IMG/VR virus record: IMGVR_UViG_3300040957_000105
Location: 1-42,175 of that record
Length of the DNA stretch: 42,175 nt
Direction: 5' to 3' (one strand)
From: a virus
Shown: positions 1 through 42,175 of the stretch, one piece after another
Position numbering within the stretch: the first letter of the stretch is position 1
Layout: every line of letters starts with the position of its first letter
Translations under genes and position numbers: made by a program
Notes under the pieces: model-generated
Told to the model about the DNA's origin: nothing
Seen by the model: the letters and a program-made list of their open reading frames with translations, nothing else
The model's database searches: none

Positions 1-63
1 TGCACATCGCGCAAAAAGCGCGCGATTCGCACTTTCCCACAGCCGCGACGACGGCGGGTTTAG

Positions 64-123
64 GGTTACATTTCCAATGTCTCGACGAGCGGCCCCAAGG
101 TTACATTCTTAAATGGCTTGACG
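64..123 (+). repeat. Direct repeat in the left control region
   Basis: Two copies of a roughly 24-base element lie 35 bases apart, at 64-87 and 99-123. Both begin GGTTACATT, continue to AATG after 3-4 variable bases, and end CTCGACG or CTTGACG. They sit upstream of the first early gene and the second copy ends in a TTGACG hexamer. Such spaced copies are typical of operator or integrase arm sites, but no binding protein is identified. A short hairpin (ATCGCGC at 6-12 with GCGCGAT at 20-26) lies further upstream. Confidence 0.5.
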
Positions 124-143
124 CGGGCACGAGCAGGTATACT
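118..143 (+). promoter_or_regulatory. Possible early promoter
   Basis: TTGACG at 118-123 and TATACT at 138-143 resemble sigma-70 elements upstream of the first early gene. The spacer is only 14 bases, shorter than the usual 16-18, so either the -35 is not used or an activator is needed. The -35-like hexamer lies inside the second copy of the direct repeat, which would fit repression or activation at that site. Confidence 0.3.
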
Positions 144-252
144 GTCTTCAGTATCGAGAGCGGGCCGCACATGCTGCGGTTCCAGCAACCGAGCGGAACA
201 TCTGCCACGGTGCTAAGCCGACTAAGTCGGGATACGGCCTGAGGAGGCAAAA

Positions 253-777
253 ATGAAAACCATAAAGAAATGTACGTATGCACCGGGCGGGCGTGAAGCT
301 GAGCGTAAATTCCTCGCTCAAGTTGACGCTGAGTTGTCTTTTGAAAACACGAAGACTAAGACCCACTGGCCGCAGCAGGGCGACGAGGGCCGCACAATTT
401 GCAAACGCAACATAAAGGATGTACGCCTCGCCAAGCCGGGTAGCGGGGCGACTTGCGAAAACTGCAAACCATTCAATTTCCTCAACACACCCGAGGAGTT
501 ACAGCATTTTGAAGAAGTCAAGAAGTGGTCTGCGAAGCTTCCCAAAGTTGGCGACCTCATCACGGAACAGATCGATGTGCTGGATGCCGAGGGCCAGCCC
601 AGCGGGAAAACTGTAACGAAACAGTTTGAGATTGTGATGGCCGACACCGTGGATGAAGCCATCGGCTTTGACAACATCGTCAAACGGCCCACGGTCGGGC
701 AGCGGCAGATGTTGGGCTGGAAGACCGGAGACATCGTGCTCAAATTTCATGTACGTGAAATCAAGGAGGCAAAATGA
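253..777 (+). CDS. Hypothetical early phage protein, 174 aa
   Basis: First gene of the rightward early block. ATG is preceded by GAGGAGG with good spacing, so the start is well supported. The product is soluble and mixed charge, with no membrane segment and no motif I recognise. Cys residues at the start and near residues 74-77 (CENC) could bind metal but do not form a clear finger. Its end overlaps the next gene by 4 bases (ATGA), so the two are probably translationally coupled. Function unknown. Its position suggests an early role such as host takeover or DNA metabolism, which is inference. Confidence 0.8.
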   Translation: MKTIKKCTYAPGGREAERKFLAQVDAELSFENTKTKTHWPQQGDEGRTICKRNIKDVRLAKPGSGATCENCKPFNFLNTPEELQHFEEVKKWSAKLPKVGDLITEQIDVLDAEGQPSGKTVTKQFEIVMADTVDEAIGFDNIVKRPTVGQRQMLGWKTGDIVLKFHVREIKEAK

Positions 778-998
778 AAAACACAAAAACCTTCAACGAC
801 GAATCAGAGTTTCAAAAATTCTCCCGCGAATGGAATGAAGAGGTCATCGTGCTCGATTGCGGGTGTGAGGGCACGAGGGGCTACGCCTGTGCTGTTAGCT
901 GCAACAACTGCGGCAATATGGCCTGCCCTGAGTGTGATGACAACGTGCAGGGTGTATGCCAAAGCTGCCGTGACGCTGAGGCTGACAGCCAACTATGA
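774..998 (+). CDS. Small Cys-rich putative zinc-binding protein, 74 aa
   Basis: Starts in an ATGA overlap with the gene upstream and ends in another with the gene downstream. The second half is dense in cysteine: CGC, a lone Cys, then CNNC, CPEC and CQSC spacings, resembling a treble-clef or B-box-like zinc module. The N-terminal 30 residues are acidic and charged. Zinc-ribbon mini-proteins of this kind are common in phage early regions and may bind nucleic acid or host proteins. No specific family is recognised. Confidence 0.75.
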   Translation: MKNTKTFNDESEFQKFSREWNEEVIVLDCGCEGTRGYACAVSCNNCGNMACPECDDNVQGVCQSCRDAEADSQL

Positions 999-1264
999 CA
1001 CCTACACACAGCTACGACCTGCCCTTGGAGCGGGCAATCGTCCTCGCTCTGTACGAACGACAGATGTCCACCAGCGAGTTACGTAAACGGTTTGGGTGTC
1101 GTGTCAGAGGGGCAATTCAGGGTCTCGTGAGATACGGCAGCGTCGAAAAAGTCGGTGACAGGTTCGTGCGTACTGCGATTACGTCTGGCAATGACCTGTA
1201 TGAAAATGTCTGGAGCCTCACCGATGGCGGGATGATTCGTGCCGATAAGTTGCAGCGAAGATAG
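995..1264 (+). CDS. Small hypothetical protein, possible winged-helix fold, 89 aa
   Basis: Coupled by an ATGA overlap to the Cys-rich gene. The pattern of an N-terminal helix (LERAIVLALYERQMS), a second helix (TSELRKRFGCRVRGAIQGL), then a basic turn and two strands (GSVEKVGDRFVRT and NVWSLTDGG) looks like a compact winged helix in which the second helix would contact DNA. This rests on pattern alone, with no family match claimed. A small early DNA-binding regulator is plausible. The operon segment of three coupled genes ends here. Confidence 0.7.
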   Translation: MTPTHSYDLPLERAIVLALYERQMSTSELRKRFGCRVRGAIQGLVRYGSVEKVGDRFVRTAITSGNDLYENVWSLTDGGMIRADKLQRR

Positions 1265-1335
1265 CCCGGCTCAGAATACCGAGTCGCAACCAATAACGAA
1301 GTTCAACAACCCCTCGGGGAGAAGGAGCAAATTGT

Positions 1336-1938
1336 ATGGCGAAGCAAAAGGAGCAAGTAGTTGAATTGAAGCGGTTGGACATTCAGAAAATCACACTGAC
1401 GCTCGTCGGCGACAGCCCTCTCATCATGCACAAATGGTCTGAGAAGGCGAAGAAAGAAATGCTCGACAAGCAGATGAAGAAAGCCAAAACCGCGAAGGCA
1501 GCCAAGGACCCGGAGCAAGATTACAAGGATTCCTTGTACGAGTATCCGGGCGGCGGGTATGGTTTTCCCACCATCGGCATCAAGGCCGCAGCAGTCAATG
1601 CCGCCGCACAGTGCGACATGTTCAAGACTGATGCTCGTGCCACATTCCACATTGACGGTGAATTGGTGAAGATCGACGGTGAGCCGGAGCCCCGTGAAGA
1701 TATGGTTCGCGTCGGCATGGGCACCGCCGATATTCGCTATCGCGGCGAATTCAAAAATTGGAGCACCACCTTCACCATACGGTACAACGCCAGTGTCCTG
1801 TCCGCTGAGCAGATCGTGAATCTGTTTAATGCGGCTGGTTTCGGCGTTGGCATCGGCGAATGGCGTCCGCAAAAGAGCGGCTCCTACGGTCGTTTCCACG
1901 TGGCAACTGGTGCGGAAGCAAAAGCAGCCACAGCGTAA
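1336..1938 (+). CDS. Hypothetical phage protein with RAMP-like architecture, 200 aa
   Basis: ATG lies downstream of AAGGAG, at somewhat long spacing. The protein begins with a strand ending in a GDSPLI motif (residues 25-30), followed by a long Lys-rich helical stretch (34-65), a GFPTIGIKAAAVNAA segment (76-90), alternating strands, and a C-terminal glycine-rich motif, GIGEWRPQKSGSYGRF (172-187). The order of an SPLI/TPLL strand, an IKAA helix and a terminal G-x-G-x-x-R...G-x-G loop recalls RAMP proteins (Cas5/6/7-like ferredoxin folds). The product of 5129-6004 shows the same order. The RAMP relation is my inference from pattern, not an established assignment. Function unknown. Confidence 0.8.
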   Translation: MAKQKEQVVELKRLDIQKITLTLVGDSPLIMHKWSEKAKKEMLDKQMKKAKTAKAAKDPEQDYKDSLYEYPGGGYGFPTIGIKAAAVNAAAQCDMFKTDARATFHIDGELVKIDGEPEPREDMVRVGMGTADIRYRGEFKNWSTTFTIRYNASVLSAEQIVNLFNAAGFGVGIGEWRPQKSGSYGRFHVATGAEAKAATA

Positions 1939-1958
1939 AAGGCACGGTGTCTGGCTAA

Positions 1959-1980
1959 CGGGGCGGTGAGAGCCGCCCCG
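1959..1980 (+). terminator. Strong hairpin after 1336-1938, possible terminator
   Basis: CGGGGCGG at 1959-1966 pairs perfectly with CCGCCCCG at 1973-1980 around a six-base loop. It lies 21 bases after the stop codon. No T-run follows, so it may stabilise the 3' end of the transcript or act as a weak or Rho-assisted stop. It immediately precedes the pentanucleotide array. Confidence 0.45.
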
Positions 1981-1992
1981 ATCAGACTGCAT

Positions 1993-2463
1993 GGCAGGCG
2001 AGGCTGGGTGGGGTTTGGTGTGGCATGGTGCGGTGCGGCTGGTTGAGGCTGGGCATGGCAAGGTTTGGCAGGCGGGGTGGGGCGAGGCGAGGCCCGGTCT
2101 GGCTGGGCACGGCAAGGTGCGGCTTGGCTTGGCTTGGCATGGCAGGCGGGGTTAGGCATGGTGTGGACGGGCGGGGTTTGGTTTGGCAAGGCGAGGTGCG
2201 GTGCGGCATGGCAGGCGTGGTGGGGTATGGCACGGTACGGCATGGCAAGATAGGGCTTGGCTTGGCATGGCAGGCAAGGTTAGGTGGGGTGAGGTCAGGT
2301 TGGGCTCGGCTTGGCATGGCTTGGCAAGGTTTGGCAGGCATGGCATGGTTCGGTGTGGTTAGGTTAGGTTGGCAGGGCAAGGCTGGGCAGGCAGGGTAAG
2401 GTCAGGCGTGTCAAGACAAGGTTAGGTCGGGTTTGGTTCGGCTTGGCAGGCAAGGTATGGAGG
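1993..2463 (+). repeat. Degenerate pentanucleotide (GGYNN) repeat array
   Basis: About 94 consecutive five-base units follow the consensus GG[C/T]NN, for example GGCAT, GGCTT, GGCAA, GGTTT, GGCAG and GGTGC, with only occasional phase slips. The plus strand is therefore almost free of CC and rich in G and T, and the GG-N3 spacing could support two-layer G-quadruplexes. Open frames on both strands here (plus: Gly/Ala/Trp/Arg-rich; minus: Pro/Ala/His/Cys-rich) are by-products of the five-base period and have no ribosome sites. The array separates two early genes and has a shorter inverted counterpart at 13815-13879. Confidence 0.9.
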
Positions 2464-2515
2464 GAAGTACCGAGTAGAAACACTAACGTTCACAACAGGA
2501 TTTCAGGAGGAACTT

Positions 2516-3031
2516 ATGGTTTACAAGTTTAAGTCAGCAGCACAGTTGTCGCATCTCGATGCTCAAGCTTGCGGTAAGAGGCTTGAACAAATCGAAAAGA
2601 AGTCCGGGGCAATTACTCCGGTAGCGGTGGTGAACGATGCACGCAGCAAAGCTTCACCATTACATGACGCCTTCACTTGGGACGACAAGGAAGCGGCGGA
2701 AGCCCATCGGTTGAACGAGGCCCGGTATTTGCTTCGTAACATCGTTGTGGTCACGAGCGAACCGGAAGATAAAGAACCCACCGTTATCCGGGCCTTCATT
2801 TCGGTACCAAACGCAGCATCAGACGACGTGGACGTGGAGGAGCCAACTAAGGGCTCGTCTTACATCAACGTTACGGATGCACTGAGCGACCCCAAGCTGC
2901 GGGCCGTGGTGCTCAAGAGGGCGTATGACGAACTTCTTGCATGGAAGTGTCGGTACGAGGCCCTTGAAGAGTTCGCCGGAGTTCGCAAGGCAATCGCTTC
3001 GGTGAAATTCAAGGCAAAGGCAGCGGCGTAG
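2516..3031 (+). CDS. Conserved phage protein of unknown function, 171 aa
   Basis: ATG is preceded by TCAGGAGGAACTT, a very strong ribosome site. The sequence matches a recurring phage pattern: an N-terminal helix, a VVNDARSKASPLHDAFTWDD segment (about residues 38-57), an EAHRLNEARYLLR helix, an RAFISVP strand, then C-terminal helices with a KRAYDELLAWKCRYEAL stretch. I recognise this arrangement from other temperate phages, where it is annotated only as hypothetical. It lies alone between the repeat array and a leader hairpin. The role is likely early and is not known. Confidence 0.8.
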   Translation: MVYKFKSAAQLSHLDAQACGKRLEQIEKKSGAITPVAVVNDARSKASPLHDAFTWDDKEAAEAHRLNEARYLLRNIVVVTSEPEDKEPTVIRAFISVPNAASDDVDVEEPTKGSSYINVTDALSDPKLRAVVLKRAYDELLAWKCRYEALEEFAGVRKAIASVKFKAKAAA

Positions 3032-3100
3032 CATCTCCCAAAAAAACTTAACCGTCGATTGAGGGCTTCATGCTATGTTGGGAAAGTAAGCGGCGATCCG

Positions 3101-3109
3101 GTATTAGTA
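3101..3109 (+). promoter_or_regulatory. GTATTAGTA motif, copy 1
   Basis: One of five intergenic copies of GTATTAG(T)(A). TATTAG may act as a -10-like element, and here a TTGGGA hexamer lies 18 bases upstream. A hairpin and the start of 3191-3604 follow. The promoter role is inferred from recurrence. Confidence 0.35.
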
Positions 3110-3147
3110 AGTGTTCGGGGTCGCGTCCGATCAGGTAGTTGCTTTGG

Positions 3148-3173
3148 GGGGCACGGTCCTCATCCCGTGCCCC
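3148..3173 (+). other. Leader hairpin upstream of 3191-3604
   Basis: GGGGCACGG at 3148-3156 pairs perfectly over nine bases with CCGTGCCCC at 3165-3173 around an eight-base loop. It ends about eight bases before the GAGG ribosome site of the following gene. No T-run follows, so a role in the 5' leader (stability or translation control) is more likely than termination. Its presence argues against the longer in-frame TTG start at 3059 for that gene. Confidence 0.5.
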
Positions 3174-3190
3174 GCAGAGATGAGGAAGCA

Positions 3191-3604
3191 ATGAAGAAGA
3201 AGTTAAGTTGGGAATATCCCGAAGACCTTACACCCGCACCGTGGGAACGCGAAGCCGATGCGTACACGGATAGCGGCACCAGCCCACCCGAGGATGAAGC
3301 TTACGCCCGAGTCTCGGACCCGGCGACAAGCCACGCAGCCGCAGCATCGGTAAGCACTAACGCTTACGAACAAACCGTTCTCGATACCCTCCGGCAATAT
3401 CCTGACAGCACCATCCTCGAAGTCCAGCAAATCACTGGCATCGACATGCAGACGATCAGCCCTCGCTTCGCACCGCTGCGACGCAAAGGCATGATTGTGC
3501 CCACGGGCAAAAAGAAAAATGTAACGGGGAAGGCTGCTCTCACATGGCGGGTGGTCGAACGCAAAAGTGCGGTGCAGATCGCAGTGGAGGCATTAAGTGG
3601 CTAA
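3191..3604 (+). CDS. Winged-helix phage protein, probable DNA-binding regulator, 137 aa
   Basis: I choose the ATG at 3191, preceded by GATGAGGAAGCA, over the upstream in-frame TTG because of the leader hairpin. The N-terminal third is acidic and low-complexity. The middle carries the familiar RVSDPATSHAAAASV stretch, followed by a helix-turn-helix (YEQTVLDTLRQYP..TILEVQQITGIDMQTISPRFAPLRRKGMI) and a wing with a Lys-rich turn (PTGKKKNVTGKAALTWRV). This arrangement recurs in phage proteins with a MarR- or LexA-like winged helix and probably binds DNA. Its target is unknown. The end overlaps the next gene by 8 bases. Confidence 0.8.
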   Translation: MKKKLSWEYPEDLTPAPWEREADAYTDSGTSPPEDEAYARVSDPATSHAAAASVSTNAYEQTVLDTLRQYPDSTILEVQQITGIDMQTISPRFAPLRRKGMIVPTGKKKNVTGKAALTWRVVERKSAVQIAVEALSG

Positions 3605-3812
3605 GAAACATCACGTCTCACTCACAACAACACAAGGGTTGGTTGCCCTAAGCATTTATCAAGTTGAATCGATACTCTTGCGGCCTGATGGCGTCATCAT
3701 CATAGAAACCCGGACCTGCAAGACTCACGAATTGCTGCCGCCGAAAGGGGACCCGAAGGAGAGGTTTACCCGGTTGTGCAGTCTTGTGTACGGACAGGAA
3801 GACAATGGCTAA
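3597..3812 (+). CDS. Small hypothetical protein, 71 aa
   Basis: GTG start overlapping the previous gene by 8 bases; a GGAGG just upstream (within the previous gene) serves as ribosome site. The product is a short alpha/beta protein with two hydrophobic strands (LVALSIYQVESILL and GVIIIET) and a basic C-terminal part. No membrane segment or known motif is seen. It overlaps the DUF1376 gene downstream by 8 bases, so it belongs to the same translation-coupled unit. Function unknown. Confidence 0.7.
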   Translation: MAKKHHVSLTTTQGLVALSIYQVESILLRPDGVIIIETRTCKTHELLPPKGDPKERFTRLCSLVYGQEDNG

Positions 3813-4692
3813 GCAGAACAAACTGACTTGGGTGCCGCCGTATATGCCGCTCATCTGGCAAGACTGGATGAGTAGTGCCGACATCCGCAGTATGACCATG
3901 GCTCAGCGGGGCATCTACATCAGCATACTACTCCACCAATGGATTTACGACGGCGTCCCCCGCGACGCTTGGCAACTCTCAAAAGACATCAATGCGAAAT
4001 ATGACACCGTCAAACGCTTCCTCCAAACTTACCCCCATTTGTTTGTCTGTCGGGAGTGTGGTGGGAGTTGGACGGGAGCAGTGGGGGAGTGCTGCGGGAG
4101 TAGTGGGGGAGTAGTGGTGGAGAACATTAAACTCAGAAATCTCAGAAAAGAAGCGATTTCCGACACTCCCCTCGGGACAAATAAAACAAAAGCAACTGAA
4201 GTTAAGGTAATACAACAGCAGCAAAAGCAGCCGTCGCAGGGTAAGAGGCGGAATGATGCTTTTTCTGAGGGAAGAGAGAGGGTTGTCCTCAGTGTAGGTG
4301 GGGTTACTACTCGCGACGCCGACGCCCCGGCCCCGATCAAGGAAGAGTTGATCGCCGGGTACACACGGGCCGAACTTGAGGCCCGCCGTGACCTTCATCT
4401 CGCAGCCGGATTTGGCTATCACTTCGATGAGGTTACTCGCGATCCGCAGTGCATCTATCGCGAGGCGTTCATCGAGAAAACCAACTTCATGACGAGCCCT
4501 GTGCCGAAAAAGAAAAAGTCAACCGAAGGCGGCAGCCGTGCGGATTCAGAGTACCGGGACCTGACAAAATACTCCGCTTTCGATTGTTGTGATTGTCATA
4601 CCCCTCTGCCCATAGGCGACTGGCCTCACCCCCGATGTCAGGCGTGTATTGACAGATGTAATCAGGAGGCCGCAAATGAGACTAACAATTGA
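3805..4692 (+). CDS. DUF1376-type phage replication protein, 295 aa
   Basis: ATG at 3805 follows ACAGGAAGAC and is preferred over an in-frame TTG 21 bases upstream. Residues 8-75 match DUF1376: a WVPPYMPLIWQDWMSS opening, MTMAQRGIYISILLHQWI, then a PRDAWQLSKDI helix and a winged-helix-like region. Proteins of this family sit where phages encode replication-initiation or helicase-loading factors. CREC and CC within residues 82-97 and a terminal CCDC...CQAC pattern (from about residue 260) suggest two added zinc sites. The middle is Lys/Gln-rich linker. No helicase or DnaC-type ATPase follows, so host enzymes are presumably recruited. Confidence 0.85.
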   Translation: MAKQNKLTWVPPYMPLIWQDWMSSADIRSMTMAQRGIYISILLHQWIYDGVPRDAWQLSKDINAKYDTVKRFLQTYPHLFVCRECGGSWTGAVGECCGSSGGVVVENIKLRNLRKEAISDTPLGTNKTKATEVKVIQQQQKQPSQGKRRNDAFSEGRERVVLSVGGVTTRDADAPAPIKEELIAGYTRAELEARRDLHLAAGFGYHFDEVTRDPQCIYREAFIEKTNFMTSPVPKKKKSTEGGSRADSEYRDLTKYSAFDCCDCHTPLPIGDWPHPRCQACIDRCNQEAANETNN

Positions 4693-4876
4693 ACTGTTCT
4701 ATGACTCGATCAAGGCTGATTTTGTTGTCAGCCCCAATTGTCCACTGCCGTTGAATGTGCAGCGGCGGGTTATCGCTGAACTGAAAAAGGCTATGGCCGA
4801 GGAGGGCCGGGACCTCACCGAGTTTCTGAACCTCCACACTCACAACGCATACGCACGGGAACTCAGACAGAAATGA
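4676..4876 (+). CDS. Small hypothetical protein, 66 aa
   Basis: ATG at 4676 follows CAGGAGGCCGCAA, a strong ribosome site lying inside the end of the DUF1376 gene, and the two overlap by 17 bases. This start is preferred over an upstream ATG in the same frame. The product has an N-terminal strand (RLTIELFYDSIKADFVV) and a C-terminal helix (QRRVIAELKKAMAEEGRD). It is coupled to the next gene through ATGA. Function not recognised. Confidence 0.7.
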   Translation: MRLTIELFYDSIKADFVVSPNCPLPLNVQRRVIAELKKAMAEEGRDLTEFLNLHTHNAYARELRQK

Positions 4877-5079
4877 GCACTCATTACTGTGAGTACGGTG
4901 AATGCGGCAGGCCCGCCCCGTTCAAGGTCAAGACTGGCGGACCTATCTTCGGTCGCAAAGAGATTTGGGTTTGTGCCGATCACTACGACCTGATCGAGCA
5001 CGTGAAGGAAGAATTCATTCGTCCGGTCATGACGCCGGGCGGCAAGCTGGTCAAAAGTTTCACGGTAACAATACCGTGA
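4873..5079 (+). CDS. Small putative zinc-binding protein, 68 aa
   Basis: Begins in an ATGA overlap. Cys and His residues pair at two places: CEYGEC near the N-terminus and VCADHYDLIEH in the middle, separated by a beta hairpin. This CxxxxC...CxxH layout resembles a small zinc knuckle. The C-terminus is basic and extended. It is one of three small Cys-pair proteins in this window (with 774-998 and 11195-11506). Role unknown. Confidence 0.7.
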   Translation: MSTHYCEYGECGRPAPFKVKTGGPIFGRKEIWVCADHYDLIEHVKEEFIRPVMTPGGKLVKSFTVTIP

Positions 5080-5128
5080 TTTGTAACAAATCAAATAGTC
5101 GCGAGACGTTAAAGTGCAAGAGGTAAGT

Positions 5129-6004
5129 ATGGCAAAAGTCGTAGCAGCAAAAGCAGCATTACCGAGTGAGGTGAAGAAGTACAGCGTGGAAGTTGCATTC
5201 CTCACCCCACTCCTCGGCACAGCACCGGAGAACCCGGCACTGTATGGCGATTTTATCATCGGCAAAGCCCTCGACGCGAGGTTGAAGAAGGCCAAGACCG
5301 AGGAAGACAAAGAAGCGGTTGAGCAAATCCGCAAGGCAATGTTGGACCGGGAAATCAGTATGTTGCCCGGCAACGCCAACAGCGAACTGCTCGAATCGCA
5401 GGAGAAATCCGTGCAGGATGTTCTCAAGGAAGCGGCTGAGGAAGGTGCGGAAGTCGTGAAGGGCCGCACGGTATTTCGTCGCCTCAAAGGTCAAGGCGGT
5501 GGTCCCGGCATGCTTGGTTATCAATGGCGTGGTTATCTCAAGGAAGCTGCGGTCACGCACAGCGACATTCCGCAGCCGGAATCGAAGATCGACAAGTTTT
5601 GCTGGATCGGCGAAATCGGCATCCCGATTCTTCGCAACGGCAAACCGTTACGGGATGTTGACGGCGAATTCTCACGCCCGCTTCGCACCAAAGATCAGCG
5701 GACTGGCGTATCCCGCGTCTGCATCGCAACCAGCGAATTTATCAATCCGTTCCCGGTTACCGGATGTAAGTTCACGGTGTTTGTCATGCCGAAGGGATTC
5801 TCGACGGCGTACTCTGGCGGGAAGTTTTCCGCCGACGACGTGAAGCATTGGCTCGAAGCTGGAGCATTCAACGGAACCGGGCAATTTCGCAGCGGCGGGC
5901 ACGGCTGCTTCAAAATCGTTTCCTTCGTTGAGGAAGATGTCGATTGGAAAGATGCGTTGAAGGCACGCTTGAAGATGCTCGAAGACGGCGTGCAGTTGTA
6001 CTAA
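5129..6004 (+). CDS. Phage protein distantly paralogous to 1336-1938, RAMP-like architecture, 291 aa
   Basis: ATG at 5129 follows AAGAGG. The layout parallels the 1336-1938 product: a first strand with FLTPLLG (24-30), a long charged helical insert (48-110), GYQWRGYLKEAAVTH (130-144), a two-strand segment with PILRNGKPLRD, then strands with RVCIATSEFINPF and KFTVFVMP. It closes with SADDVKHWLEAGAFNGTGQFRSGGHGCFKIV (234-264), close in spacing to SAEQIVNLFNAAGFGVGIGEWR...SGSYGRF in its partner. The terminal glycine-rich loop and TPLL strand are RAMP-like; the family call is inference. Last gene of the early block. Confidence 0.8.
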   Translation: MAKVVAAKAALPSEVKKYSVEVAFLTPLLGTAPENPALYGDFIIGKALDARLKKAKTEEDKEAVEQIRKAMLDREISMLPGNANSELLESQEKSVQDVLKEAAEEGAEVVKGRTVFRRLKGQGGGPGMLGYQWRGYLKEAAVTHSDIPQPESKIDKFCWIGEIGIPILRNGKPLRDVDGEFSRPLRTKDQRTGVSRVCIATSEFINPFPVTGCKFTVFVMPKGFSTAYSGGKFSADDVKHWLEAGAFNGTGQFRSGGHGCFKIVSFVEEDVDWKDALKARLKMLEDGVQLY

Positions 6005-6757
6005 TCACACGGGTGAATTCAGGCCCGGCGACCGTGTTGGCGTAGTTAAGTGATGAAAGGCTGGGGCGTAGTTTGACGGACCTTAGTCAGGGCTATTCTG
6101 AGCACCGCCTTGTTGCGTTAGGGTTATGTTTAGTGTACTGAGGCGTGGGCCTCGCTAAGCACAGCGAAACACTGGCCGAGTTCACCCGCATTCCGCAGCG
6201 GCAGCGTAAGACCAACTGAAACAACGGCAGGGCAAATCCAGCCGAGACAAAGGCAGGGTAGTGGTCGGCAGTGAAGCCAATGGCACAGCGTGGATTGTTC
6301 AGGCTTTGCATCATTCGGCGACGTTTTGGCTTTGCAAGACAGGGCGATGCTAAGGCGAGGCGACGGTATGCAGGATCGAGCAACACACGGCTCCGGCGTA
6401 CCGGGGTGATGACGGTTCGGTAATGTGGAGGCAAAGCAGCCAACAGCGACGGAACTGCACTGTCAACCGTGGTTTTGGCTAAGCCTTGATCGCAGCGGCG
6501 TAGCTTACCATTTCTCCGCAGTGGGAGACGAAGGCTATGTTGGCACTGGCGAAGTTTTGCCTAACACTGAATCGGCTCTGGACCGCTTTGCAGTGGCACC
6601 ACGGACCAATGTGCTGGAAGCTTCGGCAGAGCGATGTCGGCTTTGGAAGCCGAGGGCATAGCGGGACGATGCAGTAATTCGGCAATGGCAAGCCAACGAA
6701 CGGAACTGCAACGGCGTAGCTTAACCAATCGGTGAAGAGCCACGACGCAAACTAAAA
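6005..6757. other. Long non-coding region with dispersed degenerate repeats
   Basis: About 750 bases lie between convergent gene blocks with no credible gene: open frames are short, lack ribosome sites and overlap in conflicting frames. The stretch contains repeated blocks. AGCCAAC..ACGGAACTGCA occurs at 6438-6459 and 6691-6710, and GC[A/G]RCGGCGTAGCTTA at 6492-6507 and 6708-6723, with related GGCGTAG words at 6039 and 6065. It ends at a bidirectional terminator. It may be a structured RNA, a replication or recombination site, or remnants of deleted genes; the sequence does not decide. Confidence 0.6.
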
Positions 6758-6781
6758 GGGCTCCCAAAATATCGGGAGCCC
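6758..6781. terminator. Bidirectional intrinsic terminator
   Basis: GGGCTCCC at 6758-6765 pairs perfectly with GGGAGCCC at 6774-6781 around an eight-base AT-rich loop. AAATTTTT follows on the plus strand and TTTTAG on the minus strand. It can therefore stop both rightward transcription from the early block and leftward transcription from the 6812-7511 operon. Confidence 0.85.
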
Positions 6782-6811
6782 AAATTTTTGCGTATTAAGC
6801 AACAACGAACC

Positions 6812-7132
6812 TTACTCCTGACGCCGGGGGTGGTCACCGACAACCATCTCCGGTCTTACTTCCAACACAGCGATCCGCGACGGCGGAATGGGACGGCAAT
6901 AGAAATAGTCCGCAACACTGGCGTCAGGATCGTCGTGCAATACTGCGTTATCCGACAATACGACCAGCAGCAGGACCCGCTTTCCTTCCACACGCTCTGC
7001 CCATTCCCACGCATCGATTAGATTGTCCGTGAGGTAAACACGGGGACATCCCCTGATTGGGAACCGCCGCAACCCGTGCTCAAGAATCGACGGGAGGGAT
7101 TTATCAGACGTGCCGTGGTAGAGAATTTTCAC
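6812..7132 (-). CDS. Small ADP-ribosyltransferase-fold protein (KptA/DarT-like), 106 aa
   Basis: The GTG at 7132 makes a GTGA overlap with the 30-aa gene upstream; another GTG lies one codon earlier, and AGGGAG precedes both. Near the N-terminus is LYHGTS (4-9), followed by an IL..GL helix, RVYLTD (31-36) with A..W after it, a LLLVVL strand, and RPIPPSRI (80-87). An HGT strand, a YL[TS] strand and a late IPPSxI strand are hallmarks of the ART fold seen in RNA 2'-phosphotransferase (KptA/Tpt1) and DarT-like enzymes that use NAD. The protein is very short, so either a minimal enzyme or a non-catalytic relative is possible. It faces against the late genes, as lysogeny or accessory genes often do. 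Confidence 0.75.
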   Translation of the reverse strand: MKILYHGTSDKSLPSILEHGLRRFPIRGCPRVYLTDNLIDAWEWAERVEGKRVLLLVVLSDNAVLHDDPDASVADYFYCRPIPPSRIAVLEVRPEMVVGDHPRRQE

Positions 7133-7221
7133 CACCGCTCCCTCAGACGATCAAAACACCAATTCTCAAACATGACACCGAGGACAATACCGAGAGGAAC
7201 AGTCATCAGGGCAATCGCCAT
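7129..7221 (-). CDS. 30-residue membrane micro-protein
   Basis: Its ATG is formed in a TAATG overlap with the stop of the gene upstream (7221-7511), and its TGA overlaps the GTG of the ART-like gene, so it is coupled on both sides. The product starts MAIALMTVPLGIVLGVMF, one hydrophobic segment, and ends in a charged tail (DRLRERW). It is too short for routine gene calling. Double coupling in one operon is the main support. It may anchor or modulate a neighbour; no function is known. Confidence 0.55.
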   Translation of the reverse strand: MAIALMTVPLGIVLGVMFENWCFDRLRERW

Positions 7222-7511
7222 TACCGCACCGCCGTATTGAATTCGTGAACAGCAGCTTTGTAGGTCGCAAGATTCGGCAACCCATCAAACGCACCATTGG
7301 CATCTTCGAGATTGCACTGCATGGCGAAATGGATGACCTCGGTGCTGCCGCCTGCGGCATGTTGGAAGGCCTGAGTGCACTCGTTCAGGTGGGCTACTTT
7401 TTCGGCAGTGATGGCGGCATCCTGACGGCTCACGGTTTGATGCTGCTCAAGAACGCCAAAACTCACTACGGCAAGAATGGCAACCAGTACCACGATCACT
7501 GCGATTTTCAT
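7221..7511 (-). CDS. Small membrane-anchored protein, 96 aa
   Basis: The ATG at 7511 follows TATGGAGGATTTC, so it is preferred over the in-frame ATG 12 bases upstream. Residues 2-20 (KIAVIVVLVAILAVVSFGV) form one membrane helix or uncleaved signal anchor. The rest, about 75 residues, is predicted outside the cytoplasm, is mostly helical, and contains two Cys. Size and topology resemble an inner-membrane spanin or a superinfection-exclusion protein, but there is no specific match. It is first in a three-gene leftward operon that runs against all neighbouring genes. Confidence 0.75.
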   Translation of the reverse strand: MKIAVIVVLVAILAVVSFGVLEQHQTVSRQDAAITAEKVAHLNECTQAFQHAAGGSTEVIHFAMQCNLEDANGAFDGLPNLATYKAAVHEFNTAVR

Positions 7512-7537
7512 GAAATCCTCCATACCAACAGTATACC

Positions 7538-7551
7538 GACCTCAGGAGGTC
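7538..7551. promoter_or_regulatory. Inverted repeat near the leftward operon start, possible operator
   Basis: GACCTC at 7538-7543 and GAGGTC at 7546-7551 form a perfect inverted repeat with a two-base centre. It abuts the TATACT-like sequence ahead of the 7221-7511 gene. GGTATACTGT there (complement of 7528-7537) is identical to ten bases at 137-146 in the left control region, so a shared regulator is possible. Confidence 0.35.
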
Positions 7552-7964
7552 TTTGGCTGGTGGGTAAACCACTGATTATAGGCAACTTACGTCAACAATT
7601 TCTGCAAACAGGCGAACAAATAGCGTATGCCGGGGCGGGGAATGTTGAGAAATAGTCTAAACTCAGTAATACAGACGATTGACGGACGTTCGGCGTTTGT
7701 TCGCTACGAAGAGGGGGCGAAAGATTACCAACCTTGGCTGGGGGCGGGGGGTGGAGCATATTCCCGCCCCCAACGTCCCAATCTACCAAATTTCATATAT
7801 CCCTCACCCGGCCCGGCTGCAAATACCTCATTCGCAACCATTCGTTGCAAACAAAGATACTTACACGATCTAATACCGAGTCTCAGGTCGGGCTGGGCAT
7901 GATTATCGCCTGTAGTGTGCTTTCTCCGCTCCGATTCTCAGGCTATTGACAGTATTTATAGATG

Positions 7965-7982
7965 GGGCCGGGTACCCGGCCC
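7965..7982. promoter_or_regulatory. Perfect 18-base palindrome, possible operator
   Basis: GGGCCGGGT at 7965-7973 is followed directly by its reverse complement ACCCGGCCC. It lies 13 bases after TTGACA (7946-7951) and 80 bases before the first late gene. A perfect dyad without a loop suits a dimeric repressor better than a terminator, though a seven-base stem with a GTAC loop could also form in RNA. Confidence 0.45.
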
Positions 7983-8062
7983 ACGTCTGGAACCGGACTC
8001 GGTCGCCGAGACCCGATCCGGTCGGTCCACTTAGTACCAAAAAATTTGGACTTAGGAACAAT

Positions 8063-8335
8063 ATGAGAAATGATGGTTATCGAGGAAGTAAGCAATCCCC
8101 GCCCCCCGGCCCGAGGTCGGGTTCGACTCACCGCCGTCTGAGGATTGATTCTCCCAAAACGTCCCCAACTCGCACCAGTGACAAGTATGAGATTCGTCTT
8201 GAAGCTTTGCTTCGGGACTGGATCGTACAAACTGAAACCCGGCTCCGCAACTTGGAGACGTTGGTTTCGTCCCTTCATTACTCCCGGAAGATCATCCTTC
8301 GGGAGTTAGACGATCTTTCCCAAGAGGAACTATGA
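8063..8335 (+). CDS. Hypothetical protein at the head of the late operon, 90 aa
   Basis: ATG at 8063 follows TTAGGAACA, and an upstream in-frame extension is non-coding in character. The first 45 residues are basic and Ser/Pro/Arg-rich. The rest is helical with a heptad-like pattern (LEALLRDWIVQTETRLRNLETLVSSLH) and an acidic end. It may be a small coiled-coil DNA-associated protein. It begins a tightly coupled gene chain leading to terminase (ATGA overlap with the next gene), so a packaging-related role is possible. Confidence 0.65.
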   Translation: MRNDGYRGSKQSPPPGPRSGSTHRRLRIDSPKTSPTRTSDKYEIRLEALLRDWIVQTETRLRNLETLVSSLHYSRKIILRELDDLSQEEL

Positions 8336-8643
8336 CAGACTCTACTCCGCAGAACGGCAAGGCTGTGTCCTTGACCCCAGACTCACCCGTTACCCAGTCC
8401 GCCTTCCTTGCCCAGCCCGCTACCCGTGGCGAGGTGCTTGGATTCATCAACCAGATCAGCCCTGTGTTACAGGTTGTCCCCTACCACGCTCTTGTCATCT
8501 CGCTCCTCATGGAGAAGCTGGGGATTACGGAGCAGGAGGTGGAAGCCCACCGCCTCGCGAAGCTTGCCGAGATACAAGCCGAGCAGGCCCAGCAAAAGGC
8601 TGCCGCCGAGATTCAATCCATGCACGACGGGGGGATCGCATAA
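8332..8643 (+). CDS. Hypothetical protein upstream of terminase, 103 aa
   Basis: ATG overlaps the preceding stop as ATGA, after AAGAGGAACT. The N-terminal 30 residues are Thr/Ser/Pro-rich and probably disordered. The centre has a hydrophobic helical stretch (LGFINQISPVLQVVPYHALVISLLMEKLG), then an Ala/Gln/Glu-rich helix. The hydrophobic stretch is broken by Pro and His and is probably a packed helix pair, not a membrane span. Its end overlaps the next ATG by one base. Function unknown. Confidence 0.7.
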   Translation: MTDSTPQNGKAVSLTPDSPVTQSAFLAQPATRGEVLGFINQISPVLQVVPYHALVISLLMEKLGITEQEVEAHRLAKLAEIQAEQAQQKAAAEIQSMHDGGIA

Positions 8644-8981
8644 TGTCGGACCTGAAACAACTCGAAGAGGAATTCAACCGCTTAAAGCAACGCACCTGCA
8701 AGATCGTGATCGACGGCAAGGAAATCACGACCCCCGATGGCTGGGTTGCCGAGTTTGCCCAGTCGGCACTCGGGTTCCGGGTCAGCATGATTAAGCTTTC
8801 GGTCCGGGAGTTGACGCTCACCGCCGAGAAGCGTGTCGAGCACCGCATACTCTATTACGATCCGCAAGGGAAGTTAGTCGCCGAGAATTACATCGATACC
8901 GGGTGGGAAGCCAGTGGTCCCGCTATCGGCACCGGACGCAACAAGATCGAACTCCCCGGCGATTACAAGATCATCAGGTAG
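8643..8981 (+). CDS. Hypothetical protein upstream of terminase, 112 aa
   Basis: Starts in a TAATG overlap. An N-terminal coiled segment (LKQLEEEFNRLKQR) precedes a beta-rich domain with KIVIDGKEITTPDGW, then SVRELTLT and HRILYYDPQGKLVAENYIDTGW strands. No motif is recognised. Placement next to the small terminase gene and strict gene coupling suggest a packaging or early head-assembly accessory. Confidence 0.7.
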   Translation: MSDLKQLEEEFNRLKQRTCKIVIDGKEITTPDGWVAEFAQSALGFRVSMIKLSVRELTLTAEKRVEHRILYYDPQGKLVAENYIDTGWEASGPAIGTGRNKIELPGDYKIIR

Positions 8982-8983
8982 TT

Positions 8984-9559
8984 ATGGCGACTTACGACGA
9001 GAACGGCAAGAAGATCGACGGGCGGAGGTTCAACAAGATCACTCCCGAGATGGAAGAGCGGAAGTACAAGCCCGGCCAAACCGGGAATCCTCTCGGTCGC
9101 CCTGCGGGCGGCAAGCCGAGTAAGTCGAAGGTTCTTTCCAAGCTGAATCAAATCTGGATGCGTTCCGAGGCACCGGAACAATGGTTCGTCGCCGGGCTCG
9201 AATACCTTTCCCGGAAAAACGGTAATGACATCAGCCTCAATATCGCCGAGTTGATCGCCGCCAGAATTGCCTATTGCCTTGCGACCAACACGAAGTACCA
9301 GAACCCCGCTTTGCTCAAGGAATATATCGACCGGGCGGAGGGTAAGGTTCCGCTCATCGTTCGCAGCAAGGATTACGGCGGCGACGACGACTTCGACGCC
9401 CTGACCGACGAGGAACTTGAGGCGTACCTCGAAGACATCGACCGCCGTGCCTTGCTTGCCCACAAACAAGCTGAGCAGGAGCAGCAACAGAAGCAACTCG
9501 AAGAGAAGGAGCCCGATGCCCCCGCAACTGAAGTCGCCGGACACGACGAAATTAACTAA
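8984..9559 (+). CDS. DUF5681-domain protein, probable terminase small subunit, 191 aa
   Basis: ATG at 8984 is two bases after the previous stop. Near residue 25 is KPGQTGNPLGRPAGGKP, the defining motif of DUF5681, a family found directly upstream of large terminase genes. Helical segments follow, and the C-terminus is a Gln/Glu/Lys-rich helix that may contact the large subunit. By position and motif it should recognise the packaging site and regulate the motor. The large subunit gene begins 44 bases before this one ends. Confidence 0.8.
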   Translation: MATYDENGKKIDGRRFNKITPEMEERKYKPGQTGNPLGRPAGGKPSKSKVLSKLNQIWMRSEAPEQWFVAGLEYLSRKNGNDISLNIAELIAARIAYCLATNTKYQNPALLKEYIDRAEGKVPLIVRSKDYGGDDDFDALTDEELEAYLEDIDRRALLAHKQAEQEQQQKQLEEKEPDAPATEVAGHDEIN

Positions 9560-11195
9560 GGCCGACATCGTTGCCGCCGCCAAGGCAAAGGTAAAGCTCG
9601 AAGCCCGGCAGTTGTCGAAGGACTTCTACGCCTTCTTCCTTGCCGCATGGAATGAGCTTAATCCCGGCTCCCCGATTTCCCCGTCATGGCACTATGAATA
9701 TCTTTGCGAGTGGTTGCAGTACGCAGCCAGTGGCGAGATGAAGCACGACCACCCGGAATGGCGTGGACTCAACATCAACGTTCCGCCCCGAACCTTGAAA
9801 TCGTTCATGACGAATGTCGCCTTCCCCGATTGGGTATGGACTTCACACCCCGATAAGAAATTCCTTTGTATCTCGTATGGCCTTGAGTTAGCGGTCAACG
9901 AAATCGCCGCTAAACGCCGCAAGCTATTGCTTTCGAATTGGTATTTCGCCCATTGGCCGAAGGTCAGGATCGTCGAGGATGTCAATTTGAAACATCGTTG
10001 GGATTCCGAACAGGGCGGCTACATGATCGCTACCACGCCGGGCGGATTCGCTTCCGGTTCGGGCGGTAACATCATCATCGTTGACGACATCATAAAACTC
10101 GCCGAGGAGAGCGTGTACGGTGCGGATCGCCCCAACGCCAATAAGTATTACGAATCGGAATTGTTCTCGCGTCTCAACAACCAAGCCTCGGATTTTTTCA
10201 TCAACATCAGCCAGCGTCTTCACGAAGAGGACTTCCCCGGATACCTCAATGCCAAGGAACCCGGCCTGTGGAAGAACATCGTCATTCCCATGGAATGCGA
10301 ACAGGACACCGAGTATGTGTTCCCGCTTTCCGGGAAAAGATATTTGCGGAAGAAGGGCGATGTGCTGCTCCCGGATCGGCACCCGCAGCATTGGGTTGCC
10401 CAGAACAAGCGGGACCCGCTCCGCTGGGCCGGACAATACCAGCAGAAGCCCATGCCCACGACGGGCAACTATATCGATCCCGCGTGGTGGAACTATTACG
10501 AATCGGACGAGAACGGCAAGGCGACGCAGGAGCTTCCGGTGTTTGACGCCGTGCACATGAGCGTTGACTGTGCGTTCAAAGGCACGCAGAAGTCCGACTT
10601 CGTTTGCTTGCAGAAGTGGGGACACATCCGGGCGGAAAATTATTTGCTGGAGCAGGTTTGCGAACGGCTGGATGCGGTGCAGACCGAGCAGGCGATTCTC
10701 GACATGCTGTATCACGGTCCTTCCGGCTACAAGCCCGACATACTTTTGATCGAAGAGGCGGCTAACGGCGTCGCCATCATACAGAAGTTTCAACGCATGT
10801 ACTTGCCCGTTACGTTAATTCCCGTCAACCCCGAGGGCGGTAAGTTGTCGCGTGCAATGTCGGTGCAGGCTGAGGCTAAGTCGTCCTATCTGCCAAAGAC
10901 CGCTCCGTGGCTCCGCGATTTCAAATCCGAACTCGCCCTCGGTGTGCTGGCTGCCGCCCACGATGACCAAATCGACGCATGGAGCCAAGCGATCAACTAT
11001 CGCCGCAACCATAGGTGGGGTTACTGGGAAGATTTAGAGCACAAGAAGGAAACAGTAGCCGCGACCGAACCCCAGCATGTAAAGCACGACCGCCCGACCC
11101 CGGAAGCCATCAAGTCCGAGCAGATCGCACTCGCCAAGCAGATGGTCCGCGACGAATTCGCATTCAAGTTGGGACGGCAAGGAAGGTTCAAATAA
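9516..11195 (+). CDS. terL: Terminase large subunit, 559 aa
   Basis: ATP-driven packaging motor and nuclease. ATG at 9516 follows AAGGAG; an earlier in-frame start at 9417 lies deep in the small-subunit gene and lacks a site. Residues 89-96 (VPPRTLKS) are the Walker A-type loop, and IIIVDD (186-191) is Walker B. The nuclease half shows three acidic positions: D351 in MSVDCAFKG, E413/E414 in ILLIEEAANG, and D483/D484 in AAHDDQIDAWSQA, the usual RNase H-like set. Length fits the family. The stop overlaps the next ATG (TAATG). The packaging strategy (cos or headful) cannot be read from this alone. Confidence 0.96.
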   Translation: MPPQLKSPDTTKLTKADIVAAAKAKVKLEARQLSKDFYAFFLAAWNELNPGSPISPSWHYEYLCEWLQYAASGEMKHDHPEWRGLNINVPPRTLKSFMTNVAFPDWVWTSHPDKKFLCISYGLELAVNEIAAKRRKLLLSNWYFAHWPKVRIVEDVNLKHRWDSEQGGYMIATTPGGFASGSGGNIIIVDDIIKLAEESVYGADRPNANKYYESELFSRLNNQASDFFINISQRLHEEDFPGYLNAKEPGLWKNIVIPMECEQDTEYVFPLSGKRYLRKKGDVLLPDRHPQHWVAQNKRDPLRWAGQYQQKPMPTTGNYIDPAWWNYYESDENGKATQELPVFDAVHMSVDCAFKGTQKSDFVCLQKWGHIRAENYLLEQVCERLDAVQTEQAILDMLYHGPSGYKPDILLIEEAANGVAIIQKFQRMYLPVTLIPVNPEGGKLSRAMSVQAEAKSSYLPKTAPWLRDFKSELALGVLAAAHDDQIDAWSQAINYRRNHRWGYWEDLEHKKETVAATEPQHVKHDRPTPEAIKSEQIALAKQMVRDEFAFKLGRQGRFK

Positions 11196-11506
11196 TGCTG
11201 ATTTTTTCGTATTTTTATCAGTGGGTGCGGTACCTCTACAACCGCCTGTTCACTTTTGATGTCAACCGGGTCTCCGCATGCCCGTCCTGCGGCTTGATTG
11301 GCGTTAAGAAACAAAAATTCTCCCTCCCTTATCAGAGGCTTGTCCTCGGTTGTCCGCGTTGCAACGCCATGTGGGCAATCGCTCCCGTCGTGCCCTACTC
11401 GGTGTGGGCCGTTAAAGGTATCGAGGAAGTTGCCATCGAGGAGCAAGCTGTCGAGGATGAAAAAGTCGCGAATCGTGAAATCGACTTGTTAGGAATCAAG
11501 AGGTAG
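11195..11506 (+). CDS. Small zinc-ribbon protein, 103 aa
   Basis: Begins in the TAATG overlap with the terminase gene. It opens with an aromatic hydrophobic stretch (LIFSYFYQWVRYLYNRLF), which may insert in a membrane interface or pack as a helix. CPSCG near residue 29 and CPRCN near residue 54 then form a zinc-ribbon pair, followed by an acidic helix. It lies between terminase and portal with one base before the next ATG. No known head protein matches. It may aid packaging or be accessory. Confidence 0.75.
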   Translation: MLIFSYFYQWVRYLYNRLFTFDVNRVSACPSCGLIGVKKQKFSLPYQRLVLGCPRCNAMWAIAPVVPYSVWAVKGIEEVAIEEQAVEDEKVANREIDLLGIKR

Positions 11507-11507
11507 T

Positions 11508-13211
11508 ATGAATTTCGATCTAGCAAAAAAGCTTTCCGCAATGACCGCTGACAAGCGGGATGTTCCTGTTACTCAGATTCAGAGACCCGGTGGTAGTCAG
11601 ATTATTCCGGGGCTCAACGTGTATTGGTTCTCGGCACTACAACCAACAACTCCTTCTGCACCAACAACTTACAGACCCCGCGTTTGGCCGTTCATTCCGG
11701 GTTGGAACAAAATCTGGCAGCCGCGTGAGGAAGAAGAGTCCCGCGTGCCGTTTGAGTTGTTATTCCGTTGCTCCGATGAGTGGGACCTATGGTCTGCTGC
11801 GATGGAAACTGTCATCGATAAAATTTTGAGTTTGGATTGGCAGATTCGTCCCAAGGGTCTCGCAACTAATGTAACTCAGCAAGTGCGTGCGATGGCCGAA
11901 GACGATCCTATCATCGATAAGTTGACCAGCATTTTCTCGCATCCCGCCCGCATCTCCGGCATGGATACGTTTCGTGGTTGGGGCAACAAACTTTTGACTG
12001 ATATGTACGTCGGTGATTGTGCGACCATCTGGCTGGAGAAAAACATGCTGGGTGAAATCATTTCGTTCACGCCCATCGATGGGGCTCACATCAAAGTCTA
12101 TATCGACGATACAGGAAGACGCCCCTGCGAAATTGACCCGGAAACGGGCCTCAAGGCAGCAGCTTATGCTCAAGTAGCTTATGGCTTACCAGCCATCGAC
12201 TTTACTGAGGACGAATTGCTTTACTGCGTCCGCAAGCCTCGCAACAAGACGCCTTACGGACGCAGCCATCTTGAACAGATACTTACATGGGCCAATGTAG
12301 GTATTCGTGCCCAAAGGTGGACTCTCGCATTTTTCACCGAGGGGAATACTCCCGAAATGCTGATTCCAGTGGATGCTTCCACACCCGCTCAGAAGATTGA
12401 GGAATGGAATACCTTACTTGACGCTAACTTGAGTGGTCAGCTTGGGGAACGTCGCAAGATCAAGATGATTCCCGCCATGAGTGGTGACGGTAAGATGCAA
12501 GTTATCTTCCCGAAAGCCGATGCGGGCGATTTGAAGACTCAGCTTGACGAATGGCTTGCCCGTATTATCTGTTTCACGCTAGGCCTCAACCCACAGGCAT
12601 TCGTCAAGTCGATGAACCGTGCGACCAGCGAACAGGCACAAGATACAGCCGAAGCCGAAGGTCAACAGCCCGTCATCAATTGGTTCGAAGACGTTTGCAA
12701 CGAATGCATCCGCCGCCTCGGTTACGGTGACGACTATGAGTTCGCCTTCCGTGTTCGCCGTGAGCAGGATGGTCTCAAGCAGATGCAAATCGACGTTGGC
12801 TATCTTGCCAAGGGCGTTTGGACCGTGAACGATGTGTTACGTGACTTGGGTATGGACATTGTTGATGAGGACTGGGCTGATAGCCACTACATCGACACGC
12901 CGACCGGAGCCATTCCGTTCCCGATGGTCGAGGAAATGACTCAGGCTAACATCGACAAGATCAAGCAGCCGCCCGCACCGAAAGCGGCACCGGGTGCCGG
13001 ATCGACATCGACTACGCCGGGGGCAGAAGTTGCCACGAATCCATCGAAGCAAACGGCTGCGATCAAAAAATCACTGAGCGAAGTTATCACCCTCGTGAAG
13101 GCTCATCACCCGGAAGCAAAAGAAGCTGCCGAGAAGCTGGAAACGAAGCTGACGAAGAAGCTCAAGAGTCTTCAGGCTGAAGTCGAGAAGAAAATAAAAG
13201 AGAAGGCATAA
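11508..13211 (+). CDS. Portal protein, 567 aa
   Basis: Dodecameric ring at the head vertex through which DNA enters and leaves. Position between terminase and head genes, size, and internal segments fit the HK97/SPP1-type portal: FELLFRCSDEWDLWSAAMETVIDKILSLDWQI, SFTPIDGAHIKVYID, YGRSHLEQILTWANV, and a long helix ending ARIICFTLGLNPQAFV with MNRATSEQAQ. After about residue 485 comes a Pro/Ala/Thr linker and a Lys/Glu-rich coiled coil (AIKKSLSEVITLVKAHH to the end), which is not always present in the family and may act as an internal scaffold tail. It ends two bases before the next gene. Confidence 0.93.
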   Translation: MNFDLAKKLSAMTADKRDVPVTQIQRPGGSQIIPGLNVYWFSALQPTTPSAPTTYRPRVWPFIPGWNKIWQPREEEESRVPFELLFRCSDEWDLWSAAMETVIDKILSLDWQIRPKGLATNVTQQVRAMAEDDPIIDKLTSIFSHPARISGMDTFRGWGNKLLTDMYVGDCATIWLEKNMLGEIISFTPIDGAHIKVYIDDTGRRPCEIDPETGLKAAAYAQVAYGLPAIDFTEDELLYCVRKPRNKTPYGRSHLEQILTWANVGIRAQRWTLAFFTEGNTPEMLIPVDASTPAQKIEEWNTLLDANLSGQLGERRKIKMIPAMSGDGKMQVIFPKADAGDLKTQLDEWLARIICFTLGLNPQAFVKSMNRATSEQAQDTAEAEGQQPVINWFEDVCNECIRRLGYGDDYEFAFRVRREQDGLKQMQIDVGYLAKGVWTVNDVLRDLGMDIVDEDWADSHYIDTPTGAIPFPMVEEMTQANIDKIKQPPAPKAAPGAGSTSTTPGAEVATNPSKQTAAIKKSLSEVITLVKAHHPEAKEAAEKLETKLTKKLKSLQAEVEKKIKEKA

Positions 13212-13213
13212 CC

Positions 13214-13798
13214 ATGACGCCTGAGGACATCAAAGCGATCCTCGCCGTCCTCGACTTCTCTGACGTGCAGGACGAGATACAAGCGGAGATTGAGGCTGCC
13301 ACTTTGGCCGGGGCGTCGGACGCCCTGCTGGGCGGCAACATCGATAACTCCGCCCTAATCGCAACTGCGAATCGTAACGCCCGCGACTACGCCAAGGAAC
13401 GTGCTGCCGAACTTGTCGGTCGCGGCGAACAGTCTATTGCAGACACTACCCGCGAGAAGTTGCGGGACATTCTCACTGCTTCGTTTGAGGAGGAGACTGA
13501 GATGCCGGACCTCCTTGAGGACATCAACAACTCCGGCATCTTCGATGAAGACCGGGCAAAGCTTATTGCGTTGACAGAGGTTAATCGGGGTGAGAATTTT
13601 GGCAATCTGTCTGCTTATGAGCAGATGAATATTGATACTGTGGACTGGGTTAATGGGGAAGAGGCCTGTTCTGAGTGTCAGGAGTATGAAGACAACTCAC
13701 CATACACTTTGAAAGAGGCCGCCGCCCTGCTTGATGAAACTCATCCGCGATGTCGCTGCGGCTTGGTGCCCCATATTGCTGAAGAGGGCGAGGAATGA
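13214..13798 (+). CDS. Mu F-like minor head (head morphogenesis) protein, 194 aa
   Basis: The C-terminal 90 residues carry the family signature: ALTEVNRGENFGNLSAYEQM, then a WVNGEEACSECQEYEDN segment, then DETHPRCRCGLVP. The CxxC and HPxCRC residues are the conserved metal-like cluster of PF04233 proteins (phage Mu gpF, SPP1 gp7). The protein is shorter than many members because the N-terminal domain is reduced to about 100 helical residues. It should join portal and capsid during early head assembly. A pentanucleotide repeat follows directly. Confidence 0.9.
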   Translation: MTPEDIKAILAVLDFSDVQDEIQAEIEAATLAGASDALLGGNIDNSALIATANRNARDYAKERAAELVGRGEQSIADTTREKLRDILTASFEEETEMPDLLEDINNSGIFDEDRAKLIALTEVNRGENFGNLSAYEQMNIDTVDWVNGEEACSECQEYEDNSPYTLKEAAALLDETHPRCRCGLVPHIAEEGEE

Positions 13799-13814
13799 TC
13801 CCCGCCCCCAGTTT

Positions 13815-13879
13815 GCCATACCGTGCCCGGCCTTACCACACCTCGCCGTGCCCTACCGCACCATACCATGCCATGCCCA
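13815..13879 (-). repeat. Second pentanucleotide array, inverted relative to the first
   Basis: Thirteen five-base units with plus-strand consensus [G/A]CCNN (GCCAT, ACCGT, GCCTT, ACCAC, GCCGT and similar) fill the gap after the head morphogenesis gene. Read on the minus strand this is GG[C/T] preceded by two free bases, the same consensus as 1993-2463 in opposite orientation. The gap contains little else apart from an AT-rich run before the protease gene start at 13929. Confidence 0.85.
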
Positions 13880-13928
13880 ATTACCCCTCAATTATACCAC
13901 AACTTTCCGACTCTTTATATGAGACACC

Positions 13929-15557
13929 ATGAGCGACTTTCAGCAGTTTTTTCAGCTAACCAAATTTGACCCATTTCTTGGGAAATTTACCGCCATCGCT
14001 GCTATGGGCGGTGTGGTTGACCGGACAAAAGAACGGCTCCTGTACCCCGAATCCAAGCCCTACTTCGAGAAATGGTCCCAGTCCCAGCTTGACGCCTCCC
14101 TCGGTAAGTCGCAGGGCAACGTCCGGCTCCAGCACGATCCCAAAAAGCCCGTAGGCAAACTCGATAACATCGTTTTCGATGACACCAAGCAAACTATCAA
14201 GGTCGAGGGCACGGTTGTGGACCCCGTTGCTAAGGAATTGATGCGTGAGGGAGTATTAACTGGTGTTTCTATCGGCGGGGCCTATGTTCGCAAGACAGTC
14301 GGGGCAGACGGCATCACCGATTACGTCGCGTCGCCCAATGAAATTTCAGTAGTTGACCGCCCGTGCTTGCCGCAGGGCACCTTCGAGGTGGTCAAGAATG
14401 AAGCCGGAGAGGTTGAACTCCGCAAATTTGCCAGTGAGGAAACTTCTGCTTCCCTTATTGAGAAGTACCTCGCAAAGGAATCCACTATGTCAGCCGAAAC
14501 CGAGAAGGCTCTATTCGATAAGATCGATGCTCTGCAAAAGGCAGTCGATGTCTGGGGCGAAGCCATCAAGAAGTACGCTAAAGCTGAGTCCGTCGCCGAT
14601 GTTAAACCGCCTGTCGAGACCGTCCTACCCAATCCGCAGCCGAACGAAGAGACTGACGGCGACATCCCGCCCTTCCATAAGGAATGTTCCGAAAAGGAAG
14701 CCTGCCACATGTGTGAGTCCTGTGTGAAGCGGGAATTCAGCGACAAGGAACGTGAGGATGCTGCATCCGCTGGGCAGGCATTGCCAGACGGCAGCTTCCC
14801 GATCAAGTCCGTTCAGGACTTGAAAAACGCCATTCGAGCCATTGGCCGGGCGAAAGACCCAGCGAAGGCAAAGGCTCATATCAAAGCTCGTGCCAAGGCA
14901 CTGGGGGCATCCGACCTAATTCCCGATACATGGAAGGCGGACGGGGCCGAAAAATCCGACTTTTCAAGTCAAATTACAGAGGGCAATATGTCCAAAGAAC
15001 TCACCGTAGACGAACTCCAGAAAGCTCACAAAGCAGTAGTTGAGCACATTCATGGCCTGCACAAGGCCGCATCGATGCACAAGGCAGCCCGCCACGCAAT
15101 GGCTGACGCCCATGAAGCAGAAATTCATGAACACTGTGCCAAGATTCACAAAGCCATCACCGGGGAAGACACGGTCCCGATGCAGACCACAAAAGAGGCT
15201 GCTGAGAAAACGGACGACCTGAAGAAGGATGCCCCGATCACCGACGAGAAGATCGCCGAAATCGTCGCCGCAACCCTGAACAAGGCGTTGGGCGTCGAAG
15301 AGAAAAAGGCCGAAGAGCCGAAGTCGCTGGAAGAGCGGATCGCGAAGGCAGTAGCCGCCGCAATCGAACCTCTAACCAAGAGCGACCCGCGTCAGCCTCG
15401 TCCGCGTTTCGTGGCACCTGCTGAAACAAAGCAGACGCCCGAAGATGCACAGAAATTGGCAAAGTCTGCCCGCAACGGAAATCGTGAAGCGGTCACGCAG
15501 ATGTTCGCCGAAACTGCCCGTCAACAGATGGAGCAGATGGAAAAATCAGTCAACTAA
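13929..15557 (+). CDS. Prohead protease fused to scaffold, 542 aa
   Basis: The N-terminal 155 residues resemble the HK97-type (S78) prohead protease: RLQHDPKKPVGKL with His69, GVLTGVSIGGAYVRK with Ser114, and EISVVDRPC with Asp143, consistent with a His-Ser-acid centre. A Cys cluster (CSEKEACHMCESC) follows near residue 258, then a DUF6582-like segment (SVQDLKNAIRAIGRAKDPAK...ARAKALGASDLIP, about 295-335). The remaining 200 residues are Lys/Glu/Ala-rich helix typical of scaffold. An internal ATG at 14989 (MSKELTVDELQ) could yield scaffold alone. The ribosome site at 13929 is weak. Confidence 0.9.
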   Translation: MSDFQQFFQLTKFDPFLGKFTAIAAMGGVVDRTKERLLYPESKPYFEKWSQSQLDASLGKSQGNVRLQHDPKKPVGKLDNIVFDDTKQTIKVEGTVVDPVAKELMREGVLTGVSIGGAYVRKTVGADGITDYVASPNEISVVDRPCLPQGTFEVVKNEAGEVELRKFASEETSASLIEKYLAKESTMSAETEKALFDKIDALQKAVDVWGEAIKKYAKAESVADVKPPVETVLPNPQPNEETDGDIPPFHKECSEKEACHMCESCVKREFSDKEREDAASAGQALPDGSFPIKSVQDLKNAIRAIGRAKDPAKAKAHIKARAKALGASDLIPDTWKADGAEKSDFSSQITEGNMSKELTVDELQKAHKAVVEHIHGLHKAASMHKAARHAMADAHEAEIHEHCAKIHKAITGEDTVPMQTTKEAAEKTDDLKKDAPITDEKIAEIVAATLNKALGVEEKKAEEPKSLEERIAKAVAAAIEPLTKSDPRQPRPRFVAPAETKQTPEDAQKLAKSARNGNREAVTQMFAETARQQMEQMEKSVN

Positions 15558-15594
15558 GGTTGATTGATACAAAGGATTTAGGAGCTAATTAACT

Positions 15595-17193
15595 ATGTCT
15601 CACGCAGCCGAACTTCGCAACCTACTTCTCCGCAAGGACGCATCATCTGCGGCTAACGCCACGATTTTCTCGTCCCTCGGCCTGAACGCCGTCAACCTTG
15701 AGCAACAGGCTAAGTCGCTTGTTCCTTACAATGCTCCGTTCCTCAATTCTACTCCACGAACCGTCTCTGACGTTGGCGGTTTGACCGTGCAATGGAAAGC
15801 GGTCCTAAGTGCGTCGCCGGGCTTTGTAACTCTGCCCGAGGCAGAACGTAACCAGTCTGCCGACCTGCTTGAGAAGGACTACTCTGCTCCGTTCAAGAGC
15901 ATGGGCGTCGATGTGGACGTTTCGATGTTCGCACAGGAAACTGGTCGCGGCTTCCAAGACAACCTTGGATTCGCACAGTTCAGTGCACTCCAGATGTTCC
16001 TCCGTGCACAGGACCAGCAGCTACTCTGCGACGGTAACTCCGGCACTTATGCCCTAACGGGCGGCAACGGCTATGCACTCAGCACGACCAACACGCCTGT
16101 CGTAAGTGCGTCGTCTGGTGCAGGCACGATCACTCAGGGACACGTTACGGTATTTGCCGTAGCACTGACCCCGTTCGGTCTCCGTGCCCAGAACGATCCG
16201 TTCGTTAACCCGAACATCGCTCTCGCTTCGACCGCAGGTCAAGGTCTGACTCCCCTGCTCAGTGCAACGAGCATGACGGGCGACACGATCAACGCTTCGG
16301 GTGGAACGGGCATCATCAGTTCCGTTTCCAACACCTCGACGGCTATCTCGTCCAAGAGCATCGTCGTTACGATTCCTTATCAGCTTGGTGCAGTGGCTTA
16401 CGCCATCTACATCTCGCTGGATTCCAGCCCGACCAAGTCGAATGCATACTTCCAAGGCATCTACAACGGCAACGTCATCACCATTAAGTCCCTCGCCGCT
16501 GGTGTCACTGGCGGTGATTCGCAGGCCGCAACCTACACGGGTCTGACGACCGACTACAGCTACGACGCCAACGCAGTCGATAGCTACTTCGCATGGGCCG
16601 TAAACTGGGCTACTCCTCCGACTGGCTACTCGAACTTCGCATCTTATTGCGTAGATCAGGGCGGAAAGACTCTCACTGCACCCGGCGACGGCAGCATCAC
16701 TGAATTCACAACCATCGCTTCGTACCTCTACAACAACTACAAGTCTGCCCCCGACCGCATCTTGGTCGCCTCACAGACTGTCAGCGGCACGTCCTTGAAA
16801 CAGGAAATCTTCAACGCCATCATGAGCGGCACTTCAGGTGCAGGCTCCGGTGCACAGCGTTTGATTTTCGAAAACGAGGAAGGCAGCATCGTTGCTGGTA
16901 CCAAGCAGGTCGCTTACGAGTGGCCGTACAGCTACGACGGCATTTCCAAGGTCATCACGATTGAAGTGATGCCATGGTTGCAGCCGGGCATGATCGTTTT
17001 CGAAACGACTCAGAACCCATATCCGCAAGCGGCTGGACGTATTCCGGCAGCTTTCGAGGTTCACAGCCTACTCGATACTTTCAGCATCGTGTGGCCGATC
17101 CGCAAGCTCCAGCGTGAGTTGGGTGTTTACGGGTTCCTCGCAACCAAGAATTACCTGCCGCACGTTGCCGCAGTAATGCAGAACGTCGGGTAA
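15595..17193 (+). CDS. Major capsid protein, 532 aa
   Basis: ATG follows TTAGGAGC. The gene lies directly after protease-scaffold and ends in a strong terminator, as expected for the most highly expressed structural gene. The N-terminal helix (AELRNLLLRKDASSAANATIFSSLGL) is followed by NSTPRTVSDVGGLTVQWK, a charged LLEKDYSAPFKSMGVDVDVS stretch, helix FAQFSALQMFLRAQDQQLLCDG, and a C-terminal EVHSLLDTFSIVWPIRKLQREL domain. Between about residues 155 and 320 lies a Gly/Ser/Thr-rich beta region that looks like an inserted surface domain, making the protein longer than the usual 300-400 residues. HK97 fold assumed from context. Confidence 0.9.
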   Translation: MSHAAELRNLLLRKDASSAANATIFSSLGLNAVNLEQQAKSLVPYNAPFLNSTPRTVSDVGGLTVQWKAVLSASPGFVTLPEAERNQSADLLEKDYSAPFKSMGVDVDVSMFAQETGRGFQDNLGFAQFSALQMFLRAQDQQLLCDGNSGTYALTGGNGYALSTTNTPVVSASSGAGTITQGHVTVFAVALTPFGLRAQNDPFVNPNIALASTAGQGLTPLLSATSMTGDTINASGGTGIISSVSNTSTAISSKSIVVTIPYQLGAVAYAIYISLDSSPTKSNAYFQGIYNGNVITIKSLAAGVTGGDSQAATYTGLTTDYSYDANAVDSYFAWAVNWATPPTGYSNFASYCVDQGGKTLTAPGDGSITEFTTIASYLYNNYKSAPDRILVASQTVSGTSLKQEIFNAIMSGTSGAGSGAQRLIFENEEGSIVAGTKQVAYEWPYSYDGISKVITIEVMPWLQPGMIVFETTQNPYPQAAGRIPAAFEVHSLLDTFSIVWPIRKLQRELGVYGFLATKNYLPHVAAVMQNVG

Positions 17194-17224
17194 TCGGTAA
17201 GACATCTTTAACGAAGTACAGCCG

Positions 17225-17255
17225 AAGGGCGGGCGGAAATTCCGTCCGCCCTTTT
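17225..17255 (+). terminator. Intrinsic terminator after the capsid gene
   Basis: AAGGGCGGGCGGA pairs with TCCGTCCGCCCTT over thirteen positions (one G-T wobble) around a three-base AAT loop, followed by a run of T. It lies about 30 bases after the capsid stop and probably limits transcription of downstream genes relative to capsid. Confidence 0.85.
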
Positions 17256-17275
17256 GAACTTTAGGAGTAACACCC

Positions 17276-18190
17276 ATGAGCAGTGCAGTCAACAAGAACA
17301 GCAAGAATGTAACCTTCACTCTATCTGAAATCAACGAACCGTGCACCTTTGTCGAAGTGGGACAGAGCGAGGGCGGCTTTGCCGTAGGTGTCTCCGGTGC
17401 AGCCTCGATCATGGAGATTGATAAGAGCGGCAATGTTACGGTGCCCGGCACCCTAACCGCCGCATCCATCGTCGGCCCCGTCAATCCCGGCGTCGAGACC
17501 GAAAATACAGTGTTCGCAGGCCCCATCTCCGGTGCCGCAGCGGTTCCAACATTCCGTGCCCTTGTCGCTGGTGACATTCCAGACCTGAGTGCATCCTATG
17601 TGGCGATTACTGCGGAATCGGCTAACACGGTGTTTGCGGGTCCCGTTACAGGTTCACCGCCAACCGCCACTCCGACATTCCGTGCCCTCGTGGCTGCGGA
17701 CATTCCGTCCCTTGCTGCTTCGAAGATCACATCTGGACAAATCGGTTTGGCACAGGGCGGCACGGGCGTCGATCTATCTGCGACGGGCGGGGCAACCTAC
17801 GTTCTCGCTCAGAATGCAAGCCATGTGGTTTCGGCTCGTGCTCTTATTGCGGCTGACATCCCCGACCTAAGCGGCACTTATGCTACGAAGGCATTAGTCC
17901 CGGTTTTGTATGACCATGCTGGTAGTGCCGCACCATCGGGCAACAATCACATCGCAAGCGGCTGGGTCCAACTCACTGACGGCACCAACACGGTTACCCT
18001 GACGAACGCTGCGGTGTTTGCTAATTCGAGCTATGTGGTCATGTTGACCTACGTAACCCCAGAAGCAAGCCCCGGAACCCTGTCATTCAGTATTACGTCG
18101 GGCTCCAGCTTCACCATCAATTCCACGGACACGAACGACAGCACGAGCACCGTGGCTTGGACAGCAATCGGCTACAACGGCGGTGCTTAA
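17276..18190 (+). CDS. Head fibre or decoration protein with tail-fibre-like repeats, 304 aa
   Basis: ATG follows TTTAGGAGTAAC. The first 60 residues form a compact domain. Three copies of a fibre repeat follow, at residues 77-102, 117-145 and 185-204, with the pattern NTVFAGP...TFRALVAADIPDL, plus an ITSGQIGLAQGGTG motif usual in tail fibres. The last 95 residues are a beta domain. Position just after the capsid gene suggests it decorates the head surface. The 38774-39688 fibre gene carries a copy of the same repeat. It could bind host surfaces or other ligands from the head. Confidence 0.75.
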   Translation: MSSAVNKNSKNVTFTLSEINEPCTFVEVGQSEGGFAVGVSGAASIMEIDKSGNVTVPGTLTAASIVGPVNPGVETENTVFAGPISGAAAVPTFRALVAGDIPDLSASYVAITAESANTVFAGPVTGSPPTATPTFRALVAADIPSLAASKITSGQIGLAQGGTGVDLSATGGATYVLAQNASHVVSARALIAADIPDLSGTYATKALVPVLYDHAGSAAPSGNNHIASGWVQLTDGTNTVTLTNAAVFANSSYVVMLTYVTPEASPGTLSFSITSGSSFTINSTDTNDSTSTVAWTAIGYNGGA

Positions 18191-18192
18191 TC

Positions 18193-18780
18193 ATGCAGAC
18201 TAACCCGACTGAAGCATTGAGCACCCTCGCACTGGTGAAGGCCGAGATTGGCAGCGGTATCACGGGTACGGTATCGGATAGCTCTATCGAAGAGTTCATC
18301 ACTGACCTGAGTCAAGATTGGCTACAGCGTTGCGGTGTGTATTCGCTCAGCACGCTTTACACGGTCAACGAGAATTACAACGGGACGGGCACCTATCGGC
18401 TCCCGCTCCGGCAGTATTACACGTCCATTACTAAGCTAACCATCGGGATCAAGATCGTCCCGCAGAGCACGGCGGTGGACATTCCGGGCTGGTTCCTCGA
18501 CGACTCCGGGCGGTACATCTACTTGCGTGGCGGACAGTACTGCTTCCTTCACGGCTCCCAGAACATCAACGTTCAGGGGCAAGCAGGTTACAACGGTATT
18601 CCCGGCGACGTGCAGCGTGCCTTCACCCGTCACTGTGCGTTGGAATTCAAGCGTAAGGACAGTATTAACATGAAGTCGATGAGCCTGTCAGGCGGCGGCT
18701 CAACGACTTACTTGAATGATGTGGACCTGCCCCCGAGCATTCTTCGGGTTATCAGGAACCACTCACGGCTGGGTATGTAA
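18193..18780 (+). CDS. Head-tail connector protein, 195 aa
   Basis: ATG at 18193 directly follows the preceding TAA. The opening helices (PTEALSTLALVKAEIG and SSIEEFITDLSQDWLQRC) and later strands with YRLPLRQYYTSITKLTI followed by DVQRAFTRHCALEFKRKDS match the general shape of HK97 gp6 or gp15-type adaptor proteins. Order (capsid, connector, gp10-like, terminator, tube) supports this. Its stop overlaps the next ATG (TAATG). Confidence 0.75.
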   Translation: MQTNPTEALSTLALVKAEIGSGITGTVSDSSIEEFITDLSQDWLQRCGVYSLSTLYTVNENYNGTGTYRLPLRQYYTSITKLTIGIKIVPQSTAVDIPGWFLDDSGRYIYLRGGQYCFLHGSQNINVQGQAGYNGIPGDVQRAFTRHCALEFKRKDSINMKSMSLSGGGSTTYLNDVDLPPSILRVIRNHSRLGM

Positions 18781-19274
18781 TGATTTCGATCACCAACAAC
18801 ATCGATGCGTTCTCGAATACATTGATGGAACGTGGTGGTCTGTTGAACGAGCGGCTTATCGCTACGATCAACCAGCTTACCGCCAAGATGCAGGTCAACA
18901 TTTTGCAGGGCGACAGCCCGGCATCGAACCCGCACAGGCGAAAGGGCTGGTTGGCCAACTCCGTGCGTCCTGTTCCCGCCACATCGACGGGGACTGAGGT
19001 TTCTGGCGGCATAGAAGCTGGTGGGGGCGACGCTTGGTACGCCAAGTTGTTTGAGTATGGCACAAGCCGGGCTTACAACATCGCAGCCGTCAACAAGAAG
19101 GCTCTGATGTTTGAGTACCATGGCGAACAGATCATGGTGAAGCACCTAACTCAGCAGCACCCGCCGTTCGACGCAGGTAAGTTGGCATTCATGCACCCGA
19201 TGCTCGTACAGATGGAAGAAGAGATTCGGGCGACGATTCAGGCGGCAACGCTGGAGGCACTAAGTGGCAAATAA
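18780..19274 (+). CDS. HK97 gp10-like neck/tail completion protein, 164 aa
   Basis: Starts in the TAATG overlap. The pattern LNERLIATINQLTAKMQVNILQG, RRKGWLANSVRPVP, then YAKLFEYGTSRAYNIAAVNKKAL and HPPFDAGKLAFMHPML is characteristic of gp10-like proteins (conserved YxxxxEYGT and a Pro-rich PxRPFL-type loop; here PPFDAGKLAF). It completes the head-tail junction. It ends after the next gene's GTG start, overlapping by 11 bases. Confidence 0.85.
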   Translation: MISITNNIDAFSNTLMERGGLLNERLIATINQLTAKMQVNILQGDSPASNPHRRKGWLANSVRPVPATSTGTEVSGGIEAGGGDAWYAKLFEYGTSRAYNIAAVNKKALMFEYHGEQIMVKHLTQQHPPFDAGKLAFMHPMLVQMEEEIRATIQAATLEALSGK

Positions 19275-19773
19275 CCCGAGGGAGACAGTATTTCAGGCAC
19301 TCTACGACTTGCTGTTGACGGCTAACTATCCGTTCACGCTGGTTAATCTGCCTACCCTTAGTCCGTATGAATTGGGTTTGAACGGCAGGCTGATGCAACA
19401 GTGGGACCAAGCCGGGTCCGGTGCCCAGCCCGCGATGTACTTGCAGGAAGGCATGCAGAAGGCGGAGCAGAACACGCCCCAAGGCAACTTGGGTTTGAAC
19501 CGCTGGACGTACAACGCAAAGGTTTGGTTCTTTTTCAGACGGGACACGCAGAGCGTTTTGCCTGCTACTGTCTACAACGAAATTTTGGATGCTGTCGATG
19601 CGGTAATCACACCGATACCGGGAAAACGGCAGACTTTAGCGGCACAAAATGGCGGCGTGCCCCTCGTGGTGAACGTTCGGGTAACCGAAGCAGCATGGGA
19701 TGAAGGCACTCTCGACCCCCAAGGCGGGCAATGTATTGTCTACGTTGGACTCGAAGTGCTCACGTCAAATTAG
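19264..19773 (+). CDS. Tail terminator-like protein, 169 aa
   Basis: GTG start (GTGGCAAAT) overlapping the upstream gene, with GGAGG a few bases before. Opening helix RETVFQALYDLLLTA, then a LNRWTYNAKVWFFFRR strand pair, helix VLPATVYNEILDAVDAVITPI, and a strand ending VNVRVTEAAWDEG are the usual order of lambda U-type tail terminators. The position before tail tube supports this. It caps the tail and connects to the head. Confidence 0.8.
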   Translation: MANNPRETVFQALYDLLLTANYPFTLVNLPTLSPYELGLNGRLMQQWDQAGSGAQPAMYLQEGMQKAEQNTPQGNLGLNRWTYNAKVWFFFRRDTQSVLPATVYNEILDAVDAVITPIPGKRQTLAAQNGGVPLVVNVRVTEAAWDEGTLDPQGGQCIVYVGLEVLTSN

Positions 19774-19813
19774 TCAACTTTTCAAGCCTTTTGAGAGGGC
19801 AAAGAGGTAACAC

Positions 19814-20611
19814 ATGTCTACATACGCATCGCAACAACTAACCGATAGTTTTGCCATCGGGAACGTCTTTTTCAACCCGACCGCAGGCAGCTTGAACGCC
19901 CTGCCCACTCCGTTCGAAGCTAAGACGATTGAAAATATCAGCTTGGATTGGAAGGGCAAGAACGTCGAACTGCGTGGTCAGTACCTCGTTCCAGTGGACG
20001 CCCGCATGGCGGACGTATCGCTAACCGGAAAATTCACCATCGGCACGTGGAACCTCCAGCAGCTACAGCAACTCCTGTTCGGGAATGCAACCATTGCCGA
20101 TGGCGGCGACCGCATTAACGCCGACGAAGCTCAGACGATTCCGTCCGTCGCGGGCGGATCACCAGCCGGGTATTTCGTAACGGTCACCAACGCCGCAGGC
20201 TTCAGTGAAGACTTGGGCGTCAGCTACCAAGCTAACTCAGGACAATTCCTGAAGGTCGCATCGCCGACCGTAGCGGGTGAGTATTCCGTTTCGGCGGGCG
20301 GTGTGTATAGCTTCGCCGCAGCCGACAAAGGCCTCGGAGTCTACATCTCGTATGTGGACACGGGTGCTCTAACCGGAGCATCGCTCACCATTCCTAACAA
20401 CCTGCAAGGTCAGACCCCGCAGTTTGAAATGGTCGCCTTGATTCCGGGTACGGGTTCCGGCTTCCTCGGCTATCGCTTCTATGCGTGCCGTGCGACATCA
20501 GCCAAGATTCTCACCGGAAAGAACAACGACTTCCAGAAGTTGGAAATCGACTTCTCGGTATACTGCCCGGTCAACGCCAATGTTGGCGAATTGATTCAGA
20601 CAGTAGTGTAA
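19814..20611 (+). CDS. Major tail tube protein, 265 aa
   Basis: ATG follows AAGAGGTAACAC. It is nearly all beta, with IENISLDWKGKNVELRGQY and DVSLTGKFTIGTWNLQQLQQLLFG early, an Ig-like Gly/Thr/Ala-rich middle (residues 100-195), and a closing strand set with KNNDFQKLEIDFSVYCP. This order, and the position between terminator and tail chaperones, fits siphovirus tail tube proteins. A structured intergenic region and a homing endonuclease gene separate it from the chaperones. Confidence 0.85.
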   Translation: MSTYASQQLTDSFAIGNVFFNPTAGSLNALPTPFEAKTIENISLDWKGKNVELRGQYLVPVDARMADVSLTGKFTIGTWNLQQLQQLLFGNATIADGGDRINADEAQTIPSVAGGSPAGYFVTVTNAAGFSEDLGVSYQANSGQFLKVASPTVAGEYSVSAGGVYSFAAADKGLGVYISYVDTGALTGASLTIPNNLQGQTPQFEMVALIPGTGSGFLGYRFYACRATSAKILTGKNNDFQKLEIDFSVYCPVNANVGELIQTVV

Positions 20612-20626
20612 GGTATTTTTCACAAA

Positions 20627-20643
20627 GCCCGGCATAGCTGGGC
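20627..20643 (+). terminator. Hairpin shortly after the tail tube gene
   Basis: GCCCGGC at 20627-20633 pairs with GCTGGGC (20637-20643) around ATA, with one G-T wobble. It sits 16 bases after the tube stop codon. No T-run follows. It may protect the transcript end or reduce read-through into the inserted gene. Confidence 0.45.
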
Positions 20644-20655
20644 GTAACGTAAGAA

Positions 20656-20686
20656 GCGGGTGCCTCACTCTCACGGGGGCACCCGC
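20656..20686 (+). terminator. Second hairpin between tail tube and homing endonuclease
   Basis: GCGGGTGCC at 20656-20664 pairs perfectly with GGCACCCGC at 20678-20686. It is followed by CAGCGGTACC, not T residues. With the hairpin at 20627-20643, it makes a structured block upstream of the homing endonuclease gene. Confidence 0.5.
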
Positions 20687-20754
20687 AGCGGTACCCCGCA
20701 GAAAACTCCCTCCGGGTGGGTGAGCAGGAGTAAGCCCCCACTCAGCATTTCGCA

Positions 20755-20763
20755 GTATTAGTA
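20755..20763 (+). promoter_or_regulatory. GTATTAGTA motif, copy 2
   Basis: Lies 3 bases before the ATG of the homing endonuclease gene. If TATTAG is a -10 element, the message would have almost no leader. Part of a set of five such motifs; function inferred. Confidence 0.35.
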
Positions 20764-20766
20764 GGA

Positions 20767-21261
20767 ATGAAGACTATTCCTATCTCCCAAGACCTTACAG
20801 CAATCATCGATGACGAGGATTTTGCCCGCGTCTCCCCCTTTAAGTGGTACGCAAGCGTTCGTCGTCGCAAGGATGGAACCATCTACACCATCTATGCCTT
20901 CAGAAAATATCGCAGGGAGGACGGTAAACGCTCCATTCAAATGTTGCACCGCTTCATCCTCGGCATTACTGATCCTCAGATCAATGTAGATCATGAAGAC
21001 CACAACGGTCTAAATTGCCGGAGGCAAAATATGAGGGTTGCTACCGAGACACAGAACCAAGGCAATCGTCGTAAGCAGAAATCCTCATCGCAGTTCAAAG
21101 GGGTTACGTGGTATGGCCGGAAAAGTAAATGGCAGAGTCAGATCAGATTTGAGGGGAAACAGAAGCACCTCGGCTATTTCAACTCTGAGATTGACGCTGC
21201 CAAAGCGTATGACGTGGCAGCCCGTAAACAGTTCGGCGAGTTCGCACTCGTAAATTTTTAA
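20767..21261 (+). CDS. HNH homing endonuclease with AP2 domain, 164 aa
   Basis: Free-standing mobile endonuclease. ATG follows AGTAGGA. Residues 61-101 hold the HNH_3-type motif (HRFILG, INVDHEDHNGLNCRRQNMR), with catalytic histidines in DHEDHN and the terminal Asn/Arg helix. Residues 107-164 form an AP2 DNA-binding domain (FKGVTWYGRKSKWQSQI and LGYFNSEIDAAKAYDVAARKQFGEF). Proteins of this composite type cut intron-less or neighbouring alleles to spread the gene. Here it lies between tail tube and chaperone genes and no intron or intein boundary is seen, so it looks like an intergenic insertion. Confidence 0.93.
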   Translation: MKTIPISQDLTAIIDDEDFARVSPFKWYASVRRRKDGTIYTIYAFRKYRREDGKRSIQMLHRFILGITDPQINVDHEDHNGLNCRRQNMRVATETQNQGNRRKQKSSSQFKGVTWYGRKSKWQSQIRFEGKQKHLGYFNSEIDAAKAYDVAARKQFGEFALVNF

Positions 21262-21270
21262 GAGGAATCT

Positions 21271-21597
21271 ATGTCTGAGCAGAAATTCATTTCCAAGCCA
21301 ACTATCTTCGTCGTCAAGGTGAACGACACCGATTACACATTCGCCGCTCTCACCATGAAAGACTTCAAGCGGTTTGTCAAAGCAGAGCAGGAAGCATTCG
21401 AGACCAAAGAACCGGATGCGGTCCTCAAAGCCCACCGTGACGTGCTGGTCGCCGCTTTTCAGCGGGCGGGCGTCGAGGTGACTGAAGAGGACTTGGAAGA
21501 GATGGATGCACCGCTCTTCAACGCCCTGTTCGCAGCAGTAATCGAGGCCCATAACCTCAAGCTTGAGGCCAAAGTGGGGGAACAGAAACCTCACTAA
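21271..21597 (+). CDS. Tail assembly chaperone (lambda G-like), 108 aa
   Basis: ATG follows AAGAGGAATC. A small acidic helical protein after the tube gene and before tape measure, with FVVKVNDTDYTFAALTMKDFKRFVKAEQEAF at the start and an EEDLEEMDAPLFNALFAAVIEAH helix. Near its end the frame crosses a G-run, where a -1 slip would join it to the downstream frame (21612-21980), as for lambda gpG and gpGT. The chaperones hold the tape measure in extended form while the tube assembles. Confidence 0.8.
   Translation: MSEQKFISKPTIFVVKVNDTDYTFAALTMKDFKRFVKAEQEAFETKEPDAVLKAHRDVLVAAFQRAGVEVTEEDLEEMDAPLFNALFAAVIEAHNLKLEAKVGEQKPH
21574..21582 (+). promoter_or_regulatory. Probable -1 frameshift site in the tail chaperone pair
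   Basis: GTG GGG GAA in the upstream frame contains a run of five G. Slipping back one base on GGG moves ribosomes to a frame that is open through the upstream stop (21595-21597) to 21980 and reads THR-GLU-THR-SER-LEU-THR-GLU-TRP. The heptamer is a weak match to the classic XXXYYYZ rule. The context strongly predicts a frameshift; the exact slip is inference. Confidence 0.6.
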
Positions 21598-21611
21598 CCG
21601 AGTGGCTGACG

Positions 21612-21980
21612 TTGGTGAGGGGAAGGTTGGCGACTGAGTGCCACTACTCGCAAGAGTATATCGACAATATGGAGTTACAGGTCGTTCAGGAAATGTCGGA
21701 TTACTGGGCGATTGAACCTCCGATGAGTTGGATGTACCAGATCACGCACTTTGATCCAAAGAAGAGTAAGGCAAAAAAGATGACCATGTTCCCGCAGACC
21801 GCAGCAGCGACGCCATGGAGCAAGCTGCCGGAGCATATCAAGCGGGGCATCATCGACAGCTACATCCAACTGAACCCCGGCAAGACGGAGGCCGACTTCA
21901 ATGCCGACCGTGAGGCTCAGGTGAAACAGAAGTACGCCGACAGGCTGAAAGAAGCACGAGAGAAAAAAGCAGGTAACTAA
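21612..21980 (+). CDS. Tail chaperone T part (frameshifted extension), 122 aa
   Basis: No good ribosome site precedes the TTG here, and the frame is open upstream past the end of the 21271 gene, so it is best read as the C-terminal part made by frameshifting. It encodes a largely helical, Lys/Glu-rich domain (HYSQEYIDNMELQVVQEMSDYW, then EHIKRGIIDSYIQLNP and a charged tail). It should contact the tail tube, in lambda gpGT fashion. An independent short product starting at TTG or GTG (21612 or 21615) is less likely. Confidence 0.7.
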   Translation: MVRGRLATECHYSQEYIDNMELQVVQEMSDYWAIEPPMSWMYQITHFDPKKSKAKKMTMFPQTAAATPWSKLPEHIKRGIIDSYIQLNPGKTEADFNADREAQVKQKYADRLKEAREKKAGN

Positions 21981-21982
21981 CT

Positions 21983-23995
21983 ATGGCAGACGCGATCCGC
22001 ATAGACATTTCCGCCAACACAAGCGGTGCATCGAGTGGTATTCACCTCGTAACGCAGGATACACGTGCGTTACAAGAGGCCTTGTCCGGTGCGGGTGCGG
22101 CTGGTCTCGAAGCCGGAGAAGAAATTTCGGCTGGGATGCAGAAAGCCGAATACAGCACCATGGAAGCCCGCCATGCCGCCATGTTGTTGGGCGAAGAGAC
22201 TGGCGTCCGCATTCCTCGTGCATTGACGGGCATCATCGCCCAGTCTGAAACTCTCGGACCCATCATGGCTACTGCGTTTTCCGGCATCGCCCTCATTGCA
22301 TTCGCCGAACTCGCCGCCAAAGCCGCCCAGAAGTTCACCGACTGGTATATCAGCACGTTCATTCTCACGGAAGCTGTGAAGGCGATGGATGCTGAGATGG
22401 CGAAAGACAACAAAACCATCATTGAAGCCAACGCCAAGGCCGCTGAAGCAAAAACCAAGTTTGAAGAGATGGGCCTCAGTGTTCAACAACTCGACAAGCT
22501 GAAGATGGACCGTTGGACTGATGAGTGGAACAAAATGAGTTTGGCGGTTGAAAACGCCGATAACCGATTGGCTCAGTTCCAGAGTGGTAGAACGACTTTT
22601 ACACAGGAAGAATCCGCCGCACAGATGGGCTTGCCCTCTGATGCAACCCGTGAACAAATCATTGCGGCTATGAGCGGCCAGTACGGTGCGTTAATGGCAC
22701 AAAAGGCGGCACTGGAGCAAGAGGGAACCATAATCCAGAAGCAAGCTGAGATGGATCAGGCAGCCGCCGCCAAAGAAGCCCACGACAAAGAAGTTGCTGG
22801 TGTCATGGAGTATGCCAAAGCTGGCGTATTCGCTGGGAATGTAATCACCGAAGCTGAACAAAAGGTTTTGGAAAAGATGGGCGTCGTGGGCGTCGCCAAC
22901 AGCGATCTTGCTGGTCGAGTGAAGCTGGACGCCACGCAGCAAGCTGAAGCTATCGGTCTCGTTGCCGAGGCTCACCGCAAACTGATGGCCGAGACGGAGC
23001 CCGACAACAAGATTCTCGAAGCTCAACTCGAAAAGCAGATGAAGGACGAGGAGAACGTCGCTAAAGCCAAGGTAAAGGAACTGGAAGCCGAGCTTCAACT
23101 CAACGCCGCACAGGTCAAGTCCCTCGCCGACGCAGCCCAGATTGCCGTGATGAATGACCGGGCTTCGGGCAACAAGATCAAAGAAGCCGCCGATGTCAAG
23201 GTGCTGGTCAAGGCATTGGAGGACCAGAAGGCAGCCGAACTTGCCATTGTAGACGCCAAGATCGCCGAGGCCGAGGCAGCCATGCAGGTTGCATTCTCGG
23301 CGGGCGGGCTGGACTCCGCAGACTTCATTAACGCTGAAGCCCAATACAAAGAGTATCAAGCCCGGCGTATTGCCATCGCCGATGCGGCCAACCAGAAGAT
23401 CGCCGCAGCACAAGATCGTGAGTTGTCGCAGGAGATGAAGGCTTGGAACACCTACCTCAATAACGCCAATGCCGCATTTGCTTCGTCCGTCATGCAAATC
23501 GTAACGGGTCACGAGACGATGAAAGAGGCCGCACAGAAAGCCCTCACTGGCATGGCAAAAGCGTTCATCGAATACACGATGAAGATGATCGAGCAAGCCA
23601 TCTTGCAGCACAGCATCCACAAAGCTCTCGATGCTTCCGACAAATCTTCAGCCGCAAGTGCCGCCGCAGCCAAGGCTGGTAAAGCCGTTGCCGACATCCC
23701 CGTGGTGGGTCCCGCACTCGCCGTGGTCGCCGCCGCGACTGTCTACGGTGCTTTGATGGCATTCGACCGAGGCGGTGTGTCCGAAGGCGGTCTCAGCTTA
23801 CTCCACCCGAAGGAAGCCGTCTTGACGCCGCAACAGACGGAGAATTTCCAGAAGTTGACCGAGGGCGGCGGGCTCCGGCCCGTTACGTTTGCCCCGGTCA
23901 TCAACGTTCACGGCGACTTCGACACCGACACTCACATGCCGGAAATCTGGTCAGCCTTCCAAGGAAGACTGAAGGCGATGGGAGCATCAATCTAA
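21983..23995 (+). CDS. Tape measure protein, 670 aa
   Basis: Sets tail length and is ejected with DNA. ATG lies two bases after the chaperone stop. It is Ala/Glu/Lys/Gln-rich and almost wholly helical, with hydrophobic stretches near residues 88-112 (LGPIMATAFSGIALIAFAELAA) and 570-595 (PVVGPALAVVAAATVYGALMAF) typical of tape measures. It ends with a GGVSEGGLSLLHPKEAVLTP segment common in this family. By the rule of about 1.5 angstrom per residue, 670 residues imply a tail near 100 nm, which is inference. Short for the family. Confidence 0.92.
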   Translation: MADAIRIDISANTSGASSGIHLVTQDTRALQEALSGAGAAGLEAGEEISAGMQKAEYSTMEARHAAMLLGEETGVRIPRALTGIIAQSETLGPIMATAFSGIALIAFAELAAKAAQKFTDWYISTFILTEAVKAMDAEMAKDNKTIIEANAKAAEAKTKFEEMGLSVQQLDKLKMDRWTDEWNKMSLAVENADNRLAQFQSGRTTFTQEESAAQMGLPSDATREQIIAAMSGQYGALMAQKAALEQEGTIIQKQAEMDQAAAAKEAHDKEVAGVMEYAKAGVFAGNVITEAEQKVLEKMGVVGVANSDLAGRVKLDATQQAEAIGLVAEAHRKLMAETEPDNKILEAQLEKQMKDEENVAKAKVKELEAELQLNAAQVKSLADAAQIAVMNDRASGNKIKEAADVKVLVKALEDQKAAELAIVDAKIAEAEAAMQVAFSAGGLDSADFINAEAQYKEYQARRIAIADAANQKIAAAQDRELSQEMKAWNTYLNNANAAFASSVMQIVTGHETMKEAAQKALTGMAKAFIEYTMKMIEQAILQHSIHKALDASDKSSAASAAAAKAGKAVADIPVVGPALAVVAAATVYGALMAFDRGGVSEGGLSLLHPKEAVLTPQQTENFQKLTEGGGLRPVTFAPVINVHGDFDTDTHMPEIWSAFQGRLKAMGASI

Positions 23996-24649
23996 ATGTC
24001 ATACCCTATTTGTCCCGCACTTGACACAGTTACGAGTTACATGTGGAGCATCAAAAAGACTCCACGCTATAACACGCTGGTACAGGAACCAGTATCAGGC
24101 CGTGGCTGCGTCCGTATCCCGCTCATGCAATTCCCGCTTTGGGACTTCGAATTCACCCTTGCCTACCTGCCCGGCAACCTGAATTACGGCTCCTCAGTCG
24201 AGAATACGGGCACGATCTACCAGCAGATCATCGCATTCTTCACTGCGTGCCAAGGCCGTCTGCCGTTTTTGTTCCTCGACCCATGGGACAACTATGTGCA
24301 GGGTCAGCAGATCGGAACCGGGGACGGCACCACAACCCAGTTCACCATGTACCGCCAGTTCGCCGCAATGGGGCAAACGGGGCAGGATTTGATCCAGAAT
24401 TTCGTGACGCCCCCGAACATTTACGTCAACGGCGTATTACAGACCGTGACCACCGACTACACCATCGACGAGTATGGGACCTTGACATTCAAAGCCGGGC
24501 ATATCCCGACATCAGGCCATGCCATCACGTGGACGGGCACCTTCTACTTCCTGTGTGCCTTCGCCAAGGACAGCTTCGACGACTTGGAACAGCAGATGGC
24601 GGGCATCTGGAATATCAAGCAGTTCAAATTTTCGAGTCAACTGAGTTAA
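23996..24649 (+). CDS. DUF2460 distal tail protein, 217 aa
   Basis: ATG directly follows the tape measure stop (TAAATG). The order of an N-terminal domain with RIPLMQFPLWDFEFTLAYL, IIAFFTACQGRLPFLFLDPWDN, then a DGTTTQFTMYR...TPPNIYVNG...DYTIDEYGTLTF barrel and a final ITWTGTFYFLCAFAKDSFD fits the TIGR02217/DUF2460 family (GTA gp12-like). These proteins form the hub ring at the end of the tail tube. It starts a four-gene GTA-like tail-tip cassette. Confidence 0.85.
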   Translation: MSYPICPALDTVTSYMWSIKKTPRYNTLVQEPVSGRGCVRIPLMQFPLWDFEFTLAYLPGNLNYGSSVENTGTIYQQIIAFFTACQGRLPFLFLDPWDNYVQGQQIGTGDGTTTQFTMYRQFAAMGQTGQDLIQNFVTPPNIYVNGVLQTVTTDYTIDEYGTLTFKAGHIPTSGHAITWTGTFYFLCAFAKDSFDDLEQQMAGIWNIKQFKFSSQLS

Positions 24650-24652
24650 GCC

Positions 24653-25810
24653 ATGAGCAAAGGATCGACAGCAACGCAACAGTGGTTGACAGACAACCCC
24701 CAGCATAACCGGGTGGAATTACTCGCCATTACCCTGCAAAACGGCGAGGTAATCCGTGCGGTGATGGGCACTAACGCCAACATTATCTACGACGGCGTGA
24801 CTTGGTACTCGGCGGCAAACGGCACTTGGTCCCGAGGCCCAATCTCGGGCGAGGCCGCATTCAGACCGAAGAGCAACTCCTTCACGCTCAAAGCCCTCAT
24901 GGCAACCGACCCTGCGTATGGGGACGTGGTGTACTACCCCAACACTACGACGACGCTGCTTAGCTGCGTTAATGCCGGGTTATTCAATGGAGCCCGAGTC
25001 GTTATTACGGAACTATTTTGGGCATTGGGAACGGCACACCCAACCAGCGGAGGCTATACGTTCACGCTGACGGTCGGCAACATCGGCGGTGCCAAGAGCA
25101 CGGACCGCTCGACGGCAAGCTTCGACGTATTCGATATGCTCTACATATTGAACCGTCCATTTCCGCCCCATAACATTCAGAGTCAATGCCGCCACGTGCT
25201 GGGCGACTACTCTTGCACAGTCGATCTTGCGAACTTCACCAGCACCCCGTACACGCTCGACGCATCAAGTACAACGCTATACCTCAACATACCAGTGCCG
25301 CTCCATGCCACGGGCACGTCGTACACGAAAGGTAATCTCGTGTTTGTCGAGGTCAGCAGCGTGTATTACCTGTTCATGTGCTTCACCGGAGGCACTTCCG
25401 CAGGGTCGGCCCCGACGTTCAACTACGCCACGTTGGGACAGCGGACAACGGACGGCGGCGTAAGCTGGATGTTCTTGGGATCGTGTGCAAGTACAACCAA
25501 CTCGGCCAACCAAGGATTCCCGCTGGGTTTCCTGACATTCACGAGCGGCAACAATGACGGCCTACAGGGCAGCATCAAGATACAGGTTGTAGTTACCAGC
25601 CCATCGCTATTACTGCAACTCCAGCTTGGGCGTCCGATGCCATTAGCTGTAAGTAATACCGACACTGTCGTGTTGACGTGCGGCTGTAACAAAAGCCTTG
25701 CGACATGCGGCACACTTTTTGCTCAGGCAAACAGCGGCAGGGCGGAAATGTCCACTTACTACTTCGCGGGCATGCCTTTCGTGCCTTCACCGGAAACGGC
25801 AGGCGTGTAA
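24653..25810 (+). CDS. DUF2163 tail-tip hub protein, 385 aa
   Basis: Matches the DUF2163/TIGR02218 family (GTA gp13-like) by order after DUF2460. Features are VELLAITLQNGEVIR with DVTWYSA-like strand, FNGARVVITELFW, the FDMLYILNRPFPPHNIQSQCRHVLGDYSC core, and a C-terminal GCNKSLATCGTLF...NSGRAEMSTYYFAGMPFVP with paired Cys that probably bind an iron-sulfur cluster or zinc. Between residues 210 and 280 lies an inserted carbohydrate-binding-like segment (GTSYTKGNLVFVE, TTDGGVSWMFLG). Its stop overlaps the next ATG (TAATG). Confidence 0.82.
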   Translation: MSKGSTATQQWLTDNPQHNRVELLAITLQNGEVIRAVMGTNANIIYDGVTWYSAANGTWSRGPISGEAAFRPKSNSFTLKALMATDPAYGDVVYYPNTTTTLLSCVNAGLFNGARVVITELFWALGTAHPTSGGYTFTLTVGNIGGAKSTDRSTASFDVFDMLYILNRPFPPHNIQSQCRHVLGDYSCTVDLANFTSTPYTLDASSTTLYLNIPVPLHATGTSYTKGNLVFVEVSSVYYLFMCFTGGTSAGSAPTFNYATLGQRTTDGGVSWMFLGSCASTTNSANQGFPLGFLTFTSGNNDGLQGSIKIQVVVTSPSLLLQLQLGRPMPLAVSNTDTVVLTCGCNKSLATCGTLFAQANSGRAEMSTYYFAGMPFVPSPETAGV

Positions 25811-26325
25811 TGACGGAACAGGAACTCAGGGACGCTATCGCCAGAGAAGCTTGGACGTGGGTAGGAACGAAATACCACGACTATGCGGGCGTGAAGCGTG
25901 GCAAGCATGCTGGAACTGGGGGTGTGGACTGTGCATTCTTCCCGCTCCGGGTCTATCAGGCGACTGGGTTCATCGACAAGAATTACAAGCCCGAGTGGTA
26001 CTCGCCCCAGAAATGGCTGAACTCGCCGAGTCAGGTGGACAAATTTCACCTCCGGCACGAGGACGACACGATGCTCAGGATTGTCGAGCAAATGCTCAAG
26101 CGTGAAGTAGTTGAGCCCGAGAAGCCGAAACGGGGTGATCTGATGATTTGCATGGTGGTCAACTCATGGACTCATGCGGCAATCATCATCGATTGGCCGA
26201 CCATGGTGCTGCACCCGGTTAAAGGGCGGGGCGTGATCGGAAGCCATGCACTACAAGAGGGCTTCTGGGCAAGCACGCCGAAAAGGTATTTCAGTATGTT
26301 CGAGGTAAGCGATGTCACTGTTTAG
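25810..26325 (+). CDS. NlpC/P60-family tail-tip peptidase, 171 aa
   Basis: Starts in the TAATG overlap. GGVDCAFFP gives catalytic Cys41, SWTHAAIII gives His121, and MVLHP gives His134, the triad order of NlpC/P60 cysteine peptidases. The position between DUF2163 and the J-like protein is that of tail-associated cell-wall hydrolases that open peptidoglycan during DNA entry. There is no signal peptide. It is the only clear peptidoglycan hydrolase in the window, so a double role in lysis cannot be excluded. It overlaps the next gene by 14 bases. Confidence 0.85.
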   Translation: MTEQELRDAIAREAWTWVGTKYHDYAGVKRGKHAGTGGVDCAFFPLRVYQATGFIDKNYKPEWYSPQKWLNSPSQVDKFHLRHEDDTMLRIVEQMLKREVVEPEKPKRGDLMICMVVNSWTHAAIIIDWPTMVLHPVKGRGVIGSHALQEGFWASTPKRYFSMFEVSDVTV

Positions 26326-29300
26326 TTCCGACCAAACACAGCCAACTCGATTGAACGGTATCCGCCTCAACGAAGCGGTACTCGGCAGAACCTTGCCTAT
26401 AGTGATTGGTCAACACCGTCTTGGCTGGTTGTTGGGCTGGTACGGTGACTTCGAATCGCAGCAGGTTCAGCAGGGCGGCGGCGGATCAGGTCTCGGCAAG
26501 GGTGGATCGACGGAATGGATTTACTACTCCTCTGTGCTGGGCTTCGTTTGCATGGGTCCGTGCTCCAACTTCCTCAGCGTATATGGCGTCGGCGGCACGG
26601 GCAAATACGAAGTCGATACGTACTCCGAAACATACACGATCCCGGCCTCTCCGGCATACCCGACATACACCCCGACCTACGCTGCGGACTATGCGGCAGA
26701 TGCGGGTGCTGGGGTCATCACGCCCTACAGTATCACGGTCAACGATTACGGGTCCCCAAGCCCCGTCACCCTAACGGGCAACTACATGTTGCCGAAGCAG
26801 CCAAATCCGCCGACGAATCCGACCCCGCCTCCGGGCACTTATACGCCTCCGCAGGCAGCAGCCGCAGCGGGCACATGCAACACCTCAGGCACCACGGTCA
26901 CGTGGGTCAGTGGTACGAAATTCTCGGCTGTATTGATCGGTAAGCCGATTGTCATCAACTCCGTGACCTACACGGTCGCCACATGCCCGTCAACCACGGA
27001 ACTCACCATCACAGTGAGTGCGGGCACCCAGACTGGTGTTGCGTTCTACACGGTCGGCTACTACGTTTTCAATTCCGGGGACGCGGGCGACACCGTTACG
27101 ATTACATACTCGGCTTACCGCTACCAGATCATCGACGAGGAGCTTGCCGATGTGCCGCTCTCAGGTCCGTATGTCGTTACAGTTGAGAACCAATCCGTCT
27201 GGAAGTCCAACGTGAGTGTCGTGTATTACCCGGCTGGTAATGCTTTGACTGCCGTCAGCGGTTCACCCGGTCCCGGACAGTACAACCCCAACGGCGGGAA
27301 TTACACATTCAATGCCGCACAGGCCGGGCAAGGCATCGCTATTCAGTACGTCTACACCGACTCCAATACCTCGACCAATGCCCCAAATACTTTGTCGCTC
27401 ACGTTCCAAGGCGGAGGGCTGGGTCAGCCCCCGTGGGCTTATTTGTCATCCAACGCACCGAGCTTTGCTCTGGGCTACAGCGAGGTTTGCTACGTTGCGT
27501 CGCAGGGCATGTATCTCGGCTACACGAACATGCTGCCGCAGTTGAACTTCGAAATTGCGGGTGCTTACCAATTCGGAAATGGCATCGTGGACGCCAACTG
27601 TGCGATTGCCATGTACAACCTCATGTGCAATCCGATCTACAAGCTGAATTTCCCCATCGAATATCTCCACGAATCGTTGCTGGGCACTTATCAAATCACG
27701 GGAAGCGTAACAAGCGGGACATTTGTGCCGTTTGAACAGGTCACACAGGGCACCACAGGGGCCATCACCACAATCTACAACACTGCCCCCACAGGCAGCA
27801 ACCCGATGATCGTCATCGGAGTTATCAGCGGCATCCCGGACGCCACGCATACTTGGGTCGGAGCGGATTCGGGTGCGGTGTACACACCTACCGCCAAACC
27901 CGCATGGACAACGGCTCCGAGCGGTGTTACTGGGTCGCAAAATTCTGCGGCAGCCTACTGGGCCTCGAATAATTGGTTCATCTCGGCAATTTTGGACAAC
28001 CAATCGTCACTTATGTCCATCTTTGGCGACTGGCTTGAGGCGGGTAACACCTTTGTAACTTGGGACGAAGGCTTGATGAAGTTCATCCCATTGGGAGATA
28101 CAACCGGAGTAGCCAATGGTTATATCTACCAGCCCCCGACCGGGAATAAGTCGGACATCACGCAGCCCGTGGTTGACCTCGACGACAACGACTTCCTATC
28201 TGACAAAAACAAAGCACCAATAGTCATCAACCAAGCTCCGTGGCAGTCACGTTGGAACCGAACAGGTGTACGTTACTCGCCGAGAGCCAACGACTACAAC
28301 GAAGATACTCTCGCCGTAGACGACATGGCGTCGATCAACCAATGGGGAGTAATGAAGCAGTCGGAGAAGGACTTTGAGTTCCTGACTACTTCCCAAGCGG
28401 CTTTGTTCAGTGCGTCGAACATGCTGCAAAGATTCCAAGCCATCTTCACGACCTATAAGTTCACGTTGAAGAACAATTTCTGCTGGTTGTCTCCGGGCGA
28501 CATCGTGACCATCACCGATGGTCTCCTCGGCACAGTAGGCTATATGTTTGGCCGGACCCCTGTCCGCATCATCAAGATGACAGACTCCTTCCCCGACAAG
28601 AAGGGCATCGAAATCGAGGCTGAGAATTTCCCGTGGTCGGTCGGCACAGCCCTCATCGGCAACCCGCAAGCCCAGATTCCGTCCAACACGAATACAGGCC
28701 AGAATGCCGATCCGGGCGACACGACCGCCATCATCATCGAAATGCCGAACCGTGGAGCACACTTCTCGGGCGACCAGATCAAGATTTTTTGCAACGGTAC
28801 TAACTCGGATTGGGGCGGCTGTAACGTGTTCTATTCGGACGATGGGACCACGTACAATTTCTACCAGCAGGTTAGTCAACCAGCCCGCATCGGGACCACG
28901 ACTGCGGATTTCCCATACTCGGCGACGAATCCCGACGTGACCAATTCGCTCACGGTCAATATGAGTCAGAGCGGGGCGGTGCTGAATTCCGTGTCCGATA
29001 CGTCATGGAACAATTACAGCACGCTCAGCGGCATCCTCAGTCAGCAGACGGGTGCATACTTGTCCCCGGTCAATCAGGCCAAGACAGGTTTCAACATTGG
29101 TACGAGCACGGTTGGGCCGGGCGGCAATGAAGGCCCACTCCCCGTTACGTTTGGCGGCAACCAAAGCAACGGTCTTTATACGCCGAACTGGGTCAACCCC
29201 GGCGATGTTACGGGCACCAGCGGTTTTGCCCATGTCACCGTAAGCCTGCACTCTTCTGGCGGATCGCAATTGCAGCAATTCTCGCTGTGGATGCCGAGTA

Positions 29301-30979
29301 CGTATTACAACGGCGGCGGCTTCACTGTACCTCTGAGCGGTATTGGGCAAATTCAGGGCGTGAAGGTCACATGCAATGCTTACGTCAGCAGTTATTCGCC
29401 GCTGGGTTACTTGCCCGGCAACCCTGAGCCCAGTTTGTTTGCTCAGCTTGTCGTGAATGGCACGAAGCAGGGCAACCAGAAGATCGTCTTCACGTCTCCG
29501 GGCTTCCCGACGACAAATACGGCTTACACACTCGGGAGTTCCACCGATCTGTGGGGCGTTACAAATTTGACCGCAGCTTTTGTGAACGCCCAGAACGGTA
29601 CGGGCGGCGTCGGCGACTTTGGTGTGGCGTTCTGCTGCTCGATGGGCGGCGACATCGATCTCAATCCGTCTGCCACGATCAGCGTGAACAACGTACAGAT
29701 CGAAGTATGGTGGGAGGGCGGCTCCAGCGGCCAGACTTGGATCAATCCAAACCATGTCACATCGGCATCGCTCTATGCCACGGCCCCATACTCGTTACTG
29801 GGCCAGACAAACACTTTGTGGCTTGCGGCCACTGGCTTCGCACCTTACAAGACATTGCCCTTTGGCTTTGAGCCAAGCGGCATCGAAGTTACATGCGAAT
29901 CCTACAGCAACACAAGCGGCACTGCGATTCTCACGGCCCAGCTTTACTACCAAGGCCAACGTATCGGTGGGCAAATCAACGCCCAGTTGACGGGCTCGAA
30001 CGCAACGTACTACTTCGGCGGCAGTGGCGACCTGTGGGGCGTCCCCGGCCTGAACCTCGACATCGTACAGGACCCAACATTTGGTGTGGCGTTTATCGTT
30101 ACGGATTCCGGGGCGGGGATCGGCGTTACAGAATATCTCCGCAACGTGAAGATGACGGTCTACGGCAACACGAGCTATGCACTGGAACTGATCGCTTACG
30201 AGAATGCCAATCTTGTTGCCGACAATACTTATGAGTTGACCAACATCTACCGTGGGCTGTATGGCAGCTATCCTCTGGACAGCCCGTCCGGGTCGCAATT
30301 CGTCCGCATTGACAACAATTGCGTGACTTACAAGGTGGACCCAACGTATCGCGGCTCGTCAATTTTCTTCAAATTCACGAGTTTCAATACTTATCAGATG
30401 CAGACCCAGTCGCTTGCCAACGTTGTGGCCTATGAAGTACCAATCCTCGGGCCAACTGCGGCACCGGGGGCCATTGATGCTGATTCGGGCGGCTTGGTCA
30501 CAGGTATCGCTTCCGTATCGAGTACGAATGTGAACTCTACATTCAAAATCAGCCCGATCATCGAGGCCTTGAACAGTTCCTATGGTTTCAATGCCGTGCC
30601 ACAAGGCTATGCGTTGGTGCAGGGGGAGGTGGGCGTAGGCACGCCAACCTTCCAGCCAATTATCAGCGGCGGTGGGGGCGGTGGTTCGATTTCGAACATT
30701 TTCTACCTCACGGTCAGTAGCAGCTACAACGCTGCGGCGTGGGATTACATCGGGTGCGACACCATTGGTGGACCGTTCACGATCTACTTGCCCGCAGCGG
30801 CGGATAACCCGAACGTGCAGGTCATCATCACCAAGATTTCGTCGGACACGAATGCCGTAACTGTAACAGCGGACGGCAGCGACACAATCGGGGACAACGG
30901 CTCAAGCTGGTCGTTCAGCTACATGAATACAACCATGTGCTTGACCAGCGACGGCGTGTCCAACTGGATTTTCAGCTAA
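26312..30979 (+). CDS. Tail tip / central host-specificity protein (J-like), 1555 aa
   Basis: The largest tail-tip protein. Overlaps the peptidase gene. An early domain has LNEAVLGRTLPIVIGQHRL, as in baseplate hubs. A Gly-rich loop and Pro/Thr linker follow, then a long mid-region with PTGNKSDITQPVVDLDDNDFLSDKNKAPI. Residues from about 870 are built of beta sandwich modules (VTGTSGFAHVTVSLHSSG and similar sets with repeated FGVAF). The end (SYNAAAWDYIGCDTIGGPFTIYLPAAAD...) resembles C-terminal domains of tail fibres. It probably forms the central fibre that contacts the receptor; the RBP domain is not identified. Confidence 0.85.
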   Translation: MSLFSSDQTQPTRLNGIRLNEAVLGRTLPIVIGQHRLGWLLGWYGDFESQQVQQGGGGSGLGKGGSTEWIYYSSVLGFVCMGPCSNFLSVYGVGGTGKYEVDTYSETYTIPASPAYPTYTPTYAADYAADAGAGVITPYSITVNDYGSPSPVTLTGNYMLPKQPNPPTNPTPPPGTYTPPQAAAAAGTCNTSGTTVTWVSGTKFSAVLIGKPIVINSVTYTVATCPSTTELTITVSAGTQTGVAFYTVGYYVFNSGDAGDTVTITYSAYRYQIIDEELADVPLSGPYVVTVENQSVWKSNVSVVYYPAGNALTAVSGSPGPGQYNPNGGNYTFNAAQAGQGIAIQYVYTDSNTSTNAPNTLSLTFQGGGLGQPPWAYLSSNAPSFALGYSEVCYVASQGMYLGYTNMLPQLNFEIAGAYQFGNGIVDANCAIAMYNLMCNPIYKLNFPIEYLHESLLGTYQITGSVTSGTFVPFEQVTQGTTGAITTIYNTAPTGSNPMIVIGVISGIPDATHTWVGADSGAVYTPTAKPAWTTAPSGVTGSQNSAAAYWASNNWFISAILDNQSSLMSIFGDWLEAGNTFVTWDEGLMKFIPLGDTTGVANGYIYQPPTGNKSDITQPVVDLDDNDFLSDKNKAPIVINQAPWQSRWNRTGVRYSPRANDYNEDTLAVDDMASINQWGVMKQSEKDFEFLTTSQAALFSASNMLQRFQAIFTTYKFTLKNNFCWLSPGDIVTITDGLLGTVGYMFGRTPVRIIKMTDSFPDKKGIEIEAENFPWSVGTALIGNPQAQIPSNTNTGQNADPGDTTAIIIEMPNRGAHFSGDQIKIFCNGTNSDWGGCNVFYSDDGTTYNFYQQVSQPARIGTTTADFPYSATNPDVTNSLTVNMSQSGAVLNSVSDTSWNNYSTLSGILSQQTGAYLSPVNQAKTGFNIGTSTVGPGGNEGPLPVTFGGNQSNGLYTPNWVNPGDVTGTSGFAHVTVSLHSSGGSQLQQFSLWMPSTYYNGGGFTVPLSGIGQIQGVKVTCNAYVSSYSPLGYLPGNPEPSLFAQLVVNGTKQGNQKIVFTSPGFPTTNTAYTLGSSTDLWGVTNLTAAFVNAQNGTGGVGDFGVAFCCSMGGDIDLNPSATISVNNVQIEVWWEGGSSGQTWINPNHVTSASLYATAPYSLLGQTNTLWLAATGFAPYKTLPFGFEPSGIEVTCESYSNTSGTAILTAQLYYQGQRIGGQINAQLTGSNATYYFGGSGDLWGVPGLNLDIVQDPTFGVAFIVTDSGAGIGVTEYLRNVKMTVYGNTSYALELIAYENANLVADNTYELTNIYRGLYGSYPLDSPSGSQFVRIDNNCVTYKVDPTYRGSSIFFKFTSFNTYQMQTQSLANVVAYEVPILGPTAAPGAIDADSGGLVTGIASVSSTNVNSTFKISPIIEALNSSYGFNAVPQGYALVQGEVGVGTPTFQPIISGGGGGGSISNIFYLTVSSSYNAAAWDYIGCDTIGGPFTIYLPAAADNPNVQVIITKISSDTNAVTVTADGSDTIGDNGSSWSFSYMNTTMCLTSDGVSNWIFS

Positions 30980-30983
30980 GCGG

Positions 30984-30990
30984 GTATTAG
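30984..30990 (+). promoter_or_regulatory. GTATTAG motif, copy 3
   Basis: Directly after the stop of the tail-tip gene and 6 bases before the next ATG. Shorter match than the others (GTATTAGG). Function inferred from recurrence. Confidence 0.25.
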
Positions 30991-30996
30991 GTATTT

Positions 30997-32025
30997 ATGG
31001 CAATTGCATACGTAGGCGGAGCCAAGGCACTATCGAACGCAGCCGATCTCTTCAGTTTGAGCGTGAACTACACGCCCACGATAGGGAACTATGTCGTCGC
31101 CATGGTACAGCTTGCTGCCGGAAACGCATTCACTGACGTAGCGTGTGCAACCAGCCCCTACGTAGAAAATCTCACCTACAGTGGTGGTGAGAACATCCCA
31201 GCCTCCGTGGGAATTTACGTTGTATACCAGTTTGTCTGTCCTGTCCTGTCGTCAAGTATCACAGCCTTCAATTTCTCGTGGACTGGCGGCGGTGGAACCG
31301 GGTTCACGGGGTCGGACAGTGCGGTTGTTACGGTTGCTGAGTATTCTGGCGTGGGCGGCGTGGGCACGACCAACTACGCCAACGGGACCACCAGCTATTA
31401 CCCATCAATTGCAACCACAAATACCGTGGCCAATAGTTGGATCGTTGGCGTCTTGGCGGCAGACAATACTCAATTGGGCGGCAATGGATTTTTCGCTGAT
31501 GTTGGAAATCTTAGGCTTCAGGAATGCAACACAGTTTACTGCTGCTCCGGGGTTTTTGATAACACGGCTGCAACAACCCCGGCCTCCGTCACCATCACCG
31601 GGCAGTTGGAATTCGGTTCTCCGTGGGCAGCCCTCACCATCGAGCTTTTACCGCAGACGTTACCGCAAGTGACTACGGAACCGGAAAGCAACATTGGTTA
31701 CACCACGACAACCGGAGTTGGCGACATCACGTTTGTCGGGGCGGCGTTTTGCAGCCTCGTGGGATTTGTGTGGGACACCGTAAGTCATGCTTCGAATCCG
31801 GGCAACGTGGCCCCAATATCCTCGGGATACCCCAACGTCAGTACGGTGGGGGGAGAGTACACACTCGGGCTTTATTCTTTGGGGCTCACAGGATTCAGTC
31901 TGGGCCAGACTTATTACACGAGGGCGGTTGTCGAAAATGGTCTTGGATACGCATACGGGAACGAAGTTTCATTCACGATGCTGGTTTATAAGCCCTCCCT
32001 CGTGCAGTACGGATTAGGCATTTAA
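30997..32025 (+). CDS. Tail fibre-associated beta protein, 342 aa
   Basis: The first 220 residues form a Gly/Ser/Thr-rich beta sandwich with NYVVAMVQLAAGNAFTDV and VVTVAEYSGV..., which also occurs as a repeated module in the next gene. From about residue 225 a fibronectin III-like domain (PESNIGYTTTTGVGDITFVGAAF ... TYYTRAVVENGLGYAYGNEVSF) follows. No signal or membrane segment. With no enzyme motif, it is likely a structural or ligand-binding component of the fibre complex. Confidence 0.7.
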   Translation: MAIAYVGGAKALSNAADLFSLSVNYTPTIGNYVVAMVQLAAGNAFTDVACATSPYVENLTYSGGENIPASVGIYVVYQFVCPVLSSSITAFNFSWTGGGGTGFTGSDSAVVTVAEYSGVGGVGTTNYANGTTSYYPSIATTNTVANSWIVGVLAADNTQLGGNGFFADVGNLRLQECNTVYCCSGVFDNTAATTPASVTITGQLEFGSPWAALTIELLPQTLPQVTTEPESNIGYTTTTGVGDITFVGAAFCSLVGFVWDTVSHASNPGNVAPISSGYPNVSTVGGEYTLGLYSLGLTGFSLGQTYYTRAVVENGLGYAYGNEVSFTMLVYKPSLVQYGLGI

Positions 32026-32045
32026 GGGATTCTTAGGTAGGAACT

Positions 32046-35000
32046 ATGGCAAATTTTGAACAGATCAAACAGGGCATCGGCGGATCAGCAGTAAGTCTGA
32101 CAGCCGCTCAGTCGTGGTATGTCAGCATGACGGACGGCACCAACGTCCTCGGTACTGTAACCAACCCTGTCGTTGTCCAAATCGGTGGTGGAGGCGGGGA
32201 CGTTGCCGTCAACCTCGCCGAACTAAATGCAGTTGCCCTTGGGTCCCCATCCACCTATGGTACGAGTCCGGGTGCTGTAAATGTAATTGGCGTGAATGCC
32301 TATGTCACTGGCGGAAGTGTGACAGTAAGCGGAAGCGTTGGCGTTACCCAATCCACCTCGCCATGGATCGTGGCGGGCGGCGGAACCGCAGGGTCGCCGG
32401 GCACCGCAGTACTGACCGTACAAGGCATTGCAAGCGGCACTGCAATTCCAATTTCCATCGCAACCGGACAGAAGGTTGAGGTTTGGGATGGAACAAATGT
32501 CATCACAGTTAAGGCGGCAAGCACAACTTCCGTAGCGGCAGATACTTCGCTGGTCACACAGATCAGCCCCAACCAACCGACATCAAACATGACCGGACAG
32601 GCCCCCGGTGCTCCGGGTGTCTGCACCACAATCGTGGGTGGTTTGTATTCATCCACACTGCCGACAGCAACTAACGGACAATCGCTTGCCCTCTCGCTGG
32701 ATGCCAAGGGTCAGATTCTCACCGACTTGAACTATGTGGGTGGTGCGGCTGTTTCAACCGCTACGTCTGGCGTACAGCTTGTCGGCGTGGCCGATGGCTC
32801 GGGAAACAAAATCACGAGCACATCCAACGCCCTCGACGTAAATATCAAGTCAACGACTGGTGACACGGCAATTAACGTTGCCCAGTTTGGCGGCTCAGCA
32901 GTAGTCACCGGGACCGGAACAAGCGGTGCGGGCATTCCCCGCGTTACGGTCAGCAACGATTCCAACATTCTTGCAACACAAAGTGGAACATGGAATGTGG
33001 GTGTTTCAGGTGCAACGCCCCCGGCTGTTGTTCAAACAAAGCACGGCGTACAGACCAACGGGACCTCGCTTGCAATCACCCCGACCAGCAACATGACGAC
33101 AGGCAATACTGCGATTGTAATTTTTGCCTCTGATCTTACTTTGTCGTCGGCGACCGTCACAGATACGGCGGGTTCAACCTACCACGTCACTTCAGGGTTG
33201 AAGCTCGGAGGCCAGAATATTGGCCTTTACTGGGCGTTTGCGAATATCGCAGCAAGCGGCTCAAACACGATCACGATCAACACCGGGGCGGCAAGCAACA
33301 AAATCATCGGAATGGTGTATGAAATGTCCGGGCTGTCTTCAACCCAGCCGCTCGACGCCTACTATGCGACAGTCTGGAACTTGGCTGGTGAAGTCGATGT
33401 TGCACCATTCATTACGCCGTCCTTGCCGGGCAGCTATGCTATTTGGGGCATCCTCGGCGGAAGCACGACAGCATCGGCTGTTACTTACACCGTACCCGCT
33501 GAGCCAAACATCTATCCCTACTCGTTCGATTCTGGCACCCTAACTGTTGCCGTGGATGGAACAAACAGCTTGTACTTCGGTACGGTCTCCGCCCCCATCA
33601 ATTCCATCTTGCAAGGTGGTTATGCATTTTCTGGCGGTGGGTCTGGCGGTTATCCGGGATTCGGGCTCTTTTCGGTAAGCCCAGCCCTCTCAGGTACAAT
33701 CGCTGAAGGTATTGTCTATGGTTTCGCCCTGCGTCCGGCTGCTATTCCCGTCGAGGGCCGGGTCTCTGTTGTAGGAACTTATGGCCCCTTCTCTACTTTG
33801 AATTCGGGTGATTCCGCCCCGCTGCAAATTGACCAGAGCGGCAACCTGCTTGTCAACGTCAAGGCAGGAGTCAGCACGCCTCCGGCGAACGGTGCTACAT
33901 CTTCGCCTGTCCCGGCAGATGCCGACTACATCGGCCTGAACGTCAGCGGCAACCTCAAAGGTGCCACGGGCCTCAACCTGACTAACGCCCCAGCAGCAAT
34001 GCAGGTTGCTATTGTTGACTCGTCTGGAACGCAAATCACTTCGTTCGGCGGCGGCACGCAATATGTTACTGGCACTTACTCGGCAGCCCCTACGGGCACA
34101 ATGGCGATGGGCTGGGCCAACAGCACAAACAAGGCGTACCCCATCAACATAGATACCTCTGGAAACCAGTACTTCTACATCACCGATGGCACGAACCTGA
34201 TGGGTCCGATGACGAAGTTCGGGACCGCACCCAGCCCCAGCACGTCCCTTGCTATATCCGCTAACGTTTCGCCATTCATTGCCGTAGGCAGCAGTCCTTC
34301 CATCCCAACGGGAGTTGCCAATGGGAGCACCGTTGCCCAGCACATGGCTGTGGTGGACACGAACGGTCACCAGATTTCATCGAACTCCACGTCCTACTCA
34401 TCGCACTACGGCATGGACGTGAACCTGATGGGAACATTGGGGACGGCGTTCACAACAGCGGGTAAGGTGGATGTCATTGCCACTGGCACTTTGACCAACA
34501 ACAATGCCGCTCCGAGCACCAACAATGTCGGCGTGCTTCCAGCCGTGGCGAAAGTTGGCGGCTCTGTGTACACCAACGGCAACCAAGTGTTGCTCAACAC
34601 AGATTTGGGCGGCGACCTGCTTGCACGCTTCCTGTACAACGAATCCCCGCTCGGCGACTTGACGGTTGCCGAACGTTATAATCAGTTTGAAATTAACTTC
34701 TCGTCAGCGTTCAACTCCAGCCTCATCACCAACACCAGCGTCGGTGGTGGAACCTATACGCAAGCCAATGGCTGTGCAACCTATGCCACAAGCACGGGCA
34801 CAACGGACGAAGCTAAGGGCGTCAGTGTCCAGAGCCTTGTCTACTCCGCTGGTCACTCGTGGTACGCACTGTTCACAGCGTCATTTACTGCTGGTAAGGC
34901 TTCGTCTCACCAGCGTGTCGGCCCGTACAACTCAACTGACGGCTTCTGGCTTGGCTGGGAAGGTGCGACATTCGGCTTTACCCAATTCCAAAATGGTTCT

Positions 35001-38000
35001 GCATCCCAGACCGCCAAGGCATCGTGGAATGGCGACCCGCTCGACGGTTCGTCTTCGTCGAAGTTCACGAAGAACGGTTCACCGCTTGCCATCGACCTGA
35101 CCAAGATTAACATTTGGAGAATTGATGGTGCGTGGTTCGGCGTGTCTCCGATTCGCCTGTCTGTTTATTCTCCAGATGGGAACTGGGTCACGTGCCACAC
35201 ATTCACGACCTTCACGGGTCAGTTGACCACGCCGTTCACCTATTCGACGAACTGGAACTTCACGATTGACGTTGCCAATGCAGGTAACAACACCGCCCTC
35301 GCTGTCGTCGTGCCCTGCATGGCGATGGGCACCACGGACGTTACGCAGCCGCTCAACTCCACGCTCACGGACTACAGTCGGGCACAGGATGTGCGTGCGA
35401 TCATTGCAGGCAAGAACCCAAGCGGTACTTACACTAACGTCGCCGTGAGTGCCGACAACGCCCTTGAAATCTCTGGCAGCGGCGACACGAACGTAGCCGC
35501 AGCCACATGGACAAGCACCACCGCCAGTTTGATTACTGCTGTGGGCGGTAACACGAACACCGCCGCCGCAGGCACGAACACGGTGACGGTCACTTACTCC
35601 CCGACTGCGGGGAACACCGTTGTTGTCAGTCTCAAGTTGCACGGTGCAGTCACGGGTCTCACGGTCAAAGACAGTCACGGAACTTCTCTTACTGCCGGAC
35701 CGACAGTCGGCAACTTCTATACCTTCTACCAGCTTTCCGCAGCCTCGGGAACCACAGGCTTTGTCGCCGCTTGGACTACCAACCAAGCCTCGTCGATGGC
35801 GGTGGAAGAGTACAGCGGCGTCAATGCCGTCAATGCGGCTTTGTCCGGTAACACTGCCAATGCTACATCCGCCACAGCTTCCATCACGGTCACGCCCAAC
35901 GAGCTTGGTGACGTGGTTGTCGGCACTTTTGGTGCACAAGACCCACCAGCTTCCAACACGTTCACCAGCACGGTAGGATCGCAACGCCAGAACATCACGG
36001 CGAACCAGCAGCCGTTGATTTTGAGCGACAGCACGTCTTCGCCTGCAACCATCACCGCCACGCTCACGTCGGCGGCATGGTGGGGTGCAGCCATCGGTTT
36101 GCGTCCCACAATCAGCGGCGGCACGGCACTCAACACCACGCTACTGATGTTGAACAACTCGTTCAACTACAACTCCGTCGCCGTGCAGCTTGTCGGAAGT
36201 GGCACCATCCTCGGCGGCACGATTGCATTTGAAGTCAGCATTGACGACTCCAACTGGGTCGGCATCTCAGGCATCAACAGCAACACAGGGGCAACGCAGT
36301 CCAGCCCCGTCACGCTGACATCCGGCGTCACTGGGTTGGTCTTCAACGTTACGGGCTACAACTATTTCCGTGCCCGTCTCGCTTCACAGATCGCCGGGTA
36401 CGGCGGTCAGGTTGTCATCAGTTACAACGTGCAGGGTTTGGCTTCGCCGAACGTCAGCACGACCATCACTGGTAGTATCACGACCACCGGGAACCAAGGC
36501 ACCCCAAACACTATCGGGAACGCTTGGCCTGTGTTGCTTACGGATGGCTCCACGTCTTTGTCGTCGGCGTTCTCCGCTTACGGCACGGCTCCGACCGGAA
36601 CCGAAGTCATGGGCGTCAACGCCTATGTCACCAACACCAGCATCGCTGTCACTGGTACTGTCACCGCCAACATCAGCGGCTCAATCAGCAACACCGCCTT
36701 CGGTGCGAACCTAAATGATGGGGCGGGCAACGCCATCACGTCGAACAGCACCACGACTTCCAGCAAACGTGGCATTGATACCAATATTCTCAGCATTTTG
36801 GGAACGGCTCCGACGACTGCGGGCTTCCTCGACATCAAGGGTGCTGACGGAAACGTCTATGTCCGCTCCAATTCCGCAAGCACGTTCCCAACCGCTGTTT
36901 ATGCGGGTTCCACAGCACTCACCGCTCAGACGGGCGGCTACCTCAACACCGCCGTGTATTACGGCACCACAGCCGTAAGCACGTCGAACGGTTTGCCAAT
37001 CGTGCCTGCGACTTCGGCTATTTTCGAGGTCAGCCCAACCACGGCGGCGAACACCAAGACCAACCCGTTCTTCTTCAGCGAAACAGACGGAGCGAACGTG
37101 GAGACAGCATCGTTTGCTGCTTGGGGCACCAAGCCCACGGGCACATACGTCAACGGCGTCAACGCAGAAATTTTCGTAGGCTCCAACGCCGTGAGTGCGA
37201 CCTATCCGATGCCTGTATCGGCAACTGCTGCGGCGAACACCGGATCAAACCCAATTTATACTGCTGGAGGGTTGACCCACAACAACGCTGCACCCACTGC
37301 TACCAACATCGGCGTCCTACCTGCGATTGCAAATCAGGTTCACCCGACTTTCAACGAAGGCGATCAAGTGTTGTTGACGGAAGACTTGAGTGGCAACCTT
37401 CGTGTCAAGTTCAATGCTGATACCTCGGGCAATGCAAGCGGCACGTACCAATCACTTACTGCTGTGGATGGCGGAACGACTTCAGGCACCTTAGCTGACC
37501 AAGTTTGCTTGAACTGCGACTTAACCACATCGCAGGGATATGCCCTCACTCAAACTGCATGGGGCACAGCAACGGCAAGCACAGGTGCTATTGCGGTCAA
37601 TGCATCGTTGGCAATCGGTGCCACAATGGTATCGGCAACTCACCCTGTTCCGATTAGTGCTACCGCTGCTGCAAACGCCAAAACAAATCCCATTTTCGAT
37701 CAGCTTTCAGATGGCACAAACCAGATGGGAGCGATGACCGCATACGGCACGGCACCAAGTGGTTACTCACTTCCGGTTAACGCTTATGTGACGAACACCG
37801 TGACGGTAGGCGGTTCAGTCACTACGAGCGGCACAGCGACCGTGACGCCTGCGGGTTCCACGGTCTGGGAAGTCGCACCTACTTCATCCGCGAACACGAA
37901 GACGAACCCATTCTTCTTCAGCCGCACGGATGGTACCAACGTTGAAACGGCATCAATGGCGGCGTGGGGCACGGCTCCGACTGGAACTTACGTTCCGGGA

Positions 38001-38771
38001 ACCAACGCTGAGTTGTTCGTGGGCACGAACGCTGTGTCTACTACACACCCGGTTCCAATTCAGGGCACGTTGACTCACAACAATGCTGCTCCGACGAGCA
38101 ACAACATTGGGGCTCTCGTAGCTGAGTGTTTCTCCTCGGGGCCGACTTACACGGCAGGCGACCAAGTTTTACTCAACGTCGATACCAATGGGTTGCTCCG
38201 CACCAAACTAAATGCTGACACCACTGGCGATCTGGGTGGAACCTACACCATTCTCACGGGCTTGCAGGGCGGCACATCGTACACTTCGGCGATTACCAAC
38301 GCCTACTCGCAGAGCGTCGATTTGTTCACCGCCAACGGCAAGCCTGTCGCCCAGCCTACGTGGGGCACCAGTACCACATCCGTCCTAAGCACTACGGTTG
38401 GTGCTATTGCTGTCAATGCCTCATTGTTTACGGGCACCACAGCAGTGTCGGCGTCTGCTCCACTTCCAGTTACAGCGACCGGAGTTACAGGCCCGGTCCA
38501 GACGGGCAACGCCCCGACCTATGCGACCGTGGGTGTGACTTCCGCTACGGCCTTGGCAGCAAATGCAAGCCGCACGGCCTTGATTCTCACCAACACCAGC
38601 AGTAATACGATTTCCTTGGGGTTTGGCTCCAACGCCGCAGTATTGTACTCAGGGATTACGCTATATGCTGGTGGTTCTGCGATGTTCGATGTCATGGACA
38701 ACATTCAGCAGGCGATCACCGCCATTGCGTCGGGAGCAAGCAGCAACCTCGCAATTCAGGAGTTTAACTAA
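32046..38771 (+). CDS. Giant tail fibre / baseplate repeat protein, 2241 aa
   Basis: ATG follows TTAGGTAGGAACT. It is built of recurring modules rich in Gly, Ser, Thr and Asn. Beta-sandwich domains resembling the preceding gene occur around nt 33100-33750 and 35605-36115. A DGSGNKITSTSN or DTNGHQISSNSTSY type module recurs near 32790, 34350 and 36715. A THNNAAPTxNNIGVLPA module recurs near 34490, 37275 and 38065. Two larger units starting near 37015 and 37850 are about 840 bases apart. This is 16% of the window in one gene. It is probably a fibre with host-range role; no enzyme or receptor domain is recognised. Confidence 0.8.
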   Translation: MANFEQIKQGIGGSAVSLTAAQSWYVSMTDGTNVLGTVTNPVVVQIGGGGGDVAVNLAELNAVALGSPSTYGTSPGAVNVIGVNAYVTGGSVTVSGSVGVTQSTSPWIVAGGGTAGSPGTAVLTVQGIASGTAIPISIATGQKVEVWDGTNVITVKAASTTSVAADTSLVTQISPNQPTSNMTGQAPGAPGVCTTIVGGLYSSTLPTATNGQSLALSLDAKGQILTDLNYVGGAAVSTATSGVQLVGVADGSGNKITSTSNALDVNIKSTTGDTAINVAQFGGSAVVTGTGTSGAGIPRVTVSNDSNILATQSGTWNVGVSGATPPAVVQTKHGVQTNGTSLAITPTSNMTTGNTAIVIFASDLTLSSATVTDTAGSTYHVTSGLKLGGQNIGLYWAFANIAASGSNTITINTGAASNKIIGMVYEMSGLSSTQPLDAYYATVWNLAGEVDVAPFITPSLPGSYAIWGILGGSTTASAVTYTVPAEPNIYPYSFDSGTLTVAVDGTNSLYFGTVSAPINSILQGGYAFSGGGSGGYPGFGLFSVSPALSGTIAEGIVYGFALRPAAIPVEGRVSVVGTYGPFSTLNSGDSAPLQIDQSGNLLVNVKAGVSTPPANGATSSPVPADADYIGLNVSGNLKGATGLNLTNAPAAMQVAIVDSSGTQITSFGGGTQYVTGTYSAAPTGTMAMGWANSTNKAYPINIDTSGNQYFYITDGTNLMGPMTKFGTAPSPSTSLAISANVSPFIAVGSSPSIPTGVANGSTVAQHMAVVDTNGHQISSNSTSYSSHYGMDVNLMGTLGTAFTTAGKVDVIATGTLTNNNAAPSTNNVGVLPAVAKVGGSVYTNGNQVLLNTDLGGDLLARFLYNESPLGDLTVAERYNQFEINFSSAFNSSLITNTSVGGGTYTQANGCATYATSTGTTDEAKGVSVQSLVYSAGHSWYALFTASFTAGKASSHQRVGPYNSTDGFWLGWEGATFGFTQFQNGSASQTAKASWNGDPLDGSSSSKFTKNGSPLAIDLTKINIWRIDGAWFGVSPIRLSVYSPDGNWVTCHTFTTFTGQLTTPFTYSTNWNFTIDVANAGNNTALAVVVPCMAMGTTDVTQPLNSTLTDYSRAQDVRAIIAGKNPSGTYTNVAVSADNALEISGSGDTNVAAATWTSTTASLITAVGGNTNTAAAGTNTVTVTYSPTAGNTVVVSLKLHGAVTGLTVKDSHGTSLTAGPTVGNFYTFYQLSAASGTTGFVAAWTTNQASSMAVEEYSGVNAVNAALSGNTANATSATASITVTPNELGDVVVGTFGAQDPPASNTFTSTVGSQRQNITANQQPLILSDSTSSPATITATLTSAAWWGAAIGLRPTISGGTALNTTLLMLNNSFNYNSVAVQLVGSGTILGGTIAFEVSIDDSNWVGISGINSNTGATQSSPVTLTSGVTGLVFNVTGYNYFRARLASQIAGYGGQVVISYNVQGLASPNVSTTITGSITTTGNQGTPNTIGNAWPVLLTDGSTSLSSAFSAYGTAPTGTEVMGVNAYVTNTSIAVTGTVTANISGSISNTAFGANLNDGAGNAITSNSTTTSSKRGIDTNILSILGTAPTTAGFLDIKGADGNVYVRSNSASTFPTAVYAGSTALTAQTGGYLNTAVYYGTTAVSTSNGLPIVPATSAIFEVSPTTAANTKTNPFFFSETDGANVETASFAAWGTKPTGTYVNGVNAEIFVGSNAVSATYPMPVSATAAANTGSNPIYTAGGLTHNNAAPTATNIGVLPAIANQVHPTFNEGDQVLLTEDLSGNLRVKFNADTSGNASGTYQSLTAVDGGTTSGTLADQVCLNCDLTTSQGYALTQTAWGTATASTGAIAVNASLAIGATMVSATHPVPISATAAANAKTNPIFDQLSDGTNQMGAMTAYGTAPSGYSLPVNAYVTNTVTVGGSVTTSGTATVTPAGSTVWEVAPTSSANTKTNPFFFSRTDGTNVETASMAAWGTAPTGTYVPGTNAELFVGTNAVSTTHPVPIQGTLTHNNAAPTSNNIGALVAECFSSGPTYTAGDQVLLNVDTNGLLRTKLNADTTGDLGGTYTILTGLQGGTSYTSAITNAYSQSVDLFTANGKPVAQPTWGTSTTSVLSTTVGAIAVNASLFTGTTAVSASAPLPVTATGVTGPVQTGNAPTYATVGVTSATALAANASRTALILTNTSSNTISLGFGSNAAVLYSGITLYAGGSAMFDVMDNIQQAITAIASGASSNLAIQEFN

Positions 38772-38773
38772 TC

Positions 38774-39688
38774 ATGCAGGTACTTAATCCAGTTCAAATC
38801 GTAGCCCTTGGTTCCGTCAACCAATCGGCAAACACCATTGCGGCAGGACCAACTTCAGGCTCCGCAGCTGCACCTACCTTCCGTGCGATGGTCGCAGCCG
38901 ACCTACCATCGGGACCAACAGTGACGGGTACGTGGGTGTTCCCATCCAACGCCAACTTTGGTGTGGCCGGAACTACGAGTGGTGTCATCACGTTGGAAGG
39001 CTCTACGTCTGGAAGCTGCACGATTACGGGTCCGGCTACAGCAGGAACCGTAACCAACCCCATCGTATTCAGCAACGCCATTGGTCTTGGCTCCGCAACG
39101 GCGGGCACCTACAGCACGACGGCTGGTGCTGTCCAAGCTGGATACTCTGGGGCAGCGAACCTCGGCATGGGCGACGGCACCAACACTCGCATCATCCCGA
39201 TGGTGTTGTATAAAGGGTTATCGCACACCGCTACGGGTAATGCCACAAACTACACCGACATCCTCGCAACGCCATCTTACAGCAACGGCTCCTTAACCTT
39301 GGTTGCCAATCAACAGACGGTGGGTTCCGTTGTCAAAATCCGTGCCTATGGAACGATTACCACGGGAGCGACCACGAACGTTTTATTTGAGTCTGTTTTG
39401 AATGGTGCGGCAGGATGGGTGGGCACATGTGCCAATGTCTCCTCGGGCACCTACGGGTGGGAATTGATGATTGACATCTACTGCTCGGCAGTGGGTGCGG
39501 CGGGCACGGCGGCGATGCGTAGCATCGGATATTGCAATCTCTATCAGGGCTCAACTGGTGCCCTTGTTAGCAACACAACCGTCGTGGCGACCACGAGCAC
39601 ACAGGTTATTGACGTACAGATGAAGTTTGGCACATCAAACGCAAGTAACACGTTGACCTGCACGTTCTGCGAAGTCACATTGGAATAA
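38774..39688 (+). CDS. Terminal tail fibre protein with shared repeat, 304 aa
   Basis: ATG lies two bases after the giant fibre stop. Residues 19-45 carry ANTIAAGPTSGSAAAPTFRA, the same repeat as in the head fibre at 17276-18190. After a linker, the rest is a beta domain with ITLEGSTSGSCTITGPA and GAANLGMGDGTNTRI, ending MKFGTSNASNTLTCTFCEVTLE. The tail-end position suggests a receptor-binding tip or a fibre collar. Function unproven. Confidence 0.7.
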   Translation: MQVLNPVQIVALGSVNQSANTIAAGPTSGSAAAPTFRAMVAADLPSGPTVTGTWVFPSNANFGVAGTTSGVITLEGSTSGSCTITGPATAGTVTNPIVFSNAIGLGSATAGTYSTTAGAVQAGYSGAANLGMGDGTNTRIIPMVLYKGLSHTATGNATNYTDILATPSYSNGSLTLVANQQTVGSVVKIRAYGTITTGATTNVLFESVLNGAAGWVGTCANVSSGTYGWELMIDIYCSAVGAAGTAAMRSIGYCNLYQGSTGALVSNTTVVATTSTQVIDVQMKFGTSNASNTLTCTFCEVTLE

Positions 39689-39743
39689 TGCTCGACGTGG
39701 GAACCTAAAGACTTCCCCGTCCCAGTAGTAGAGGGAAATTACT

Positions 39744-40058
39744 ATGTCCGATGAGCTACTTTCAAGCATTCTGAACACGGTCACCAAAGTTGCCGAAGAC
39801 ACAGCATCATTACGAGCCCAGATGGACGGTCTCGTGGGCAACGGGCAACCGGGAAGGATTGGGGTCCTCGAAGGCGACGTGAAGGAAATCAAAGCTCACG
39901 GCACAACGCTTGCATCCCTCGATAGCAAAAGAATCGACAAGCTGGAGGATGATGTGGCGGATATGCAGGCGTCCAAGAACCGACTGATCGGGGCTAACGG
40001 CGTGTTCGCAGCCCTCGTCGGGGGCTGGGAAATTCTCAAGTACAAATTCCATCTGTAA
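39744..40058 (+). CDS. XhlA-like holin/hemolysin-type protein, 104 aa
   Basis: ATG follows GTAGAGGGAAATTACT. The first 80 residues form a charged coiled coil (LLSSILNTVTKVAEDTASLRAQMDGLVG, then RIDKLEDDVADMQASKNR). Residues 81-98 (LIGANGVFAALVGGWEIL) make one C-terminal membrane segment. This layout, 70-90 residues of coiled coil before a single helix, is that of XhlA-type proteins, which partner holins in lysis. Placement after fibre genes supports a lysis role. Confidence 0.65.
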   Translation: MSDELLSSILNTVTKVAEDTASLRAQMDGLVGNGQPGRIGVLEGDVKEIKAHGTTLASLDSKRIDKLEDDVADMQASKNRLIGANGVFAALVGGWEILKYKFHL

Positions 40059-40061
40059 CCA

Positions 40062-40070
40062 GTATTAGTA
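40062..40070 (+). promoter_or_regulatory. GTATTAGTA motif, copy 4
   Basis: Fifteen bases before the ATG of the 44-residue membrane gene, with GAGAGG as its ribosome site between. Matches copies 1 and 2 exactly. Function inferred. Confidence 0.35.
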
Positions 40071-40084
40071 GACGAGAGGTGCTT

Positions 40085-40219
40085 ATGTTTCATATCGCGG
40101 TTGGCGTTGTTGTTGGTTGGGTCGTTGGATGCTTTACGCCCAGCCTTGGTCGGATCGTGAAGGCTTGGTTCGTAAAGGAATCCAAGGTTGTCACGAGCGA
40201 CGTAACCAAAAAGTTGTAA
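40085..40219 (+). CDS. 44-residue membrane protein, possible holin partner
   Basis: ATG follows GAGAGGTGCTT. The first 20 residues (HIAVGVVVGWVVGCFTPSLG) are one hydrophobic segment, and the tail is basic (RIVKAWFVKESKVV...KK). Its small size and position after the XhlA-like gene fit a holin or pinholin-type partner, though no known family is recognised. A strong terminator follows 64 bases later. It is too short for a usual ORF cut-off. Confidence 0.6.
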   Translation: MFHIAVGVVVGWVVGCFTPSLGRIVKAWFVKESKVVTSDVTKKL

Positions 40220-40282
40220 CAGCGGGCGGCACCATAGACTCTCCTCATTAGGTCGCAGAAATGCACCACCGCCCAGAACAAG

Positions 40283-40312
40283 GCCCGGCCCAAACGCCGG
40301 GCTTTTGTTTTC
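40283..40312 (+). terminator. Intrinsic terminator at the end of the late operon
   Basis: GCCCGGC at 40283-40289 pairs perfectly with GCCGGGC at 40296-40302 around CCAAAC, followed by TTTTGTTTTC. It closes the rightward late unit just before the sigma-like gene. Confidence 0.9.
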
Positions 40313-40316
40313 CGCA

Positions 40317-40324
40317 GTATTAGT
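40317..40324 (+). promoter_or_regulatory. GTATTAGT motif, copy 5
   Basis: Immediately after the late terminator and 4 bases before the GTG of the sigma-like gene, so a new transcript must begin about here. This position supports a promoter role for the motif. No -35 box is present. Confidence 0.4.
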
Positions 40325-40328
40325 CATT

Positions 40329-41090
40329 GTGGAAACTACACCTTACATGGAATCCATCGCCGCTGCCCGGTCCATCCTCGGGTACAGCGAGGACCCCGCA
40401 GCCGCCCTTGAGGGGAGGCAGTTAATTAGTTTCGAGTCGCAGGAACTCGAAGAGCAGGGCGTTTTTACCTATATTTCTGAGAATTTCGCAGACTTCCTCC
40501 GTTACATCAAACTGCTTGAGCCCAAAGATCAGGAACTTTTGTTGGCGTACTACGGCTGCCACTGCACGCAAAACCAGATCGCAGCGATCCTGCACAGCAC
40601 GCAAACGCTGGTCAGTTTCAATTTGCGGGCCGCTGTGCGGTGTTTAATCGCATTCATGATGTTCGGGGGCACCCAACCCAATGCCGCCACGCTGGAGCCT
40701 GTCCTACGCACCGCAAACGCTATTCTCGTTGAGTTCGACGACAAAAAGGTGCTTCCGTTCGCAGATGTGCTCGTAGACTATCTTCGACTGAAATCCTTCA
40801 CCGACGTGGCGTGGAAATACAAGCTTCCGGTGCCATCTATTCGCCGGACATTTTCGCAACTCAGTAAGAAGTGGCGGGACGAGCACAACCCGGTCGCAAT
40901 ACAAGCCCTCGGCTGGTTTGTGTTCAAGACCATCGACAAGAAATCTCCACGCGGCGTCGGGGCCTCGTTGCGGGAACGCAAGAAGGCGGGGAATGTCGTG
41001 CGGTGCGATCCCGACATCGTTGCCAACTTCCACATCCGTGTCGAGGACCCAAATTTCAGTGCAATCTTCCAACCGAAAGGAAATCTATGA
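40329..41090 (+). CDS. Sigma-like HTH regulator, 253 aa
   Basis: Either the GTG at 40329 or the ATG at 40347 could start it; neither has a clear ribosome site, and a near-leaderless GTG is possible. Residues about 55-110 (LKLLEPKDQELLLAYYG...TQNQIAAILHSTQTLVSFNLRAAVRCLIAFM) resemble sigma-70 region 4 with a helix-turn-helix. A second HTH-like stretch lies further on (VAWKYKLPVPSIRRTFSQLSKKW). It may direct transcription of phage genes, but no region 2 is recognised, so an anti-sigma or adaptor role is also possible. Its stop overlaps the next ATG (ATGA). Confidence 0.6.
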   Translation: METTPYMESIAAARSILGYSEDPAAALEGRQLISFESQELEEQGVFTYISENFADFLRYIKLLEPKDQELLLAYYGCHCTQNQIAAILHSTQTLVSFNLRAAVRCLIAFMMFGGTQPNAATLEPVLRTANAILVEFDDKKVLPFADVLVDYLRLKSFTDVAWKYKLPVPSIRRTFSQLSKKWRDEHNPVAIQALGWFVFKTIDKKSPRGVGASLRERKKAGNVVRCDPDIVANFHIRVEDPNFSAIFQPKGNL

Positions 41091-41263
41091 CAGCACGGCA
41101 ACTCATCAAACTGCTCGAAAAATGTCCACCCGATCAAGAAGTGTACCTTGAGGTTTATTCACAAAGTGCCGTGACTGGAATTACCCTCACCGAGGATGGG
41201 GTGCTCCTCGGCGAGGAATACAGCCGGGCTAATCAGCCCGAATTCTTGGACGTAAGTCAGTAG
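41087..41263 (+). CDS. Small conserved phage protein, 58 aa
   Basis: Coupled by ATGA to the sigma-like gene, with CGAAAGGAAATC before it. The sequence TARQLIKLLEKCPPDQEVYLEVYS is a common phage small-protein pattern (helix, Pro-Asp turn, strand) of unknown role. A second strand pair follows (GITLTEDGVLLGEE). It converges with the integrase gene, which ends 2 bases later. Confidence 0.7.
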   Translation: MTARQLIKLLEKCPPDQEVYLEVYSQSAVTGITLTEDGVLLGEEYSRANQPEFLDVSQ

Positions 41264-41264
41264 A

Positions 41265-41978
41265 CTACGCCCAAATTGCAGCGATCTTGTCCTGTAACGT
41301 TTGACCTTCCATCGGCCTCAAGTACCGCATCGTGCTTTCCATCGAACTGTGCCCGGCGATTGCCATCACTGTCCGCAGGTCGAGCCCGTTCCGTAACAGC
41401 GTCGTGATGCAGGTTCGACGGAACCCATGCAGTGACCAGTCCGCAGGATTGAGACCAGCCCTCGCCGCAACCAGTTTCGTGGTACGCAGCATGTGGAAGT
41501 CGATGTTGCCCAAGCGGGACGGAAAAACAAGGCTGCACTTGGGTGCACACTTGAGTTCAGACAACATCTCCGCCACGGGACCGGGCAGCGGTATCATCCT
41601 TTCCTCGGACGTTTTCGGTGTCCAGCCCGGCTTCGATTGGATGTGCACGCAGCCATCGTGAATGTCTGACCACTCAAGGTGCATGCACTCGGCCATGCGA
41701 CACCCGGTTACGAGCAGGAAGCGGTGGAAGATATACTGACGCCGATCACAGGCCGAGAAAAACTTCTCCAAATCGATAATGGAATAAATTTTCGGCATCG
41801 GAGAAACAAACTTGATGCTGGGGACCGGGACATCCATTCCAGCCCATTTGAAAAACGCACCAAGACGAACAGATTTATTGCTGAGCGTTCGATCACAGTT
41901 GCCCTGTGCCCGGCTCCATGCGAGGTATTCGAGGACACCGGACTTTGGGTCCGAAAGGAACGGTTCGGCTTCAAGCAA
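41265..41978 (-). CDS. int: Tyrosine-family integrase (start unresolved), at least 237 aa
   Basis: Catalyses phage integration and excision. Numbered from the TTG at 41978, the catalytic set is R94 (TGCRMAE), K122, H184 and R187 (LHGFRRT), H210 (AGHSS) and nucleophile Y219 (MRYL), all in the right order. The reading frame continues upstream without stop to 42089 and encodes a convincing N-terminal core-binding domain (SYLAEVAITRKPSTLREC), so the TTG start removes part of that domain. Upstream codons include no ATG, GTG or TTG before the TAA formed in the tRNA anticodon loop. It abuts the tRNA-fMet fragment, as tRNA-targeting integrases do. Confidence 0.9.
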   Translation of the reverse strand: MLEAEPFLSDPKSGVLEYLAWSRAQGNCDRTLSNKSVRLGAFFKWAGMDVPVPSIKFVSPMPKIYSIIDLEKFFSACDRRQYIFHRFLLVTGCRMAECMHLEWSDIHDGCVHIQSKPGWTPKTSEERMIPLPGPVAEMLSELKCAPKCSLVFPSRLGNIDFHMLRTTKLVAARAGLNPADWSLHGFRRTCITTLLRNGLDLRTVMAIAGHSSMESTMRYLRPMEGQTLQDKIAAIWA

Positions 41979-42051
41979 GATGCGGGTGCACTCACGAAGC
42001 GTGCTGGGTTTGCGGGTGATAGCGACCTCGGCGAGGTAGCTGAGGATGGTT

Positions 42052-42096
42052 TGGTTGCGGGGGGTGGATTTGAACCACCGACCTTTGGGTTATGAG
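42052..42096 (-). other. attP core: 3' half of tRNA-fMet
   Basis: On the minus strand, 45 bases match initiator tRNA from the anticodon loop (CTCATAA) through CCC of the stem, T arm (GGTGG, TTCAAAT, CCACC) and acceptor (CCCCGCA) to ACCA. The A72 at the acceptor end and the CCC anticodon-stem side are initiator features. Upstream, the match stops at the 5' edge of the anticodon loop, where GAA replaces the expected GGG, so the 5' half is absent and no functional tRNA is encoded. Attachment by crossover in the anticodon loop would rebuild a full host tRNA. Confidence 0.85.
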
Positions 42097-42120
42097 TTCA
42101 AAGGGAAACTGATACAGAAC

Positions 42121-42161
42121 AACTTACAAGCGCACGGATGACACCTAAGCACCTGTAAGTT
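42121..42161. promoter_or_regulatory. Inverted repeat beside attP, possible integrase arm sites
   Basis: AACTTACA at 42121-42128 is the exact reverse complement of TGTAAGTT at 42154-42161, 25 bases apart. Both lie beyond the tRNA core on the P-arm side. Spaced inverted 8-mers next to an attachment core fit integrase arm-type binding sites. TTACA also occurs in the direct repeats at 64-123, which may be further arm sites if the ends join. Confidence 0.45.
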
Positions 42162-42175
42162 CGTGTAGGGAACGC

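What the first reader, a model, noticed from the sequence alone, without database searches (positions are those of the whole stretch)
1993..2463. A 471-base degenerate GGYNN pentanucleotide array inside the early region
About 94 five-base units keep a GG[C/T]NN period between two genes, giving extreme strand asymmetry and continuous GG-N3-GG spacing. Spacing is conserved while N positions vary, so the constraint appears to be on period and GG, not on a fixed word. That fits a structural or protein-binding role (G-quadruplex, filament loading, replication or packaging signal) better than recent tandem duplication. I do not know of a described phage element with this form.
Basis: seen in the sequence. 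Interest (0 to 1): 0.78.

Follow-up and report, generated by a model that had tools for sequence, protein, structure and literature searches.

The report
Guide-RNA array of a VIPR system
The odd five-base repeat is an array of overlapping guide RNAs beside a CRISPR-like RNA-binding gene: a new member of the VIPR systems, first reported in 2026, which phages appear to use to switch off genes of rival phages.

Summary
Window 1993-2463 is a GGYNN array (lag-5 identity 0.61 against 0.33 in shuffles). Its period is broken by 4-nt steps (GGCAGGC) into overlapping blocks, six of them 12-15 units long. The gene just upstream (1336-1938) matches the solved SUSP1 Vipr protein (profile E 7.6e-28); its predicted model resembles Csm3/Cas7 RAMPs. 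A preprint (PMC13142463) describes VIPR: vrRNAs of 9-16 YNNGG repeats whose NN pairs specify DNA with one skipped base. In the reference phage SUSP1, my Vipr profile and the GGYNN pattern recover the published layout. The array accompanies Vipr in phages of Mycobacterium, Gordonia, a cyanobacterium, Rhizobium and many metagenomes. Added here: block lengths of 5n+4 across relatives; a solitary 13-unit vrRNA on the opposite strand at 13813-13877 behind an extended -10 box; a possible second RAMP gene (5129-6004); and two in-frame target candidates for a Rhizobium relative, one in a portal gene. Targets of the window's own guides were not found.

The parts
1336..1938 (+). vipr gene (RAMP protein, 200 aa; PHROG 4652)
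   Evidence: Profile hit to PDB 36pp 'SUSP1 Vipr protein' E 7.6e-28; AlphaFold2 model pLDDT 93.9 matching Csm3/Cas7 subunits, E down to 4e-6
1960..1979 (+). Hairpin GGGGCGG-TGAGAG-CCGCCCC between vipr and the array; role unknown, not seen as a terminator
   Evidence: Read from the sequence; terminator scan negative
1993..2463 (+). Staggered vrRNA array, GGYNN period with 4-nt phase steps at GGCAGGC
1997..2071 (+). vrRNA block g1, 15 units (one imperfect)
2071..2145 (+). vrRNA block g2, 15 perfect units
2145..2214 (+). vrRNA block g3, 14 units (one imperfect)
2214..2273 (+). vrRNA block g4, 12 units (one imperfect)
2273..2337 (+). vrRNA block g5, 13 perfect units
2337..2390 (+). Two short runs (7 and 4 units) separated by a 4-nt step; possibly one decayed vrRNA
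2390..2449 (+). Last vrRNA block, read by eye as 12 units with two imperfect (GTCAA GACAA)
2516..3031 (+). Probable vipr accessory gene (vap; PHROG 15946), 171 aa
   Evidence: Conserved neighbour in relatives; matches inside the same ORF as vipr in Mycobacterium phage Gorge; model pLDDT 90.5 without PDB fold match
5129..6004 (+). Possible second RAMP-like protein, 291 aa
   Evidence: hhalign of its 3-sequence alignment against the Vipr profile: E 5.9e-6, probability 69%, aligned over its length including the C-terminal glycine-rich segment
13813..13877 (-). Solitary vrRNA, 13 perfect GGYNN units, in the late region, opposite to the flanking genes
13891..13899 (-). Extended -10 box TGGTATAAT, 13 bases before the first unit of the solitary vrRNA
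   Evidence: Read from the sequence; no -35 box, so the consensus scan did not report it

Best explanation
The array encodes a run of overlapping guide RNAs (vrRNAs) of a phage-borne VIPR system. Shown here: a RAMP gene homologous to the solved SUSP1 Vipr lies directly upstream; the array follows the published GGY/NN grammar in blocks of 12-15 units; the arrangement recurs in dozens of phages. Inferred from the published work on SUSP1 and P. fulva VIPR: the + strand transcript binds Vipr subunits, which hold the GGY bases and leave each NN pair free to pair with DNA, one target base being skipped per unit. Each block then directs the complex to a gene of a competing phage, prophage or satellite and represses its transcription. 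The gene at 2516-3031 is probably the accessory factor (vap). The 4-nt step GGCAGGC probably marks where one vrRNA ends and the next starts in a new register (inference; the paper mentions 'staggered arrays with overlapping vrRNAs').
For: Profile of gene 1336-1938 hits SUSP1 Vipr, E 7.6e-28; model matches Csm3/Cas7 RAMPs. Positive control: the same profile (E 1.6e-31) and pattern recover SUSP1's Vipr with GGYNN tracts on both sides of it, as published. 53 of 80 relatives have the array beside vipr on the same strand; 84 of 120 loci found by DNA pattern alone hold a Vipr homologue. Block lengths fall on 5n+4. Blocks hold 12-15 units, within the published 9-16. A guide of the Rhizobium relative, read with a 1-nt skip, has one hit in 298 Rhizobiaceae genomes: 20/22, in frame, skip at the wobble base, in a portal-like phage gene (about 0.3 chance hits expected). 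Guides against their own loci show a small excess for a 1-nt skip only (z 0.113 +/- 0.040).
Against: No RNA data. No target found for the window's own guides. The structured 3' tail of SUSP1 vrRNAs was not identified here. The vap assignment rests on neighbourhood only. The VIPR source is a preprint and its supplement could not be read.
Confidence: 0.95

Rival explanations
1. A DNA-level element: G-quadruplex-prone tract, replication origin or packaging signal bound as DNA.
For: Very G-rich strand with GG every five bases; early-region position.
Against: Does not explain the 5n+4 block grammar, the tie to a RAMP gene, the variable NN, or a second copy on the opposite strand in the late region. 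GG-N3-GG gives only two-tier quadruplexes.
Confidence: 0.02
2. A coding repeat: the array encodes a low-complexity protein (ORF 2025-2399, or Pipp gene 43 as annotated).
For: An ORF of 124 aa is open through part of it, and Gordonia phage Pipp carries an annotated gene there.
Against: The 4-nt steps change the reading frame between blocks; open frames also exist on the other strand; Ecliptus and Cy-LDV1 have no annotated gene over the array.
Confidence: 0.01
3. A neutral microsatellite grown by slippage and decaying by mutation.
For: One near-identical relative (L145) carries a 9-nt insertion in the array, so slippage does occur.
Against: NN differs between neighbouring units while GGY is kept across relatives sharing only 40-60% Vipr identity; arrays keep their strand relative to vipr in the loci checked.
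Confidence: 0.02

Closest known systems
VIPR (Viral Interference Programmable Repeat), SUSP1 and P. fulva type II (PMC13142463)
   Same: Vipr RAMP beside GGY/NN repeats; about 9-16 repeats per vrRNA; phage-borne; small neighbouring gene.
   Different: Here the vrRNAs form one continuous staggered array with one-base overlaps rather than separate vrRNAs with a structured tail; plus a solitary opposite-strand vrRNA and a possible second RAMP. The type number could not be assigned without the supplement.
Class 1 CRISPR-Cas (type III-A Csm3 / Cas7 backbone with crRNA)
   Same: RAMP fold; modular guide array beside the RAMP gene.
   Different: No direct repeats separating contiguous spacers, and no cas genes recognised among the neighbours searched.

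Membership tests
VIPR | Vipr protein: single small RAMP with RRM core and G-loop, homologous to SUSP1 Vipr | tested here: met
VIPR | vrRNA tract of 9-16 YNNGG repeats beside vipr, GGY conserved and NN hypervariable | tested here: met
VIPR | Invariable structured 3' tail on each vrRNA (as in the SUSP1 clade) | tested here: inconclusive
   Blocks run into each other with a one-base overlap and no tail between them; the paper lists staggered arrays as a known architecture
VIPR | vap accessory gene in the locus | tested here: inconclusive
   Conserved neighbour, no fold match
VIPR | NN positions match DNA of rival elements under the 1-nt skip rule | tested here: inconclusive
   Candidates for a Rhizobium relative; none for the window's guides
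VIPR | vrRNAs transcribed and bound by Vipr; repression of the target | not testable with these tools
   Needs RNA sequencing and reporter assays
Class 1 CRISPR-Cas | Direct repeats with contiguous spacers and several cas genes | tested here: not met
   Only degenerate GGYNN units in the array; neighbouring proteins gave no Cas family in Pfam or PHROGs, nor three of them in NCBIfam

The most novel reading that the evidence does not exclude
Beyond a standard VIPR locus, this phage has a stand-alone vrRNA gene with its own promoter on the opposite strand of the late region, used in trans, and a second RAMP-like protein: a distributed or two-RAMP VIPR not mentioned in the main text of the preprint.
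Probability: 0.3. Interest if true: 0.6.

Novelty: new member of a known kind. Interest (0 to 1): 0.5.

Why it matters
VIPR is a newly described, possibly pre-CRISPR kind of RNA-guided DNA recognition. This case came out of raw sequence without a gene model, and its relatives spread from actinobacterial to cyanobacterial and rhizobial phages. Cultured phages carry it (Brocalys and Gorge on M. smegmatis, Pipp and Ecliptus on G. terrae), so it can be tested in laboratory strains. The 5n+4 block grammar gives a rule for cutting such arrays into guides. The portal-gene match suggests that guides may also be aimed at structural genes of rival prophages.

Tried and rejected
Rfam gave only chance matches. 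A paper search for pentanucleotide repeats in phages led to the Tweety gp54 repeat, a different, coding 12-bp repeat. Promoter and terminator scans of both array regions found nothing. Exact 1-nt-skip pattern scans of IMG/VR for window guides g3 and g2 and for the solitary vrRNA gave no hits. The apparent resemblance of g3 to the window's own gene 5129-6004 (19/26) and of the solitary vrRNA to the MuF-like gene (18/26) is not significant (shuffle P 0.04 and 0.18, uncorrected for six guides), so I do not claim it. A skip-rule test against 2 Mb of fetched loci was inconclusive. Homologue searches with the terminase, MuF-like and 5129-6004 genes in IMG/VR found almost nothing, so the host and the rival phages of this virus remain unknown.

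Full report
Observation. Window 1993-2463 holds a degenerate GGYNN array: lag-5 identity 0.609 against 0.328 +/- 0.019 in shuffles, and a longest exact run of 15 units against at most 5 in 1000 shuffles. The period is not continuous. At GGCAGGC the frame moves by 4 nt, so that the last G of one block is the first G of the next. The blocks are 1997-2071 (15 units), 2071-2145 (15), 2145-2214 (14), 2214-2273 (12) and 2273-2337 (13), then two short ones, then 2390-2449, which I read by eye as 12 units with two imperfect. A second array, 13 perfect units, lies on the minus strand at 13813-13877 between the MuF-like and prohead protease genes.

Relatives. The 200-aa gene just upstream found 80 loci in IMG/VR. 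53 of them carry GGYNN arrays, all on the strand of that gene. Conversely, the pure DNA pattern returned 120 loci, of which 84 hold a homologue of that gene by HMM. Arrays adjoin the gene in named phages: Gordonia phages Pipp and Ecliptus, Mycobacterium phages Brocalys and Gorge, and cyanophage Cy-LDV1. Across 209 distinct blocks, lengths pile up at 44, 49, 54, 59, 64, 69 and 74 nt, that is 5n+4 (168 of 209 by my tally of the table); 31 more are 5n+3, as expected when one boundary is missed.

Identity. A profile of the upstream protein hits PDB 36pp, 'SUSP1 Vipr protein', E 7.6e-28. Its AlphaFold2 model (pLDDT 93.9) matches Csm3/Cas7 RAMP subunits. A preprint (PMC13142463) describes VIPR: a Vipr RAMP with vrRNAs of 9-16 YNNGG repeats, in which NN pairs specify double-stranded DNA with one skipped base per unit, used against competing phages. 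It lists staggered arrays with overlapping vrRNAs among the architectures. As a positive control, my profile and the GGYNN pattern applied to SUSP1 recovered one Vipr (28492-29073 minus, E 1.6e-31) with GGYNN tracts on both sides, in agreement with the published one upstream and three downstream vrRNAs. The window array is therefore a vrRNA array.

Mechanism. Shown by sequence here: Vipr homology, array grammar, strand and co-occurrence. Guides differ between phages: only 17 of 468 decoded guides recur in more than one locus, mostly in near-identical contigs. Inferred from the published work: transcription, loading on Vipr, NN pairing with a 1-nt skip, and repression of rival phages. Support within this clade comes from the Rhizobium leucaenae relative (L219). 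One of its guides, decoded with a 1-nt skip and at most 2 mismatches, has a single hit in 298 Rhizobiaceae genomes: 20/22, in frame with the skip at the wobble position, inside what I read as a portal gene beside a prohead-protease-like gene. I estimate about 0.3 chance hits anywhere. A second guide has an 18/18 in-frame hit in an uncharacterised Rhizobium gene; about 0.02 exact hits were expected, but 4 hits at up to one mismatch against about 1.3 expected is weak. Guides against their own loci show a small excess for a 1-nt skip only (mean z 0.113 +/- 0.040). For the window's own guides no target was found.

Other parts. Gene 2516-3031 is a conserved neighbour. In Mycobacterium phage Gorge it and vipr match within one ORF. 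It is the probable vap, but its confident model has no fold match. Gene 5129-6004 aligns over its length with the Vipr profile (E 5.9e-6, probability 69%) and may be a second RAMP. The solitary minus-strand vrRNA follows an extended -10 box TGGTATAAT. None of 17 other VIPR records showed arrays on both strands at the 7-unit exact threshold; three had no match at that threshold, and the list of places was cut, so distance from vipr was not checked in all.

Verdict. The solitary opposite-strand vrRNA and the possible second RAMP are the parts I did not find in the main text of the preprint.

Noticed in passing
window 4051-4122: G-rich repeat with an 11-nt period (GGGAGTNGTGG-like) inside the DUF1376-like gene 3805-4692; unrelated to GGYNN, possibly an origin-type iteron.
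   Followed up: no
window 5129-6004: Possible second RAMP-like protein in the same early region.
   Followed up: partly
window 1960-1979: Strong hairpin between the vipr stop codon and the array; relatives such as L158 and L164 have much shorter gaps there, so it is probably not conserved.
   Followed up: no
L217 4191-5408 (Mycobacterium phage Gorge gp54): One 405-aa ORF matches both vipr and the neighbouring gene B, an apparent fusion.
   Followed up: partly
L213 5620-5889 (Gordonia phage Pipp gene 43): The annotated hypothetical gene lies over the vrRNA array and is probably not a gene.
   Followed up: partly
L148 7368 and L154 4571: Two phages with otherwise different arrays share one whole guide block that differs only near its 3' end, a sign of block-wise exchange.
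   Followed up: partly
window 41265-41978: Integrase-like reading frame (tyrosine recombinase by eye) near the right end; suggests a temperate phage.
   Followed up: no
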